Positions 1-55,033 of a stretch of 55,033 nucleotides of DNA are shown here, piece by piece (positions within the stretch are counted from its first letter, which is position 1; each line of letters starts with the position of its first letter). Below the pieces are notes generated by a model. The model was not told the origin of the DNA and did not search any database. It saw only the letters and a list, made by a program, of their open reading frames with translations. Source of the DNA: a bacterium (lineage in GTDB: Bacteria > Pseudomonadota > Gammaproteobacteria > GCA-002705445 > GCA-002716945). Location: positions 1-55,033 of the forward strand of contig JAPOHH010000001.1 in assembly GCA_029979505.1 (NCBI GenBank). The letters run 5' to 3'. Position numbers and translations under genes: made by a program.

Positions 1-2
1 AA

Positions 3-76
3 CGGGGTGTAGCGCAGCTTGGTAGCGCGGCTGGTTTGGGACCAGTAGGTCGTAGGTTCGAATCCTATCACCCCGA
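3..76 (+). tRNA. tRNA-Pro (anticodon TGG)
   Basis: A complete cloverleaf can be drawn. The 7-bp acceptor stem pairs positions 3-9 with 69-75. The anticodon stem CTGGT/ACCAG holds the loop TTTGGGA with anticodon TGG, and the T-arm GTTCGAATC is present. A76 is the discriminator. The 3' CCA is not encoded, so a CCA-adding enzyme is needed. It is first of a four-tRNA cluster (Pro-Arg-His-Leu) upstream of tig. Its promoter lies outside the window. Confidence 0.96.
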
Positions 77-81
77 AATAT

Positions 82-156
82 GCGCCTGTAGCTCAGTTGG
101 ATTAGAGTATATCGCTACGAACGATAGGGTCGGAGGTTCGAGTCCTTCCAGGCGCG
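82..156 (+). tRNA. tRNA-Arg (anticodon ACG)
   Basis: The acceptor stem GCGCCTG (82-88) pairs with CAGGCGC (149-155). The anticodon stem TATCG/CGATA encloses the loop CTACGAA, giving anticodon ACG; A34 is normally deaminated to inosine by TadA to read CGN codons. The discriminator is G156 and CCA is not encoded. Only 5 nt separate it from tRNA-Pro, so the two are probably processed from one transcript. Confidence 0.95.
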
Positions 157-182
157 TATGTTATAATGTTTGTAGAAAATAT

Positions 183-255
183 GGTGGGTGTAGCTCAGTG
201 GTAGAGCCCTGGTTTGTGGTACCGGTTGTCGTGGGTTCGAATCCCATCATCCACC
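183..255 (+). tRNA. tRNA-His (anticodon GTG)
   Basis: The acceptor stem GTGGGTG (184-190) pairs with CATCCAC (248-254). G183 opposes C255, giving the extra G-1:C73 pair that identifies tRNA-His. The anticodon stem CTGGT/ACCGG holds the loop TTGTGGT with anticodon GTG. CCA is not encoded. This is third in the tRNA cluster. Confidence 0.95.
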
Positions 256-264
256 CATAATTTT

Positions 265-345
<81 letters not shown>

Positions 346-361
346 AAATGAAAAAAGTAAT

Positions 362-766
362 ATGGCTAAAATTTATCATAAAGAATTTAAAAAAAAATTA
401 GATGAAAAAAATAAGATTCTCTGGACTAACGAGCCCAAGCATGAGAATAAATTTAAATCGAATCTAAAAGATAAAAGACTTTTTTTTAGAGAAGCGCTTG
501 AATCTATAATTGATAATGTCGTCATAAAGAAATGTGACAGATCATATGATATTTGTGCCGTTAAGTATGGACCAAAAAATTTTAAGTTCGAAACTACCCT
601 AATTTTACAAGAATTTTCTAAGGATGAGGGTGAAATTATCATTACATGGGAATTCTTATTATATAACAGAGAGGAGGATAAGTATGATGACTCTAAATTT
701 TTCACAAGTACAGAGAAAGCTTTTACTTATTTTATTGATAAAACCTCAAATATGATTAATAATTGA
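362..766 (+). CDS. Hypothetical 134-aa protein upstream of trigger factor
   Basis: I do not recognise this family. The predicted protein is small, soluble and highly charged, with a Lys-rich first 50 residues and an acidic Asp/Glu-rich second half. It has no signal peptide or membrane segment and two cysteines. It looks like an alpha/beta fold with several predicted strands around residues 60-100, but no motif allows a function to be named. The ATG lies 16 nt after tRNA-Leu without a clear Shine-Dalgarno sequence. The stop is 6 nt before the tig start, so it is probably co-transcribed with tig. The antisense frame at 376-705 is longer than chance alone would favour, but the tig spacing supports the plus strand. 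Confidence 0.7.
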   Translation: MAKIYHKEFKKKLDEKNKILWTNEPKHENKFKSNLKDKRLFFREALESIIDNVVIKKCDRSYDICAVKYGPKNFKFETTLILQEFSKDEGEIIITWEFLLYNREEDKYDDSKFFTSTEKAFTYFIDKTSNMINN

Positions 767-772
767 GCACCA

Positions 773-2077
773 ATGGTACAACTGAATACAATTAATGACA
801 CTGAATCTGAACTCGTAGTCTCAGTATCAGTAAGCGATGCTGAATACCAGAAAGAGTATGATAAGGAGCTATCTGGAATATCTAAAACTGCAAAGTTTGA
901 CGGATTTAGACAAGGAAAAGTCCCAGCTTCAGTAGTTAAAAAAAAATTTGATGCACAATGCCATCAACGGTCTATCAGCAACTTGATTGAGTTCCATACA
1001 CAAAAAATTAATCTTGATAAGAAACTTGATTTAATTGATTCGCCTTCAGTGAAATTAATAGAAACTCCATCAAAAAATAAAAACTTATCATTTGAAGTAA
1101 CATTTAATAAGATGCCTAATGTAGACTTAGAAGAAATTAAAAATATTAAAATAGATTTGCCTCATACCACTATCTCTGACAAGGATATAGATAAGGTTAT
1201 AAGTAATATTCAACAACAGAATACAGTTTGGTCAGACTCATCAGATAAATCAAAAACCCTTGATAAGATAGTAGTAGATTATGAAGGTAAAATTAATGGT
1301 GAAGTCTTCGACAATAATAAACAAGATGATTTTACTTTTATTATTGATGGTGTGGTCAAAGGTGATCCAGCCACTGTAGAATTATTCAATGAATTCTCTA
1401 AAGGATGTATCAATAAAAATATAGGTGATACAGTGACTGTATCGAATAACATACCAAAAGATTTTCAGGACAAGAAGCTTGCGGGCAAGAAGGTTGTTTA
1501 TGACGTGAAAATTAAAAAAATATTAAATGGTACACTGCCCGCGCTGGATAAAGATTTTTTTGCTCAACTTGGTATTACAACTGAAAGTCTTGATGAATTT
1601 AAAACTAATGTTAAAAATCATATGGAATTTGAACTCAAAGATAAAATGGTTTCAAAAAAATACGGATTGGTGAATGAGCAACTTGTTAATTTCTACAAGT
1701 TCACTCCGCCAGAAAGTATGGTTAAAAAGCACCAAATTGAACTAGAACAGCAGTACTCTGCCTTAAAGAAATCAGACGAAAATATTGATGATAAACTTAA
1801 TGAAATTGCTATTAAAAGAGTAAAGCTTAATATCTTATATATAAAATTAGCTAAAGAAGTTAATGTAAACATCACAGATCAAGAAGCAATTGATTTTTGT
1901 AACGAACAATCACCATCATTTAGACAGTTTTATAGTGATAAGCTAAAGAAAGATAAAGAGTCTACACTTATAGATATAAAGAATAAAATAGTTGAAAATG
2001 CTATAGTAGAATATGTTTTAGAAAAAGCTACAGTTTCAGCTGTTGAGAAAACGTTTTCCGAGATAATGGATGAGTAA
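773..2077 (+). CDS. tig: Trigger factor, ribosome-associated chaperone / prolyl isomerase
   Basis: Trigger factor binds the ribosome exit tunnel at protein L23 and shields nascent chains. At 434 aa the length matches the usual ~430. The N-terminal ribosome-binding signature GFRQGKVP is at residues 44-51, close to its position in the E. coli protein. An FKBP-like prolyl isomerase domain follows at about 150-245 ([13 protein letters not shown]). A long helical C-terminal chaperone domain completes the protein. It begins the tig-clpP-clpX-lon block found across proteobacteria. The last 8 nt overlap the clpP start, implying translational coupling. Identification is secure from motif, length and context. 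Confidence 0.97.
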
Positions 2078-2669
2078 TATATATAATAATCTAGTTCCAA
2101 TGGTCGTGGAATCAACCTCACGAGGTGAAAGGGCTTTTGATATATACTCTAGACTTTTAAAAGAAAGAATTATTTTTCTGACTGGACCAATTGATGACAA
2201 CCTTTCTAATCTTATTGTTGCACAATTGCTTTTTTTAGAATCTGAAGATCCAAAAGCTGATATTTCATTATATATTAATTCACCTGGTGGAAGCGTTACA
2301 GCTGGACTGTCTATTCTAGATACTATGAATTTCATAAAACCATCTGTTAGTACTCTATGTGTCGGACAGGCGGCTAGCATGGGAGCTGTACTTTTATGTG
2401 CTGGTGATAAAAAAAAGAGATTCTGTCTATCAAATTCACGCGTCATGATTCATCAGCCACTAGGTTCATTTCAAGGGCAAGCTACAGATTTTGAAATACA
2501 AGCAAAAGAAATATTGAGTATCAGGGAGAGACTTAATGAAATTTTATCCAAGAATACCGGTCAAACAATCAAGAAAATTCAGTCTGATACAGAGAGAGAC
2601 AATTTTATGAACCCTGAAGAAGCAAAGAAGTATGGGTTAATTGATGAAATATTACTCTCAAGAAAATAA
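2070..2669 (+). CDS. clpP: ATP-dependent Clp protease proteolytic subunit
   Basis: ClpP forms the tetradecameric serine-protease barrel that degrades proteins unfolded by ClpX or ClpA. The catalytic triad is visible as S103 (in GQAASMGA), H128 (in RVMIHQP) and D177. The spacings of 25 and 49 residues equal those in E. coli ClpP. The 199-aa length is typical and includes a short N-terminal segment usually removed by self-processing. The ATG at 2070 overlaps the last 8 nt of tig, suggesting coupled translation. clpX follows after 63 nt with its own probable promoter. Confidence 0.98.
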
Positions 2670-2687
2670 CACTTAAATTCTTGTGAT

Positions 2688-2715
2688 TTGCTTTAGACAA
2701 GTTTCCTTGTATACT
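2688..2715 (+). promoter_or_regulatory. Probable sigma-70 promoter for clpX
   Basis: In the 63-nt clpP-clpX gap, TTGCTT (2688-2693) is followed after 16 nt by TATACT (2710-2715). The implied transcript has a short leader of about 12 nt with a weak AAGAG ribosome site before the ATG at 2733. No terminator hairpin precedes it, so clpX may be read both from this promoter and from tig-clpP. Confidence 0.5.
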
Positions 2716-2732
2716 TAAAAAAGAGTATTGAT

Positions 2733-4001
2733 ATGGAAGATAATACAAAAAACTCATCTAAACTTTTGCATTGCTCTTTCTGTGGCAAGAATCAGAATGA
2801 AGTGGCAAAATTGATTGCTGGACCATCTGTATTTATTTGTGATGAGTGTGTTGATTTATGTAATGAGATTATAAGTGATGAGCTAGAAGAGAAGTCTTCA
2901 AAATCTAAAGATAAACTCCCAAAACCTCATGAAATTAACGCGATACTCGATGACTATGTCATTGGACAACCTTACGCTAAAAAAGTTTTATCTGTTGCTG
3001 TTTATAACCACTATAAAAAACTTAATTTGACGCCTAAAAAAAATGAAGTCGAGCTAAACAAAAGTAACATACTATTAATTGGACCAACAGGATCAGGCAA
3101 GACATTACTCGCAGAAACACTAGCAAAGTTACTAAATGTACCATTTACAATTGCTGATGCTACCACTTTAACTGAAGCAGGTTATGTTGGTGAGGACGTG
3201 GAAAACATTATCCAAAAATTACTTCAAAAATGTGATTATGATGTTGAAAAAGCACAAACAGGTATAGTCTACATTGACGAGATAGATAAGATATCCAGAA
3301 AATCTGATAATCCATCTATTACAAGAGATGTATCTGGTGAGGGCGTCCAACAGGCATTGCTCAAACTTATTGAGGGAACCATTGCTTCTGTTCCACCTCA
3401 AGGGGGTAGAAAACATCCACAACAAGAGTTTCTTCAAGTAGATACTTCTAATATGTTATTTATTGTTGGAGGAGCATTTTCTGGTATTGATAAAATTATT
3501 AATAGAAGAAAAAATAATTCTGGTATTGGTTTTTCTGCTGAAGTTAAAGACATAAAACAGGATAAAACATTCGCAGAATCAATCGAAAGTGTAGGGCCTG
3601 AAGACCTAATAAAATTTGGATTAATTCCTGAATTTGTAGGTAGATTACCGGTAATTGCTACTCTTGATGAGCTAGATGAAAAATCACTTATAAGAATTCT
3701 TACTGAGCCTAAAAATGCGCTCGTTAATCAATATAAAAAACTTTTTGACATGGAAGGTTGTGATTTAGAATTTAGACAGGATGCACTGTCAGCAATTTCA
3801 AAAAAAGCAATGAAAAGGAAAACAGGAGCTAGGGGCCTCAGAACTCTTATTGAGAGTATACTTCTAGATACTATGTATGATTTACCATCTCAAGATGATG
3901 TTTCTAAGGTAGTTATTGACAAAAATGTAGTGAACTCAGATTCAGAGCCTCTCTTGATTTACAAGTCGAAAAATACAAAAAAAGAATCATCTAAGTCTTG
4001 A
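2733..4001 (+). CDS. clpX: ATP-dependent unfoldase subunit of ClpXP protease
   Basis: ClpX recognises tagged substrates such as ssrA-tagged proteins, unfolds them and feeds them to ClpP. The N-terminal zinc-binding domain has four cysteines, C14, C17, C36 and C39. The AAA+ core carries Walker A GPTGSGKT at 117-124, a GYVG pore loop and Walker B IVYIDEID. The ClpP-docking IGF tripeptide is at residues 265-267 and the sensor-2 motif GARGLR lies near the C-terminus. At 422 aa it is full length. It lies between its protease partner clpP and lon, the usual order. Confidence 0.98.
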
Positions 4002-4033
4002 TATTAAGTAATTAGACCATAAATTAGATTTAT

Positions 4034-6430
4034 ATGAAAAAGCAGTATTCAAAATTACCTTTATTACCTCTAAGAGATGTTGTCATTTATCCAAACATGG
4101 TTGTTCCACTGTTTGTTGGACGAGAATTATCTATCAAATCATTAGATGATTCTATGAAAAATCATGAAAAAAACATCGTCTTAGTTACACAGAAAAGTGC
4201 TGAAGTAGATAATCCAGAATTAAAAGATTTATACACTGTAGGTACAGTTGCCAACATACTCCAACTGCTCAAGCTTCCTGACGGTACAATGAAGGTGCTA
4301 GTAGAGGGTGCTTCTAGAGTAAGTATCGACAAAGTAGAAAATAGTAATAAATTATCATGTACATTTTCTAGCATTGATAATGTTGATTCTATTTCTGACA
4401 ACCAATACGATGCTTTATTTAGGACTCTTGAGGATACTTTTGCAAATTATGTAAAGTTAAATAAAAAGGTTCCACCAGAGGTCATATCATCAATAACTGG
4501 CATAGATGATTTATCAAAGTTAGCTGATAGTATAGCTGCACATATGACTATGAAATTAGAGGAAAAACAAAATGTTCTTGAGTTATTAGATATTAAAAAA
4601 AGATGTGAATACTTAATCAAAGCTATGGAGGGAGAGCTTGATATCCTTCACGTAGAAAAGAAAATTAGAAGTCGCGTGAAGCAACAAATGGAAAAAAGTC
4701 AAAGAGAGTATTATCTCAATGAACAAATGAAAGCTATCCAAAAGGAGCTAGGCGAGATTGGAGATGAATCAAGCGACTTAGATCAACTTCTTAAAAAAAT
4801 TAATAACCTAAACTTACCTAGCGATGCAAAAGATAAAGCTGTGTCTGAATTTAATAAACTTAAGATGATGTCACCTATGTCAGCTGAGGCAACTGTCGTT
4901 AGAAACTATTTAGATATACTAGTTAGCCTTCCGTGGAATCTATCTACTGAGATATCGACGGACATGAATCATGCGAGCAATATACTCGAGGAAGATCATC
5001 ATGGCTTAGAAAAGGTTAAAGAGAGAATACTTGAATACTTAGCTGTAACTAAGAGGGTAAATAAAATTCGTGGACCTATCCTGTGTTTAGTTGGACCACC
5101 TGGAGTTGGAAAAACATCACTAGCGAAATCCATTGCAAGATCAACAACAAGAAAATTCATCAAAATGTCTCTTGGTGGAGTCCGTGATGAAGCTGAAATT
5201 AGAGGGCACCGTAAAACTTATATAGGTTCTATGCCTGGCAAAATAATGCAAAATCTTGCAAAAGTGAAAACCAATAACCCCTTGTTCTTACTTGATGAGA
5301 TAGACAAAATGGCTATGGATTTTCGTGGCGACCCTTCATCAGCACTGCTTGAAGTACTCGATCCTGAACAAAACAATGTTTTCAATGACCACTATTTAGA
5401 GGTTGATTTCGATCTCTCTAATATAATGTTTATTGCTACAGCTAATTCAATAGATACGATACCTGCACCACTTTTAGATAGGATGGAAGTTATTAGACTT
5501 CCTGGGTATACAGAAAATGAAAAACTTGAAATTGCAAAAAAATATCTTGTACCAAAACAATTTAAATTAAATGGATTGAAGAACAAAGAATTAACCATTC
5601 CTGTTCAGACAATAAGAGACATAATTACCTCCTATACAAGAGAAGCAGGCGTGAGAAGCTTAGATCGAGAAATCAATAAGATTTGTAGAAAGGCTGTTAA
5701 GAATATACTTATGTCTAACAAAAAAACTATAAAGCTTACTCCTTCACTTATAGATGATTACTTGGGGGTTAAAAGGTTCTCATCAATGGTTTGTGATAAG
5801 AATGACATGATTGGTCAAGCTAATGGGCTTGCGTGGACATCCGTGGGCGGAGAGATGTTAAGGGTAGAGTGTGTAGCCATGTCAGGAAAAGGCAAAGTGA
5901 CTCAAACAGGTCAGCTTGGAGATGTCATGCAAGAGTCTATCAAAGCAGCTATAACTGTCGTAAAAACTAGAACTTCTTTCTTGGGTATAGATGTAGATCA
6001 ATTCGACAATAATGATATACATATCCATGTCCCCGAAGGTGCAACTCCAAAAGATGGTCCAAGCGCAGGTATTACCATGGCTCTTGCTGTGGCCTCTACA
6101 TTATCATTAATACCTATAAGATCTGATATTGCGATGACAGGTGAAATTACGCTCAGAGGCGAGGTTCTTGAAATAGGCGGATTGAAAGAAAAACTTCTTG
6201 CTGCTCTTCGTGCCGGAATCAAGGAAGTAATAATTCCTAAGGATAATGAGAAAGATTTGAGAGATATGCCAAAAGTAATTCTAGAGAAACTTAAAATACA
6301 TCCGGTAAAACTGGTTGATGAAGTCTTCACTCTGGCACTCAAGGGTAAACCAATAAAAAATAAAATCAAACCAAAAAAATCTGTCACATCTAAGTCAAAA
6401 AAAATAGATATCTCTAAAAACTTACAGTAG
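4034..6430 (+). CDS. lon: ATP-dependent protease La
   Basis: Lon is a homohexameric cytoplasmic AAA+ protease that removes misfolded and short-lived regulatory proteins. The 798-aa chain has an N-terminal substrate-recognition domain (about 10-200), a coiled-coil region, an AAA+ module with Walker A GPPGVGKT at 354-361, and a C-terminal serine protease domain. The Ser-Lys dyad is S677 (in DGPSAGIT) and K720, with the same 43-residue spacing as E. coli S679/K722. A Lys-rich tail follows the protease domain. The start lies 32 nt after clpX. A plausible terminator follows the stop. Confidence 0.98.
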   Translation: MKKQYSKLPLLPLRDVVIYPNMVVPLFVGRELSIKSLDDSMKNHEKNIVLVTQKSAEVDNPELKDLYTVGTVANILQLLKLPDGTMKVLVEGASRVSIDKVENSNKLSCTFSSIDNVDSISDNQYDALFRTLEDTFANYVKLNKKVPPEVISSITGIDDLSKLADSIAAHMTMKLEEKQNVLELLDIKKRCEYLIKAMEGELDILHVEKKIRSRVKQQMEKSQREYYLNEQMKAIQKELGEIGDESSDLDQLLKKINNLNLPSDAKDKAVSEFNKLKMMSPMSAEATVVRNYLDILVSLPWNLSTEISTDMNHASNILEEDHHGLEKVKERILEYLAVTKRVNKIRGPILCLVGPPGVGKTSLAKSIARSTTRKFIKMSLGGVRDEAEIRGHRKTYIGSMPGKIMQNLAKVKTNNPLFLLDEIDKMAMDFRGDPSSALLEVLDPEQNNVFNDHYLEVDFDLSNIMFIATANSIDTIPAPLLDRMEVIRLPGYTENEKLEIAKKYLVPKQFKLNGLKNKELTIPVQTIRDIITSYTREAGVRSLDREINKICRKAVKNILMSNKKTIKLTPSLIDDYLGVKRFSSMVCDKNDMIGQANGLAWTSVGGEMLRVECVAMSGKGKVTQTGQLGDVMQESIKAAITVVKTRTSFLGIDVDQFDNNDIHIHVPEGATPKDGPSAGITMALAVASTLSLIPIRSDIAMTGEITLRGEVLEIGGLKEKLLAALRAGIKEVIIPKDNEKDLRDMPKVILEKLKIHPVKLVDEVFTLALKGKPIKNKIKPKKSVTSKSKKIDISKNLQ

Positions 6431-6451
6431 TATATCTGCTGTGCGTAGACG

Positions 6452-6482
6452 AAAATAGTCATTATTACCAGCTATTTTTTTT
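6452..6482 (+). terminator. Possible intrinsic terminator after lon
   Basis: AAAATAG (6452-6458) pairs with CTATTTT (6472-6478) around a 13-nt loop, and the T-run continues to 6482. The stem is AU-rich and therefore weak, but its position 20 nt after the lon stop and before the hupB leader fits a terminator for the tig-clpP-clpX-lon block. Confidence 0.45.
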
Positions 6483-6530
6483 AAAGATTTATCACCTTTT
6501 TCTGTATTTTGTTGTAGAATTAAGCGTATG

Positions 6531-6546
6531 TTGATTAAGAAATCAA
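6531..6546 (+). promoter_or_regulatory. Inverted repeat in the hupB leader
   Basis: TTGATT-AAGA-AATCAA is a perfect 6-bp dyad about 34 nt upstream of the hupB ATG. A weak -10-like hexamer TAGAAT sits at 6515-6520, so the dyad would span the start of the transcript. It could be a 5' hairpin or an operator. A clear AGAGGTG ribosome site lies between it and the ATG. Confidence 0.35.
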
Positions 6547-6579
6547 CAGTCTATAACTTTGATATTAAAGAGGTGTTAA

Positions 6580-6852
6580 ATGAATAAAGCAGAATTTATA
6601 AGTGCCGTTTCTGAAGCTGCAGGTAGCAGTAAATCTGATGCTACAGCTCATGTAGAAGCAGTAATCAACGTAGTAACTAATGCACTAAAAAGTGACAATG
6701 AAGTAACTTTAGTTGGTTTCGGCACATTTAAAGCAAAAAAACGTGAAGCTAGAACTGGTAGAAACCCAAGAACAGGAGAATCAATCCAAATTTCGGCTTC
6801 TACAGTACCTTCTTTTAAAGCTGGTAAAGCTTTCAAAGATGCTCTTAATTAG
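6580..6852 (+). CDS. hupB: DNA-binding protein HU, beta-type
   Basis: HU is a small dimeric nucleoid protein that bends DNA without sequence specificity. The 90-aa length is canonical. The core GFGTFKAKKREARTGRNP and the downstream GESIQI form the DNA-clasping beta-arm, with the conserved Pro that intercalates into DNA. A good ribosome site, AAGAGGTG, precedes the ATG, as expected for an abundant protein. The position after lon matches the standard lon-hupB-ppiD order. Homodimer or heterodimer status cannot be judged from this window. Confidence 0.98.
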   Translation: MNKAEFISAVSEAAGSSKSDATAHVEAVINVVTNALKSDNEVTLVGFGTFKAKKREARTGRNPRTGESIQISASTVPSFKAGKAFKDALN

Positions 6853-6865
6853 TAGTTCTAATTAA

Positions 6866-6942
6866 GGGTGATTAGCTCAGCTGGTTAGAGCACCGCCCTT
6901 ACAAGGCGGGGGTCGTAAGTTCGAATCTTACATCACCCACCA
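6866..6942 (+). tRNA. tRNA-Val (anticodon TAC)
   Basis: The acceptor stem GGGTGAT (6866-6872) pairs with ATCACCC (6932-6938). The anticodon stem CCGCC/GGCGG holds the loop CTTACAA with anticodon TAC. A6939 is the discriminator and CCA is encoded at 6940-6942, unlike the other five tRNA genes here. It lies 13 nt after the hupB stop and may share its transcript. Confidence 0.96.
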
Positions 6943-6952
6943 CAAATTTAAC

Positions 6953-6977
6953 AAGAAGCAGCACAAGCTGCTTCTTT
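6953..6977 (+). terminator. Hairpin terminator between tRNA-Val and tRNA-Asp
   Basis: A perfect 10-bp stem, AAGAAGCAGC (6953-6962) with GCTGCTTCTT (6967-6976), encloses the tetraloop ACAA. Only a short T stretch follows, but the U-rich 3' arm should help termination. It probably ends the hupB-tRNA-Val transcript. Its AAGCAGC/GCTGCTT core recurs in the terminator at 48333-48364. Confidence 0.65.
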
Positions 6978-7010
6978 AGTATAGGACTTTTATGTTAACA
7001 TACCTACCAC

Positions 7011-7084
7011 GGAGGCGTAGTTCAGTTGGTTAGAATGCCTGCCTGTCACGCAGGAGGTCGAGGGTTCGAGTCCCTTCGTCTCCG
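7011..7084 (+). tRNA. tRNA-Asp (anticodon GTC)
   Basis: The acceptor stem GGAGGCG (7011-7017) pairs with CGTCTCC (7077-7083), with one G-U pair. The anticodon stem CCTGC/GCAGG holds the loop CTGTCAC with anticodon GTC. The discriminator is G7084 and CCA is not encoded. It sits 16 nt before the ppiD start, so ppiD may be read from the tRNA promoter. Confidence 0.96.
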
Positions 7085-7100
7085 TTTTTAAGATAATAAT

Positions 7101-8945
7101 ATGTTAACAGCTATAAGAGATAAATTAAAAACTTGGGTAGTAGTTTTGTTGGTAGTACTCGTAGCTATACCTCTCGTGTTTCTTGGTGTTGGAGATTATG
7201 GAACAAACCAAGAGAGATATGCTTTTAAAGTCAATGATCAAGAAGTTAGCAAGTCTGTTGTATTACAAGAAATGGGACAATTTAAAGATGTATTAAGAAA
7301 AAACTATCAAGGATCAATTCCACCTATATATACTAATCAATTTATTAAAAAGATTACTATTGATAATCTAATTAGAAGGAATATAGAAAATAATATTTCT
7401 GCTGATGCAAATTTAGTATTCAGTGATAAATCCATTATTAAAAACATCAGTGAAACATCATCATTCAGAGATGAAAATGGTTTTAGCTCACAGCTTTACA
7501 AGAGACGATTATTTTTGATTAATATGAATCCGGAAACATACGAGCAATATGTCTACCAGAAAGGTATAAGGGATCAAATGAGGAAAGCAATTACTGATAC
7601 ATCTATACTCAGTGTTTACGATAAAAAGATTAATGTTGCCGCTAATTATCATCTAAAATCTGGAAAATTAGTTCAAGTACAAAAGACTCAAATTAAAGAC
7701 AAAATTGTTATAAATCTCAATGATATTAATAATTATTATCAGAAAAATAAAGAATCATTTCTTTCTGATGCTGAGGCAGAATTTGAATACATTAGATTAA
7801 ATAAAGCTGATTTTATTAAATCTACTAAGATAGAAGAAAACGAACTCTTGGCGTTATACAACAAAGAGGTAGCGACAGGTACTTATAAACTAGATGATTT
7901 ATATGAATTGAATCATTTAGTATTTCCTATAAAAGATAATAAAGATGAAACTGTTAGTATTGCTAAAAAAGCTTATGAGAAAATTATAACAGGGACAAAA
8001 TTTTCAGATATAACAAAAGAGTTTAAAGTAGATAATGATTCTAAAAATAATGAGGGATATCTTGGAAAGATTGCTCTTGGTGATATGCCTGAAATCATTA
8101 AAGCTAATATTATTGGTATGAATAAAAAAGATATTAAAATAATTACTACACAATCAAATGCCATTCATATTATTAAACTAATCGACCTAAATAAAAGAGG
8201 TAATAAAAGTTTTGATACTGTTAAAAATAATATTAAAAATAAACTTTCAAATGATAAAGGTTCAATTGAGTATTACTCAACTCTGGACAGTATAAAGAAT
8301 AATTTATATATAAAAAATATTCCTCTAAAAGAAATTGCTAATAAATTTAATTTGAATCTTACATATACCCCAAGAATTAGCAATAATTATAAGGACAAGA
8401 TCTTATCTACCAATGTTTTAAGTAAACTATTTGATAATATAGAGAATGATAAACTATATATGCCAATTTATATTTCTAATGATGATGTATTAATTGTAAA
8501 TAAAATAAAATATTACCCTCCTAATCAGCTTAAACTCAAAGATACTGAAGAAGCAATTCAGGCTTTGCTTTATACTCAAGCAGTAAATGACAAACTTAAT
8601 AAACTAGCAAATAGTACGTTAAAAAATCTAAATAATAATACTTATAGAAATTATGAGTCTTTCAAAGTATACAATTATGATGACAGCTATGATAAAGAAA
8701 TTATGGATATTATTAATACCCAACCTATTACAGACAGCTATATTTCTCACAAGTTATCTTCAGGAAATTATTTACTATTAAAACTTGATTCTTTTGATCA
8801 AACTTTTGACACCGAAAAAATTAATAATGATAATTTTTATGATTCATTAGATAATACTCAATCTGAAGGCGACTATAATAATTTTTATATATCAAAATAT
8901 GAAAAATTTGAAATTGATGTTAATGAAGATTATTTAAATCAATAA
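7101..8945 (+). CDS. ppiD: Inner-membrane-anchored periplasmic parvulin-type chaperone
   Basis: PpiD is anchored near the Sec translocon and helps newly exported proteins fold. The start is typical (MLTAIRDKLKTW), followed by one membrane anchor at about 11-30 and then the LGVGDYG sequence common at this point. A SurA-like N-domain comes next and a parvulin domain spans about 268-358, including GYLGKIALGDMPEII. The C-terminal region is Asn/Lys-rich and poorly conserved. The 614-aa length is close to the E. coli 623. It follows hupB and two tRNAs. The last 7 nt overlap the 3' end of fabI on the opposite strand. Confidence 0.93.
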   Translation: MLTAIRDKLKTWVVVLLVVLVAIPLVFLGVGDYGTNQERYAFKVNDQEVSKSVVLQEMGQFKDVLRKNYQGSIPPIYTNQFIKKITIDNLIRRNIENNISADANLVFSDKSIIKNISETSSFRDENGFSSQLYKRRLFLINMNPETYEQYVYQKGIRDQMRKAITDTSILSVYDKKINVAANYHLKSGKLVQVQKTQIKDKIVINLNDINNYYQKNKESFLSDAEAEFEYIRLNKADFIKSTKIEENELLALYNKEVATGTYKLDDLYELNHLVFPIKDNKDETVSIAKKAYEKIITGTKFSDITKEFKVDNDSKNNEGYLGKIALGDMPEIIKANIIGMNKKDIKIITTQSNAIHIIKLIDLNKRGNKSFDTVKNNIKNKLSNDKGSIEYYSTLDSIKNNLYIKNIPLKEIANKFNLNLTYTPRISNNYKDKILSTNVLSKLFDNIENDKLYMPIYISNDDVLIVNKIKYYPPNQLKLKDTEEAIQALLYTQAVNDKLNKLANSTLKNLNNNTYRNYESFKVYNYDDSYDKEIMDIINTQPITDSYISHKLSSGNYLLLKLDSFDQTFDTEKINNDNFYDSLDNTQSEGDYNNFYISKYEKFEIDVNEDYLNQ

Positions 8946-9709
8946 CCAACTATATTAAAACCATTATCAACATATAATGTTTGTCCTGTGACTGATGATG
9001 ATAAATTTGATATGAGGAAATATGTTACATTTGCAACATCTTCAGTAGTAATATTTTCTTTGATTGGCGATTTTTCTTCATAGACATTTAGTATCTGATT
9101 AAATCCACTTATTCCTGCAGCTGCAAGTGTTTTTATAGGACCCGCAGATATCGCGTTCACCCGAACTTTTCTTTCTCCCAGTGAATCAGCAAGATATTTT
9201 ACACTACTTTCTAGACTAGCTTTTGCTATACCCATTACATTATAATTTTGAACTACTCTTTGTGCTCCAATGTAAGAAAGTGTTACTACAGATGATGACT
9301 CATTCAGAGAGTCCTTAAATATTTTACACAATGCTGTGAGACTATACGCGCTTATATCATGTGCTACACTGAAGCCATCTCTCGTTACATTATCAAGATA
9401 TTTCCCAGTAAGTTCTTCTCTCGGCGCAAAGGCTGCTGAGTGAATAATTCCATCAAGGTTTCCATATTTATCTACAATGTTCTTTTTCATAGATAAAATT
9501 TCACTATCGTTGGAGAGGTCACATTGATATGCATCAAGAGTTATTTTAAGTTCATCTTTTAGTTTTAGTACTCTATCTTTAAGTCTTTCATTTTGATATG
9601 AAATAATTACGTTAGCACTATGTTCGTTAAGTTTTTTGGCAATAGCATAAGATATAGATCTGTTACTTGCTATGCCAGTTACTAAAACATTTTTTCCTTT
9701 TAGATTCAT
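8939..9709 (-). CDS. fabI: Enoyl-ACP reductase (NADH), fatty acid elongation
   Basis: FabI reduces trans-2-enoyl-ACP to acyl-ACP in the last step of each elongation cycle. The Rossmann start is KNVLVTGIASNRSISYAIA. The catalytic residues Y146, Y156 and K163 (in YNVMGIAK) fall at exactly the E. coli FabI numbers. The 256-aa length is standard and the protein is soluble. A fabI gene next to ppiD and a peptide ABC transporter is, from memory, also the Pseudomonas arrangement. Transcription diverges from yejA across a 32-nt spacer. Confidence 0.96.
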   Translation of the reverse strand: MNLKGKNVLVTGIASNRSISYAIAKKLNEHSANVIISYQNERLKDRVLKLKDELKITLDAYQCDLSNDSEILSMKKNIVDKYGNLDGIIHSAAFAPREELTGKYLDNVTRDGFSVAHDISAYSLTALCKIFKDSLNESSSVVTLSYIGAQRVVQNYNVMGIAKASLESSVKYLADSLGERKVRVNAISAGPIKTLAAAGISGFNQILNVYEEKSPIKENITTEDVANVTYFLISNLSSSVTGQTLYVDNGFNIVGY

Positions 9710-9741
9710 AATATATTTGTAATATAGTACATTATAGAGTA
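9710..9741. promoter_or_regulatory. Compact divergent promoter, fabI / yejA
   Basis: The whole 32-nt spacer must serve both genes. On the minus strand TATAAT (reverse complement of 9731-9736) lies 21 nt from the fabI ATG. On the plus strand TATAGT (9723-9728) follows TTAGAT (9700-9705, inside fabI) at 17 nt, leaving 13 nt to the yejA ATG. The two promoters interleave, so RNA polymerase binding at one should affect the other. Confidence 0.4.
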
Positions 9742-11517
9742 ATGAGATTAAAGAAAGTAATTAGTCTATTATTAATCTTAATTTTTCATAATAATTGTAT
9801 TTATGCTAATGAATCAATAAGTATCGGATACTCAGCAAAATATAATAATTTTGATAGTTTTGATTATGTGAATAAAAAGTCAAAAAAGGGTGGTAATATA
9901 ACTATTTCTGCTTTTGGTACTTTTGATTCTCTTAATCCATTTCTTCTTAAGTCATTATCGCCAGCCCAGATAAATAATCTTATGTTTGATACGCTCATGA
10001 CAAGAAGTCTAGATGAGCCATCATCTAGCTATGCTTTAGGAGCAAAATCGTATCAACTTTCAGATGATAAATTATCGGTCACATATATATTAGATGAGAC
10101 TGCTACATTTTCAAACTCAATGCCAATTACAGCAGATGATGTCAAATATTCATTTGATTTACTTACATCTAAAGCAGCTCATCCTCAATATCGAATCTAC
10201 TGGGCAGACATAAAAGAGGCACGAGTTATTAATAAAAAAACAATTACTTTCATTTTCAAAAGGAAGAATCCAGAGCTTCACATGATGGTTGGAGATTTGC
10301 CTATTCTTTCACGCGAATGGGTTTCTATTGATGAATTTCCTAATACAATAAAAATAACACCTATTGCAAGTGGCCCTTATACTATTAAAACATACAGCAT
10401 AGGAAAAAATATCGTATATGTAAGAAATAAAAACTATTGGGCTATTAATAAACCATCAAGAAAATATATGTTTAACTTTGATACTATAACAATAAAATAT
10501 TATAAAGATATGACAGTAGCTCTAGAGGCATTCAAAGCTGGTGAATATGATTATATTTTAGAAAATCATTCAAAAAGATGGGCTAGAGATTATAATGGTC
10601 CAAATTTTTTAAATAAAAAAATTATTAAAACTGAACTTGTTCATCTTAATAATACAGGTATTCAAGGATTTGCATTTAACACTCGAAATGATATTTTTTC
10701 TGATATAAATCTTAGAAAAGCTATTACAACTGTCTTTGATTTCGAATGGTCTAATAAGAATCTATTTTACAATCAATATTTAAGGTCGAATAGCTACTTT
10801 AGTAATAGCGAACTATCAGCAGAGGTCAACATTTCTGAAGCTGAAATAAAATTAGCAAAAAAACTTAATATTGATTCTCATAAAATTAAAGATAAGATTA
10901 TTTTACCGATTAATAATAATGCTACCGATTATAGGAAGTCATTAATACAAGCCAAGAAAATACTTGATAATGCAGGCTACTATGTAAAAGATAACCAACT
11001 TTATGCTCCCTCAAAAAAACCTATAGTAATTAATTTTCTCTTAGCACAAAAAGGTTTTGAGAGAATTCTTGCACCTTTTAGAAATAATTTAAAAAGATTA
11101 GGAATTAATCTTAACTATAGAACTGTAGACCTCTCATTATATCAGCAAAGACTTGATAACTATGAATTTGATATGACTGTAGTTAGTTACCCCCAATCCC
11201 AATCGCCTGGAAGTGAATTAGTAAGTATGTTTTCATCTGTAAGTTATGATAAAAATGGAGCGTTTAACTTTCCTGGCATACGAGATAAGGATGTTGATAA
11301 GCTAATTGAAGAAATAATATATTCGTCTAATAGACAAGCGTTAATCACTTCAACGCACTTGTTAGATAGAATACTGTGGAATCAATATTATTTAGTCCCT
11401 AACTGGTTTATTAATACTCATCGTATTGCATATTACGATAAGTTTATTCAATCAAGTACTTTGCCTTTATACTATCAAGCTACAAACTATATTTTACAAA
11501 CATGGTCTGTTAAATGA
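9742..11517 (+). CDS. yejA: Periplasmic peptide-binding protein of YejABEF-type ABC importer
   Basis: This is a family 5 extracellular solute-binding protein that captures oligopeptides for the membrane permease. An N-terminal signal peptide is followed by likely cleavage after A22 (IYA-NES). The FDYVNK...KGGNI segment and FGTFDSLNPF are characteristic of the YejA branch, known for microcin C and peptide uptake. The lobed binding domain fills most of the 591 residues. It is first of four tightly coupled genes, and the stop overlaps the yejB ATG by 4 nt. Peptide class cannot be inferred; the YejA assignment rests on sequence style and operon order. Confidence 0.88.
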   Translation: MRLKKVISLLLILIFHNNCIYANESISIGYSAKYNNFDSFDYVNKKSKKGGNITISAFGTFDSLNPFLLKSLSPAQINNLMFDTLMTRSLDEPSSSYALGAKSYQLSDDKLSVTYILDETATFSNSMPITADDVKYSFDLLTSKAAHPQYRIYWADIKEARVINKKTITFIFKRKNPELHMMVGDLPILSREWVSIDEFPNTIKITPIASGPYTIKTYSIGKNIVYVRNKNYWAINKPSRKYMFNFDTITIKYYKDMTVALEAFKAGEYDYILENHSKRWARDYNGPNFLNKKIIKTELVHLNNTGIQGFAFNTRNDIFSDINLRKAITTVFDFEWSNKNLFYNQYLRSNSYFSNSELSAEVNISEAEIKLAKKLNIDSHKIKDKIILPINNNATDYRKSLIQAKKILDNAGYYVKDNQLYAPSKKPIVINFLLAQKGFERILAPFRNNLKRLGINLNYRTVDLSLYQQRLDNYEFDMTVVSYPQSQSPGSELVSMFSSVSYDKNGAFNFPGIRDKDVDKLIEEIIYSSNRQALITSTHLLDRILWNQYYLVPNWFINTHRIAYYDKFIQSSTLPLYYQATNYILQTWSVK

Positions 11518-12575
11518 TTTCATATATTTTAAAAAGATTATTCTTAATGATACCAACGTTAATTGGAATTTTATTCTTTACATTTTTAATTATTCAATTT
11601 GTTCCTGGTGGACCTGTAGAACAACTCGTCAATAAATTATCTGGTTTAAATTCAATCACTGAATCATCAACCGCATCAAATTTATACAGAGGCTCAAACG
11701 GATTATCAGAAGATCATATTAAACAGTTAAACGAATTTTATGGTTTTGATAAACCATTTTTTGAACGTTTTCTTACTATGATTGCTAACTATACTGTCTT
11801 TGATTTAGGTATGAGTTACTTCCATAACCAAAGTGTATCAGAACTAATTTTAAGCAAGCTTCCTGTATCAATAACCCTTGGTTTATGGTCTTTTATAATT
11901 GTATATGCGGTTAGTATTCCTCTTGGGATAAAGAAAGCTCTTAATGATGGCAGTAAGTTTGATATTATTTCAAGCACAATTGTTCTTATTGGCTATTCTA
12001 TTCCTGGGTTCGTACTTGGTATAGGACTTATTGTCCTTCTAGGAGGCGGAAGTTTTTTTGATGTTTTTCCAACAAGAGGATTGGTGTCTGATAATTGGTC
12101 TGATTTAACATTTTTTGAAAAAATTACAGACTATCTTTGGCATATAACATTACCTATTATTTGTCTCGTTATAGGGAGTTTCGCCGTTATGACTATGCTT
12201 ACTAAGAATAGCTTTATAGACGAAATAAATAAATTATATGTTACTACAGCAAGAGCAAAAGGTTTATCTGAAAGTAGAGTACTCTATTCACATGTTTTCA
12301 AGAACGCTATCATTCCTATATTAACTGGTTTCCCGGCGCAATTTGTATCTGCATTTTTCACTGGAAGTATATTAATTGAAACAATATTCTCATTAGATGG
12401 AATAGGTTTACTCTCTTATGAAGCGATTATTCAAAGAGATTATCCTGTTGTAATGGGAACATTATTTATATTTACATTAATCGGTCTCATAACAAAACTA
12501 TTTACAGATATTATGTATGTATATGTTGATCCTAGGATCAAATTTTCATCTTCTAATACACAAAGGAATACATAA
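11514..12575 (+). CDS. yejB: Peptide ABC transporter permease, YejB type
   Basis: This is an inner-membrane permease of the DppB/OppB class. It opens with the typical MISYILKRLFLMIPTLIGI and continues with FVPGGPVEQL. About six membrane helices are visible. The cytoplasmic EAA loop that contacts the ATPase is seen as TARAKGLSESRVLYSHVFKN. The 353-aa length fits YejB, which has a longer periplasmic insert than DppB. The ATG overlaps the yejA stop by 4 nt and the stop shares one base with the yejE start. Confidence 0.9.
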   Translation: MISYILKRLFLMIPTLIGILFFTFLIIQFVPGGPVEQLVNKLSGLNSITESSTASNLYRGSNGLSEDHIKQLNEFYGFDKPFFERFLTMIANYTVFDLGMSYFHNQSVSELILSKLPVSITLGLWSFIIVYAVSIPLGIKKALNDGSKFDIISSTIVLIGYSIPGFVLGIGLIVLLGGGSFFDVFPTRGLVSDNWSDLTFFEKITDYLWHITLPIICLVIGSFAVMTMLTKNSFIDEINKLYVTTARAKGLSESRVLYSHVFKNAIIPILTGFPAQFVSAFFTGSILIETIFSLDGIGLLSYEAIIQRDYPVVMGTLFIFTLIGLITKLFTDIMYVYVDPRIKFSSSNTQRNT

Positions 12576-13588
12576 TGACCACTTTTGATAATATCTGGAA
12601 AAACTTTAAAAGAAATAAGAGAAGTATTTATTCATTATATATATTTGGTACTTTATTTATAATCAGCCTATTTTCAGAGCTAATAAGTAATAATAAACCA
12701 ATCATTATGAGCATAGATGGTGATATCTACTATCCATATATAATTAAATATACTGAAAAGGATTTTGGCGGCGAACTAGAAACAACACCAGACTACAAAG
12801 GAATTTATATAACAAATTTGCTTCAAGAAAAAAATAACTGGGCGTTATTCCCCTTGAATCCTCATTCATATAATTCTATTAATTTTAATAATGTATATCC
12901 AAACCCTGCGCCTCCATCAAGTGATAATTTACTAGGTACAGATGACAGAGGAAGAGATGTTTTAGCAAGACTTATTTATGGTTTTAGATTATCGGTTATC
13001 TTTGCTCTAGCTTTAACTGCAATTGGTATATTAATAGGTTTATTTTTTGGTGCTATTCAAGGGTATTTCGTCGGTAGAACAGATTTATATCTACAAAGAT
13101 TCATCGAAATATGGGGTTCAATGCCGGAACTATATATTCTAATAATATTTGCATCCATATTTGAACCAAGTATTTTATTACTTATTATCCTTTTGTCTTT
13201 ATTTGGCTGGATAGGCCTATCTGATTATGTTAGAGCTGAATTCTTAAAAGGCCGTAACATGGATTATGTCAATGCAGCTAGAACACTAGGATTAACGGAT
13301 TGGCATATAATTACTAAACATATACTACCTAATAGTTTAATTTCTGTAGTTACTTTTTTACCATTCAGAATTAGTGGTGCTATATTGATATTAACTAGCT
13401 TAGATTTCTTGGGTTTAGGGGTACCTCCAACTACGCCAAGCTTGGGTGAGTTATTAGCTCAGGGCAAAGATAATATATCTGCATGGTGGCTATCATTGAC
13501 AACGTTCTTTGTATTAGTAGGTACGTTGCTTTTATTAATTTTCATAGGTGAAGGAATCAGAGAATCTATTAGTGGTAAATCTTCATGA
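12575..13588 (+). CDS. yejE: Peptide ABC transporter permease, YejE type
   Basis: This is the second permease of the importer, DppC/OppC class. The N-terminus has KNFKRNKRS before the first membrane helix, then a large periplasmic loop. The family-typical LLGTDDRGRDVLARLIYG starts the transport domain. The EAA loop reads AARTLGLTDWHIITKHILPN. The 337-aa length is right for YejE. It overlaps yejB by 1 nt and yejF by 4 nt, so the four proteins are likely made in fixed ratio. Confidence 0.9.
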   Translation: MTTFDNIWKNFKRNKRSIYSLYIFGTLFIISLFSELISNNKPIIMSIDGDIYYPYIIKYTEKDFGGELETTPDYKGIYITNLLQEKNNWALFPLNPHSYNSINFNNVYPNPAPPSSDNLLGTDDRGRDVLARLIYGFRLSVIFALALTAIGILIGLFFGAIQGYFVGRTDLYLQRFIEIWGSMPELYILIIFASIFEPSILLLIILLSLFGWIGLSDYVRAEFLKGRNMDYVNAARTLGLTDWHIITKHILPNSLISVVTFLPFRISGAILILTSLDFLGLGVPPTTPSLGELLAQGKDNISAWWLSLTTFFVLVGTLLLLIFIGEGIRESISGKSS

Positions 13589-15153
13589 GTATCCTTGAGT
13601 ATAAAGACTTCAATGTTGCCCTAAAGAGAACAAATGATAATTTGATAAATAATTTATCGTTCAAACTCGATAAAGGTGAATCCTTGGGGATTGTTGGTGA
13701 GTCTGGATCTGGTAAATCATTGACAGCTTTATCCGCTCTGGGACTATTAAATAGAAATATATTTTCAACAAGTGGAAAAATTATTTATAAAAAAAATAAT
13801 ATTCTATCCTTATCTGAAGATACACTCTCTAATATAAGAGGCAATGATATATCTATGATTTTTCAAGAGCCTATGTTGTCACTTAATCCTGTTAGAACTC
13901 TTGAATCACAAATTAATGAATGCTTACAATTGGCAAATTATAAATTAACAGCTCATGATGTTAACCAATCTTTAAAATCTGTTGGTCTAAATAATATAGA
14001 CAATGTTTTATCTAGTTATCCACACATGCTGTCTGGTGGTCAAAGACAACGATTTATGATTGCGATGTCTATAATTAGAAAACCAAAAATAATCATTGCT
14101 GATGAACCTACTACAGCCTTAGATGTCACACTACAAAAACAGATTTTAGATATGTTATTGAGCTTGAAGGATAATATGGATATGTCTTTGATACTTATTT
14201 CTCATGATATAAACTTAATAAAAAAATATTGCGAAAGAATACTTGTAATGAAAGAGGGCGAAGCTATTGAGGATAATAATTCAGATACTATTTTTACAAA
14301 TCCTAATCATAGTTATACACGAGAATTAGTTAACCTTAAGACTCTTTCTTATAGAGACAAAGATCATAAAAATGGTGAAATTGTTCTCGAGACAAAAGCA
14401 TTGAGTTGTAAATATCTTGTAAAAGATAGTTTTTTTAAAAAGAAAAAAATATATTTTAAGGCTTTAGATAACATAAATTTAAATATCAGACAGGGTGAAT
14501 CAGTGGGTATTGTTGGAGAATCAGGCTCCGGAAAAACAACACTAGCTATGTCTATTATGCATCTACTTTCGTATGAAGGTAATATCACAATTTGTGACAA
14601 CATTGATGAATCAAAAATTAAATCTAACAGAAAACTAAGAAAGAACTTTCAAATTGTATTCCAAGATCCATTCTCTTCTTTGTCACCAAGATTAACTATT
14701 TTTCAAATACTAGCAGAGGGAGTTAAAAGTCTTTTGAATATTACTGAAGACGAAAAAATTTATAAAATGTGTAAAAGTATTTTAAATGATGTCGGACTAG
14801 AAGAAAATATGTTATCTCGATATCCACAAGAGTTTTCTGGAGGACAAAGACAAAGAATTGCCATTGCTCGAGCTTTGATTCTTAAACCTAAACTCTTAAT
14901 ATTGGACGAACCAACAAGCGCATTAGATGTGCTAGTACAAGATAGTATCATCAAGCTTTTAATGAAAATTCAAAATAAATATAATCTATCATATTGTTTT
15001 ATTAGTCATGATTTAAGGCTAATTAAAAAAATATGTCATAGAGTTTACGTAATGAAGGATTCAAAAGTAATTGAAGAGGGCTCTACAAGAGAGATTTTCT
15101 CTCAACCTACTGAGAAGTATACTAGAGATCTTCTTGAATCATCTTTTATTTGA
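13585..15153 (+). CDS. yejF: Peptide ABC transporter ATPase with two nucleotide-binding domains, YejF type
   Basis: This is a fused double ATPase that powers YejBE. The first domain has Walker A GESGSGKS at 38-45, signature LSGGQRQR and Walker B IIADEPTTALDV. The second has Walker A GESGSGKT at 311-318, signature FSGGQRQR and LLILDEPTSALDV. Both sets of catalytic motifs look intact. The 522-aa length is as in E. coli YejF. It is last in the transporter operon, and the final 8 nt overlap the 3' end of dapE on the other strand. Confidence 0.92.
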   Translation: MSILEYKDFNVALKRTNDNLINNLSFKLDKGESLGIVGESGSGKSLTALSALGLLNRNIFSTSGKIIYKKNNILSLSEDTLSNIRGNDISMIFQEPMLSLNPVRTLESQINECLQLANYKLTAHDVNQSLKSVGLNNIDNVLSSYPHMLSGGQRQRFMIAMSIIRKPKIIIADEPTTALDVTLQKQILDMLLSLKDNMDMSLILISHDINLIKKYCERILVMKEGEAIEDNNSDTIFTNPNHSYTRELVNLKTLSYRDKDHKNGEIVLETKALSCKYLVKDSFFKKKKIYFKALDNINLNIRQGESVGIVGESGSGKTTLAMSIMHLLSYEGNITICDNIDESKIKSNRKLRKNFQIVFQDPFSSLSPRLTIFQILAEGVKSLLNITEDEKIYKMCKSILNDVGLEENMLSRYPQEFSGGQRQRIAIARALILKPKLLILDEPTSALDVLVQDSIIKLLMKIQNKYNLSYCFISHDLRLIKKICHRVYVMKDSKVIEEGSTREIFSQPTEKYTRDLLESSFI

Positions 15154-16285
15154 TAAACACTCTAGTTAATATACTTTTATATATTTTTACTAATACGGAT
15201 AAATCATCTTTACGAACACACTCGTTTATTTTATGTATAGATCTATTCGTAAGCCCTAGCTCGACAACTTGATTGCAAACTTTAGCCATAAATCTGCCAT
15301 CAGATGTACCACCATTTGTACTTATTTCTGTATCCAAATTAGTTACATTCTTTATTGATTGTTTGCATATATCAATAAATTCATTATTCCTTGTTAGAAA
15401 AGGTTCACCAGAATGTTTCCAGTCGATATTATATTTGCAATTACTATCATTTAGAATCTTCAAAATCTTATTCTTAATTTCTTCATGATTAGTTTCGGTT
15501 GAATATCTAATGTTGAATGCAATAGCAGCGCTTCCTGGAATCACATTATCCACTCCAGTACCACTATTAATATTAGATATTTGAAATGATGTAGGAGGGA
15601 AATATTCATTTCCATTATCAAATTTTATATCCAAAAGCTGTGACAATATTTTTGAACTCAAGTGAATTGGATTTTTAGCTTTTTCAGGGTAAGCAACATG
15701 ACCCTGTACACCAAATATTGTTAAATGCCCTGTAATAGATCCTCTTCTACCATTTCTAATAACATCTCCAATAGAATCAGAGGATGAAGGCTCTCCAACC
15801 AAGCAAAAATCTAATTCATTTTTTTTAAAGGTATTATTTTCAATTAACTTTCTTATTCCATTGATAGCATCACCTTCTTCATCACCTGTTAGAATTAGCT
15901 TTATTGTCCCTTGAAAATTCTTGTTTTCATCAATAAATTCCCTTACTGCTTGCATAAAACATGCTATACCACCTTTCATATCAGATGTACCTCTTCCTAC
16001 TAAAAAATCATCTTTTTTGGTTAATTTGAATGGTTTAGAGTCCCACAAATTAATATTTCCAGCAGGGACAACATCTGTATGACCAATAAATGCTAGACAT
16101 GGTGAACCATTTCCGTATGTAGAAATCATATTTTGTACATCATCATATTTTATATAATCTGTTTTAAAATTACTTTTACATAGATAATCATCTATATACT
16201 TTTGACAATCAGAATTATCTGGGGTTACAGATTCAAAATTAATCAAATCCTTTAGTAATATTACAATATCATTATTTAAACTCAT
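15146..16285 (-). CDS. dapE: Succinyl-diaminopimelate desuccinylase
   Basis: DapE is a zinc M20 peptidase-family enzyme that releases LL-diaminopimelate for lysine and peptidoglycan synthesis. Metal and catalytic residues are seen as H69 and D71 (GHTDVVPAG), D102 (GRGTSDMKGG), the E136-E137 pair (DEEGDA) and a C-terminal His in SIHKINE. NGGTSDGRF is also characteristic of DapE rather than ArgE. The 379-aa length is normal. It sits downstream of map on the minus strand with a 14-nt overlap, forming a two-gene unit. Confidence 0.94.
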   Translation of the reverse strand: MSLNNDIVILLKDLINFESVTPDNSDCQKYIDDYLCKSNFKTDYIKYDDVQNMISTYGNGSPCLAFIGHTDVVPAGNINLWDSKPFKLTKKDDFLVGRGTSDMKGGIACFMQAVREFIDENKNFQGTIKLILTGDEEGDAINGIRKLIENNTFKKNELDFCLVGEPSSSDSIGDVIRNGRRGSITGHLTIFGVQGHVAYPEKAKNPIHLSSKILSQLLDIKFDNGNEYFPPTSFQISNINSGTGVDNVIPGSAAIAFNIRYSTETNHEEIKNKILKILNDSNCKYNIDWKHSGEPFLTRNNEFIDICKQSIKNVTNLDTEISTNGGTSDGRFMAKVCNQVVELGLTNRSIHKINECVRKDDLSVLVKIYKSILTRVFIK

Positions 16286-17054
16286 TTATGTCCTCTTCTG
16301 TCCTTAGAGTTAATATATCGAAACCATCTTTTGTTACAAGAACTGTATGTTCGTATTGTGCTGACAACTCATGATCTTGTGTGACAACTGTCCATCCGTC
16401 ATTTAGTACCTTCGTTTTGTAGTTTCCAACATTAATCATTGGTTCTACTGTGAATATCATCCCTTCTTCTAATTTCAAACCTGTATTTTTCTTCCCATAA
16501 TGTAGTATCTGAGGACTTTCATGAAATTTTTTTCCAATACCATGCCCACAATACTCTCTTACAACAGAATAGTTCTTTGACTCAGCATATTCTTGTATCG
16601 CTGCACCAATATCTCCAATTGTCGATCCAGGTTTAATTACTTTGATACCCTCAATCATAGATTGTCTAGTCACTTCACATAATCTGTTAGATAACGTTGA
16701 GGTTTTGCCTACCAAAAACATTCTACTTGTATCACCATGATATTCATCTTTTATAACAGTTACATCAATATTAACAATATCACCACTTTTAAGTTTTTTT
16801 GTATCGGATGGAATACCATGACAAATTTGATGATTTACAGACGTACATATTGATTTAGGAAAGCCTCTATAGTTTAGAGGTGCAGGTATTGCCTTCTGGA
16901 CATTTACTATGTAATCGTGGCATATTCTATCAAGTTCGCCTGTAGAAACACCAGGTTTTACATAACCTCCTATCATCATAAGAACATCGGCTGCAAGTTT
17001 GCCAGCAACTCTCATTTTATCAATCTCTTGAGGTGTTTTTATAAAGTCTTTCAT
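16272..17054 (-). CDS. map: Methionine aminopeptidase, type I
   Basis: Map removes the N-terminal methionine from nascent proteins. The metal ligands D97, D108, H171, E204 and E235 fall at precisely the E. coli positions, and the catalytic H79 is present in NHQICHG. The 260-aa length is typical of the short bacterial form without a zinc-finger extension. It is divergent from rpsB across 106 nt, the usual map/rpsB pairing in gammaproteobacteria. Its stop region overlaps the dapE start by 14 nt. Confidence 0.97.
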   Translation of the reverse strand: MKDFIKTPQEIDKMRVAGKLAADVLMMIGGYVKPGVSTGELDRICHDYIVNVQKAIPAPLNYRGFPKSICTSVNHQICHGIPSDTKKLKSGDIVNIDVTVIKDEYHGDTSRMFLVGKTSTLSNRLCEVTRQSMIEGIKVIKPGSTIGDIGAAIQEYAESKNYSVVREYCGHGIGKKFHESPQILHYGKKNTGLKLEEGMIFTVEPMINVGNYKTKVLNDGWTVVTQDHELSAQYEHTVLVTKDGFDILTLRTEEDINEFK

Positions 17055-17094
17055 ATCTTATTGAATTTAAGTAATTCACTAAAAAAATAGCAGT

Positions 17095-17124
17095 TTATTG
17101 TTGTTGTAATCACTCAAATATGAT
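17095..17124 (+). promoter_or_regulatory. Probable promoter of the rpsB-tsf operon
   Basis: TTATTG (17095-17100) is followed after 18 nt by TATGAT (17119-17124). TTGTTG at 17098-17103 is an alternative -35 with a 15-nt spacer. Transcription would start about 30 nt before the rpsB ATG, leaving room for the TTGGAG ribosome site at 17145-17150. It lies in the 106-nt map-rpsB divergent gap. No clear binding structure for S2 autoregulation was evident by eye. Confidence 0.5.
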
Positions 17125-17160
17125 ACAACACTTTATGAATTTTATTGGAGTATTTTATAT

Positions 17161-17982
17161 ATGAACGGACTTTCTATCAAGGATATGATTGATGCTGGTG
17201 TACACTTTGGCCATAGATCCAAGTACTGGAATCCCAAAATGGAACCTTACATATACACAACCCACAAAAAACTACATATACTTAATCTTGAGAAAAGCGC
17301 CGAACATTTCAAACAAGCTACTAAATTTATACAAGACCTTGTATCTAATAATGGCAAGATTATGTTTATAGGCACTAAACGTGCAGCTTCTGAAATTGTT
17401 AGAAAATACTCCGACTTAACATCCATGCCTTATGTAAATAATAGATGGCTTGGCGGTCTTTTGACTAATTTTAATACCGTTAAACAATCCATTGCTAAGC
17501 TCGAGGATTTACGAAGCAAGTTTAAAAATCAGAAAGCTTATAATTTATCAAAAAAACAAGCGATTGACCTTAAGAGAAATATTGAAAGATTAGAAAAAAA
17601 TTTACTAGGCGTTCAGCATTTAACTAAACTACCAGATGCCATATTTGTTATTGATACTCGTTATGAAAGAATCGCGATTCAGGAGGCTAATAAATTGAAT
17701 ATACCTGTTATAGCATTGGTTGATTCTAATAACTCGTTCGATGGTGTAGACTACATGATTCCTGCAAATGATGATGCGATGTCATCCATAGACCTATTTT
17801 TAAAATCAATTTCAGAAACTATTTTAGAATCAAAGCCTAAAAAAACATCTACTTCAACTGAGAATAAAGAAGCAAAAAAATCTATCAAAGCTAAGAAAGT
17901 ATTAAAAACTAATGAAGTAAAAAAAGTATCACTTCAAACAAAAAAAACAACTAAACAAAAAGATAAAGAAGAAAATGACTGA
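17161..17982 (+). CDS. rpsB: 30S ribosomal protein S2
   Basis: S2 is a late-assembling small-subunit protein. The N-terminus AGVHFGHRSKYWNPKM and NNRWLGGLLTNF are diagnostic. The body ends near residue 225 and is followed by a Lys/Thr/Glu-rich extension of roughly 45 residues, making 273 aa against 241 in E. coli. The final 8 nt overlap tsf. The tail is low-complexity and presumably disordered. Confidence 0.97.
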   Translation: MNGLSIKDMIDAGVHFGHRSKYWNPKMEPYIYTTHKKLHILNLEKSAEHFKQATKFIQDLVSNNGKIMFIGTKRAASEIVRKYSDLTSMPYVNNRWLGGLLTNFNTVKQSIAKLEDLRSKFKNQKAYNLSKKQAIDLKRNIERLEKNLLGVQHLTKLPDAIFVIDTRYERIAIQEANKLNIPVIALVDSNNSFDGVDYMIPANDDAMSSIDLFLKSISETILESKPKKTSTSTENKEAKKSIKAKKVLKTNEVKKVSLQTKKTTKQKDKEEND

Positions 17983-18799
17983 TTCAAAAGAACTAGTTAA
18001 ACAGCTACGACAAATGACTGGAGCTGGCATCCTCGATTGCAAAAAGTATCTTGATAAAGCAAATAATGATATTGACGAAGCAGTAAAGCTTTTTAGATCA
18101 GAAGCTGGTGTAAAAGCAAATAAAAAAGGATCCAGAATTGCTGCAGAAGGTATAGTCAATTTTTATGAGGATGACGATTCTATATTACTTTTAGAGCTTA
18201 ATTCTGAAACAGATTTTGTTGCACGTGACAGTAATTTTTTATTATTAGCTGACTCTATTGGCAAGAAACTATTACATGACGATTCAGATATTAATATCTT
18301 GTCTGATGATATCACTGCAGCTATTTCTAAATTAGGTGAGAATATTAAACTCAGAAGACATGTCAAAATTTCAAAAAATAATAATGTTTATGGCTACTGT
18401 CATAACAATAAAATAGCATCCTTGGTAGAGCTTAAAAATGATAATGAAAGTTTAGCAAAAGATATATGTATGCAAATTGTCGCTTCAAATCCATTAGCAC
18501 TTGATGAGTCCTCACTTAGTCAGGAATCATTGCAGGCTGAAAAAGAAATATATAAAAATGAACTTGAAAAAATTGACAAAAAAGAGGACATCAAGCGTAA
18601 TATTCTTGATGGTAAAATGAAAAAATTTATCAATGAAAACACCCTATTAAATCAACCTTTTGTTAAAGATCCATCGATTTCATTATCTAGAGTTATTAAA
18701 GATAACGAGATATTATCTTTTGTTCGTTACGAGGTTGGTGAGGGAATTGAGAAGAAAACAGAAGATTTTGCACAAGAAGTTTATAATCAAATAAGTTAA
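17975..18799 (+). CDS. tsf: Translation elongation factor Ts
   Basis: EF-Ts exchanges GDP for GTP on EF-Tu. The N-terminal UBA-like domain has MTGAGILDCKKYL, and the core contact motif TDFVARD lies at residues 79-85, as in E. coli. The 274-aa length is normal. The ATG overlaps rpsB by 8 nt. frr follows after only 9 nt, with no pyrH between them, which departs from the near-universal rpsB-tsf-pyrH-frr order. Confidence 0.97.
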   Translation: MTDSKELVKQLRQMTGAGILDCKKYLDKANNDIDEAVKLFRSEAGVKANKKGSRIAAEGIVNFYEDDDSILLLELNSETDFVARDSNFLLLADSIGKKLLHDDSDINILSDDITAAISKLGENIKLRRHVKISKNNNVYGYCHNNKIASLVELKNDNESLAKDICMQIVASNPLALDESSLSQESLQAEKEIYKNELEKIDKKEDIKRNILDGKMKKFINENTLLNQPFVKDPSISLSRVIKDNEILSFVRYEVGEGIEKKTEDFAQEVYNQIS

Positions 18800-18808
18800 A
18801 CTTATATC

Positions 18809-19366
18809 ATGTTTGATAAGATTAAAGCAGATACTACTTCTACTATGGATAAGAGCATCGATAGCTTTACTTCCACTCTATCAAAAATCAGAGCAGGCAG
18901 ACCTAATCCTAGTATTTTAGATCAGACAACTGTTGATTATTTTGGTACAAACAGTCCCATCAAGCAACTAGCTAATATTACAGTATCTGATGCTTCTACC
19001 ATATCACTAAGCGTTTGGGACAAAAATGCAGTTTCATCTATTGAAAAATCACTACTTGATAGTAATTTAGGAGTGAATCCTGTTGTGAATGGCACAAACA
19101 TTCATATAAAATTTCCTCCACTTACTCAAGAGAGAAGAGCTGATTTGATTAAGATAGTAAAAAAAGAGGGTGAGAGCATTAAAATAACTTTAAGAAATAT
19201 TCGAAGGAATGCAAATACATCAATATCTAATTTAGAGAAAGAAAAACAAATTTCAAAAGATTTTGAACGTGATTATATTATAGAGATTCAGGACCTTACA
19301 GATAAGTACATTAAGATTTCTGATGACATTATTGTGAAAAAAATCGAAGAAATTAGTGAAGTATAA
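18809..19366 (+). CDS. frr: Ribosome recycling factor
   Basis: RRF splits post-termination ribosomes together with EF-G. The family sequence KIRAGRPNPSILDQ is near the N-terminus, and the C-terminal long helices include RNIRRNANTSI. The 185-aa length is exactly typical. It lies 9 nt after tsf and 2 nt before uppS. The tight spacing indicates that it belongs to the same transcript. Confidence 0.97.
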   Translation: MFDKIKADTTSTMDKSIDSFTSTLSKIRAGRPNPSILDQTTVDYFGTNSPIKQLANITVSDASTISLSVWDKNAVSSIEKSLLDSNLGVNPVVNGTNIHIKFPPLTQERRADLIKIVKKEGESIKITLRNIRRNANTSISNLEKEKQISKDFERDYIIEIQDLTDKYIKISDDIIVKKIEEISEV

Positions 19367-19368
19367 AT

Positions 19369-20037
19369 TTGAAACACATTGCATTTATAATGGATGGCAA
19401 TGGTCGTTGGGCCAAATCAATAGGACAGTCAAGACAGCACGGCCATAAAATCGGTTCTTCAAGAGTGTATGAAATTTTTAAAACATGCACGGAGCTAGGA
19501 TGTAATACAGCAACATTTTTTGCTATGAGTAGTGAAAACATGCACAGGAATGATGAAGAAACGGAATTTATATCTCAGTTACTAGAGATTTCAATTAATG
19601 AATATTTTGAAGAGCTAATAAAAAATGAAATTAAGTTCAAAGTGATTGGTGATACATCAATATTATCAGCTGATATTCTACAAGTTATTGAGCATGCAGA
19701 GCATGAAACAGAAAACTTTACTAAATATAAACTAAATATTGCTTATAATTATGGTGGTCAATGGGATATCATTAATTCAGTTAATCGTGCTTTAGCTAAT
19801 AATGAGCCAATAAATCAAAAAACATTATCTAAACATCTGACAACACATAGTGACTATCCAGATCTAATCGTTAGAACAGGAGGGCATAAAAGACTAAGTA
19901 ATTTTATGCTTTGGCAAGCAGCATATAGCGAACTGTACTTTCTAGATATATTATGGCCAGACATATCTCAAGATGACATTAAAAATATTTTCAATGAATA
20001 TGGAAACATTAAAAGGAAGTTTGGGTTAATAACATAA
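19369..20037 (+). CDS. uppS: Undecaprenyl diphosphate synthase (TTG start)
   Basis: UppS condenses isopentenyl diphosphate units onto farnesyl diphosphate to make the C55 carrier for peptidoglycan and LPS. The catalytic motif MDGNGRWA begins at residue 8, with D9 the Mg-binding Asp. The only usable start is TTG at 19369, because an in-frame TGA lies just upstream. The N-terminus is about 15 residues shorter than E. coli. The IPP-binding segment reads RTGGHKRLSNF, with H173 where E. coli has Glu in RTGGEHRISNF; the later Glu in YSELYF is kept. At 222 aa it is short but probably functional. Confidence 0.92.
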   Translation: MKHIAFIMDGNGRWAKSIGQSRQHGHKIGSSRVYEIFKTCTELGCNTATFFAMSSENMHRNDEETEFISQLLEISINEYFEELIKNEIKFKVIGDTSILSADILQVIEHAEHETENFTKYKLNIAYNYGGQWDIINSVNRALANNEPINQKTLSKHLTTHSDYPDLIVRTGGHKRLSNFMLWQAAYSELYFLDILWPDISQDDIKNIFNEYGNIKRKFGLIT

Positions 20038-20849
20038 TGTCCCAGATTTTTAAAAGATCACTTACAGCAATATTTTTTCTTATTGTCTTAACGTCAGTCT
20101 ATTATTATGGAAATAATATATCATTGTTGGCAATAATATATGCCATAACGCTTTTATCTTTTTATGAGTGGACATCAATGGAATCACTCTCTAAGATAAA
20201 GCCAATATTATTTTTCACTCTAATTTTAGTTGTACCTTTCTTTGATATTATTAATATGTATTTTATCTCGTTTTTTTCCTTATGCCTGTGGATATTTTTG
20301 ATAATATATATGCTAATTGATTCAGAACAATTAAAGAAATTAGTTAAGAGATACCATACTTTACTTGGCTTTTTAATATTTTCTATTCTTTTCTTACACT
20401 TAGCTAATCTTTTTCCAATAAGTAATACAATTAATATAAATGATGATTTATTTCATAATAAATTTTATTTTTTAATGCTTGTCTGTTTAATTACTGTTAT
20501 TGATACCAGTGCATATGCAATTGGTAAATCTCTTGGTAAAAATAAGATAGTAAGTAATATTAGTCCAAATAAAACTCTAGAGGGCTATATTGGGTCATAT
20601 ATTCTCTCAATTGTATTCTTTATTATATTTTTTAATACAAATAATATGTCTTGGACAATTAATGATTTAATTTTTCTTAATATTTTCATTTTATTTTCAT
20701 TTTTTGGTGATTTATTCATAAGTCTTGTTAAACGTATATATAAAGCAAAGGACACAGGGACTTTTTTGCCAGGCCATGGAGGAATTCTTGATAGGCTTGA
20801 TAGTTACCTTCCTACGTTACCTGTATATTATATTTGGTTTATGATATGA
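20037..20849 (+). CDS. cdsA: Phosphatidate cytidylyltransferase (CDP-diacylglycerol synthase)
   Basis: CdsA is an integral membrane enzyme that makes CDP-diacylglycerol, the precursor of all phospholipids here. Several hydrophobic helices cover the protein. The C-terminal signature KRIYKAKDTGTFLPGHGG, followed by DRLD, matches the family pattern. The 270-aa length is normal. The ATG overlaps the uppS stop by one base (TAATG) and the stop overlaps the preferred dxr start (ATGA). Confidence 0.95.
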   Translation: MSQIFKRSLTAIFFLIVLTSVYYYGNNISLLAIIYAITLLSFYEWTSMESLSKIKPILFFTLILVVPFFDIINMYFISFFSLCLWIFLIIYMLIDSEQLKKLVKRYHTLLGFLIFSILFLHLANLFPISNTININDDLFHNKFYFLMLVCLITVIDTSAYAIGKSLGKNKIVSNISPNKTLEGYIGSYILSIVFFIIFFNTNNMSWTINDLIFLNIFILFSFFGDLFISLVKRIYKAKDTGTFLPGHGGILDRLDSYLPTLPVYYIWFMI

Positions 20850-22039
20850 AAATGATATCAATACTTGGTAGCACTGGTTCAATTGGAATAAATTCTTTAA
20901 ATGTAATTTCACGATTACCCGAGGAGCTATCCTTATTCGGTATATCATGCTATAAAAACACCGCGCTATTACACAAACAAATTAAGCAATTTAATCCTAA
21001 ATATGCTGTGATAACTGATAGTAAATCTTATAGTGATTTTACAAAAGAACATAGTAATAAAATTAATGATACTCAGATTATATACGGGACAGACGGATTG
21101 AATTTAATTATTTCTGAACCAAGAGTAAGTTCGATTATTGCTGCAATTGTTGGATTTGAATGCATCGGCCCCGTTGTAGAAGCAATTAAATATAACAAGA
21201 CAATTCTGATTGCTAATAAAGAAATTCTTGTATCTGCTGGTGATATTATCATTTCATTACTTAGTAAATCAAAAGCTAAACTTATTCCTATAGATAGTGA
21301 GCACAATGCATTGCTTCAAATTATTTTGTCATCTGGACTTGAATATAAAATTAATGATCAAAACTACTATCAACGAAATATAAAAAAATTAACAATTACT
21401 GCTTCAGGCGGCCCATTCATTAATTTAGATTTAAAAGATTTTAAGAGAATTACTGTCAGCGACGCAATTAAACATCCTACTTGGAAAATGGGAAAAAAAA
21501 TATCTGTTGATTCTGCAACTATGATGAATAAAGGATTAGAAATCATCGAAGCTAAAATACTTTTTAATCTAAATATATCGAACATAACAGCACTTATTCA
21601 TAGAGAGAGTAAAATACATGCACTGGTTGAGTTTTTCGATGGAACAATAATATCTCATATGTCTAATCCAAACATGATGATACCCATATCATACGCTCTG
21701 ACCTTTCCTAAAAGAATCTTTGTTAATAATGACAATGAATTTGACTATACAAATTTTTCATTTGAAGAGATTCCATTAAATAAATTTCCTTGCTATAAAC
21801 TTGCCAGATATGTGGCTGAAACATCAAAAAATTCACCATTAATTCTTAATGCTGCTAACGAAATTAGTGTAGAATACTTCTTAGAAGATAAAATCTCATT
21901 CATGGATATATCTGCCATAGTAGAGCATGTCCTAGAAACTAGTGAATTTGTTGATCACAATGATCTTGAATCACTTATAGATAACGATAGAGAGATAAGA
22001 ATATCTGCAATAAATTATATAAAGCGTAAATATTTATAA
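20846..22039 (+). CDS. dxr: 1-deoxy-D-xylulose 5-phosphate reductoisomerase
   Basis: Dxr catalyses the committed MEP-pathway step to isoprenoids, using NADPH and a divalent metal. The nucleotide-binding motif GSTGSIG is at 8-14. With the ATG at 20846, the metal ligands D150 and E152 (IDSEHNALLQ) take the E. coli numbers, supporting this start over the in-frame TTG at 20834. HPTWKMGKKISVDSATMMNK is also diagnostic. The length from this start is 397 aa. The order uppS-cdsA-dxr-rseP matches what I recall for Pseudomonas rather than E. coli. Confidence 0.96.
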   Translation: MKMISILGSTGSIGINSLNVISRLPEELSLFGISCYKNTALLHKQIKQFNPKYAVITDSKSYSDFTKEHSNKINDTQIIYGTDGLNLIISEPRVSSIIAAIVGFECIGPVVEAIKYNKTILIANKEILVSAGDIIISLLSKSKAKLIPIDSEHNALLQIILSSGLEYKINDQNYYQRNIKKLTITASGGPFINLDLKDFKRITVSDAIKHPTWKMGKKISVDSATMMNKGLEIIEAKILFNLNISNITALIHRESKIHALVEFFDGTIISHMSNPNMMIPISYALTFPKRIFVNNDNEFDYTNFSFEEIPLNKFPCYKLARYVAETSKNSPLILNAANEISVEYFLEDKISFMDISAIVEHVLETSEFVDHNDLESLIDNDREIRISAINYIKRKYL

Positions 22040-22040
22040 T

Positions 22041-23357
22041 ATGGATTTAATCAATAGTATAATTGGCTTTCTAATAGCAATAGGAATATTAGTAACATTC
22101 CATGAATATGGCCACTTTATCATCGCAAGACTTTGCAATGTCAAAGTATTAAAATTTAGTGTCGGTTTTGGAAAACCAATTTTAAAAACTCAAAAAGATA
22201 ATAATTCAACAGAATACTCTCTTTGCATGATTCCTCTTGGCGGTTATGTGCAGATGCTTGAGTCTAAAACTCCAGATGGACAATCTAATGATATTAAACC
22301 CGATGATCAAGAATATTGTTTTGATAATAAGAATGTGTATCAAAGATTTGCGATAGTTGCTGCTGGACCTATTTTCAATCTGATATTAGCAATCATTTTT
22401 TTTACAATGACATATTTAAACGGAATAGGAGGAATAAAACCAACTATTAATATAGATGATAGTGCTGAAAAATTTTTAATTCAATCCGTGAACAATGTTA
22501 ATGTTCAACGATGGCAAGATGTTCGTGTTGAGATTCTAAATAATGTAATGAATGATAAAAATATCACATTATTACTAGCTGATACTCAAAATAATATCCG
22601 TAAATATCGAATTAACTATCAACCATCTATACTTAACATGGAAGGCGACATTATTAAAAACATAGGTATAGACGTTGTATCACCTAATTCTAGTACAATC
22701 ATCGGATCGGTGACTGGCGTAGCTAACAACAAGAATATTCAAATTGATGATAAGATTCTTTCTATTGATGAAAAACCCATAGGAAACTGGAATGATTTTG
22801 TTAGTTATATCCGAAAAAATCCAGATAAAAGTATAAATATTTTAGCAGAAAGAGATAATGAATTAATTTCTTATACTGCTACCATAGTTTCTAAAAATAA
22901 TATTGGTTATCTTGGCGTTTCTCAAAAACCAGATTTATCATCCTATATTAATGTAAGTTACAATATTTCTGATTCTTTTATGAAAGCAATGTACAGTACA
23001 TATGACTATACTATACTTACTTTCAAAATGATTGGTAGACTTGTTACAGGAGAGGCTAACGTAAAAAATTTAAGTGGTCCATTATCTATTGCACAATTTT
23101 CTGGCAAATCACTCGAAATGGGATTATCTTACTTTCTTTTTTTATTAGCAATACTGAGCGTGAGTCTTGGCGTGCTCAACCTTTTGCCTATTCCTATGCT
23201 TGATGGTGGTCATTTAGTTTACTACTCATATGAGATTCTTACTGGTAAAGAATTACCTCAGAATATACAACTTGGAGCACAATTTATCGGTATTGGTCTT
23301 TTGGGATTAATTATGATTATTGCTTTTTATAATGATATTGTAAGAATATTTTCATGA
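22041..23357 (+). CDS. rseP: Site-2 intramembrane zinc metalloprotease
   Basis: RseP cleaves anti-sigma factors and signal peptide remnants within the inner membrane. The zinc-binding HEYGH sits at 21-25 in the first helix, and the third ligand is D388 in LPIPMLDGGH. Two membrane segments near each end enclose periplasmic PDZ-like domains, the second clearer than the first. The 438-aa length is close to E. coli 450. It overlaps bamA by 4 nt. No sigma-E or RseA gene is in the window, so its substrate is not known from context. Confidence 0.95.
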   Translation: MDLINSIIGFLIAIGILVTFHEYGHFIIARLCNVKVLKFSVGFGKPILKTQKDNNSTEYSLCMIPLGGYVQMLESKTPDGQSNDIKPDDQEYCFDNKNVYQRFAIVAAGPIFNLILAIIFFTMTYLNGIGGIKPTINIDDSAEKFLIQSVNNVNVQRWQDVRVEILNNVMNDKNITLLLADTQNNIRKYRINYQPSILNMEGDIIKNIGIDVVSPNSSTIIGSVTGVANNKNIQIDDKILSIDEKPIGNWNDFVSYIRKNPDKSINILAERDNELISYTATIVSKNNIGYLGVSQKPDLSSYINVSYNISDSFMKAMYSTYDYTILTFKMIGRLVTGEANVKNLSGPLSIAQFSGKSLEMGLSYFLFLLAILSVSLGVLNLLPIPMLDGGHLVYYSYEILTGKELPQNIQLGAQFIGIGLLGLIMIIAFYNDIVRIFS

Positions 23358-25687
23358 ATAAAATCTACATCTATTTATTTTGCTTTTTACTCCTACCAGT
23401 AAATGTTCAAGCTAATGATGAGCAAGTGAACTATATCGTGATTGAAGGCAACAAACGGGTAACATCATCTGAGATTATTGATTATTCCGGAATTGAAATT
23501 GGAAAAGTATACACAAAGAATGAAATTTCAGTATTAATAAAGAATTTATTTACTACAAATCTTTTCAAAAATATAAAAATAAATCTAGAGAATAACACTG
23601 CATATATAAATGTAATTGAGAGACCTATAATTTCAAGAATACTTATTGAAGGTAATAGTCTTTTAGAAACAGAGCAAATTATAAACTCATTAAAAAGTAT
23701 AGGAATAGCACAAAGCAAGCCTTATAGTAAGAATTTAGTCGATAAAGTTCAACAAGAGCTTATCAGGTTATATTATGACAATGGCCGATACTCATCATCT
23801 ATGACAATTTCTGAGAATGAATTAGATGGCAACCTAATCCAACTATCACTGCTAATTGATGAAGGAGAAGCTTCAACTATAAAAGAAATAAAAATTATTG
23901 GAAATAATAAATTCTCTGAAAGGCAACTTAAGTCTCTTATAAAATCTGGGCCGAAATATTGGTTCGAAGTATGGTCAGATAAAGATATTTATAATAGTAA
24001 TTTACTCGATCAAGATATTGAAGCCATAAGAGATTATTATTTTAATCGTGGATATGCAAAATTTAGAATTGTTTCAAAACAAGTTAACTTATCAAATAAT
24101 AAAGAAGATATATATATAACATTATCAATAGACGAAGGCCAACTTTTTAAATTTGGAACAATTAAAGCTTATGGCTTAGAAAAGTTCACATCCGAAGTTT
24201 ATAATAATGTTTTCTCATTCAACCTCAAACCAAATTCAATTTTCTCTAGGTCACAAATAGAATCTACAAAAAGTAGTATTGAGTTTCTTTTGGGTGAAGA
24301 AGGTTATGCTTTTCCAGAGATTAGCTATAATCCAGTTTTTAGGGATAACTCAAATTATGTTGACATAACATTCAATATAAATACTAAGAAAAAATCATTT
24401 GTTAGAAGAATTAATATAAAAGGTAACACTAAAACAAATGATGAAGTTTACAGAAGAGAGCTCAGACAATTTGAATCATCTTTATATTCAGAAAAAAATA
24501 TTAACAGATCAAAAATACGTCTTCAACGTCTTAAATATGTAAATCAGGTTGATGTTGAGAAAAAAATAGTTGATGAGTCATTAGGTCTAGTTGATATAAA
24601 CTTTTTATTAGAGGAAACCCAATCTGGTGAGTTTAAAGTTGGTGCAGGTTATTCTGATTCTTCTGGTGCAATCTTTAATATCAAAGTTCAACAAGATAAC
24701 TTTTTAGGTAAAGGAAATAATGTAGCCCTTGATTTAGAGAAAAGTGCATATAAAAAATTGATTCGTTACCGTAATACAGATCCTTATTACACTAATGATG
24801 GGATATCAAAATCAACTAGTTTGGTCTTTAGTGAAACTGATGTATCATCAACATCAACCGCAGCATATATATCTGATACAATCGCTTATGGTGTCAATTA
24901 CTCTATACCAATATCAGAAACTAGGTCATATGGATATGGCGCAGAGTTGGTATTTACAGATTACACTACTACCATAGGCTCACCAGCTAATGTCACAGAC
25001 TTTATAAATAAGCATGGAAATACGCATTTAGGTTTCGTATTTAATGCTAATCTCGTTGAAGATAATAGAGATAGAACTGTTTACGCATCAATTGGGAACA
25101 GGCAGTCTCTAGTTGGTAATTTTTATTTACCTCCTGATTTAGATTATTCATACGCATCCTTGATTTATAAAGGAGAATACAATACGCCATATAAATTAAA
25201 CTTTGTTGATATGTTTGATTGGAACACGGTATTTACCATTAAACCTCAAATAGGCATTGGAGTTGGACTTTTAGGCTCATCATCGCTACCTTTTCATGAT
25301 AAATTCTTCGCAGGAGGTGACTCAACGGTCAGAGGATTTGATTCAAATAGTCTTGGTCCTCTCAGAGCAGCAAACTGTACTGCAAAAACCTGCGACGCTA
25401 TTGGAGGAGATTTTATGGTAGCACTACAAAATAATTGGGTATTTCCTCCTCCACCTTTTTTAGGTCAGGATAAAAGAATATTTAGAGGATCCTTATTTTT
25501 AGATATCGGTAATGTGTTTGAAGATATCTCTGATTTTAGTTATAGTGAACTCAGAGGCAGTTATGGTGTCCAATTTAATTTTAGAACGCCAGTAGGAGCT
25601 GTTGCTATGGGATTTGTTGATACATTTAAGTCAAAAACTGGCGATGATACTAAACCTATAATATTTTCACTTGGAGGTGCTTTCTAA
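23354..25687 (+). CDS. bamA: Outer membrane beta-barrel assembly protein BamA
   Basis: BamA is the central pore protein of the machine that inserts outer-membrane proteins. A signal peptide ends near VQA-ND (residue 20). Five POTRA repeats cover about 25-420, followed by the 16-strand barrel. The conserved VRGF of the barrel loop is at 659-662, and two cysteines, C675 and C680, lie in the same extracellular loop as the disulfide in E. coli BamA. The chain ends in a terminal Phe. The 777-aa length is normal. Overlaps of 4 nt with rseP and 1 nt with skp indicate coupling. Confidence 0.97.
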   Translation: MNKIYIYLFCFLLLPVNVQANDEQVNYIVIEGNKRVTSSEIIDYSGIEIGKVYTKNEISVLIKNLFTTNLFKNIKINLENNTAYINVIERPIISRILIEGNSLLETEQIINSLKSIGIAQSKPYSKNLVDKVQQELIRLYYDNGRYSSSMTISENELDGNLIQLSLLIDEGEASTIKEIKIIGNNKFSERQLKSLIKSGPKYWFEVWSDKDIYNSNLLDQDIEAIRDYYFNRGYAKFRIVSKQVNLSNNKEDIYITLSIDEGQLFKFGTIKAYGLEKFTSEVYNNVFSFNLKPNSIFSRSQIESTKSSIEFLLGEEGYAFPEISYNPVFRDNSNYVDITFNINTKKKSFVRRINIKGNTKTNDEVYRRELRQFESSLYSEKNINRSKIRLQRLKYVNQVDVEKKIVDESLGLVDINFLLEETQSGEFKVGAGYSDSSGAIFNIKVQQDNFLGKGNNVALDLEKSAYKKLIRYRNTDPYYTNDGISKSTSLVFSETDVSSTSTAAYISDTIAYGVNYSIPISETRSYGYGAELVFTDYTTTIGSPANVTDFINKHGNTHLGFVFNANLVEDNRDRTVYASIGNRQSLVGNFYLPPDLDYSYASLIYKGEYNTPYKLNFVDMFDWNTVFTIKPQIGIGVGLLGSSSLPFHDKFFAGGDSTVRGFDSNSLGPLRAANCTAKTCDAIGGDFMVALQNNWVFPPPPFLGQDKRIFRGSLFLDIGNVFEDISDFSYSELRGSYGVQFNFRTPVGAVAMGFVDTFKSKTGDDTKPIIFSLGGAF

Positions 25688-26187
25688 TGTTAAAAAAATT
25701 AATTATTTTATCTTTATTTTTTGTTTGTTTAGCTTCAACTACTACTTATGCAGAAACAAAAATTGGTGTTGTTAAACTAGATGTACTGTTTAAAGAGATA
25801 CCAATTTATAAAGAATCGCAGAATAATTTAAAAAAGGAATTCAAACCAAAAGCTGATGAATTAAAAAAAATTGAAACATCATGGAACAAACTTAATGATG
25901 ATTACTTAAAAAATGAAAGGGTAATGTCAAAAAACGATAGAAAAGAAAAAATTAAAGAAATTAATGAAACTGAACAGAAATTTAGAAACAAGCAGCAGAA
26001 ACTTCAACAAGAACTTCAAGCTAAGCAGAATTCAGAATTACAACGAATAAGAATAATAGTTGAAAAAGCTATAAATGAGTACGCTGAAAAAAATGATTAT
26101 GACTTAATACTTAGAGCTGATGGAACCACTTTATTTGCTAAAAAATATGTAGATATTACCCAAGATATAATTAACGTACTAAACTAA
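25687..26187 (+). CDS. skp: Periplasmic OmpH/Skp-family chaperone
   Basis: Skp trimers hold unfolded outer-membrane proteins in the periplasm on their way to BamA. A signal peptide of about 22 residues ends at TYA-ET. A long Lys/Glu/Gln-rich coiled coil follows (about 45-120), forming the tentacle arms. The C-terminal YDLILRADGTTLFAKKYVDIT is typical of the family. The 166-aa length matches. The position between bamA and lpxD is the standard one. Sequence conservation is low, as usual for Skp. Confidence 0.92.
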   Translation: MLKKLIILSLFFVCLASTTTYAETKIGVVKLDVLFKEIPIYKESQNNLKKEFKPKADELKKIETSWNKLNDDYLKNERVMSKNDRKEKIKEINETEQKFRNKQQKLQQELQAKQNSELQRIRIIVEKAINEYAEKNDYDLILRADGTTLFAKKYVDITQDIINVLN

Positions 26188-26188
26188 T

Positions 26189-27079
26189 ATGAAGCTTGCT
26201 AAGGCTTATAATTCTTCTGAACTATGCACAGTCATAGATGCTGTAAGCGAATCTAATAATAATCAATTATTTGATACTATTTCTACTTTATCTAATCCAT
26301 TTCCTAACTCTCTGGGTTTTATTACCACGGATACAACTAATCATGATTTGTCTCAATTTAGTGGCTTGATTGTGAGCAAAAACTTTAATCAGTCTATTAG
26401 TGATAAAATTCAACTTTTTAGATGTCAAAATGTGATGCATTCAGTTAGTATGCTGTTAGAAAAAATATCTATTCATTCAAATTATGTATCTCTTGAAAAC
26501 TTTAATAATGTTACCGTTGGAGAAAATGTATCTATAGGAAAAAACTGTACTCTATATCCTGGTGTTTTTATAAATCATAATACTATCATAGGCGATAATG
26601 TAATAATTCATCCAAATGCCGTTATTGGTTCTGATGGTTTTGGACTATACAAAGTTAATGGAAACTGGAAAAAAATCACACATGCAGGTTCTGTAGTAAT
26701 TGAAGATAATGTAGAAATTGGATCTGGCACTACAGTAGATAGAGGATTAATAGACAATACTATATTAAAAAATAACTGCAAGATTGATAACCTCGTTCAT
26801 ATTGCACATAATGTTGTCATTGGAAATAATACAGCTATAGCAGCATGTACTGGTATTGCTGGCAGTACAGTAATTGGAAGTAATTGTACTATAGGTGGTG
26901 GTACTGGTATCAATGGGCATATATCTATATGTGATAACGTTCATGTTCATGGTATGTCCATGATAACCAAATCTATCAAATCTGAAGGTCAATATGCATC
27001 TGCAATGGCTGCGGATAGTGTTCGTAATTGGAGAAAAAATCAAGTATTATTCAGAAATCTTTATAAAAAAAATAGGTAA
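26189..27079 (+). CDS. lpxD: UDP-3-acyl-glucosamine N-acyltransferase
   Basis: LpxD adds the N-linked hydroxyacyl chain to UDP-acyl-glucosamine in lipid A synthesis. An N-terminal uridine-binding domain of about 105 residues is followed by a left-handed beta-helix of hexapeptide repeats. The likely catalytic His is H207 in HIAHNVVIG. At 296 aa it is about 45 residues shorter than E. coli LpxD, partly through loss of most of the C-terminal helical extension. If the neighbouring GnnAB pair is correct, its substrate would carry an amide-linked rather than ester-linked 3-acyl chain. Confidence 0.94.
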   Translation: MKLAKAYNSSELCTVIDAVSESNNNQLFDTISTLSNPFPNSLGFITTDTTNHDLSQFSGLIVSKNFNQSISDKIQLFRCQNVMHSVSMLLEKISIHSNYVSLENFNNVTVGENVSIGKNCTLYPGVFINHNTIIGDNVIIHPNAVIGSDGFGLYKVNGNWKKITHAGSVVIEDNVEIGSGTTVDRGLIDNTILKNNCKIDNLVHIAHNVVIGNNTAIAACTGIAGSTVIGSNCTIGGGTGINGHISICDNVHVHGMSMITKSIKSEGQYASAMAADSVRNWRKNQVLFRNLYKKNR

Positions 27080-27084
27080 TTTAT

Positions 27085-27516
27085 ATGAATATCCAAAATT
27101 ATTTGCCACACCGTTTCCCGTTTTTGCTTATTGATAAGGTAATAGAGCTAAATAAAAATAAATCAATCATTGCTCAGAAAAATGTAAGTAACAATGAACC
27201 ATTCTTTCAAGGACACTTTCCTAATTATCCCGTATTTCCTGGTGTACTATTATTAGAATCAATGGCACAAGCGACTGCAATTCTAGATGTTGAAAGTAAC
27301 AACAGAGATATGACAAATCAGTTATATTATTTCGTAGGTGTAGATAAAGCACGATTTAAGAAGCAAGTGATGCCTGGTGACATTGTTATTATTAATGCCT
27401 CACTTATACAAAGTAAAAGTGATATACATAAATTTTCAGCTGAATGTAGTGTTGATGATAAAATTGTATGTACAGCCGACCTGATTGGCGCAGTAAGATC
27501 AAAAAATGATTCATAA
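27085..27516 (+). CDS. fabZ: 3-hydroxyacyl-ACP dehydratase
   Basis: FabZ dehydrates 3-hydroxyacyl-ACP in fatty acid elongation and competes with LpxA and LpxD for hydroxyacyl-ACP. The hot-dog fold active site is visible as H44 (FFQGHFP) and E58 (LLLESMAQ). The 143-aa length is standard. It lies 5 nt after lpxD and overlaps lpxA by 11 nt, the classic lpxD-fabZ-lpxA order. Confidence 0.97.
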   Translation: MNIQNYLPHRFPFLLIDKVIELNKNKSIIAQKNVSNNEPFFQGHFPNYPVFPGVLLLESMAQATAILDVESNNRDMTNQLYYFVGVDKARFKKQVMPGDIVIINASLIQSKSDIHKFSAECSVDDKIVCTADLIGAVRSKNDS

Positions 27517-28276
27517 GACTGCTCTTATAGATTCAACTGCATCTATAGCCCCAAGTGTTAAGATAGGAGCTTATGCAATTATTGATAAAAATGTATCGAT
27601 AGACGAGGGAACAGTCATTAAAGAACACGCTGTAATCAGAGAAAATACTTCACTTGGAAAGAATAATATAGTTTATCAATTTGCAAGTATAGGAGAGCAA
27701 CCACAAGATTTAAAATTTAAAAATGAAAAAACTACATGCACTATAGGTGATAATAATATATTCAGAGAAAATTGTAGTATTCATAGAGGTACTAAAGACG
27801 GTATCTCAGATACTTATATTGGTAACAATAACTTATTTATGGCTTACACTCATGTTGCTCATGACTGTGTTATCCAAGATAAATGTATTCTATCAAATGC
27901 AGCTAGTTTAGCTGGGCATGTGGAAGTTGATTCCAATGTTTCATTGGGTGGCTTTACGCTTGTTCATCAATTTTGCAAGATAGGTATGTATGCATTTTCT
28001 GGTCTTGGAACAGTAATATCTCAAGATGTAACACCATACACGCTGGTTGCAGGTAATCATGCTAAAGCATATAAAATAAATTCCGAAGGTTTAAAAAGAA
28101 AAGATTTCAATGAAGAAGATATTAAAAAATTAGAGAAATGCTTCAAAATATTTATCAGATCCAGTGAACCATTGCAGGAGAAATTAAAACTATTTAAAAA
28201 ACGTAATATTAGTAGTGACTGCTCTGATTATTTTGTAGATTTTATTATAAATAGCAAAAGAGGAATTACTCGCTAG
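27506..28276 (+). CDS. lpxA: UDP-N-acetylglucosamine (or 3-amino analogue) acyltransferase
   Basis: LpxA starts lipid A synthesis by moving a 3-hydroxyacyl chain from ACP to the 3-position of the sugar nucleotide. Hexapeptide repeats form a beta-helix. The catalytic base is H119 in THVAHDC, matching E. coli H125. G166 aligns with E. coli G173, the acyl-length residue, so a long (about C14) chain is predicted. The 256-aa length is typical. Linked gnnA/gnnB suggest that it can use the 3-amino sugar nucleotide, as described for Acidithiobacillus LpxA. The 3' end overlaps lpxB tail to tail by 11 nt. Confidence 0.95.
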   Translation: MIHKTALIDSTASIAPSVKIGAYAIIDKNVSIDEGTVIKEHAVIRENTSLGKNNIVYQFASIGEQPQDLKFKNEKTTCTIGDNNIFRENCSIHRGTKDGISDTYIGNNNLFMAYTHVAHDCVIQDKCILSNAASLAGHVEVDSNVSLGGFTLVHQFCKIGMYAFSGLGTVISQDVTPYTLVAGNHAKAYKINSEGLKRKDFNEEDIKKLEKCFKIFIRSSEPLQEKLKLFKKRNISSDCSDYFVDFIINSKRGITR

Positions 28277-29396
28277 TATTTATAATCCTTTCAGCAATAC
28301 TTACCAGACTTTCTGATGGTTTTGCTGAAAGTATTCTTCTAATCTCTTCATAATTTTTAAAGAACTCATTTCTATAATTTTCATCATTATCAATGTTATT
28401 CAATTCAACCATGATATCCACTTGATCATTGTATGAAGGCTGAATAAATTCTTTTACAATTGGTTTATCACCAATAGATGAGCCTAAAATAAGATTTACA
28501 AGGCCTATATACTTCACTGTAATTAATTTCTTCATTATGAGATATGATATGTATGAAAGTTTATACATAATTACCATCGGTATATCTAATATTGCTAGCT
28601 GTAGTGTGATTGTACCTGACGCGCATAAAGCTTTTTTACAATTGCTCACTTGATTAATATTTTTACCAGATATTAAGTATTTATGATATTCATCTGGGAG
28701 AAGCTTTTCTATTATGCTTTTGGATGTCTCATCTGCATAAAAAATTGCAATCTTCTCTTCTTTATTTTTTTGTATACAATCCAGCATAATAAATAAATTA
28801 CTTTTAATCTCAGATTCTCTACTCCCTGGAAATATTCCTAAGTCAATAGTTCTGCTTTGATAGTTCTTTGCTGAACTGATTAAGTCAGCTCTATTATTTA
28901 GTGGGTGACCTACATATGAGACATTATTTGTATATTTTTTGAAAAATATTTCTTCAAATGGAAAAATAACTGCAAGATAATCTATTGATTCTATAAACTT
29001 TTTTGATCTTTTTTCACGCCATGCCCATACTTGTGGAGCTACGTAAAAAAGAACAGGTATACCAAGACTTTTTGCATAACGAGCAACTTTTAAATTAAAC
29101 TCCACATAATCAACTAGTACAATCAAACTTGGCTTATTTTCATAAATATATTTTTTAGCAGCACTAAATGCAGCCATAATTTTTTTATATTTAGATATTA
29201 CTTCAATAATTCCTACTACAGATATTTCTTCAGTATCATAGATTAAACTTGCATTAGTTTTTTTTATCTCACTTTGTCCAAATGCAGAAAATGATATATT
29301 TGTATTAAGTTTGAGATGCTCATTTATGTAAGCTGCCGCGTGTTGATCTCCAGATGATTCTCCAGCTATTATGAAAATATTCTTCTTATCCTTCAT
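28266..29396 (-). CDS. lpxB: Lipid A disaccharide synthase
   Basis: LpxB joins lipid X and UDP-diacylglucosamine into the lipid A disaccharide at the inner membrane. The N-terminal IIAGESSGDQHAA (from residue 9) is diagnostic, and VLFYVAPQVWAWREKR and IFPGSRESEI are also family motifs. The 376-aa length is normal. It is normally downstream of lpxA on the same strand; here it is inverted and converges on lpxA. Its ATG overlaps the 3' end of the aminotransferase gene by 11 nt, so it is third in a gnnA-gnnB-lpxB unit. Confidence 0.96.
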   Translation of the reverse strand: MKDKKNIFIIAGESSGDQHAAAYINEHLKLNTNISFSAFGQSEIKKTNASLIYDTEEISVVGIIEVISKYKKIMAAFSAAKKYIYENKPSLIVLVDYVEFNLKVARYAKSLGIPVLFYVAPQVWAWREKRSKKFIESIDYLAVIFPFEEIFFKKYTNNVSYVGHPLNNRADLISSAKNYQSRTIDLGIFPGSRESEIKSNLFIMLDCIQKNKEEKIAIFYADETSKSIIEKLLPDEYHKYLISGKNINQVSNCKKALCASGTITLQLAILDIPMVIMYKLSYISYLIMKKLITVKYIGLVNLILGSSIGDKPIVKEFIQPSYNDQVDIMVELNNIDNDENYRNEFFKNYEEIRRILSAKPSESLVSIAERIINTSE

Positions 29397-30474
29397 AATT
29401 ATTTAAAATTTTACATATGTTTTTTGCTTGCTTTATAGGAAGTTCTGGATAAATGGGAATTGATAAACATTGTTTTGAGATTTTTTCAACCATTGGTAAA
29501 GGTTTATACCCATTACTTTTATAAGCATTATAGGAATAGATTGGTTTAGAATAATATATACCAAATGGTATACATCTTTTATTGAGATATGTTTCTAGTT
29601 TTTTTCGGTTTTTTACTCTTATTGTAAATTGATTATAACTATGTTGAGCATGTTTATGTGTAAACGGTAGAATAAGACGATCATTCTTAATTTCTTTATT
29701 ATAAATTTCTGCTATGCGTTTTCTTTTTTTAATAAATGAATTTACATAATTTATTTTTACATTTAATATTGCAGCTTGAATTTCATCTAACCTGCTATTA
29801 TAACCAATCAAATCATGTTGATTTCTCTTAATACCACCATGGGTTCTTAGCTTTAAAATAAGCTTATAAAGCTTTTTACTTTTAACACTTATAAGCCCTC
29901 CATCGCCGAAACAACCAAGGTTTTTTGTGGGAAAAAAACTAAAACATCCCATGTCTCCATAAGTGCCTGTCTGTTTATTTTTAAATAGTGCACCAAATGA
30001 CTGCGCACAGTCTTCTATATGTTTTAGAGAATAATTCTTACATATTTTATTGATTTGATCTAACTCAGCAGCCTGACCAAACAAATTAACGGAAAGTACT
30101 GCTTTTGTTTTCTTTGATATCAATTTTACTATTTTTTTTGGATTAATATTAAATGTATGCGGGTTTATATCTGCAAAAACTGGATTCGCACCTACTAATG
30201 AAATTGCTTCAGCAGTTGCAAAATATGTGAATGGTGTTGTTATTACTTCATCACCGGATTTAATACCCAGAGCCCTTAAGGATAAAACAAGTGCATCAGT
30301 ACCCGAATTACAGCTTACCGTATATTTAGTATTTAAGTAATTTTTACATAGATGTTCAAACTCTCTAACATTATCGCCCAAGATATAGTTTCCAGATGAT
30401 AAAATTTTTAAAATTTTTTTATCAATGATATGTCCAAATTCTTTATATTGACTTTTCAGATCAAATATTTTCAT
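29386..30474 (-). CDS. gnnB: DegT/DnrJ/EryC1-family aminotransferase, probable GnnB (UDP-GlcNAc 3-aminotransferase)
   Basis: This is a PLP sugar aminotransferase. The PLP-binding Lys is K184 in FFPTKNLG, D155 lies in IEDCAQSFG, and the phosphate-binding SGTDAL starts at residue 57. The family converts keto-sugar nucleotides to amino sugars. Its placement with a Gfo/Idh/MocA oxidoreductase and lpxB matches the GnnA-GnnB pair of Acidithiobacillus ferrooxidans, where GnnB transaminates 3-keto-UDP-GlcNAc for amide-linked lipid A. The family and active-site residues are seen; the GnnB role is inferred from context. Alternative: a WbpE-like enzyme for another diamino sugar. Confidence 0.78.
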   Translation of the reverse strand: MKIFDLKSQYKEFGHIIDKKILKILSSGNYILGDNVREFEHLCKNYLNTKYTVSCNSGTDALVLSLRALGIKSGDEVITTPFTYFATAEAISLVGANPVFADINPHTFNINPKKIVKLISKKTKAVLSVNLFGQAAELDQINKICKNYSLKHIEDCAQSFGALFKNKQTGTYGDMGCFSFFPTKNLGCFGDGGLISVKSKKLYKLILKLRTHGGIKRNQHDLIGYNSRLDEIQAAILNVKINYVNSFIKKRKRIAEIYNKEIKNDRLILPFTHKHAQHSYNQFTIRVKNRKKLETYLNKRCIPFGIYYSKPIYSYNAYKSNGYKPLPMVEKISKQCLSIPIYPELPIKQAKNICKILNNYEG

Positions 30475-31392
30475 CTATCCAAACCTTTTTGTAATTTTTT
30501 TTGCTACTTTTAGTGCAGTCTCACCTGCAATTCCATCAGTCATAGAAATACCTTTACCATAACATGTGTCTATAAAATTATTTATTTCTTCTTTAAGTGA
30601 ATCAGCTTTTTTGAATTTAAATTTTTTTGTAATAAATTTATTTTTATTATCCTTTATTAGCTGTTTAAGTTCACTATTGATAAAATCTACTGAATAGTAA
30701 GCTTTGTCAGAAAATATTCTCATTTTCCTTTCGTTTTTTGTACTTATTCTACTTGCTGTAAGATTTGCTATAATATTATCCTCAAACTTTATTCTTACAT
30801 TAGCTATATCAGTTAAATTTGTGATTATTTTTTTACCTGATACTGATATATTTTTGATTTGTTTTTTTACAAGGGAAAGAACAATATCAATATCGTGAAT
30901 CATTAAATCTAAGACAACATCAACATCATTAGCTCTAGGATTAAATTGGCATAATCTATGAACTTCTATAAATTGTGGATTTTTAAAACTCTCTTTGAGT
31001 TTCTTTACTGCAGGATTAAATTGCTCTAAATGTCCTATTTGAAGTACGCAGCCATTCTTTTTTGCTAAATAGTTTAATTTTCTTGCTTGCAGGACTGTTT
31101 CAGTCATTGGTTTTTCTAGCAGCACATGTTTTTTATTTTCTAGAAAATATTTTGCGATTTTATAATGCGTATTCGTTGGTGTAACTATTGACACAGCGTC
31201 TACATCATCAACGATATCAGTATATGTATCGGTTTTTATAATTCTTGCTTTATCAATGAACTCTAAATTCTTAGTTATTGAATCAACTGCGCAAGTGAGA
31301 TTTACAGATTTATTAAGCATATATTTTTGGTAATGAAATTTACCTAGATATCCTAATCCGACAATTCCTACTCTAATTTTATTACTAATCAT
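30475..31392 (-). CDS. gnnA: Gfo/Idh/MocA-family oxidoreductase, probable GnnA (UDP-GlcNAc 3-dehydrogenase)
   Basis: This is an NAD(P)-dependent sugar oxidoreductase. The Rossmann motif GIVGLGYLG starts at residue 9 and the catalytic-site EKP motif is E93-K94-P95. H187-region residues (DLMIHDIDIVL) match the usual active-site His/Asp. The 305-aa length is typical. GnnA oxidises the 3-OH of UDP-GlcNAc so that GnnB can aminate it. It is first of the minus-strand unit, its stop directly abuts the gnnB ATG, and a 50-nt spacer separates it from divergent rnhB. Family is clear; the exact substrate is inferred from linkage to gnnB and lpxB. Confidence 0.76.
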   Translation of the reverse strand: MISNKIRVGIVGLGYLGKFHYQKYMLNKSVNLTCAVDSITKNLEFIDKARIIKTDTYTDIVDDVDAVSIVTPTNTHYKIAKYFLENKKHVLLEKPMTETVLQARKLNYLAKKNGCVLQIGHLEQFNPAVKKLKESFKNPQFIEVHRLCQFNPRANDVDVVLDLMIHDIDIVLSLVKKQIKNISVSGKKIITNLTDIANVRIKFEDNIIANLTASRISTKNERKMRIFSDKAYYSVDFINSELKQLIKDNKNKFITKKFKFKKADSLKEEINNFIDTCYGKGISMTDGIAGETALKVAKKITKRFG

Positions 31393-31408
31393 ATGTCAAT
31401 TAATCATC

Positions 31409-31436
31409 TTGATTGATAGAATGAACATTATATACC
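31409..31436 (+). promoter_or_regulatory. Probable rnhB promoter, overlapping a gnnA -10 element
   Basis: TTGATT (31409-31414) and TATACC (31431-31436) are 16 nt apart, and the -10 ends 6 nt before the rnhB ATG at 31443. This predicts a leaderless or nearly leaderless transcript. On the minus strand TATAAT (reverse complement of 31427-31432) overlaps it and would drive gnnA with a leader of about 30 nt. The two promoters therefore share DNA. Confidence 0.42.
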
Positions 31437-31442
31437 ATTTAT

Positions 31443-31997
31443 ATGAAATCAAGAAAAATAATAGCAGGCATAGATGAAGTTGGAAGAGGAAGCTTGATTG
31501 GTTCTGTGTATTCATCTGCAGTTGTTTTCTACAATGATAACCTTATAAGTAATTTAGCAGATTCAAAGAAAATCAGTAGTAAAAAAAGATTATACTTAGC
31601 TAATACGATTCTTGAGAGAGCTGCTGCAGTCTCTATTGGAATTGCATCCAGAGATGAAATTGATGCACTAAATATTCATCATGCGACACTTCTAAGTATG
31701 AAAAGAGCTATTGACAATCTTCCTATTAAAGCAGACTTACTTCTGATAGATGGAAAATATGCTCCTGATACTGATATTGAGACACGTACAATAATTCAAG
31801 GTGATAAATTGATTAAACAAATTTCTGCAGCATCGATTATTGCTAAGGTAGCCAGAGATAATGAGATGTTGTTCATAGATAAAAAACTTGAACAATACAA
31901 CTTTTCTAAAAATAAAGGATATGGAACTAAACATCATTTGTCAGCTTTAGCTTACTTTGGAAAAACCATTTACCATAGAGAATCATTTATAAAATGA
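31443..31997 (+). CDS. rnhB: Ribonuclease HII
   Basis: RNase HII cuts the RNA strand in RNA-DNA hybrids and removes misincorporated ribonucleotides. The acidic metal-binding residues are D11-E12 (GIDEVGRG), D103 (LLLIDGK) and D121 (QGDK). ISAASIIAKVARD is also a family sequence. The first motif reads DEVGRGSLIGSV where DEAGRGPLAGPV is commoner, a mild divergence. The 184-aa length is on the short side of normal. It overlaps dnaE by 4 nt, restoring the usual rnhB-dnaE-accA order to the right of the inverted lpxB segment. Confidence 0.95.
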   Translation: MKSRKIIAGIDEVGRGSLIGSVYSSAVVFYNDNLISNLADSKKISSKKRLYLANTILERAAAVSIGIASRDEIDALNIHHATLLSMKRAIDNLPIKADLLLIDGKYAPDTDIETRTIIQGDKLIKQISAASIIAKVARDNEMLFIDKKLEQYNFSKNKGYGTKHHLSALAYFGKTIYHRESFIK

Positions 31998-34900
31998 ATA
32001 CAGATAACTTTACACATTTACATCTACACACATGTTATTCCTTGGGATCAGGAACAATAAAAATAGATGACCTAATCCAAACTGCCTTGAAGAATAATAT
32101 AAAAGCTCTTGCACTAACGGATCATCTAAATATATTTGGTGCTATTAAATTTTATAATAAATGCATAGCTTCTAATATTAAGCCAATTATAGGTTGTGAA
32201 ATTCCAGTTTTTAGCAATGATAATAAAAATTTAGGTAACATTGTCTTGCTTTGTCAAAATATTAATGGCTATCATAATCTGAATAAAATTCTATCTAATA
32301 TACACATTTCTAGATCTTCTTATTTAGGCGCGAATCTAGATATTTTAAAAAAATATAATTCAGACTTAATTTGCTTATCAGGAGGAAGGAATGGACTTTG
32401 TGGTGTTAGTATCATAAATAATTCATCAACAATTATTGAAGACAAATTAACTCGTATATCAAAAATATATCAAAATAAGTTTTACATTGAAATAGATAGA
32501 ACGAGTCGAATGAATGAGAATAATTATATTTACGAATCTTTACGCTTAGCTTCTAAACTACAACTCCCTGTCATGGCTTCTAATGATGTTTTATTTATAT
32601 CTGAAACTGACTTTGAAGCTAATGAGGTTAAAGTTGCAATTAATACAAAAACAAAGCTCGATGACCGTGTAAATCAAATAGATTACTCACCTAATCAATA
32701 TTTTAAGACAGCAACTGATATGAAATCTTTATTTTCTGATATCCCATCTGCAATAAGTAATATATCGGAAATTGTTAAGATGTGTAATTTTAAAATGCCT
32801 AAATTCAAATATCACCTACCTAAATTTTCTAATCCAACAGATAAAGACGATACTACATATTTCAAAGATTTATGTGAAACAGGTTTAAAGAATTATTTGT
32901 CTAACTTATCAGCAGATAAAGATAAATATAATACTAGGTTAAATAGAGAAATAGATGTAATTCAAAAAATGGGCTTTGCTAGTTATTTTTTAATAGTTCA
33001 AGAATTTATACAATGGGCAAAAAATAATGATGTGCCAGTAGGGCCAGGACGAGGATCTGGAGCAGGGTCATTGGTCGCTTTTGTACTCGGGATAACTACT
33101 ATTGATCCGATTAAATATAATCTTCTCTTTGAAAGGTTTCTTAACCCTGAAAGAATATCTATGCCTGATTTTGATATTGATTTTTGCATGAATAAACGCC
33201 AAAAAGTAATTGATCATATTATCTCTACCTATGGACAAGATAAAGTTTCTCAAATAATTACCTACAGTACTTTATCAGCTAGGGCAGTAATAAGAGATGT
33301 AGGACGAGTATTAGATTTTTCATATGGTTTTGTTGATTACATTGCAAAGCTCGTTCCTTTTTCGTTAGGAATAAAGATAAGTGAAGCATTGAAAGTCAGT
33401 AAAGAATTAGCTAAAGAATATAAAACTAAAGATGATGTAAAAACTATTATAGATTTTGCAAAAAAAATCGAAGGACTACCTCGAGGTGTTGGTACACATG
33501 CTGCTGGAATTGTAATTTCTCCTTCGAATATTACTGATTTTATGCCTATTTATTCTTTAGAAGATAAAGACGAGTTAATTACCCAATTTGACAAGGATGA
33601 CATTGAATCTATCGGTCTTGTTAAATTTGATATTTTAGGCCTGACGACATTAACAATTATGGATGAAGCTGTAAAACTAATTGAAGTGAACAATAAAAGT
33701 TTTAACTTAAAAGATATACCGCTAGATGATAGTAATGTTTTTAAACTACTCCAAAATAAAATGACTACAGGCATTTTCCAATTAGAATCTCTTGGTATGA
33801 AAAAATATATGGCACAACTAAAGCCAGATAAATTTGATGATATAGTTGCTCTCGTCGCACTATACAGACCTGGTCCGCTTGGTACAAACATGGTGGATGA
33901 TTTTATTTCAAATAAACATGGTGCTGAGATTAAATATGAACACCCATCTCTCAAAAATATATTATCTGAAACAAATGGATTAATTCTATATCAAGAGCAA
34001 GTAATGGAAATAGCAAGATCTCTTGGAAACTACTCTTTAGGTGATGCTGACCTTTTACGAAGAGCAATGGGTAAGAAAAAGCAAAAAGAAATGGAAGATC
34101 ATCGCTCAAGATTCATCTCAGGATGTAAAGAAAATAATATTAATAGTACTATATCTAAGTCTATTTTTGATAAGATGGAGAAATTTGCTGGATATGGATT
34201 TAATAAATCACATTCTGTGGCATACGCTATGCTGTCATATCAAACTGCATATTTAAAAAGTTATTATCCTACTGAATTCTACTCAGCAGCTTTGTCATCT
34301 GATATGGATAATACGAATAAGATAATAAATCTTCTTACTGCTTGTAAACAGTCAAATATTGAAATAAAACTGCCTGATATAAATAATTCAAATTACAAAT
34401 TCTCACCACTCAAGGATAAAGTAATCAACTATGGATTGGGAGCGATAAAAGGTGTTGGTGAAAACGCCGCAAGACATATATGGGAGATAAAAAATTCAGG
34501 GGGTAATTATTCAAGCATTGATGATTTTTGTTCAAGAGTGAATTTATCTATGGTTAATTCAGGAACTATTGAGTCTTTAATTTCTTCTGGCTGTTTTGAT
34601 TCTATAAGTCACAAAAGCAGATCGGAAAATCTGTCAGAATTACAATTACTAATTTCCCAGGGCCATAAGAAGCAAATAGATTTAGCATCTGGTCAAAATG
34701 AACTATTTGATTCCTTATCATCTATTGATAGTTCAAACAATGCCAGTAAGCAGGAATTAGCAAAAATAATACCTTCAAACATAGAATTAATTAAAGAAAG
34801 AAAAGTACTGGGCTACTATTTATCTAGCCATCCAATAAAAATTTATGAAAAAGAAATATCAGATATGAATCTTAAAAATATATCTATTATTAATTCATCA

Positions 34901-35434
34901 ATTATCAACTCATCTAGTTCAAAATTTAACTCTACAGTAGCTGGGATAATTATTGATTCTCGCTCGCAAAAAATCTCTAAAAATAAATTTATTACTATTT
35001 ATAAAGTAGATGATAGTACTCATCAAATTAATATTTCATTTTTTGAAGAAAAGTATCTTCAATATAAAAACTTATTAAAAGAAGATGATTTACTTTTCTT
35101 TAGCGGAGAGATATTTATAGATGACTACGATTCTCAATTATCAATGCGTGCAGAGCGTGTATATTCTATAACCGATGCTCGAGAAAAATACTCAAAATAT
35201 TTAGATATTGTTTTTCCATCTGAACTACTATCAAAAGAAAAATTAACGCAAATTAAGAATATATTTGAAAAATATGATTCTGGAAAAACGCAAATAAAAT
35301 TATCCTATAAAACCAGAGACTTTATTGCACCCATAAGTCTAAATAAAGATATCTGTGTGAAAATTACAGATAAATTACTTTCCGATATTAAATCAGTAAC
35401 TGGTAATGATAGTGTTACTATTAAATACCATTAG
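31994..35434 (+). CDS. dnaE: DNA polymerase III alpha subunit
   Basis: DnaE is the replicative polymerase. The N-terminal PHP domain shows HLHLHTCYS and LTDHLNIFG. The catalytic palm carries D394 and D396 in PDFDIDFCM, and the third acidic residue is in VKFDILGL. GPGRGSGAGSLVAF and GTHAAGIVIS are further core motifs. Helix-hairpin-helix and OB-fold regions follow in the C-terminal third. The 1146-aa length is close to E. coli 1160. No epsilon-type proofreading exonuclease insertion is present, so this is the DnaE1 type needing a separate dnaQ. Confidence 0.97.
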   Translation: MNTDNFTHLHLHTCYSLGSGTIKIDDLIQTALKNNIKALALTDHLNIFGAIKFYNKCIASNIKPIIGCEIPVFSNDNKNLGNIVLLCQNINGYHNLNKILSNIHISRSSYLGANLDILKKYNSDLICLSGGRNGLCGVSIINNSSTIIEDKLTRISKIYQNKFYIEIDRTSRMNENNYIYESLRLASKLQLPVMASNDVLFISETDFEANEVKVAINTKTKLDDRVNQIDYSPNQYFKTATDMKSLFSDIPSAISNISEIVKMCNFKMPKFKYHLPKFSNPTDKDDTTYFKDLCETGLKNYLSNLSADKDKYNTRLNREIDVIQKMGFASYFLIVQEFIQWAKNNDVPVGPGRGSGAGSLVAFVLGITTIDPIKYNLLFERFLNPERISMPDFDIDFCMNKRQKVIDHIISTYGQDKVSQIITYSTLSARAVIRDVGRVLDFSYGFVDYIAKLVPFSLGIKISEALKVSKELAKEYKTKDDVKTIIDFAKKIEGLPRGVGTHAAGIVISPSNITDFMPIYSLEDKDELITQFDKDDIESIGLVKFDILGLTTLTIMDEAVKLIEVNNKSFNLKDIPLDDSNVFKLLQNKMTTGIFQLESLGMKKYMAQLKPDKFDDIVALVALYRPGPLGTNMVDDFISNKHGAEIKYEHPSLKNILSETNGLILYQEQVMEIARSLGNYSLGDADLLRRAMGKKKQKEMEDHRSRFISGCKENNINSTISKSIFDKMEKFAGYGFNKSHSVAYAMLSYQTAYLKSYYPTEFYSAALSSDMDNTNKIINLLTACKQSNIEIKLPDINNSNYKFSPLKDKVINYGLGAIKGVGENAARHIWEIKNSGGNYSSIDDFCSRVNLSMVNSGTIESLISSGCFDSISHKSRSENLSELQLLISQGHKKQIDLASGQNELFDSLSSIDSSNNASKQELAKIIPSNIELIKERKVLGYYLSSHPIKIYEKEISDMNLKNISIINSSIINSSSSKFNSTVAGIIIDSRSQKISKNKFITIYKVDDSTHQINISFFEEKYLQYKNLLKEDDLLFFSGEIFIDDYDSQLSMRAERVYSITDAREKYSKYLDIVFPSELLSKEKLTQIKNIFEKYDSGKTQIKLSYKTRDFIAPISLNKDICVKITDKLLSDIKSVTGNDSVTIKYH

Positions 35435-35459
35435 TATTTTTATTTAAATTTCATATAAT
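35431..35459 (+). promoter_or_regulatory. Probable accA promoter, 6 nt upstream of the ATG
   Basis: TTAGTA (35431-35436) and a consensus TATAAT (35454-35459) are separated by 17 nt. The -10 ends 6 nt before the accA ATG, so transcription should begin at or within a base or two of the start codon. No Shine-Dalgarno sequence is present, consistent with a leaderless mRNA. The -35 overlaps the dnaE stop. Confidence 0.5.
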
Positions 35460-35465
35460 ATATTA

Positions 35466-36428
35466 ATGTCTGAATACAACCTCAATTATCTCGATTTTGA
35501 ACAACCGCTTTTAGAAATTGAAAACAAAATTACTGCAATAGAGACGAGCGCTAATGCATCTCAAAAAGATATCAAAAAAATAGAATCACTCAAAAAAGAC
35601 CTTGATAAAAATATCACAAAAATATTCTCATCCCTGAGTGATTGGCAAATTTCTCAAATAGCTAGACATCCATTACGACCATATACATTAGATTATATTC
35701 AAAATATGTTCACAGACTTTGTAGAAATTCATGGGGATAGAATGTTTGGAGATGATAAGGCTATTATTTGTGGTTTTGCAACTCTAGAGACTGAACCGTT
35801 TATGTTAATTGGTCATCAAAAAGGTAGAGACTCTAAGGAGAAAGTATATCGTAATTTTGGAATGCCTAAGCCGGAGGGATATAGAAAAGCATTAAGAGCT
35901 ATGAAATTAGCAGAGAAATTTCAAATACCTATTTTAACATTTATTGATACACCTGGAGCCTATCCTGGCATTGATGCAGAATCTAGAAATCAAAGCATTG
36001 CTATTGCTGATAACCTATATGAGATGTCTAAAATTAACACACCAATAATCTCAGTCGTCATAGGTGAGGGCGGTTCCGGAGGAGCATTAGCTATTGGTGT
36101 TTCCGATCGATTGGCAATGTTACAATATAGTATATACTCTGTTATAAGTCCTGAGGGATGTGCTTCAATATTATGGAAAGATGCATCAAAAGCGAATATT
36201 GCAGCTGAGGCATTATCAATTACATCAAATAAACTTCTCGGACATAACTTAATAGATAGGATAATTCCTGAACCTCACGGAGCAGCACATAGGAATTATT
36301 CTGCTATGTATTCCTCGCTTAAGTCTAATATTTTAGATATGCTTCAAGAAGTTAACAATACTTCTCATTCTGAATTATTAAAGAATAGAAATACCAAGCT
36401 GATGTCATATGGTCAATTTGAATCATAA
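35466..36428 (+). CDS. accA: Acetyl-CoA carboxylase carboxyltransferase, alpha subunit
   Basis: AccA with AccD transfers the carboxyl group from biotin to acetyl-CoA, making malonyl-CoA. The N-terminus NYLDFEQPLLEIENKI and the crotonase-like core with GEGGSGGALAIGVSDR and YSVISPEGCASILWKD are characteristic. The 320-aa length equals the usual ~319. accD is not in the window. The 3' end overlaps tilS by 20 nt, suggesting that tilS translation depends on accA. Confidence 0.97.
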   Translation: MSEYNLNYLDFEQPLLEIENKITAIETSANASQKDIKKIESLKKDLDKNITKIFSSLSDWQISQIARHPLRPYTLDYIQNMFTDFVEIHGDRMFGDDKAIICGFATLETEPFMLIGHQKGRDSKEKVYRNFGMPKPEGYRKALRAMKLAEKFQIPILTFIDTPGAYPGIDAESRNQSIAIADNLYEMSKINTPIISVVIGEGGSGGALAIGVSDRLAMLQYSIYSVISPEGCASILWKDASKANIAAEALSITSNKLLGHNLIDRIIPEPHGAAHRNYSAMYSSLKSNILDMLQEVNNTSHSELLKNRNTKLMSYGQFES

Positions 36429-37689
36429 CTATATTAAGGAAACCGTAAAAAAAAATCTTTGCAGTATATCCAAAAAAAAATTTTTAATTGCTATTAGTGG
36501 CGGCATTGACTCAATGCTTTTATTAAAAATATGCTCTCTTATAAGTAATGAGTCTAGACTATCTTTTAGAGCAATTCATATAAATCACAATACATCAGCT
36601 AATTCTAAAGAAATGGAAGAATGTTGTATAAAGTCCTGTGATAAATACCGTATAGATCTAAAAATTGAAAACATTTATGAAGATAAGAAAAATAATATCG
36701 AAGATAGACTTAGAGAAAAAAGATATGATATTTTGTTAAAAAATACTAATGAAGATGAATCAATTCTTCTCGGTCATCATGAGGATGATCAAATTGAAAC
36801 ATTCATTTATAGATTAGTTAGGGGCTCATCACCGAAAGGTCTTTCGTCAATAAAAAAGATTTCATATAGAGATAAAAAAATACTATGCAGACCATTATTA
36901 ACTATAAGTAAAAATGATATAGTAAATCTAGCTGACTTCTATGATATAGAATTTATTAATGATATTACTAATAGTGATTTATCATTTGATAGAAATTATA
37001 TTAGAAATAAAGTAATACCAAATATAAAAAATCGCTGGAGTCATTTTAATAAAGCAATTTCTCATACAATTAATTTGCAGAATGATTATGCAGTCATAGC
37101 AGAAGAATTTTGTTCCAAAATATATGATTCAATAATTATCAATGAGGAACTTTGTATTAGCAGGCTCAATGTCTTCTCATCTCATATTCATAGTATTTTT
37201 ATCAAGTATTGGATATCTAAAACTCTTAAATATGACTTATCAAAAAATGAAACATCAAATCTTATAAAAATTATAAACAATGACAATAATGATTATCCTA
37301 AATGTATTCTAAAAAATAATACATCGATTATCAGATATAATGACATGCTATACATTGTTAATAATAACGAAATAAAAAAACAGCCTTCACAATTATGGGA
37401 TCCTAAAAAGGATGTAGTATTTGGTAATAGCAAAATATATATCGATACTTTAAAAAGTGAGGGTCTTTATGAGAATTTACGCTTAAAAGCGCCAATTACT
37501 CTAAAAAACTTTATGGGAAATGAGAGAATAATGTTAAATCACCACGACTATCAGGATCTAAAAAAGATTTTCCAGAAGAATTCCATTCCTATGTGGGAAA
37601 GGGAGAGGTTTGTCCTTTTTTATGCGAAAAATGAACTTTTACTTGCATACAGTAACAATGAGAAGTTTATATCCTCACAATTAAGATAA
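36409..37689 (+). CDS. tilS: tRNA(Ile)-lysidine synthetase
   Basis: TilS modifies the wobble C of tRNA-Ile(CAU) to lysidine so that it reads AUA, a codon common in this AT-rich sequence. The PP-loop ATPase motif SGGIDS is at 30-35, and LGHHEDDQIETFIYRLVRGS follows, typical of TilS. A C-terminal substrate-binding domain brings it to 426 aa. The ATG at 36409 overlaps accA by 20 nt; an in-frame TTG at 36418 is a possible alternative. It is very AT-rich compared with accA. Confidence 0.95.
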   Translation: MVNLNHNYIKETVKKNLCSISKKKFLIAISGGIDSMLLLKICSLISNESRLSFRAIHINHNTSANSKEMEECCIKSCDKYRIDLKIENIYEDKKNNIEDRLREKRYDILLKNTNEDESILLGHHEDDQIETFIYRLVRGSSPKGLSSIKKISYRDKKILCRPLLTISKNDIVNLADFYDIEFINDITNSDLSFDRNYIRNKVIPNIKNRWSHFNKAISHTINLQNDYAVIAEEFCSKIYDSIIINEELCISRLNVFSSHIHSIFIKYWISKTLKYDLSKNETSNLIKIINNDNNDYPKCILKNNTSIIRYNDMLYIVNNNEIKKQPSQLWDPKKDVVFGNSKIYIDTLKSEGLYENLRLKAPITLKNFMGNERIMLNHHDYQDLKKIFQKNSIPMWERERFVLFYAKNELLLAYSNNEKFISSQLR

Positions 37690-37715
37690 ATATATATCTT
37701 TTTGATTTAATACAC

Positions 37716-37721
37716 TATAAT
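37716..37721 (+). promoter_or_regulatory. -10 element upstream of pyrG
   Basis: A consensus TATAAT lies 12 nt before the pyrG ATG, in the 44-nt tilS-pyrG gap. The expected -35 region (around 37693-37698) is only AT-rich, so the promoter is incomplete by eye. It would produce a leader of about 6 nt without a ribosome site. Confidence 0.35.
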
Positions 37722-37733
37722 TTACATATCTGA

Positions 37734-39350
37734 ATGGCTAGATATATTTTTATTACAGGTGGTGTTGTATCATCCCTTGGAAAAGGTATTGCAGCCGCCT
37801 CCCTTGCTTCTTTATTCAAATTACGTGGTTATAACGTATCTCTGCAAAAACTTGATCCTTATATCAACTTAGATCCTGGAACTATGAGCCCGTTTCAACA
37901 TGGGGAGGTATTTGTAACTGAAGATGGAGCTGAGACTGATTTAGATTTAGGACACTATGAGCGTTTTGTAGGAATACGTATGAGCCAAAACTCTAATGTT
38001 ACAGCTGGAAGAGTTTACTCAAATGTAATCAAAAAAGAAAGAGAAGGAAAATATTTAGGTAGTACAGTGCAGGTGATACCGCATGTTACCGACGAGATAA
38101 AACGTTTAATAAAAAAAGGATCTAATAATGCAGACATATCGTTTGTAGAAGTTGGTGGTACTGTGGGTGACATAGAATCTTTACCATTCCTTGAAGCCAT
38201 AAGACAACTAAATATGGAGATGACTGATAGTCATACACTCTTTATTCATCTTACCTTACTTCCAAAGGTAGAAGTGACGAATGAAATTAAAACAAAACCA
38301 ACCCAACACTCAGTAAAAGAGCTTAGATCTATAGGTATTCAGCCAGATGTTTTATTATGCAGAGCTAAAAACACTATTGATGAAAATACAAAAAACAAAA
38401 TTTCTTTATTCACTAATGTTAATAAAAATGCTGTGTTCTCTGCTCAAGATGCAAAATCAATTTATGAAATTCCTATTTTTTATAAAAATCAAAAAATCGA
38501 TGACTACATTCTCAAGAAGCTAAAAGTTCCATATAAGAAATCTATCATTAAACCTTGGGTGTCATTTACAAATAAATTAAACAAATGTAAGAGAAAAATT
38601 AAAATTGGTATGGTTGGTAAGTATGTTGATCTTGCTGATTCATATAAATCATTAAATGAATCATTACTTCATGCTTCAGTTCATAATAATAATGCTGTGG
38701 AAATTGATTTTATTGACTCTGAAGATATTACAAAAAGAAGTATTAAAAGATTACACAAGTTGCAAGGTATTGTAGTTCCTGGTGGATTTGGCAATAGAGG
38801 AGTTGAGGGTAAAATTCTCACTGCTAATTATGCTCGTATAAATCATATTCCGTATCTTGGTATTTGCTTAGGTATGCAAATTTCTGTAATAGAGTTTGCA
38901 AGAAATATTTTGAAATTAAAAAATGCAAATAGTACTGAATTTGATTTAAATACTCCTCATCCTGTTGTTTCGCTTGTATCTGAGTGGGATGATGATATTA
39001 AAGGTACCCTCAAAGGAAATACTAAACAACTAGGTGGGACAATGAGACTAGGAGCACAAAAATGTTCACTCATAAACAATTCGCTTGTTCGTGCTTTATA
39101 CAAAAAAAATATTATTACCGAAAGGCATAGACATAGGTATGAAGTAAACAACAAGTATGTTAATCAATTTAATGATACAGATCTTATATTTTCTGGATAC
39201 TCAGGAAATAAAGAGCTTATGGAAGTGCTTGAGATAAAAAATCATCCATGGTACCTTGCTTGTCAATTCCATCCAGAATTTACATCATCACCAATCAATG
39301 GGCATCCATTATTTAATAGCTTTATAAAGTCAGCATATGAAACTAAATAA
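37734..39350 (+). CDS. pyrG: CTP synthase
   Basis: PyrG aminates UTP to CTP using glutamine. The N-terminal synthetase domain opens with RYIFITGGVVSSLGKGIAA, the P-loop-like motif of the family. The class I glutaminase domain has the oxyanion GGFGNRG, the nucleophile C378 in LGICLGMQ and the His-Glu pair in CQFHPEFTS. The 538-aa length is near E. coli 545. kdsA overlaps by 14 nt. The tilS-pyrG-kdsA-eno order is the conserved gammaproteobacterial one. Confidence 0.98.
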   Translation: MARYIFITGGVVSSLGKGIAAASLASLFKLRGYNVSLQKLDPYINLDPGTMSPFQHGEVFVTEDGAETDLDLGHYERFVGIRMSQNSNVTAGRVYSNVIKKEREGKYLGSTVQVIPHVTDEIKRLIKKGSNNADISFVEVGGTVGDIESLPFLEAIRQLNMEMTDSHTLFIHLTLLPKVEVTNEIKTKPTQHSVKELRSIGIQPDVLLCRAKNTIDENTKNKISLFTNVNKNAVFSAQDAKSIYEIPIFYKNQKIDDYILKKLKVPYKKSIIKPWVSFTNKLNKCKRKIKIGMVGKYVDLADSYKSLNESLLHASVHNNNAVEIDFIDSEDITKRSIKRLHKLQGIVVPGGFGNRGVEGKILTANYARINHIPYLGICLGMQISVIEFARNILKLKNANSTEFDLNTPHPVVSLVSEWDDDIKGTLKGNTKQLGGTMRLGAQKCSLINNSLVRALYKKNIITERHRHRYEVNNKYVNQFNDTDLIFSGYSGNKELMEVLEIKNHPWYLACQFHPEFTSSPINGHPLFNSFIKSAYETK

Positions 39351-40149
39351 CAAACTTATATCTAAGAATTATCTCACTCTTATTTCAGGGCCTTGTGCAA
39401 TTGAGTCTGAAAAAATGGCATTAGATACAGCAGAATTTCTTAAAGAATTAACAAATAAACTTAAAATTAATTTTATATATAAATCTTCTTTTGATAAAGC
39501 TAATAGATCATCTGTGAATTCTAAAAGAGGCGTAGGAATCGATCAAGGATTAAAGATTCTTAATAAAGTCAAAACTGAGCTTGATATAAGCATCCTTACT
39601 GATGTACATGAGTATACACCATTTGATGAAGTAGCGGATGTTGTTGATGTACTTCAAACACCTGCTTTTTTATGTAGGCAAACTGATTTTATAATTAAAG
39701 TAGCATCTACTAACAAGCCAATCAACATCAAGAAAGGCCAATTTACTTCACCTCAAGAAATGCTTCATGTTTTAGAAAAAGCTCAATCAACAGGAAACAA
39801 AGAGATATATTTATGTGAAAGAGGCTATATGTTCGGTTATAATAACCTAGTTTCAGACATGAGGTCGTTGGTAATAATGAAAGAAATGGGTTGTCCGGTT
39901 GTTTATGATGCATCACATTCTGTTCAGAAACCAGGAGCAAATAATGGAGTATCTAGTGGAGATAGTAAATATATATCGCCACTGGCAAAGGCTGCTACCG
40001 CTGTAGGAATAGATGCTCTATTTATAGAATCTCATCCTAATCCTTCGAAGGCGATCAGTGATGGTGATAATTCTATGAATCTTAGTGAAATGGAAAAACT
40101 ATTAAAAGAAATTATTAATATTGATAACACAGTAAGAAAGGGAGAATAA
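39337..40149 (+). CDS. kdsA: 3-deoxy-8-phosphooctulonate synthase, predicted metal-dependent type
   Basis: KdsA condenses arabinose 5-phosphate with PEP to give Kdo8P for the LPS inner core. Core motifs include SGPCAIES and [10 protein letters not shown]20 in the first motif occupies the position of Asn26 in the metal-independent E. coli enzyme. Together with H194 (DASHSVQ), E231 (FIESHPNP) and D242 (AISDGDN) it forms the four-ligand set known for the Aquifex metalloenzyme. The 270-aa length fits. It overlaps pyrG by 14 nt and lies 7 nt before eno. Confidence 0.95.
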
Positions 40150-40156
40150 AGGCTTA

Positions 40157-41434
40157 ATGTCAAAAATTAAAAAAATATCAGGTAGACAAATTATAGATTC
40201 AAGAGGTAATCCTACATGTGAGGCAGACATTATATTAGATGATGGAACTATTGGAAGAGGAGCAGTTCCTTCAGGCGCATCAACGGGAAAACTAGAAGCT
40301 CTTGAGCTTAGAGATGGTGATTCTAAAAATTATCTTGGTAAGTCCGTACATAAAGCTATTGAAAATATAAATACTGAAATATCCGGTAAGATTGATTCTA
40401 ACGTGAATTTTATTCAAGAATCATTCGATAATTTTTTATGTGAACTTGATGGTACAGAAAACAAAGGAAGGATAGGCGCTAATGCTATATTAGCTTTAAG
40501 TATTGCATTTGCAAAAGCTCAAGCTCGCCAAAAAAATATACCTTTATATCAATCTCTTACTAATGATTCATCATACATGCTCCCAATCCCTATGATGAAT
40601 ATTATTAATGGTGGTGCACATGCTAATAATAAGCTTGATTTTCAAGAATTTATGATACTGCCAATTGGATTTGATAGTATGTCAGAGTCTATTCGTGCTG
40701 GTGCTGAAATATTTCATACGCTAAAAGAAATATTAAATAAATTAAATATGCCTACTTCTGTTGGCGACGAGGGTGGTTTTGCACCTAATATTAATAGTAA
40801 TTCTGAAGCAATAAATATTATCATTGATGCAATATCTAAAGCTGGTTATACAGCAGGCGAAAATATATATCTTGGGTTAGACGTAGCTAGTAGTGAGTTC
40901 TATGAAAATAAAATGTATTCTCTTAAGTCAGAAAATCTTAACTTAAGCTCTGATGATTTTGTGAACTATTTGGTATCATTAAGAAATGATTATCCAATTA
41001 TTTCTATAGAAGATGGTTTATCGGAGGATGACTGGGAAGGATGGTCTAAATTGACTGATAAACTAGGGGATAATACACAATTAGTTGGCGATGATTTATT
41101 TGTCACAAACCCAAAAATATTTCAAAAAGGAATAGATAAAAATATAGCTAATTCCATACTCATTAAATTGAATCAAATCGGAACAATAACTGAGACGTTA
41201 AGAGCAATTTACCTGGCTAGGGAAAATAACTATAATTATATAATATCGCATAGATCTGGTGAAACAGAAGATGTAACCATTGCTGATTTATCTGTAGCTA
41301 CATCTTCTGGTCTAATTAAAACAGGTTCAATGTCAAGATCAGATAGGGTTGCTAAATATAATCAACTTATTAGAATTGAGGAACAACTTTCTTCAAAGAC
41401 ACACAACGACAAACTTGATAAATATCTTAGTTAA
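40157..41434 (+). CDS. eno: Enolase
   Basis: Enolase interconverts 2-phosphoglycerate and PEP, the substrate of neighbouring KdsA. Start [32 protein letters not shown] and the signature [10 protein letters not shown] are all diagnostic; K337 is the catalytic base. The 425-aa length is typical. A purine-rich stretch upstream, at the end of kdsA (AAGGGAG), may act as the ribosome site. The stop directly abuts the ftsB ATG. Confidence 0.98.
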
Positions 41435-41710
41435 ATGAAAAAAATATTATTCTTTCTTGGACTCTTAGTATTTTTTAATTTCCAATATTCTTTATTTTTT
41501 AAAAATAATAATGTTAATGATTTTATTTTTTTAAATAAAAAAAATTCAGAACTTATAAATAAGATAATAGAAATTACAAAAAAAAATGATTATCTGAAAA
41601 ATGATATTCAAGAACTATCATCATCGACACATGCTCTAGAAAACTTTGCAAGATATAATTTAGGTCTCGTTAAAAAAGATGAGATATTTATTCAAGTTAT
41701 CAAAAAATGA
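41435..41710 (+). CDS. ftsB: Cell division protein FtsB
   Basis: FtsB is a small bitopic protein that bridges FtsQ and FtsL at the division septum. One membrane helix is seen at about 3-20, followed by a coiled coil rich in Asn/Lys at about 28-65. ENFARYNLGLVKKDEIFIQV near the C-terminus is the conserved FtsB/DivIC end. The 91-aa length is right. Its place between eno and ispD is its usual context. It overlaps ispD by 4 nt. Confidence 0.93.
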   Translation: MKKILFFLGLLVFFNFQYSLFFKNNNVNDFIFLNKKNSELINKIIEITKKNDYLKNDIQELSSSTHALENFARYNLGLVKKDEIFIQVIKK

Positions 41711-42372
41711 ATCAAGAAGTTTCTGTAGTTTTATTAGGTGCTGGTTATAGTAAAAGATTTAAATCAAATCAACTAAAGCAAAATATAATTATCAAAAACA
41801 AGTCATTGCTTGATTACTCAAGAGATTTCTTTAATAAACATTTTAAACATTCTAACGTATATGTTGTAGTAAATAAAAAAGTCAATATCAGAAATATAAG
41901 AAAAAATGAAAGTTTAATACTTGGTTCATCTAGTCGTCTGAAGTCTCTAAGTGAAGCTCTCAAATTCATATTCATTAACAATCTTAAAACTAAATATACT
42001 ATGATTCATGACATAGCAAGACCTATAATTAATATTAATGATATAAATAAATTAATTAGCTCTCTTAAAACTGGTATTGATGGATCAACTTTAGGTTATC
42101 CTATTACTAATGCAATTAAGGAAGTTACAAAAAAAAATATTGACTATAGCCTTTATAGGAAAGATTTATGGTCGTCATTTACACCTCAAATATTTAATAC
42201 TGAAAAGCTTTATGAATCGATGATTAACATACATAAAAGTAATATGGATATTGATGATGATATTGAACTATTAATGATGAATAATTATAAATGTACAATT
42301 GTTAAATCTAGTCCTGACAATATTAAAGCTACATATATAGATGATATAAAAGTACTTGAGAAACTTCTATGA
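41707..42372 (+). CDS. ispD: 2-C-methyl-D-erythritol 4-phosphate cytidylyltransferase
   Basis: IspD attaches CMP to methylerythritol phosphate in the MEP isoprenoid pathway. The CTP-binding loop reads LLGAGYSKRFKSNQLKQ, a divergent form of the usual AAGxGxRM...PKQ. Downstream motifs are clearer: HDIARP and FTPQIF. The 221-aa length is slightly short. Tight overlaps of 4 nt with ftsB and ispF fix its place in the standard ftsB-ispD-ispF string. Confidence 0.92.
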   Translation: MNQEVSVVLLGAGYSKRFKSNQLKQNIIIKNKSLLDYSRDFFNKHFKHSNVYVVVNKKVNIRNIRKNESLILGSSSRLKSLSEALKFIFINNLKTKYTMIHDIARPIININDINKLISSLKTGIDGSTLGYPITNAIKEVTKKNIDYSLYRKDLWSSFTPQIFNTEKLYESMINIHKSNMDIDDDIELLMMNNYKCTIVKSSPDNIKATYIDDIKVLEKLL

Positions 42373-42848
42373 CTAACATAAGAATTGGTTTTGGATATGA
42401 TATGCATAAGTTGAAAAGTGGTAATTCTATTATGCTTGCAGGGATTGCAATAGATTCAAAATATACAGTTGAAGCTCACTCTGATGGAGATATTGTTTTG
42501 CATTCACTTTCTGATGCTATCTACGGTTCTCTTGCAGAGGGTGATATTGGTATACATTTTCCATCTAACTCGGATAATATTAATATTGATAGTAAAATTA
42601 TTCTTAATCATGCCTTTAATCTCCTTAAAAAAAGAAACTATAAAATTAACAATATTGATATAACGATTGTTATAGAGAGTCCAAGACTACAACCTTTAAT
42701 TAATAAAATGAAAAAAAGTTTATCAGATCTTCTTAATATTAATCTTACCCAAATTAGTATCAAATCATCGACATCACAAAAGATTGGTCTAATTGGTGAG
42801 CATAAAGCAGTGACATGTTATTCAAGTATATTGATATCTAATGAATAA
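42369..42848 (+). CDS. ispF: 2-C-methyl-D-erythritol 2,4-cyclodiphosphate synthase
   Basis: IspF cyclises the intermediate made after IspD and IspE. The trimeric zinc enzyme has D11 and H13 (GYDMHKL) and H45 (IVLHSLSDA) as metal ligands, with the HSDGD motif at 37-41. The C-terminal KSSTSQKIGLIGEHKAVTC is also typical. The 159-aa length is standard. It overlaps nagZ by 8 nt. Confidence 0.97.
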   Translation: MTNIRIGFGYDMHKLKSGNSIMLAGIAIDSKYTVEAHSDGDIVLHSLSDAIYGSLAEGDIGIHFPSNSDNINIDSKIILNHAFNLLKKRNYKINNIDITIVIESPRLQPLINKMKKSLSDLLNINLTQISIKSSTSQKIGLIGEHKAVTCYSSILISNE

Positions 42849-43890
42849 TATTCAAGGACCACTTATTATAAATTTAGACTCGACAGTACTTCTTCAAGAT
42901 GAGGCTATTTTATTAAAACATCAATTTATTGGTGGTGTATTACTGTTTGCGCACAATTATACTAATGCAAATCAGATGAAATCATTGATTCAAGATATAA
43001 AAAATATAAATGATAAACTTAAAATATTTATTGATCATGAAGGCGGTAGAGTACAGAGATTCAAATCTGACTTCACTCATTTACCATCATTTGAATTAAT
43101 AGGAAAAATATATAGTTCAGATAATAATATTGGAAAAGAGTTATCATATTATGTTGGTTACGTAGCTGGCTACGAACTTAAATCATTAGGTGTGGATGTA
43201 AACTTTTCACCTGTAGTAGATTTAAATATAGATAGTGATGTACTTAAGGGGCGCACATTTTCAAAAGACTGTAATGATGTTATTGCACTAGTAAGGCCAT
43301 ATTTAAATGGTTTAATTGATAATGGTATCGTCCCTACTTTAAAACATTTTCCCGGACATGGATGTGTAACTGGGGATACTCATTTAGATCTATCAGAATC
43401 AAACTTTTCTATTTCAGAAATGAATAGTCATATCGCACCCTTCAAAGATATTCATAATGAATTTAATGTACCTGTTATGACAAGTCATATTCAGTTCAAT
43501 AGTATTTCTGATGATCCAGTTACAACATCCCATAAATGGCTTAATAGTATATCTAAGGAAATATTTATTAATAATCCTTTTTATATTAGCGATGATTTAG
43601 AAATGAAAGGCATAAGTAAACGCTATCCAAATTTATCAAAGATTAAACTCCTAGAAAAATCTCTATCGAATGGATGTTCAATGGTGATAGTAACTACAAT
43701 GCAAAATCAAGAGATTATAAATAAAAAGAAAAGTCATGAATTCTACTGGAATGAATATATTGATAAACTCAGTTCCATAAATTACAAACCTGACATAAAT
43801 TTACAATGTCTAACAGATTTGTCATATAATAGAGGAGTTATGAGTACTTATAAAAAGGCTATTAACTTTATTGAGAGTAACATTAGCTAG
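42841..43890 (+). CDS. nagZ: Beta-N-acetylglucosaminidase, peptidoglycan recycling
   Basis: NagZ is a cytoplasmic family 3 glycosidase that removes GlcNAc from anhydromuropeptides. The family signature KHFPGHG is at 168-174, followed by D179-T180-H181, the Asp-His general acid/base pair. The nucleophile Asp lies in ISDDLEMKG. FIDHEGGRVQRF near residue 63 is a further family motif. The 349-aa length is typical. Overlap with ispF is 8 nt. Confidence 0.95.
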   Translation: MNNIQGPLIINLDSTVLLQDEAILLKHQFIGGVLLFAHNYTNANQMKSLIQDIKNINDKLKIFIDHEGGRVQRFKSDFTHLPSFELIGKIYSSDNNIGKELSYYVGYVAGYELKSLGVDVNFSPVVDLNIDSDVLKGRTFSKDCNDVIALVRPYLNGLIDNGIVPTLKHFPGHGCVTGDTHLDLSESNFSISEMNSHIAPFKDIHNEFNVPVMTSHIQFNSISDDPVTTSHKWLNSISKEIFINNPFYISDDLEMKGISKRYPNLSKIKLLEKSLSNGCSMVIVTTMQNQEIINKKKSHEFYWNEYIDKLSSINYKPDINLQCLTDLSYNRGVMSTYKKAINFIESNIS

Positions 43891-43891
43891 T

Positions 43892-44956
43892 ATGAGCATA
43901 TTTCTTGAATATCCTCATTCTAATCTAATATTTATAAGCTTTATTGCGATAATTATTTTTGTTATTAAGAATAGAATATTAAGCATTGTTCTAAAAATAT
44001 CAGAAAAGACTAGTACAGTTTATGATGAATTAGTATTGTTCTCAATTAAGACTCCTTCTTCATATCTTATTATCATTGGATATTCCTTTATCATATTAGA
44101 TTACTTGATCAAAAATAATACACTAGAGATCAATTTTATTTTGTCTTCAGCGTTATTTCTATTAATTATATTAACTATATCTTGGTCCTTGATCAGAGGA
44201 TTGAATTATTATCTAGAACTTAAGCCTTTTATAAAAAATCTTTCCGACGAAGATGACTCTACATTAGTCACAGAGACATATGAAATAGTTATAAGAATAA
44301 CAAAGATAATTATTATAGTTATAACTGCGTTAATTGTTATGCAAGAAATTGGTTTAAGCATTTCAGGATTACTAGCATTTGGAGGAGTAGGGGGCTTGAT
44401 TGTTGGTTTAGCAGCGAAAGATTTATTATCAAACTTTTTTGGTGGAATGATGATTTTTTTTGATAGGCCTTTTAGAGTTGGTGAATTTATTAAATCACCA
44501 GACAGGAATATCGAGGGAATTGTAGAAAAAATAGGATGGAGACTTACGGTTGTAAGAACATTTTCAAAAAATGTCTTATATATCCCGAATACTGCCTTTT
44601 CAAGTATAATTGTTGAGAATGCAACTAGAATGTCTAATAGAAGAATTAATGAAACTATCGGCATAAGATACGATGATTTATCAAAGATGACCAAGATAAT
44701 AGAAGATGTGAAAGATATTTTAGATAAAAATTATGATATCGACCAATCACAAAAGGCAAAAGTATATTTTAAGAGTTTCTCGGCATCATCTTGTGATTTT
44801 TTTATCTATGCATTTACTGTTACAAAAGATTGGGAGGAATTTCTAAGAATTAAACAAGACGTTCTTTTAAAAATAGCTGAGGTTATATCGAATCATGAAG
44901 CTGAAATTGCTTATCCAACAACATCAGTTTTTTTAAATAAAGAAAAATCTAACTAG
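43892..44956 (+). CDS. mscS: Small-conductance mechanosensitive channel (MscS family)
   Basis: MscS channels release solutes on osmotic downshock. Several hydrophobic N-terminal helices precede the pore-lining helix, seen as the Gly/Ala-rich LLAFGGVGGLIVGLAAKDLL. The beta domain that follows contains FFDRPFRVGEFI and the mixed C-terminal cage domain ends the protein. The ATG at 43892, one base after the nagZ stop, is preferred over an in-frame TTG at 43871 inside nagZ, giving 354 aa. It is longer than E. coli MscS (286 aa), so it is a member of the wider family. Its last 8 nt overlap mfd. Confidence 0.9.
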   Translation: MSIFLEYPHSNLIFISFIAIIIFVIKNRILSIVLKISEKTSTVYDELVLFSIKTPSSYLIIIGYSFIILDYLIKNNTLEINFILSSALFLLIILTISWSLIRGLNYYLELKPFIKNLSDEDDSTLVTETYEIVIRITKIIIIVITALIVMQEIGLSISGLLAFGGVGGLIVGLAAKDLLSNFFGGMMIFFDRPFRVGEFIKSPDRNIEGIVEKIGWRLTVVRTFSKNVLYIPNTAFSSIIVENATRMSNRRINETIGIRYDDLSKMTKIIEDVKDILDKNYDIDQSQKAKVYFKSFSASSCDFFIYAFTVTKDWEEFLRIKQDVLLKIAEVISNHEAEIAYPTTSVFLNKEKSN

Positions 44957-47900
44957 ATATAAGTCTTATTATGTTCATAATTTCGTCACATATAGTACAA
45001 AAGTTGTGATTTGTATTATGTGCATATTTAAGATTATTTTGATCTAATAACTTTATTATTCCAGTGACAACAAATTTATTAATTAGTTGATCATGATTAA
45101 TTAAACTATTCTTGTTTAGAGATATAATAGTATTTTCACGATTGATTTTTATTTTTTCTGCATTGATACTGTTTGCAGCAATCCTTACTCTAGTTAAATT
45201 AAGTAAATTATCTAAATATTCAGGTATTGGACCATAGATATCAACTAACTTACTTGTAATTTGATTTAACTCATGCTCATTTTGAGTATTAGAAATTTCA
45301 CTGTAATATTCTAATCGTAAAAAAATATCTTCAATATATTCCTGAGGTATAAGTGTTGAAATATAAGCATCAACCTCAACATGTTGTTGAATCATACTAT
45401 CTTTATTCGTTTTCAGCTGATTTATAGCTCTTGATAATAATGATGTATACATACCATATCCTATCTCAAGTATTTGACCACTTTGTTCCTCACCTAAAAT
45501 TTCACCAGCACCTCTTATATCTAAATCATAACCAGCTATATCAAAACCTCCAGATAGACTATCCGTTTTAATAAAAGCATCTATTCTTCTACTTGCTTCT
45601 TTTGTCATTTTTTTAAATTCACATAATATTAAACCTGCATATGCTTGTTTGGTGCTTCTTCCTACACGTCCTCTTATTTGATGTAGTTGTGATAATCCAA
45701 AATTTTGAGCATCATTTATTATAATTGTATTTACATTCGTCATATCTAGACCACTTTCAACAATGCTCGTACAAACTAATATGTCAATATTATCATTCAT
45801 AAATTTATTCATAATATCTTCAATATCGTTATTTTTTAACCTACCATGAACTTTTTCTACTCTGTAAGTACTATCAAGTTCTTTTAAAAAATTAATCTCC
45901 TCATCCATAGATTCGATATTATTATGAATATATAATGTTTGACCACCTCTATTAATTTCACGATTGATATATTTGCGCAATTCATCTTTTGATTTTTCAA
46001 TTATATTTGTTTCTATATTTTTACGACCTATCGGCGCAGTATTAATAATGCTCATGTCTTTAATTTCAGACAATGCTGCATTTAGAGTCCTAGGTATAGG
46101 TGTAGCTGTTAGAGAGAGAACATCTATTTCTTCTTTTATGGTCTTAATAACTTCTTTATGTTTTACACCAAACTTATGTTCTTCATCTATTATAAGTAAA
46201 CCCAAATTATGGTACTTTATACTTTTATTTAATAGTGCATGTGTACCTATAATTATATTTGTTTTCCCATTTTCAATATTTTTTAATACATCCTTTTTAT
46301 TATTAACAGATAATACTCTTGTTAATAAATTTATATTACATTCATAATTACTGAATCTTGTTTTAAATGTCTGATAATGCTGTTTAGCGAGTACAGTAGT
46401 AGGAACTATTATTACAACTTGTTTAGAGTTCGATACCGCTATATGTGCAGCTCTGAGTATAACTTCTGTTTTTCCAAATCCAACATCACCACATACAACC
46501 CTGTCCATTGATTTTGATGAACACATATCACTGATTACATCATTGATACAGTTTAACTGATCATCGGTTTCAACATATGGGAACATTTTACAAAACTTTT
46601 CATAACTATTTGTATTAAATTCATACTTAAAACCTTTATTAAGCTCTCTTTTTGCTTGTACAAGAAGAAGATCTGCTGCAATGTCTTCAATTTTCTTTTT
46701 GGCTCTTTGTTTTATTTTTATCCATCTATCTGTACCGAGTGAAGCTAATTTTGTATTAAGCCCAACATTACCAATATATTTTTGTACTAAAGATATAGAA
46801 GTGATAGGAATATAAAGATTATTATTATCTGCATATTCAATTTTTATTAATTCTATAGTCTTATTCTCGATATCCATTGAAATAAGTCCCTTATATTTTC
46901 CAATTCCATGCTCTTGATGTACAACTAGTTCGTTAACTCTCAAGTCAGTCAATCTATCGATAATTATTGATTTAATTGATTTATTCTTATTGATTCTAGT
47001 TTTGATCAAACCGAATAAATCATTAGAGCTTATAAATATTTGTTTTGAGTGATTATCTATAAAGCCTTGATTGATATCTGTTCTTAATATTTGTACTTTT
47101 TTCTTAGTATTCTTAATATTTTCTACCTGTACGTAATCTATTCCTTTATTATTTAGATAATCTGTAATAGTTTTAAAATTATCATCTCTTTTGATAAATA
47201 AAATAAAATCATATGATGAGCTAGTGAGTATATTTTCAAAATTAGTAAATGGATTTTTATAATTATAATTAATATTCATAAGCGGGAGTGGGGTATATCC
47301 AGATTTGATAATACTTTTACTGTGAGTACTATCTGATGATAAATAAAAATAATTATTTTCTACAATATTCTGGATAGTAGATGAATCTATTAACAAATCT
47401 TTTGGTTTTAAGATATATTTCAATTCAGATTCGATACTATAAATATTATTCATTATTTCAATCTGGTCTTTAAGCTCTTTATTAATATCTTTTTCAATAA
47501 AACATGAAAAACTATTTCCTAACAACGATAGAAGAGAAAATGTCTCCTTATAAAATGTGGGTATAATATTTTGAATATGACCATTATCTTGATGGTTTAC
47601 GATATTTTCGTATTCTAAATCATCTTGATATTCATCATCAAATATATTTGAAACATATTTTCTATAACTTTCTATATTTTCATTTGTTAGATGATATAAA
47701 CCTGTAGTACTGATATAAGTCTTTTCTATTTCATCTTCTGATAATTGCGTTATTAAATTGAATTCTTTTAATGTTTCAATTTCATTTCCATAAAAATTGA
47801 CTCTAGTTGGCTTATCATTTATTACAGAAAAGAAATCAATTATTGAGCCCGTTTGCCTGTATTGTCCTGCCTCTTCTATCTTATTTACTTTTTTATAATG

Positions 47901-48320
47901 ATATTTATTTAGTATCGACAAAATATCTTCAAACCTTGAATCCTTATTTACTAACGACCAAGAATGGGAAGAATTATTAATATTAGGTATCTTATGAAAT
48001 ACAGATTTATACGTTGTCAAAATAATTCTTTTCGAATCCTTACTTTGATGGAGATTAAATAGACAATTAAGTCTGTCCTTAATAATTTCTTGATTAACTA
48101 ATGAATTTTCATAATATTCATTTTCATGATTTGGGAATTTAAGTATGGTTTTATTTTTAAAGATATTATTTAACTCATAATATAAGTTATCTATCTGATG
48201 ATTATTATCTAATATTACAATCACATATTGATAAATATCACTAAGCTTATCAATCTCAAGCAAATAAGAAGATCCAGAAAGATTCCTTATTACATTTATG
48301 CCCTTTGATAATAATCCCAT
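44949..48320 (-). CDS. mfd: Transcription-repair coupling factor
   Basis: Mfd removes RNA polymerase stalled at lesions and recruits UvrA. A UvrB-like N-domain (GQYRQTGSIIDFF) is followed by the polymerase-interaction domain (ELVVHQEHGIGKYKG). The translocase has Walker A GDVGFGKT at 611-618, the DEEH box at 712-715, and the terminal helicase motif HQIRGRVGRS. The ATG at 48320 gives 1123 aa. The longer reading from GTG at 48347 would run through the terminator of the upstream gene and is rejected. mscS converges with an 8-nt overlap. Confidence 0.96.
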   Translation of the reverse strand: MGLLSKGINVIRNLSGSSYLLEIDKLSDIYQYVIVILDNNHQIDNLYYELNNIFKNKTILKFPNHENEYYENSLVNQEIIKDRLNCLFNLHQSKDSKRIILTTYKSVFHKIPNINNSSHSWSLVNKDSRFEDILSILNKYHYKKVNKIEEAGQYRQTGSIIDFFSVINDKPTRVNFYGNEIETLKEFNLITQLSEDEIEKTYISTTGLYHLTNENIESYRKYVSNIFDDEYQDDLEYENIVNHQDNGHIQNIIPTFYKETFSLLSLLGNSFSCFIEKDINKELKDQIEIMNNIYSIESELKYILKPKDLLIDSSTIQNIVENNYFYLSSDSTHSKSIIKSGYTPLPLMNINYNYKNPFTNFENILTSSSYDFILFIKRDDNFKTITDYLNNKGIDYVQVENIKNTKKKVQILRTDINQGFIDNHSKQIFISSNDLFGLIKTRINKNKSIKSIIIDRLTDLRVNELVVHQEHGIGKYKGLISMDIENKTIELIKIEYADNNNLYIPITSISLVQKYIGNVGLNTKLASLGTDRWIKIKQRAKKKIEDIAADLLLVQAKRELNKGFKYEFNTNSYEKFCKMFPYVETDDQLNCINDVISDMCSSKSMDRVVCGDVGFGKTEVILRAAHIAVSNSKQVVIIVPTTVLAKQHYQTFKTRFSNYECNINLLTRVLSVNNKKDVLKNIENGKTNIIIGTHALLNKSIKYHNLGLLIIDEEHKFGVKHKEVIKTIKEEIDVLSLTATPIPRTLNAALSEIKDMSIINTAPIGRKNIETNIIEKSKDELRKYINREINRGGQTLYIHNNIESMDEEINFLKELDSTYRVEKVHGRLKNNDIEDIMNKFMNDNIDILVCTSIVESGLDMTNVNTIIINDAQNFGLSQLHQIRGRVGRSTKQAYAGLILCEFKKMTKEASRRIDAFIKTDSLSGGFDIAGYDLDIRGAGEILGEEQSGQILEIGYGMYTSLLSRAINQLKTNKDSMIQQHVEVDAYISTLIPQEYIEDIFLRLEYYSEISNTQNEHELNQITSKLVDIYGPIPEYLDNLLNLTRVRIAANSINAEKIKINRENTIISLNKNSLINHDQLINKFVVTGIIKLLDQNNLKYAHNTNHNFCTICDEIMNIIRLISS

Positions 48321-48332
48321 AAGAATATGCTC

Positions 48333-48364
48333 AAAAAAAAGCAGCACATAAGTATGTGCTGCTT
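48333..48364 (-). terminator. Intrinsic terminator of the rhodanese operon
   Basis: On the minus strand a perfect 12-bp dyad (arms at 48353-48364 and 48339-48350, around 2 central bases) is followed by eight Ts (48333-48340). This is the clearest Rho-independent terminator in the window. It lies 20 nt after the rhodanese stop and only 12 nt before the mfd ATG. Its AAGCAGC/GCTGCTT core matches the hairpin at 6953-6977. Confidence 0.85.
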
Positions 48365-48383
48365 AAAATTATTTATTAATTTT

Positions 48384-49061
48384 TTATTTTACAGTATTAA
48401 AACCAAGATTTTCCCAGTTTTGCATCCCGCCACGATACCATTTAATTTTATCAGCTGGATAACCATATTTTAATAAACTTTTAATGTTATTTGGTGATTG
48501 TCCGCACCACATACCATTACAGAACATCACAAGTGTCTTAGCGCTATCAAAATAGAATAAACCATTCTGTTCTTTAGCTCCAAATTTAGTAGTCATGACT
48601 TCAGCAATTGATAGTGGATCGGCACCTTTTCTCTCACTTAAAAGAGTCCATGGTAAGTTGACAGCACCAGGGATTGTCCCTTTAGCAACCCAATCAGGTG
48701 TTCTTGAATCAATAATCATGATTTCAGAACCGTCAGGCATTTTTTCACCTTTAGACATCATTACAGCGTAATGAATAATTTCCTGCTCACCAATTGTTTC
48801 AACACCAGGTCTAAGTTGCATAGGTTGAATGCAAAATGGTGGACATGGTCTTGATGTTTTAGCAAATGCAGGGTTTACAGTAGCTCCATTATCTTGATTT
48901 CTCATAATCTTATGTTCACCTACTGAAACAGATAATCCGATTTCTAGTGAATTTGGTCCATCTGCTTTAGATATAGCAACAGGCTTGCCTGCTAAAGCAG
49001 TAAACGATACTAAGACTAAAGAAAATATAGCAACTGATAAAAATTTATTTATTTTAAACAT
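48384..49061 (-). CDS. Exported rhodanese-domain protein with four mature cysteines
   Basis: A signal peptide of about 24 residues (ending TALA-GK) directs this 225-aa protein to the periplasm. A rhodanese domain occupies about 95-220: MIIDSRTPDWVAKGTIPGAV, then the active loop with C181 and C186 in FCNGMWCGQS, then YRGGMQNWENLGF. A second Cys pair, C73 and C77, lies in RPCPPFC. Rhodanese domains carry persulfide sulfur on the loop Cys; the actual donor and acceptor are unknown. The start is the ATG at 49061, because the GGGAGGAG ribosome site lies just upstream and spans the in-frame TTG at 49073. Unlike its flanks it is not extremely AT-rich. Confidence 0.88.
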   Translation of the reverse strand: MFKINKFLSVAIFSLVLVSFTALAGKPVAISKADGPNSLEIGLSVSVGEHKIMRNQDNGATVNPAFAKTSRPCPPFCIQPMQLRPGVETIGEQEIIHYAVMMSKGEKMPDGSEIMIIDSRTPDWVAKGTIPGAVNLPWTLLSERKGADPLSIAEVMTTKFGAKEQNGLFYFDSAKTLVMFCNGMWCGQSPNNIKSLLKYGYPADKIKWYRGGMQNWENLGFNTVK

Positions 49062-49063
49062 AT

Positions 49064-49071
49064 CTCCTCCC
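49064..49071 (-). promoter_or_regulatory. Strong ribosome binding site deciding the rhodanese start
   Basis: The minus-strand sequence GGGAGGAG precedes ATG (49061) by a short AT. It overlaps the upstream TTG alternative start, so the ATG at 49061 is the true start. It is among the strongest Shine-Dalgarno sequences in the window. Confidence 0.8.
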
Positions 49072-49077
49072 AATTAA

Positions 49078-49227
49078 TTATTCACAATCTGGTTCTTCAT
49101 CAGTAGGTTTTTCACCTTCTTCATCAGCAAATATTATCTTTACCTCTGAATGAGTTCCACTGTAAGACGGTTGAGATACTGAAAAAACCGTTAAAGCTAA
49201 GATCAGTAGTAACAAATTCATCTTCAT
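49078..49227 (-). CDS. Small secreted acidic protein with a penultimate cysteine (49 aa)
   Basis: This short gene has ATG at 49227, TAA at 49078-49080 and an excellent ribosome site, AAGGAGGC, 5 nt upstream. The first ~20 residues (MKMNLLLLILALTVFSVSQP) are a signal-like hydrophobic segment. The predicted mature part is about 26-30 residues and strongly acidic (ADEEGEKPTDEEPDCE), with a single cysteine, C48, next to last. I do not recognise the family. It ends 16 nt before the rhodanese start, so the two form an operon closed by the terminator at 48333. A sulfur-carrier or redox-partner role is only an inference from the Cys and the neighbour. Confidence 0.75.
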   Translation of the reverse strand: MKMNLLLLILALTVFSVSQPSYSGTHSEVKIIFADEEGEKPTDEEPDCE

Positions 49228-49232
49228 ATTAT

Positions 49233-49240
49233 GCCTCCTT
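49233..49240 (-). promoter_or_regulatory. Strong ribosome binding site of the 49-aa gene
   Basis: Minus-strand AAGGAGGC is complementary to the 16S rRNA tail and placed 5 nt before the ATG at 49227 (6 nt from the AAGGAGG core). This near-ideal site is the main evidence that the short reading frame is a real, well-translated gene. Confidence 0.8.
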
Positions 49241-49246
49241 GATTAA

Positions 49247-49274
49247 AGAACTAATTGTTCTGTGCCTCATTATA
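49247..49274 (-). promoter_or_regulatory. Promoter -10 and adjoining dyad upstream of the 49-aa gene
   Basis: On the minus strand TATAAT (reverse complement of 49269-49274) lies 41 nt upstream of the start codon. The matching -35 (49292-49297) is a weak TGTCAA at 17 nt. Immediately downstream, at the predicted transcript start, AGAAC-TAATT-GTTCT (49247-49261) forms a 5-5-5 dyad. The dyad could be an operator or a 5' hairpin protecting the mRNA. Confidence 0.45.
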
Positions 49275-49324
49275 ATCTTTTAGACTAAAATTTGACATGT
49301 TTTTATTCGATGATATTCACTGTT

Positions 49325-50164
49325 TTATGCTATATCTACAAAATTCCACATTTTTTTTGCAGAAATTGCGTCCTTTTTAAGTATTCTCTGTTTTATTACA
49401 TTTTGCTTTACTGTGCTGGTAGTATTTGTAGTTCCATGAGAATCAGTTATGAAACTCATACCCCAAAAATTAATTTGTTTATTTGATTGTTTTTCAGTTC
49501 CAATTCGGTTAACTGTTACAACAGGTGTATTTATCATTAAGCTATTAGCTTCAATGACATTAATCCATTTCTTTTTTTCTTCTTTAATTTGAATTTTAGA
49601 ATTATTATATTTACATGTTCCGATAGCAGTTGGACAAATTATACAGTCCACAGCTTTCTTTTTTAGGCTTTGGTAAGCTTGTGAGTGCCATTGATCCCAG
49701 CAGATTAAAATTCCGATTTTAAAATCATCTATAGAGAAGAATTGATAATCATTACTGGGAGTATTAAAATAATATTTTTCCTCATAACATAGCTCTGAAG
49801 GTATATTTTTCTTCCTATATTTTTTTATCACTTCTCCGGATGGATTAAATATAAGTGCTGTATTGTAATATTTATATTTAGACTTCTCAAATATGGTAAC
49901 ACATAAATATATTTTATATTTCGAACTAATGTTTTTTAATGATGTAAGAGATTTTGAATTTAAAGTAATTGCATTTAGAAAATTATTCTTATTCTTTGTT
50001 ATACAAAAATAATCTTGAATAGATAATTCGGGGCAGACAACACATGAATATTTATTTATATTACTCTTATTGATTAAGTAATCTATTTGTTCAATATTTT
50101 TATTCTGATCAGAAACAGGCTTATACTGAAGTATTACTAAATCTAAATATTTGCGCTTAAACAA
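49325..50164 (-). CDS. aguB: N-carbamoylputrescine amidase (carbon-nitrogen hydrolase)
   Basis: This nitrilase-superfamily enzyme would release putrescine, CO2 and ammonia from N-carbamoylputrescine. The catalytic triad is visible as E46 (CPELSIQDY), K118 (KYRKKNIP) and C155 (GILICWDQWH). The Cys motif ICWDQW is the form found in AguB. The 279-aa length is typical. It follows aguA with a 22-nt overlap, giving a two-gene agmatine-to-putrescine path. Composition is extremely AT-rich. The 97 nt downstream, before the small gene at 49227, hold that gene's promoter. Confidence 0.9.
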   Translation of the reverse strand: MFKRKYLDLVILQYKPVSDQNKNIEQIDYLINKSNINKYSCVVCPELSIQDYFCITKNKNNFLNAITLNSKSLTSLKNISSKYKIYLCVTIFEKSKYKYYNTALIFNPSGEVIKKYRKKNIPSELCYEEKYYFNTPSNDYQFFSIDDFKIGILICWDQWHSQAYQSLKKKAVDCIICPTAIGTCKYNNSKIQIKEEKKKWINVIEANSLMINTPVVTVNRIGTEKQSNKQINFWGMSFITDSHGTTNTTSTVKQNVIKQRILKKDAISAKKMWNFVDIA

Positions 50165-51141
50165 TGTAATCCTCCGTTTTCAATTAAAGATGCTTCGCAA
50201 TTAAGATGATATTCATTTTTTCTAAGCGGTATTTTATTTATCCAATTTGATATATTTGATTCATTATTTTTGATTGTTGGATAAATAATACAATTAGAAG
50301 TAATTATAAAGTTTAATTTTGAGTATGGATAATAATTTTCATCTACAAAAAAAGTATCTTCACTATTATGATATATTGGTATAATATTCTTTATAATCTT
50401 ACTTTTTCTCTTAATCAGAATTAATTGATGTTCTAATTCTTTTGCTAAATCATAGTTAATATATTCTTTATCATTCGATGCAAAATATACTATATTCTCG
50501 TCATCAATGAAGCGTATCATATTATCTACATGTCCGCTTGTATCGTCACCTTTTATTTGATCTAAATCTATTGTGTGAAGTTCATTGATAGATAATTTCT
50601 TTTTAATAAATAATAATTTATTAATAACTTCATCAAGAGAGTATATGAAATTATTTTTCTTAAAACATCTAGTATTAGCAATTATAATACCTTTGCTTGA
50701 AAATTCTAAATTGCCTCCTTCTAGAATAAATCCTCTTAAATTAAATTCATTATTATATTGATTTAAAATATATTTAAAATTATTGTCTTTTTTAAAAGGA
50801 TACTTTTCACCATATGCGTTATAGTCAAAATCTAAAATATACTTATCTTTATTCTTTAGATAAATTTTAGGATAATAATCTCTTATCCATATATCATCGC
50901 AGTCATATTTTATAATACTTATATCTTGATTTAATTCTCGAAAAAATGAATCTGTATCAGAGAAATCTTTAGGAATTATAAAGCTTTGTGATACATTATT
51001 CATTGATAAAATATTTGATATGTTTATATATAGTTCTCTCATATCTTTGTAATGTGCAAATCCAGTATGCATAGATGGATAAGTCATAATAATATGATTT
51101 GACTCATAATCAGCAAGCAATTTATTATTCAACTTTGTCAT
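50143..51141 (-). CDS. aguA: Agmatine deiminase
   Basis: AguA converts agmatine to N-carbamoylputrescine, the substrate of AguB. It belongs to the peptidyl-arginine deiminase-like fold: WIRDYYPKI matches the WxRDxGP region (Tyr for Gly), ILEGGNLEF and TSGHVDNMIRF supply the Glu and His/Asp, and C327 in GGLHCLS is the nucleophile. At 332 aa it is slightly shorter than most. It diverges from lolC; the two start codons are about 30 nt apart, so the promoters overlap. Confidence 0.9.
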   Translation of the reverse strand: MTKLNNKLLADYESNHIIMTYPSMHTGFAHYKDMRELYINISNILSMNNVSQSFIIPKDFSDTDSFFRELNQDISIIKYDCDDIWIRDYYPKIYLKNKDKYILDFDYNAYGEKYPFKKDNNFKYILNQYNNEFNLRGFILEGGNLEFSSKGIIIANTRCFKKNNFIYSLDEVINKLLFIKKKLSINELHTIDLDQIKGDDTSGHVDNMIRFIDDENIVYFASNDKEYINYDLAKELEHQLILIKRKSKIIKNIIPIYHNSEDTFFVDENYYPYSKLNFIITSNCIIYPTIKNNESNISNWINKIPLRKNEYHLNCEASLIENGGLHCLSANI

Positions 51142-51165
51142 ATTCTCATGAAGATTTGCTATAGT
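51135..51165 (+). promoter_or_regulatory. Probable lolC promoter placing transcript start on the ATG
   Basis: TTGTCA (51135-51140, overlapping the aguA start codon) and TATAGT (51160-51165) are 19 nt apart. The -10 ends 6 nt before the ATG at 51172, so the first ATG at 51148 would lie inside the promoter. The same bases read GC-TATAG-type on the other strand (TATAGC, reverse complement of 51158-51163) and could serve aguA. The arrangement suggests a symmetric divergent promoter. Confidence 0.5.
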
Positions 51166-51171
51166 GTATCT

Positions 51172-52356
51172 ATGAATTTTTTTATGGCATATCGTTTTTT
51201 ATTCTCACGTTATAATTTATCATTTATTTCCATAATCTCAAAAGTATCAATTATTGGATTAATGTTGGGTGTAGGGATATTAATTACTGTACTTTCTGTA
51301 ATGAACGGGTTTGAAAAAGAGCTAAGAGATAAAATATTAGGGTTTACGTCGCATGTAAATATCTATCCGCATGCTACTCTGAAATCTGATCAAATAATTT
51401 CAATTATAAATTCTGAAGATAAGGTTGTATCTTATTCATTTATCAATAGAGATGAAGAATTAATCTCATCAGATTCTGTAAATAATTATCCTGTTATATT
51501 TAATAGTGTTTCAAGTGAGCAAGAAAAATTAACGACTAATATATCTGAAATGCTTGTAATTGGTGACTTTAATTTTAAAACCCCATCTGATGTAATTATT
51601 GGTACTGTTTTAGCAGATACCTTGAATGTTACTGTTGGAGATACTATAAAGATTACGAACTTCAAACAAAATTATAAAAATGACTATTTAACTATTAAAG
51701 GTATATTTGATTCAGGTATTAACGAATATAATGCAAGATTTATATATGGAAATAATTTAAATTATATTTCAGCAAACAAATTTTCATATATTAAGCTAAA
51801 ACTCAAAGATCCACTTCATGCATCTTATGTATCTAAACAATTATTTGATTCACACACACTAATTACTAGTAACTGGACAGAAACACATAATGCTCTTTTT
51901 CAAGCTATAAATAATGAAAAAAGAGTAATGTTTATAATACTTACTTTAATAATAGCAATTGCCGCATTTAATATTATTTCATCTTTATCCCTACTGGTTA
52001 TGAATAAGCAAAGAGACATAGCTATACTAATGTCTGTTGGTTTGAGCAATAAAACTGTTAGCTTAATATTCCTATTACAAGGAATGATTATTGGAGTACT
52101 TGGCATCTCTTTTGGAGTAATTTTAGGATTATTACTATCAATGAATATTAACGAAATAGTTGTGTTCGCAGAAAGAATTTTTGATATCTCTCTCATTTCC
52201 CCAGATGTTTATCATCTAGATAAGGTTCCACACATAATACTCAAATCTGATATTTACAATATTATACTCATATCATCGATACTGGTTATAATATCTTCTA
52301 TATATCCAGCTATCAAAGCATCACGAAAAATCCCAATACAATCTCTTAATATATGA
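51172..52356 (+). CDS. lolC: Lipoprotein-release ABC transporter permease (LolC/LolE family)
   Basis: This permease extracts outer-membrane lipoproteins from the inner membrane and hands them to LolA. The first membrane helix includes SKVSIIGLMLGVGILITVLSVMNGFE, the LolC/E hallmark split here by only its usual context. A large periplasmic domain follows (about 60-250), then three helices at about 255-385. The start at 51172 (394 aa) is chosen because a promoter covers the 51148 ATG; 51184 is also possible. Only one such permease gene precedes lolD, so it may act as a LolF-type homodimer or pair with a lolE elsewhere. Confidence 0.9.
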   Translation: MNFFMAYRFLFSRYNLSFISIISKVSIIGLMLGVGILITVLSVMNGFEKELRDKILGFTSHVNIYPHATLKSDQIISIINSEDKVVSYSFINRDEELISSDSVNNYPVIFNSVSSEQEKLTTNISEMLVIGDFNFKTPSDVIIGTVLADTLNVTVGDTIKITNFKQNYKNDYLTIKGIFDSGINEYNARFIYGNNLNYISANKFSYIKLKLKDPLHASYVSKQLFDSHTLITSNWTETHNALFQAINNEKRVMFIILTLIIAIAAFNIISSLSLLVMNKQRDIAILMSVGLSNKTVSLIFLLQGMIIGVLGISFGVILGLLLSMNINEIVVFAERIFDISLISPDVYHLDKVPHIILKSDIYNIILISSILVIISSIYPAIKASRKIPIQSLNI

Positions 52357-53036
52357 AGATTACTTGTAAGAATATTTCAAAATCATATGTTGATAACGGA
52401 CAATTAGCCCCTAGAAACGTTCTATGTGATTTATCATTTGAATTGAATTCTGGCGATTCCTTGTCAATATCCGGACCATCTGGGACAGGCAAATCGACAC
52501 TCCTAAATATGTTATCTGGATTAGATAAACCTGATACTGGGAATATTTATTTTGACGATGCTTGTTTCACCAAATTATCTAATAATGAGAAAACTAAATT
52601 TAGACTAAAATATATGTCACTTATATTTCAATCAAATAATTTATTAAAAGACTTTAATGTTATAGAAAATATTATATTACCTCTAAGATATAAGGGATAC
52701 TCTAAATTAGATTCTATAAAGTATGCTACAAAATCTCTTGAGATTGTTAAACTCGTTGATGACAAATATTCATCAATAACAACATTATCAGGTGGTGAAG
52801 CACAGCGAGTTGGTATAGCAAGAGCTTTAGCCATGAATGCAAGAATAATATTAGCTGATGAACCAACTGGCAATTTGGATAAGGAAACATCAATATCTGT
52901 TATGAATAATTTAGTTGATATCTGTAAAGAAAACGAAATTACTTTAATAACTGTTTCACATGATGAGAATATACTTTCTCTGTCTAATAATCATAGAATG
53001 ATTTCCATGGGAAAACTTATTTTGAGTACCTCTTAA
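52353..53036 (+). CDS. lolD: Lipoprotein-release ABC transporter ATPase
   Basis: LolD powers lipoprotein extraction by the adjacent permease. Walker A GPSGTGKS is at 41-48, the signature is LSGGEAQR, and Walker B is IILADEPTGNLD. The 227-aa length is typical. It overlaps lolC by 4 nt. No second permease follows; instead a DUF2062 gene overlaps its 3' end by 20 nt on the opposite strand. Confidence 0.94.
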   Translation: MKITCKNISKSYVDNGQLAPRNVLCDLSFELNSGDSLSISGPSGTGKSTLLNMLSGLDKPDTGNIYFDDACFTKLSNNEKTKFRLKYMSLIFQSNNLLKDFNVIENIILPLRYKGYSKLDSIKYATKSLEIVKLVDDKYSSITTLSGGEAQRVGIARALAMNARIILADEPTGNLDKETSISVMNNLVDICKENEITLITVSHDENILSLSNNHRMISMGKLILSTS

Positions 53037-53529
53037 TTTTTCTAAGTTTTCTATAGGCTATTATTTTCCAAAATAAATGTATTCCTATAAAACCCAAGAT
53101 AGCTGAGGATATCCCAATAATCATTGTCCCAACTAACAATGGTTCCCATATTAATGAGAAGACACTTAATATCCAATCAAAACTTGCTTCAAATTGATTG
53201 AATAGCGGATCAATTCCTAAGACAATGTTTCCAAACTCATAGCCTAAGTACATCATAGGAGGCATAGTAATAGGGTTACTTATCCATACTCCTGCAAGTG
53301 ACAAAGGTACGTTTGCTCTAAAATATACAGCGCAAAATGCAGCTGGTATCATCTGAAAAAACATTGGCATCCATCCCCAAAATAGCCCTATAGCAACAGC
53401 TCTAGACAATGTATGTTTATTTATTGACCAAAGCTCCTTTTCAAAAATAGAGTTGCCAAGCATATTTAAAGCTCTATATTTCTTGAGATCCTCTGGTTTT
53501 GGCAAATTTTCTTTAAAAAATTTCTTCAT
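53017..53529 (-). CDS. DUF2062 membrane protein
   Basis: This 170-aa protein has the DUF2062 pattern: a cytoplasmic N-terminus, then RAVAIGLFWGWMPMF, and a segment with VWISNPITMPPMMYLGYE. Three or so membrane helices are predicted. The family's function is not established. From memory, DUF2062 genes often sit near lolCD and lipid A export genes, as here with msbA. Its 3' end overlaps lolD by 20 nt. It diverges from msbA across 98 nt. Confidence 0.85.
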   Translation of the reverse strand: MKKFFKENLPKPEDLKKYRALNMLGNSIFEKELWSINKHTLSRAVAIGLFWGWMPMFFQMIPAAFCAVYFRANVPLSLAGVWISNPITMPPMMYLGYEFGNIVLGIDPLFNQFEASFDWILSVFSLIWEPLLVGTMIIGISSAILGFIGIHLFWKIIAYRKLRKIKRYSK

Positions 53530-53570
53530 AATTTAGAACTATATTTTGAAATAATTGTATGTATATTTTA

Positions 53571-53598
53571 TTGCTTAAATAATATCATGTATCATAAT
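53571..53598 (+). promoter_or_regulatory. Probable msbA promoter
   Basis: TTGCTT (53571-53576) and CATAAT (53593-53598) are separated by 16 nt, about 29 nt before the msbA ATG. It lies in the 98-nt gap divergent from the DUF2062 gene. No strong ribosome site follows. Confidence 0.42.
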
Positions 53599-53627
53599 GA
53601 ATTATCTTCATATCTCAAAAATTAATA

Positions 53628-55033
53628 ATGAAACATAACGATAATAATGGTTACAAGCTTTATAAGAGGCTATTGACACAAACTAGACTTTATAAAAATA
53701 TTTTTATAGTTGCTATTATTGGGATGATAATTCATGCCATCGCAGATACATCATTTGCTGCACTTATAAAACCTTTACTTGATGGAAGTTTTATTGAGCA
53801 AGATGATGAATTTTTATCAATTATGCCAGTATTAATTATTTTAATTTTTTTATTTCGTGGTCTTGGATCATTTATGTCGAATTACGGTATGGCATATGTA
53901 GGCAGAAGTATTATTAGAGATATTAGAAAAGATATGTTTGATAAAATTATAAAAAAATCATCCGAATCTTACGATCAATCAATCACAGGAAAATTAGTAT
54001 CAAAAATCACATTTGATGCTGAGCAGGTAGCAGAGGCAGCCACAAAAGCAATAACAACAATAATTAAAGACGGATTAACTATAATTGGGCTTTTATCATT
54101 GATGTTCTATTATAGCTTTTACTTATCAATAGGAATTATTCTGATTGCTCCTCTAATTGGATTATTCTTAAAAATCATGAGTTCGAAATTTAGAGCAATC
54201 AGTCGCGATATACAAAAATCTATGGGGCAGCTTACTAATACTGTAGAGGAATCAATAATTGGACACCGTGTTATTAAAATATTTGGAGGACAAGAATATG
54301 AAATTAAAAACTTTCATGACGTTAACTCAAACAATAGAAGTAAAAATCTCAAACTTATATTTATACAAAGTATAAGTATACCTTTGATGCAGCTTATCAT
54401 TGCCTTATTTGCTGCTGGTATTATTTACTATGTAACATCTGCTAATTATCTCGAGCAAATCTCTGTAGGTACATTTATGTCTTATTTAACTGCTATGATT
54501 ATGTTGTTTGCACCGATTAAAAGACTATCAGAGGTAAATGTAATTTTACAAAGAGGCATAGCAGCTAGTGAATCTATATTTGCTCTTCTTGATTCTGAGT
54601 GTGAATCAGCTAATAAAGGTAATCATGAAATTATTAATAAAATAGCAATAGATTTTAAAAATATTAATTTTAAATACGCAACATCAACAGATTTAGTATT
54701 AAAAAATATAAACTTGAATATCAAAGCAGGTGATACTGTAGCATTTGTTGGAAAATCTGGAAGCGGAAAGACAAGCTTATTAGATCTTTTACCTAGATTA
54801 TATACACCAATAAGTGGATCAATATTTTTTAATGACAGAGATATTTCACAATTTGAACTAGGGTATATAAGGAAGCAGATATCATATGTGGGACAGGACT
54901 TTACATTATTCAATGATACAATCATAAATAACATTGCATATGGAGAACTTAACAAAGCTAAAATTATTGATATCGAAAATGCTACAAAAAAAGCTAATGC
55001 TTTTAACTTTATAAATTCTTTACCTGATAAATT
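53628..55033 (+). CDS. msbA: Lipid A / phospholipid flippase, MsbA type (3' truncated by window end)
   Basis: MsbA flips core-lipid A across the inner membrane. The reading frame is open from ATG 53628 to the last base, giving 468 codons of an expected ~580. Six membrane helices occupy the first ~310 residues. The nucleotide-binding domain has Walker A GKSGSGKT at 375-382 and the Q-loop region SYVGQDFTLFNDTI. The signature and Walker B lie beyond the window. The family also includes other exporters, but the helix pattern and its lipid A and Lol neighbourhood favour MsbA. Confidence 0.88.
   Translation, partial: MKHNDNNGYKLYKRLLTQTRLYKNIFIVAIIGMIIHAIADTSFAALIKPLLDGSFIEQDDEFLSIMPVLIILIFLFRGLGSFMSNYGMAYVGRSIIRDIRKDMFDKIIKKSSESYDQSITGKLVSKITFDAEQVAEAATKAITTIIKDGLTIIGLLSLMFYYSFYLSIGIILIAPLIGLFLKIMSSKFRAISRDIQKSMGQLTNTVEESIIGHRVIKIFGGQEYEIKNFHDVNSNNRSKNLKLIFIQSISIPLMQLIIALFAAGIIYYVTSANYLEQISVGTFMSYLTAMIMLFAPIKRLSEVNVILQRGIAASESIFALLDSECESANKGNHEIINKIAIDFKNINFKYATSTDLVLKNINLNIKAGDTVAFVGKSGSGKTSLLDLLPRLYTPISGSIFFNDRDISQFELGYIRKQISYVGQDFTLFNDTIINNIAYGELNKAKIIDIENATKKANAFNFINSLPDK

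Follow-up and report, generated by a model that had tools for sequence, protein, structure and literature searches.

A gnnA-gnnB-lpxB operon that probably supplies a GlcN3N-containing lipid A in an apparently SAR86-like bacterial family

The route to the lipid A amino sugar GlcN3N runs through GnnA and GnnB, as described in three papers (PMC8036547, PMC5644692, PMC3342949), and the structure of the Acidithiobacillus ferrooxidans GnnA has a paper of its own, cited in a further one (PMC8549069). C. canimorsus, which carries both gnnA and gnnB, has a hybrid GlcN3N-GlcN lipid A backbone (PMC3342949), and in C. jejuni the GlcN3N of lipid A alters endotoxicity and sensitivity to antimicrobial peptides (PMC8036547). 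The chemistry, a swap of oxygen for nitrogen on the lipid A sugar, is already known, and what is new here is its prediction for a whole, apparently SAR86-like marine family. Each exchange of O for NH makes the lipid A 0.98 Da lighter. A related pair, WbpB/WbpE of the UDP-GlcNAc3NAcA route to O-antigen, belongs to the same enzyme families and follows the same logic of 3-oxidation and 3-amination; in Pseudomonas its substrate is a uronic acid.

The stretch of DNA analysed here (the window, 55,033 nucleotides) is part of contig C8 in a genome of 0.92 Mb that is 90% complete, and genomes of its family run from 0.7 to 1.2 Mb; small size, AT-richness and a marine origin suggest a SAR86-like identity for this streamlined family. 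The gnnA, gnnB and lpxB frames (Table 1) are intact and without inner stops, the gap between gnnA and gnnB is 0 nt and gnnB overlaps lpxB by 11 nt, and so the three genes are read as one operon with lpxB as its last gene. This operon is convergent with lpxD-fabZ-lpxA, lpxB and lpxA overlapping tail to tail by 11 nt, and the start of gnnA lies 50 nt away from rnhB, which runs divergently. An oxidoreductase of the Gfo/Idh/MocA type and a DegT-type aminotransferase, placed immediately upstream of lpxB and on its strand, next to lpxA, were the starting point of the original prediction, and the open frames and their Pfam assignments bear this out, with lpxA on the opposite, convergent strand; the PLP lysine is K184 as had been claimed, residue 184 of GnnB in the motif FFPTKN. 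LpxB reaches 193.4 bits with the NCBIfam lpxB equivalog TIGR00215, above its cut-off of 190.25.

Table 1. Genes of the operon and of the convergent lipid A group, in window positions
Gene	Coordinates	Strand	Length (aa)	Family match	Function
gnnA	30475-31392	-	305	Pfam PF01408 GFO_IDH_MocA, 1.4e-26	predicted NAD-dependent UDP-GlcNAc 3-dehydrogenase
gnnB	29386-30474	-	362	Pfam PF01041 DegT_DnrJ_EryC1, 3.3e-107	predicted UDP-3-keto-GlcNAc 3-aminotransferase
lpxB	28266-29396	-	376	Pfam PF02684 LpxB, 1.9e-71	lipid A disaccharide synthase
lpxA	27506-28276	+		NCBIfam PRK05289, 332 bits; TIGR01852	acyl-ACP--UDP-GlcNAc acyltransferase
fabZ	27085-27516	+		NCBIfam	
lpxD	26189-27079	+		NCBIfam TIGR01853	N-acyltransferase

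Very probably the pair makes UDP-GlcNAc3N for LpxA, to yield a GlcN3N-containing lipid A that is amide-linked at position 3. This draws on what was observed: which genes these are, where they fall within their families, how their linkage is conserved, and a core pathway present in one copy. In the proposed pathway gnnA and gnnB, in operon with lpxB, would supply the amino sugar for lipid A synthesis: GnnA is predicted to oxidise UDP-GlcNAc at its 3-OH, using NAD, and the resulting ketone would be transaminated by GnnB, giving UDP-GlcNAc3N. A 3-hydroxyacyl chain would then be placed on the 3-amine of this sugar by the single LpxA, and LpxC, LpxD, LpxH and LpxB would process the acylated sugar further, to a lipid A disaccharide whose position-3 chains are amide-linked. 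The substrate, the catalysis, the acceptance of the amine by LpxA and the presence of GlcN3N in one or both sugars are the predicted elements of the scheme.

GnnA carries the Rossmann motif GIVGLGYLGK, K94 within EKP and H166 within MIHDID, the last two residues being the same in all ten GnnAs aligned. Its nearest solved structure is 7bvj (E 4.7e-47, the next at 3e-15), which we take to be that of the A. ferrooxidans GnnA. A quick tree of 101 rows places the window GnnA and 7bvj among 96 GnnA rows of the lipid A type, joined by a branch with an SH-aLRT of 93, and across long branches from these stand the proteins encoded beside WbpA/WbpD-type genes (L117, L124) together with similar ones; the long branches limit the exact support, and the separation is large. 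Phylogenetic placement had been proposed as a check, and for GnnA it finds the lipid A clade and a wide distance from the WbpB type. The WbpB-type references were set by their WbpA/WbpD neighbours, since a PDB search with the L117 protein for a WbpB/WlbA reference returned nothing at E 1e-30. The sole curated UDP-GlcNAc 3-dehydrogenase model that the window GnnA matches is the archaeal equivalog NF040723 of NCBIfam, at 183.4 bits, below the cut-off of 450, and membership of this archaeal family is not assigned.

GnnB has K184 (the PLP lysine) and the aspartate D155, and it is here that a WbpB/WbpE-like role has to be weighed, one in which the pair would act on UDP-GlcNAc uronic acid for a diamino-uronic acid of O-antigen or capsule and its position next to lpxB would be incidental. 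GnnB scores about 277 bits to WbpE, and sequence score alone fails to separate the two. A first tree of 53 rows gave the grouping of gnnA-paired GnnBs a support of 42/20, with a p-AU of 0.30 for the WbpE alliance, and the addition of 13 unlinked homologues brought that grouping up to 95/96. In the careful tree, which has 61 rows, this branch has every gnnA-paired GnnB, that of the window among them, on one side, and WbpE and the wbp-linked proteins stand apart. The family to which the window belongs forms a GnnB clade with a long stem, and when this clade is constrained to group with WbpE the alliance is not rejected (p-AU 0.18), and so the GnnB tree alone is not final. Five positions, chosen on sets without the window's family, distinguish lpxB-linked GnnB from WbpE types; the window GnnB carries the GnnB letter at three of them, among them Asn185, which directly follows the PLP lysine, and in no case the letter of WbpE.

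What speaks further for the uronic-acid role is that some family members have WbpE-type paralogues elsewhere, one copy (L118) adjoining a TviB-type 6-dehydrogenase and a sugar acetyltransferase; against this, the careful tree keeps these paralogues distinct from the lpxB-linked gnnB, and GnnA is far from the WbpB-type proteins. No WbpA-type UDP-GlcNAc 6-dehydrogenase was found in the window genome, and so the uronic-acid route would lack its first enzyme there, within the limit of about 90% completeness; the sole UDPG_MGDP_dh match fits the UDP-glucose 6-dehydrogenase model best, at 429 bits under a cut-off of 757. In the same genome a second GnnA-like gene was not found, the gene being single-copy. 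A WbpB/WbpE-like role is on this evidence improbable, and a lipid A-type GnnA/GnnB, as originally proposed, is the most likely identity by both trees, the missing WbpA-type dehydrogenase and the lone GnnA-like gene.

The only other DegT protein of the window genome is RfbH-like and sits inside a polysaccharide cluster (L116 416-11916, at about 120.4-131.9 kb of G000:C8, outside the window), along with a NeuB-like synthase, a mannose-1-phosphate guanylyltransferase-like protein and a GmhA-like isomerase. It seems that this streamlined genome still makes a surface glycan by way of the cluster.

Of the 25 family genomes, 22 carry the gnnA-gnnB pair, the three without it being 68, 69 and 87% complete, and in every family locus read gnnA adjoins gnnB and runs into lpxB, which together argue that the pairing is not chance. 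Family loci that were read from end to end run lpxD fabZ lpxA, then on the opposite strand lpxB gnnB gnnA, then rnhB dnaE. The convergent lpxA layout recurs in Thioalkalivibrio, Chromatiales, Halothiobacillaceae and other gammaproteobacteria, and so is a widespread arrangement and no local oddity. In a set of 80 named GnnA loci of other organisms lpxB is nearby in 50, gnnB and lpxB are both there in 22, and the window-like convergent lpxA layout appears in eight. A further locus, L038, has a gnnB by tblastn that escaped the count because its frame extends further upstream. A recent acquisition or a relic, with no role in the window organism, is a general possibility for any case built on sequence alone and nothing was found in its favour; given intact frames, the 22 family genomes and the same gene arrangement in distant gammaproteobacteria, it is scarcely credible. 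A search of viral contigs for gnnB relatives found none.

In the pathway that would receive UDP-GlcNAc3N, LpxA, LpxC, LpxH and LpxK are present in one copy each, as is one LpxL-type acyltransferase; a single late acyltransferase suggests five chains in the lipid A. The window LpxA conserves the catalytic-type histidine (H125 of E. coli) and, like nearly all family members read, has Leu at E. coli position 173, which is the acyl-chain ruler position, Gly in E. coli and Met in P. aeruginosa. By analogy, this Leu suggests that the chains may be shorter than C14.

Quite how far GlcN3N replaces GlcN is decided by the selectivity of LpxA, which sets whether both sugars are GlcN3N, with four amide chains, or one, in a hybrid. 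Four amide chains and an alkali-stable lipid A, as originally predicted, would be plausible; any secondary acyloxyacyl chain would stay ester-linked under full or hybrid substitution alike. A hybrid or mixed lipid A, made by a single LpxA that takes both UDP-GlcNAc and UDP-GlcNAc3N, is a sub-case of the preferred explanation and has a fair, though less than even, probability. The E. coli LpxA accepts both substrates, the lipid A of A. ferrooxidans is itself a mixture of GlcN and GlcN3N, and the window genome has one LpxA only and needs UDP-GlcNAc for peptidoglycan, all of which favour a hybrid. The LpxAs of Leptospira and Mesorhizobium require the amine substrate, and so a co-evolved selectivity of LpxA could have arisen here too, which counts against it, as does the hybrid example C. 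canimorsus, which carries two lpxA genes (PMC3342949). No residue that separates the LpxAs of gnnAB-positive from those of gnn-negative genomes survives 1342 tests, and a marker of amine selectivity among LpxA residues, whose absence again favours a hybrid, was dropped on that count; a Pro before Gln73, in 17/17 paired and 11/17 gnn-negative genomes and in all family members, is not significant.

None of the papers on gnnA, gnnB and lipid A in the literature searched has SAR86 as its subject, and the paper on HIMB1674, the first SAR86 isolate (PMC11582366), makes no mention of lpx genes, and so the prediction of a GlcN3N-containing lipid A seems unreported there. If true, this prediction gives abundant, hardly cultured marine bacteria a testable, family-wide expectation of lipid A chemistry. 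That the whole, apparently SAR86-like family has a lipid A whose four primary chains are amide-linked and rather short is a tentative extension that we would not yet favour. Were it true, a major surface-ocean lineage would have an unusual, hydrolysis-resistant and undescribed outer-membrane lipid.

Set beside other loci, gnnA is often found next to lpxB with no gnnB, as in Legionella and a relative (L101, L107), Bdellovibrionaceae (L082), L061, and Desulfobacterota and relatives (L047, L072, L092); with so many such organisms, linkage of gnnA alone is no proof of GlcN3N. The partner of the Desulfobacterota GnnA is likely to be an unlinked GnnB-like clade (seven rows, 100/100), and the best unlinked homologue is of the WbpE type in Legionella as well as in certain other gammaproteobacteria. 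One locus (L021 5651-8254, G052) has two different LpxAs flanking gnnA (lpxA, gnnA, lpxA', lpxB) and no adjacent gnnB, which recalls the lpxA/lpxA' pair of C. canimorsus, maker of a hybrid GlcN3N-GlcN lipid A.

WbpB/WbpE differ from the window pair in falling into other clades and in having WbpA and WbpD as neighbours. With the A. ferrooxidans GnnA/GnnB the window shares the two protein families, the order gnnA-gnnB-lpxB and the linkage to lpxA. A genome that is Acidithiobacillus-like by inferred identity (G050, L026) reads lpxD-fabZ-lpxA-gnnA-gnnB-lpxB-rnhB-dnaE; by comparison the gnnA-gnnB-lpxB block of the window is inverted and convergent with lpxA, and the two GnnAs are 32% identical. The same pair adjoins lpxB in Thioalkalivibrio, Chromatiales, Halothiobacillaceae, Methylococcaceae and Simiduia, with a convergent lpxA as in the window in the first three (L037, L039, L108) and others, and relative to these gnnA-gnnB-lpxB loci the window's family stands on a branch of its own, with a long stem, in each of the two trees.

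Follow-up and report, generated by a model that had tools for sequence, protein, structure and literature searches.

Analysis of the window (the whole stretch of 55,033 nucleotides studied here, contig JAPOHH010000001.1, from a gammaproteobacterium) points to a two-gene unit in which the gene for a small, acidic and putatively secreted peptide, with a cysteine as its penultimate residue, precedes the gene for a predicted exported rhodanese. The peptide is very probably a dedicated partner of the rhodanese SoxL. Many sulfur oxidizers without SoxCD must relieve SoxY of its sulfane sulfur and bring it to storage or to the cytoplasm. A peptide so short that gene callers can miss it, and tied to the sulfurtransferase proposed for that transfer step, offers a concrete and cheaply testable candidate.

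The two-gene unit in the window

In agreement with the original prediction, the window holds a reading frame of 49 codons with a ribosome site, a signal-like start and an acidic, Cys-bearing tail, which ends 16 nt upstream of the rhodanese ATG (49061) on the same minus strand. The Shine-Dalgarno sites of both genes are strong (Table 1). When compared with the nearest relative, dN/dS is 0.17/0.50 for the peptide and 0.016/0.77 for the rhodanese. The window peptide and the other peptides tried gave no match above cut-off to Pfam or NCBIfam families, including the known sulfur-carrier families SoxY, DsrC and TusA.

The unit had also been credited with a promoter-like region of its own and a strong terminator. 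A terminator-like hairpin does follow the unit, and it scores on both strands. The promoter-like site is kept in the genus, but promoter-like matches in the region are not above those in shuffled sequence (7 against 5.5 +/- 2.0). On the minus strand, at 49325-51141 of the window, a CN-hydrolase gene adjoins a gene of the agmatine-deiminase family, possibly as a putrescine pathway pair, and other family genomes too have these two genes close to the unit.

Table 1. Features of the two-gene unit and its flanks, in window coordinates.
Feature	Position	Strand	Basis
Terminator-like hairpin between the unit and mfd	48339..48364	both strands score	-17.3 kcal/mol, z -4.2
SoxL-like rhodanese gene, product predicted exported, 225 aa	48384..49061	minus	Pfam Rhodanese, soxA-soxK-adjacent kin, fold
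Active-site loop CNGMWC (C181...C186)	48504..48521	minus	at the end of a strand, the canonical place in rhodaneses
CPPFC, the other invariant Cys pair (C73, C77), within the N-terminal extension	48831..48845	minus	alignment; low model confidence there
Shine-Dalgarno GGGAGGAG of the rhodanese gene	49064..49071	minus	direct reading; kept in the genus
Gene of the putatively secreted acidic peptide	49078..49227	minus	49 aa, sequence MKMNLLLLILALTVFSVSQPSYSGTHSEVKIIFADEEGEKPTDEEPDCE; signal-like residues 1-~23; tail EEPDCE
Cys48 codon (penultimate residue)	49084..49086	minus	unchanged throughout alignments A1 and A4
Shine-Dalgarno AAGGAGG of the peptide gene	49234..49240	minus	direct reading
Promoter-like site ATGTCA-18-TATAAT upstream of the unit	49269..49298	minus	kept in five genus members

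A rhodanese of the SoxL-like family

The window rhodanese matches PF00581 (E 2.5e-12) and is, judged by its sequence, a member of the known SoxL-like family. It is 66.7% and 62.9% identical to two proteins encoded next to soxA-soxK (L177, L189) and 45-47% identical to three encoded next to soxXA (L225, L227, L229). The gene order soxA-soxK-soxL is found in two genomes (G026 and G385), and soxA-soxK-rhodanese was read in locus L020. The neighbours of the window gene are mfd and the CN-hydrolase gene, with no sox gene adjoining it, and we therefore label it SoxL-like rather than SoxL.

As had been predicted, the protein has a signal-like N-terminus, with a hydrophobic helix at residues 6-22 of the predicted structure, and two Cys pairs; C73/C77 and C181/C186 are invariant in a 13-row alignment of proteins 50-63% identical to it. 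The rhodanese domain is predicted with confidence and places C181 at a strand end, where rhodaneses keep the catalytic cysteine. A structure search by sequence returned no sequence-close solved structure, and a Foldseek search with the predicted fold had human TSTD1 (6bev, E 3.2e-4) as its top match, a resemblance to single-domain sulfurtransferases.

Conservation of the peptide and its pairing with SoxL

A search of 57 related genomes showed the rhodanese to be 80-96% identical within the family of the window, and the peptide gene is found upstream of SoxL in every family genome with intact upstream DNA. The family peptides share little beyond a hydrophobic start and the tail EP[DE]C[DE]. Outside the tail the peptide diverges fast, most family members being about 28-52% identical to it, and its cysteine is more constant than the remainder, the arm being free to vary in both length and sequence. 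Searched as a degenerate DNA pattern, the tail was found in 20 of the 25 genomes from the order, 11 of 11 among the good ones, and once only in the genome of the window; the reversed control gave no match.

Beyond the family we took the best 80 named rhodanese relatives from a genome collection, a sample that favours near relatives. An acidic peptide with a Cys-bearing tail was found by script upstream of the rhodanese in 74 of these 80 loci, and three further variant tails were recognised by eye (L113, L116, L126) among the 79 loci with upstream DNA, L088 having none. Two loci with upstream DNA, L101 and L108, have no peptide. When all 13,635 open reading frames of at least 30 residues in the 80 loci are considered, 71 end in P[DE]C[DE], and every one shares the strand of the rhodanese and precedes it by no more than 330 nt; the reading of the peptide as a chance frame is rejected on these grounds. 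A scan for secreted acidic-tailed frames made without any Cys requirement found 60 upstream, all with a cysteine within the last nine residues, which excludes circularity from requiring the cysteine, and none on the opposite side of the rhodanese.

The tail makes use of all four Pro, both Cys and all Asp and Glu codons. Codon use being free, selection acts on the protein. For the mature peptides (n=70, under a crude cleavage rule) the median length is 39 and the pI about 4.05, and under the same rule they hold one cysteine in 17 cases, two in 36, three in one and five in 16; the gap to the partner gene spans 15 to 313 nt. As the original prediction anticipated, homologues thus stand next to homologous rhodaneses, and the signal-like start, the acidity and the near-terminal cysteine of this putatively secreted peptide hold across many gammaproteobacterial families, including SUP05-type bacteria.

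Whether the two genes always co-occur was a question put in the original prediction, and they do not: many SoxL genes have no peptide, and one peptide, described below, stands alone. An adjacent peptide is missing at about half of the close SoxL genes and in all 38 tree rows of a more distant SoxL-like group, so that SoxL must be able to function with no peptide gene at its side. Mapping the peptide label onto the SoxL tree takes 12 changes, compared with 53.5 when labels are shuffled; the pairing is therefore old, with gains or losses. A conserved small secreted protein with the pattern VG.PPI..W.Y..F.V.[FY]E also recurs near SoxL in several lineages, upstream of it (L074, L091, L108, L198, L199, L207).

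Association with truncated Sox and Dsr systems

In the genome of the window SoxZ, SoxB and DsrA were found and SoxC was not, the genome being 90% complete. These genes indicate that the host, a marine gammaproteobacterium with a truncated Sox system (no SoxCD) plus cytoplasmic reverse Dsr, would oxidize reduced sulfur. SoxZ is present in 22 of 25 family genomes, close relatives have the order soxX-soxY-soxZ-soxA with a SoxY ending in TIGGCGG, and the peptide-rhodanese pair adjoins soxX, soxY, soxZ or soxA genes in several other lineages.

Among 369 Gammaproteobacteria, SoxL-like genes are found in 84 and go with soxB and dsrA. The 23 peptide-bearing genomes of this sample hold soxB in 22, dsrA in 22 and soxC in one, whereas 31 genomes with a close SoxL and no adjacent peptide, a class that may include misfiled genomes such as G356 (variant tail DPGCD) and G112 (peptide elsewhere), hold dsrA in 16 and soxC in 14. 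The two groups differ by Fisher p-values that ignore kinship (0.0006 for dsrA and 0.0015 for soxC); a phylogeny-aware test of the peptide against soxC and dsrA had two independent pairs on well-supported branches and hence no power.

Variants and other partners of the peptide

The peptide is found beside a second kind of sulfurtransferase. In G161 a second peptide lies directly before a secreted protein of the DsrE family, and in G112, where SoxL has no adjacent peptide, the peptide sits 26 nt before a similar secreted DsrE protein. The association of two unrelated sulfurtransferase families with one type of peptide points to sulfur as their common business. The peptides directly before secreted DsrE-family proteins have EEPEC[DE] tails and are found in two unrelated genomes (L138:1366-2011; L281:1004-1659).

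When a profile was used to look for peptides at other sites in 44 genomes, a single clear new location (G112) came up in addition to those already known. Most matches with E above 0.01 fell within long frames; these weaker matches were discarded, except for a known G161 peptide, whose score of only 0.2 tells us that the profile misses short members.

Several variants were noted. An orphan peptide with the tail EEEEPDCD (L136:1363-1521) has no adjoining sulfurtransferase in G237, a genome with two SoxL-paired peptides as well. A five-Cys subtype (WCE.N...C..WC...P...IC[KQE]EP[DE]C[DE]) occurs at loci of SUP05, Acidiferrobacteraceae and Arenicellales type (L086, L090, L099, L104, L107, L109-L111, L114, L115, L118, L120, L122-L124, L129). 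Locus L205 (G148:C6) has what is likely a lipoprotein form, with an LWGC lipobox and the tail DLEDDC.

A proposed model for sulfur transfer and its alternatives

A role proposed for SoxL is the removal of sulfane sulfur from SoxY, which regenerates SoxY (PMC3368242). The scheme for Allochromatium vinosum includes a small carrier to which no identity was assigned (PMC4213376), and the route of sulfur into the cytoplasm was described in 2023 as "still a mystery" (PMC10451225). We propose a model in which thiosulfate sulfur would be bound on SoxY and its sulfane sulfur removed by C181 of SoxL, perhaps with the help of the other SoxL cysteines. Next, the flexible acidic arm of the peptide would bring its penultimate Cys48 into the active site of SoxL, and the peptide would depart with the sulfur as a persulfide, to be handed over to storage or to an importer. 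Peptides of this type could, in some lineages, be served by a secreted DsrE-family protein.

The reading of the peptide as a sulfane-sulfur carrier working with SoxL has, in our judgement, about an even chance of being right; we infer export, binding to SoxL, the persulfide on Cys48 and the final acceptor. The idea of a sulfur relay, already put forward in the original prediction, gains support, short of proof, from the truncated Sox context and from the peptides paired with secreted DsrE proteins. More tentatively, the peptide may be the missing periplasmic carrier of truncated Sox systems, a new kind of carrier that would consist of a short, mostly unfolded acidic arm, its penultimate Cys being loaded by SoxL or a secreted DsrE protein and the sulfur going on to storage or to an importer.

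The same cysteine could instead let the peptide act on SoxL as a redox partner or a protective cap, with Cys48 forming a mixed disulfide with the SoxL cysteines and passing no sulfur onward. Such a cap would prevent wrong oxidation or a SoxY-free reaction; one conserved cysteine and the tight pairing with a four-Cys sulfurtransferase fit it, the acidic arm suits a docking role, and Sox systems are known to include a separate thiol-disulfide protein, SoxS, that protects SoxYZ (PMC10451225). Peptides beside an unrelated secreted DsrE-family protein, however, are better explained by a sulfur substrate in common than by a cap fitted to SoxL, and 17 of the 70 mature peptides have no second cysteine. 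We consider a cap unlikely.

Rather less probable is a role in docking, in which SoxL would be recruited by the acidic tail to SoxYZ, SoxXA or the membrane, with the cysteine as an anchor and not a carrier. The strongly acidic mature part (median pI 4.05) and the sox neighbours in several lineages are consistent with a scaffold of this type; a cysteine that outlasts an arm free to vary in length and sequence argues against it. We also doubt, to a somewhat greater degree, that the peptide binds metal or is a small component of the sulfur globule envelope. Acidic side chains together with cysteine could hold a metal, and the five-Cys subtype exists, but the one-Cys forms have no conserved second ligand set and the partner genes encode sulfurtransferases. 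Sulfur globule proteins are larger and are not known to be acidic and Cys-tailed, which counts against the envelope form of this explanation. In favour of the latter, relatives bearing SoxL store sulfur in globules (PMC4213376).

A regulatory leader or coupling frame, of which only the translation would matter, is suggested by a short frame placed 16 nt upstream and by the strong ribosome sites in the window, and is rejected as highly improbable and largely refuted, as the tail is conserved at the amino-acid level with free codon use, the gap is variable, the N-terminus is signal-like, and the peptide also precedes DsrE and stands alone.

Comparison with known systems

SoxL of A. vinosum (Alvin_2171) is a periplasmic rhodanese of a truncated Sox system, as the window protein is predicted to be, and its gene follows soxK (PMC3368242), as do those data-set relatives of the window rhodanese that lie directly after soxA-soxK. 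The window gene differs in having no adjoining sox genes and a peptide gene in front. The likeness to Alvin_2171 is one of gene position, the identities given above being to the data-set relatives.

SoxY (SoxYZ), which is present in the family genomes, is a secreted carrier, as the peptide is proposed to be, and resembles it in having a cysteine near the C-terminal end, in the case of SoxY within a flexible arm (GGCGG). It differs in being folded, in having SoxZ as a partner and in its Gly-rich arm, where the peptide has an acidic one and no detectable homology to SoxY. In DsrC the penultimate C-terminal cysteine carries sulfur. The peptide shares this position of the cysteine, whereas DsrC is cytoplasmic and folded, has another tail and gives no sequence match. 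Secreted members of the DsrE/DsrF family (PF02635), a family different from SoxL, are preceded by a peptide of equivalent type in G161 and G112 and are absent beside the window peptide.

No description of the peptide was found in the open-access literature. The original claim that no system of this form had been described appears to hold for the peptide, but not for the rhodanese, which belongs to a known family, nor for the unit as a whole, which would be part of Sox/Dsr sulfur oxidation. SoxL is known, and its small acidic companion appears to be an undescribed component of truncated Sox systems.
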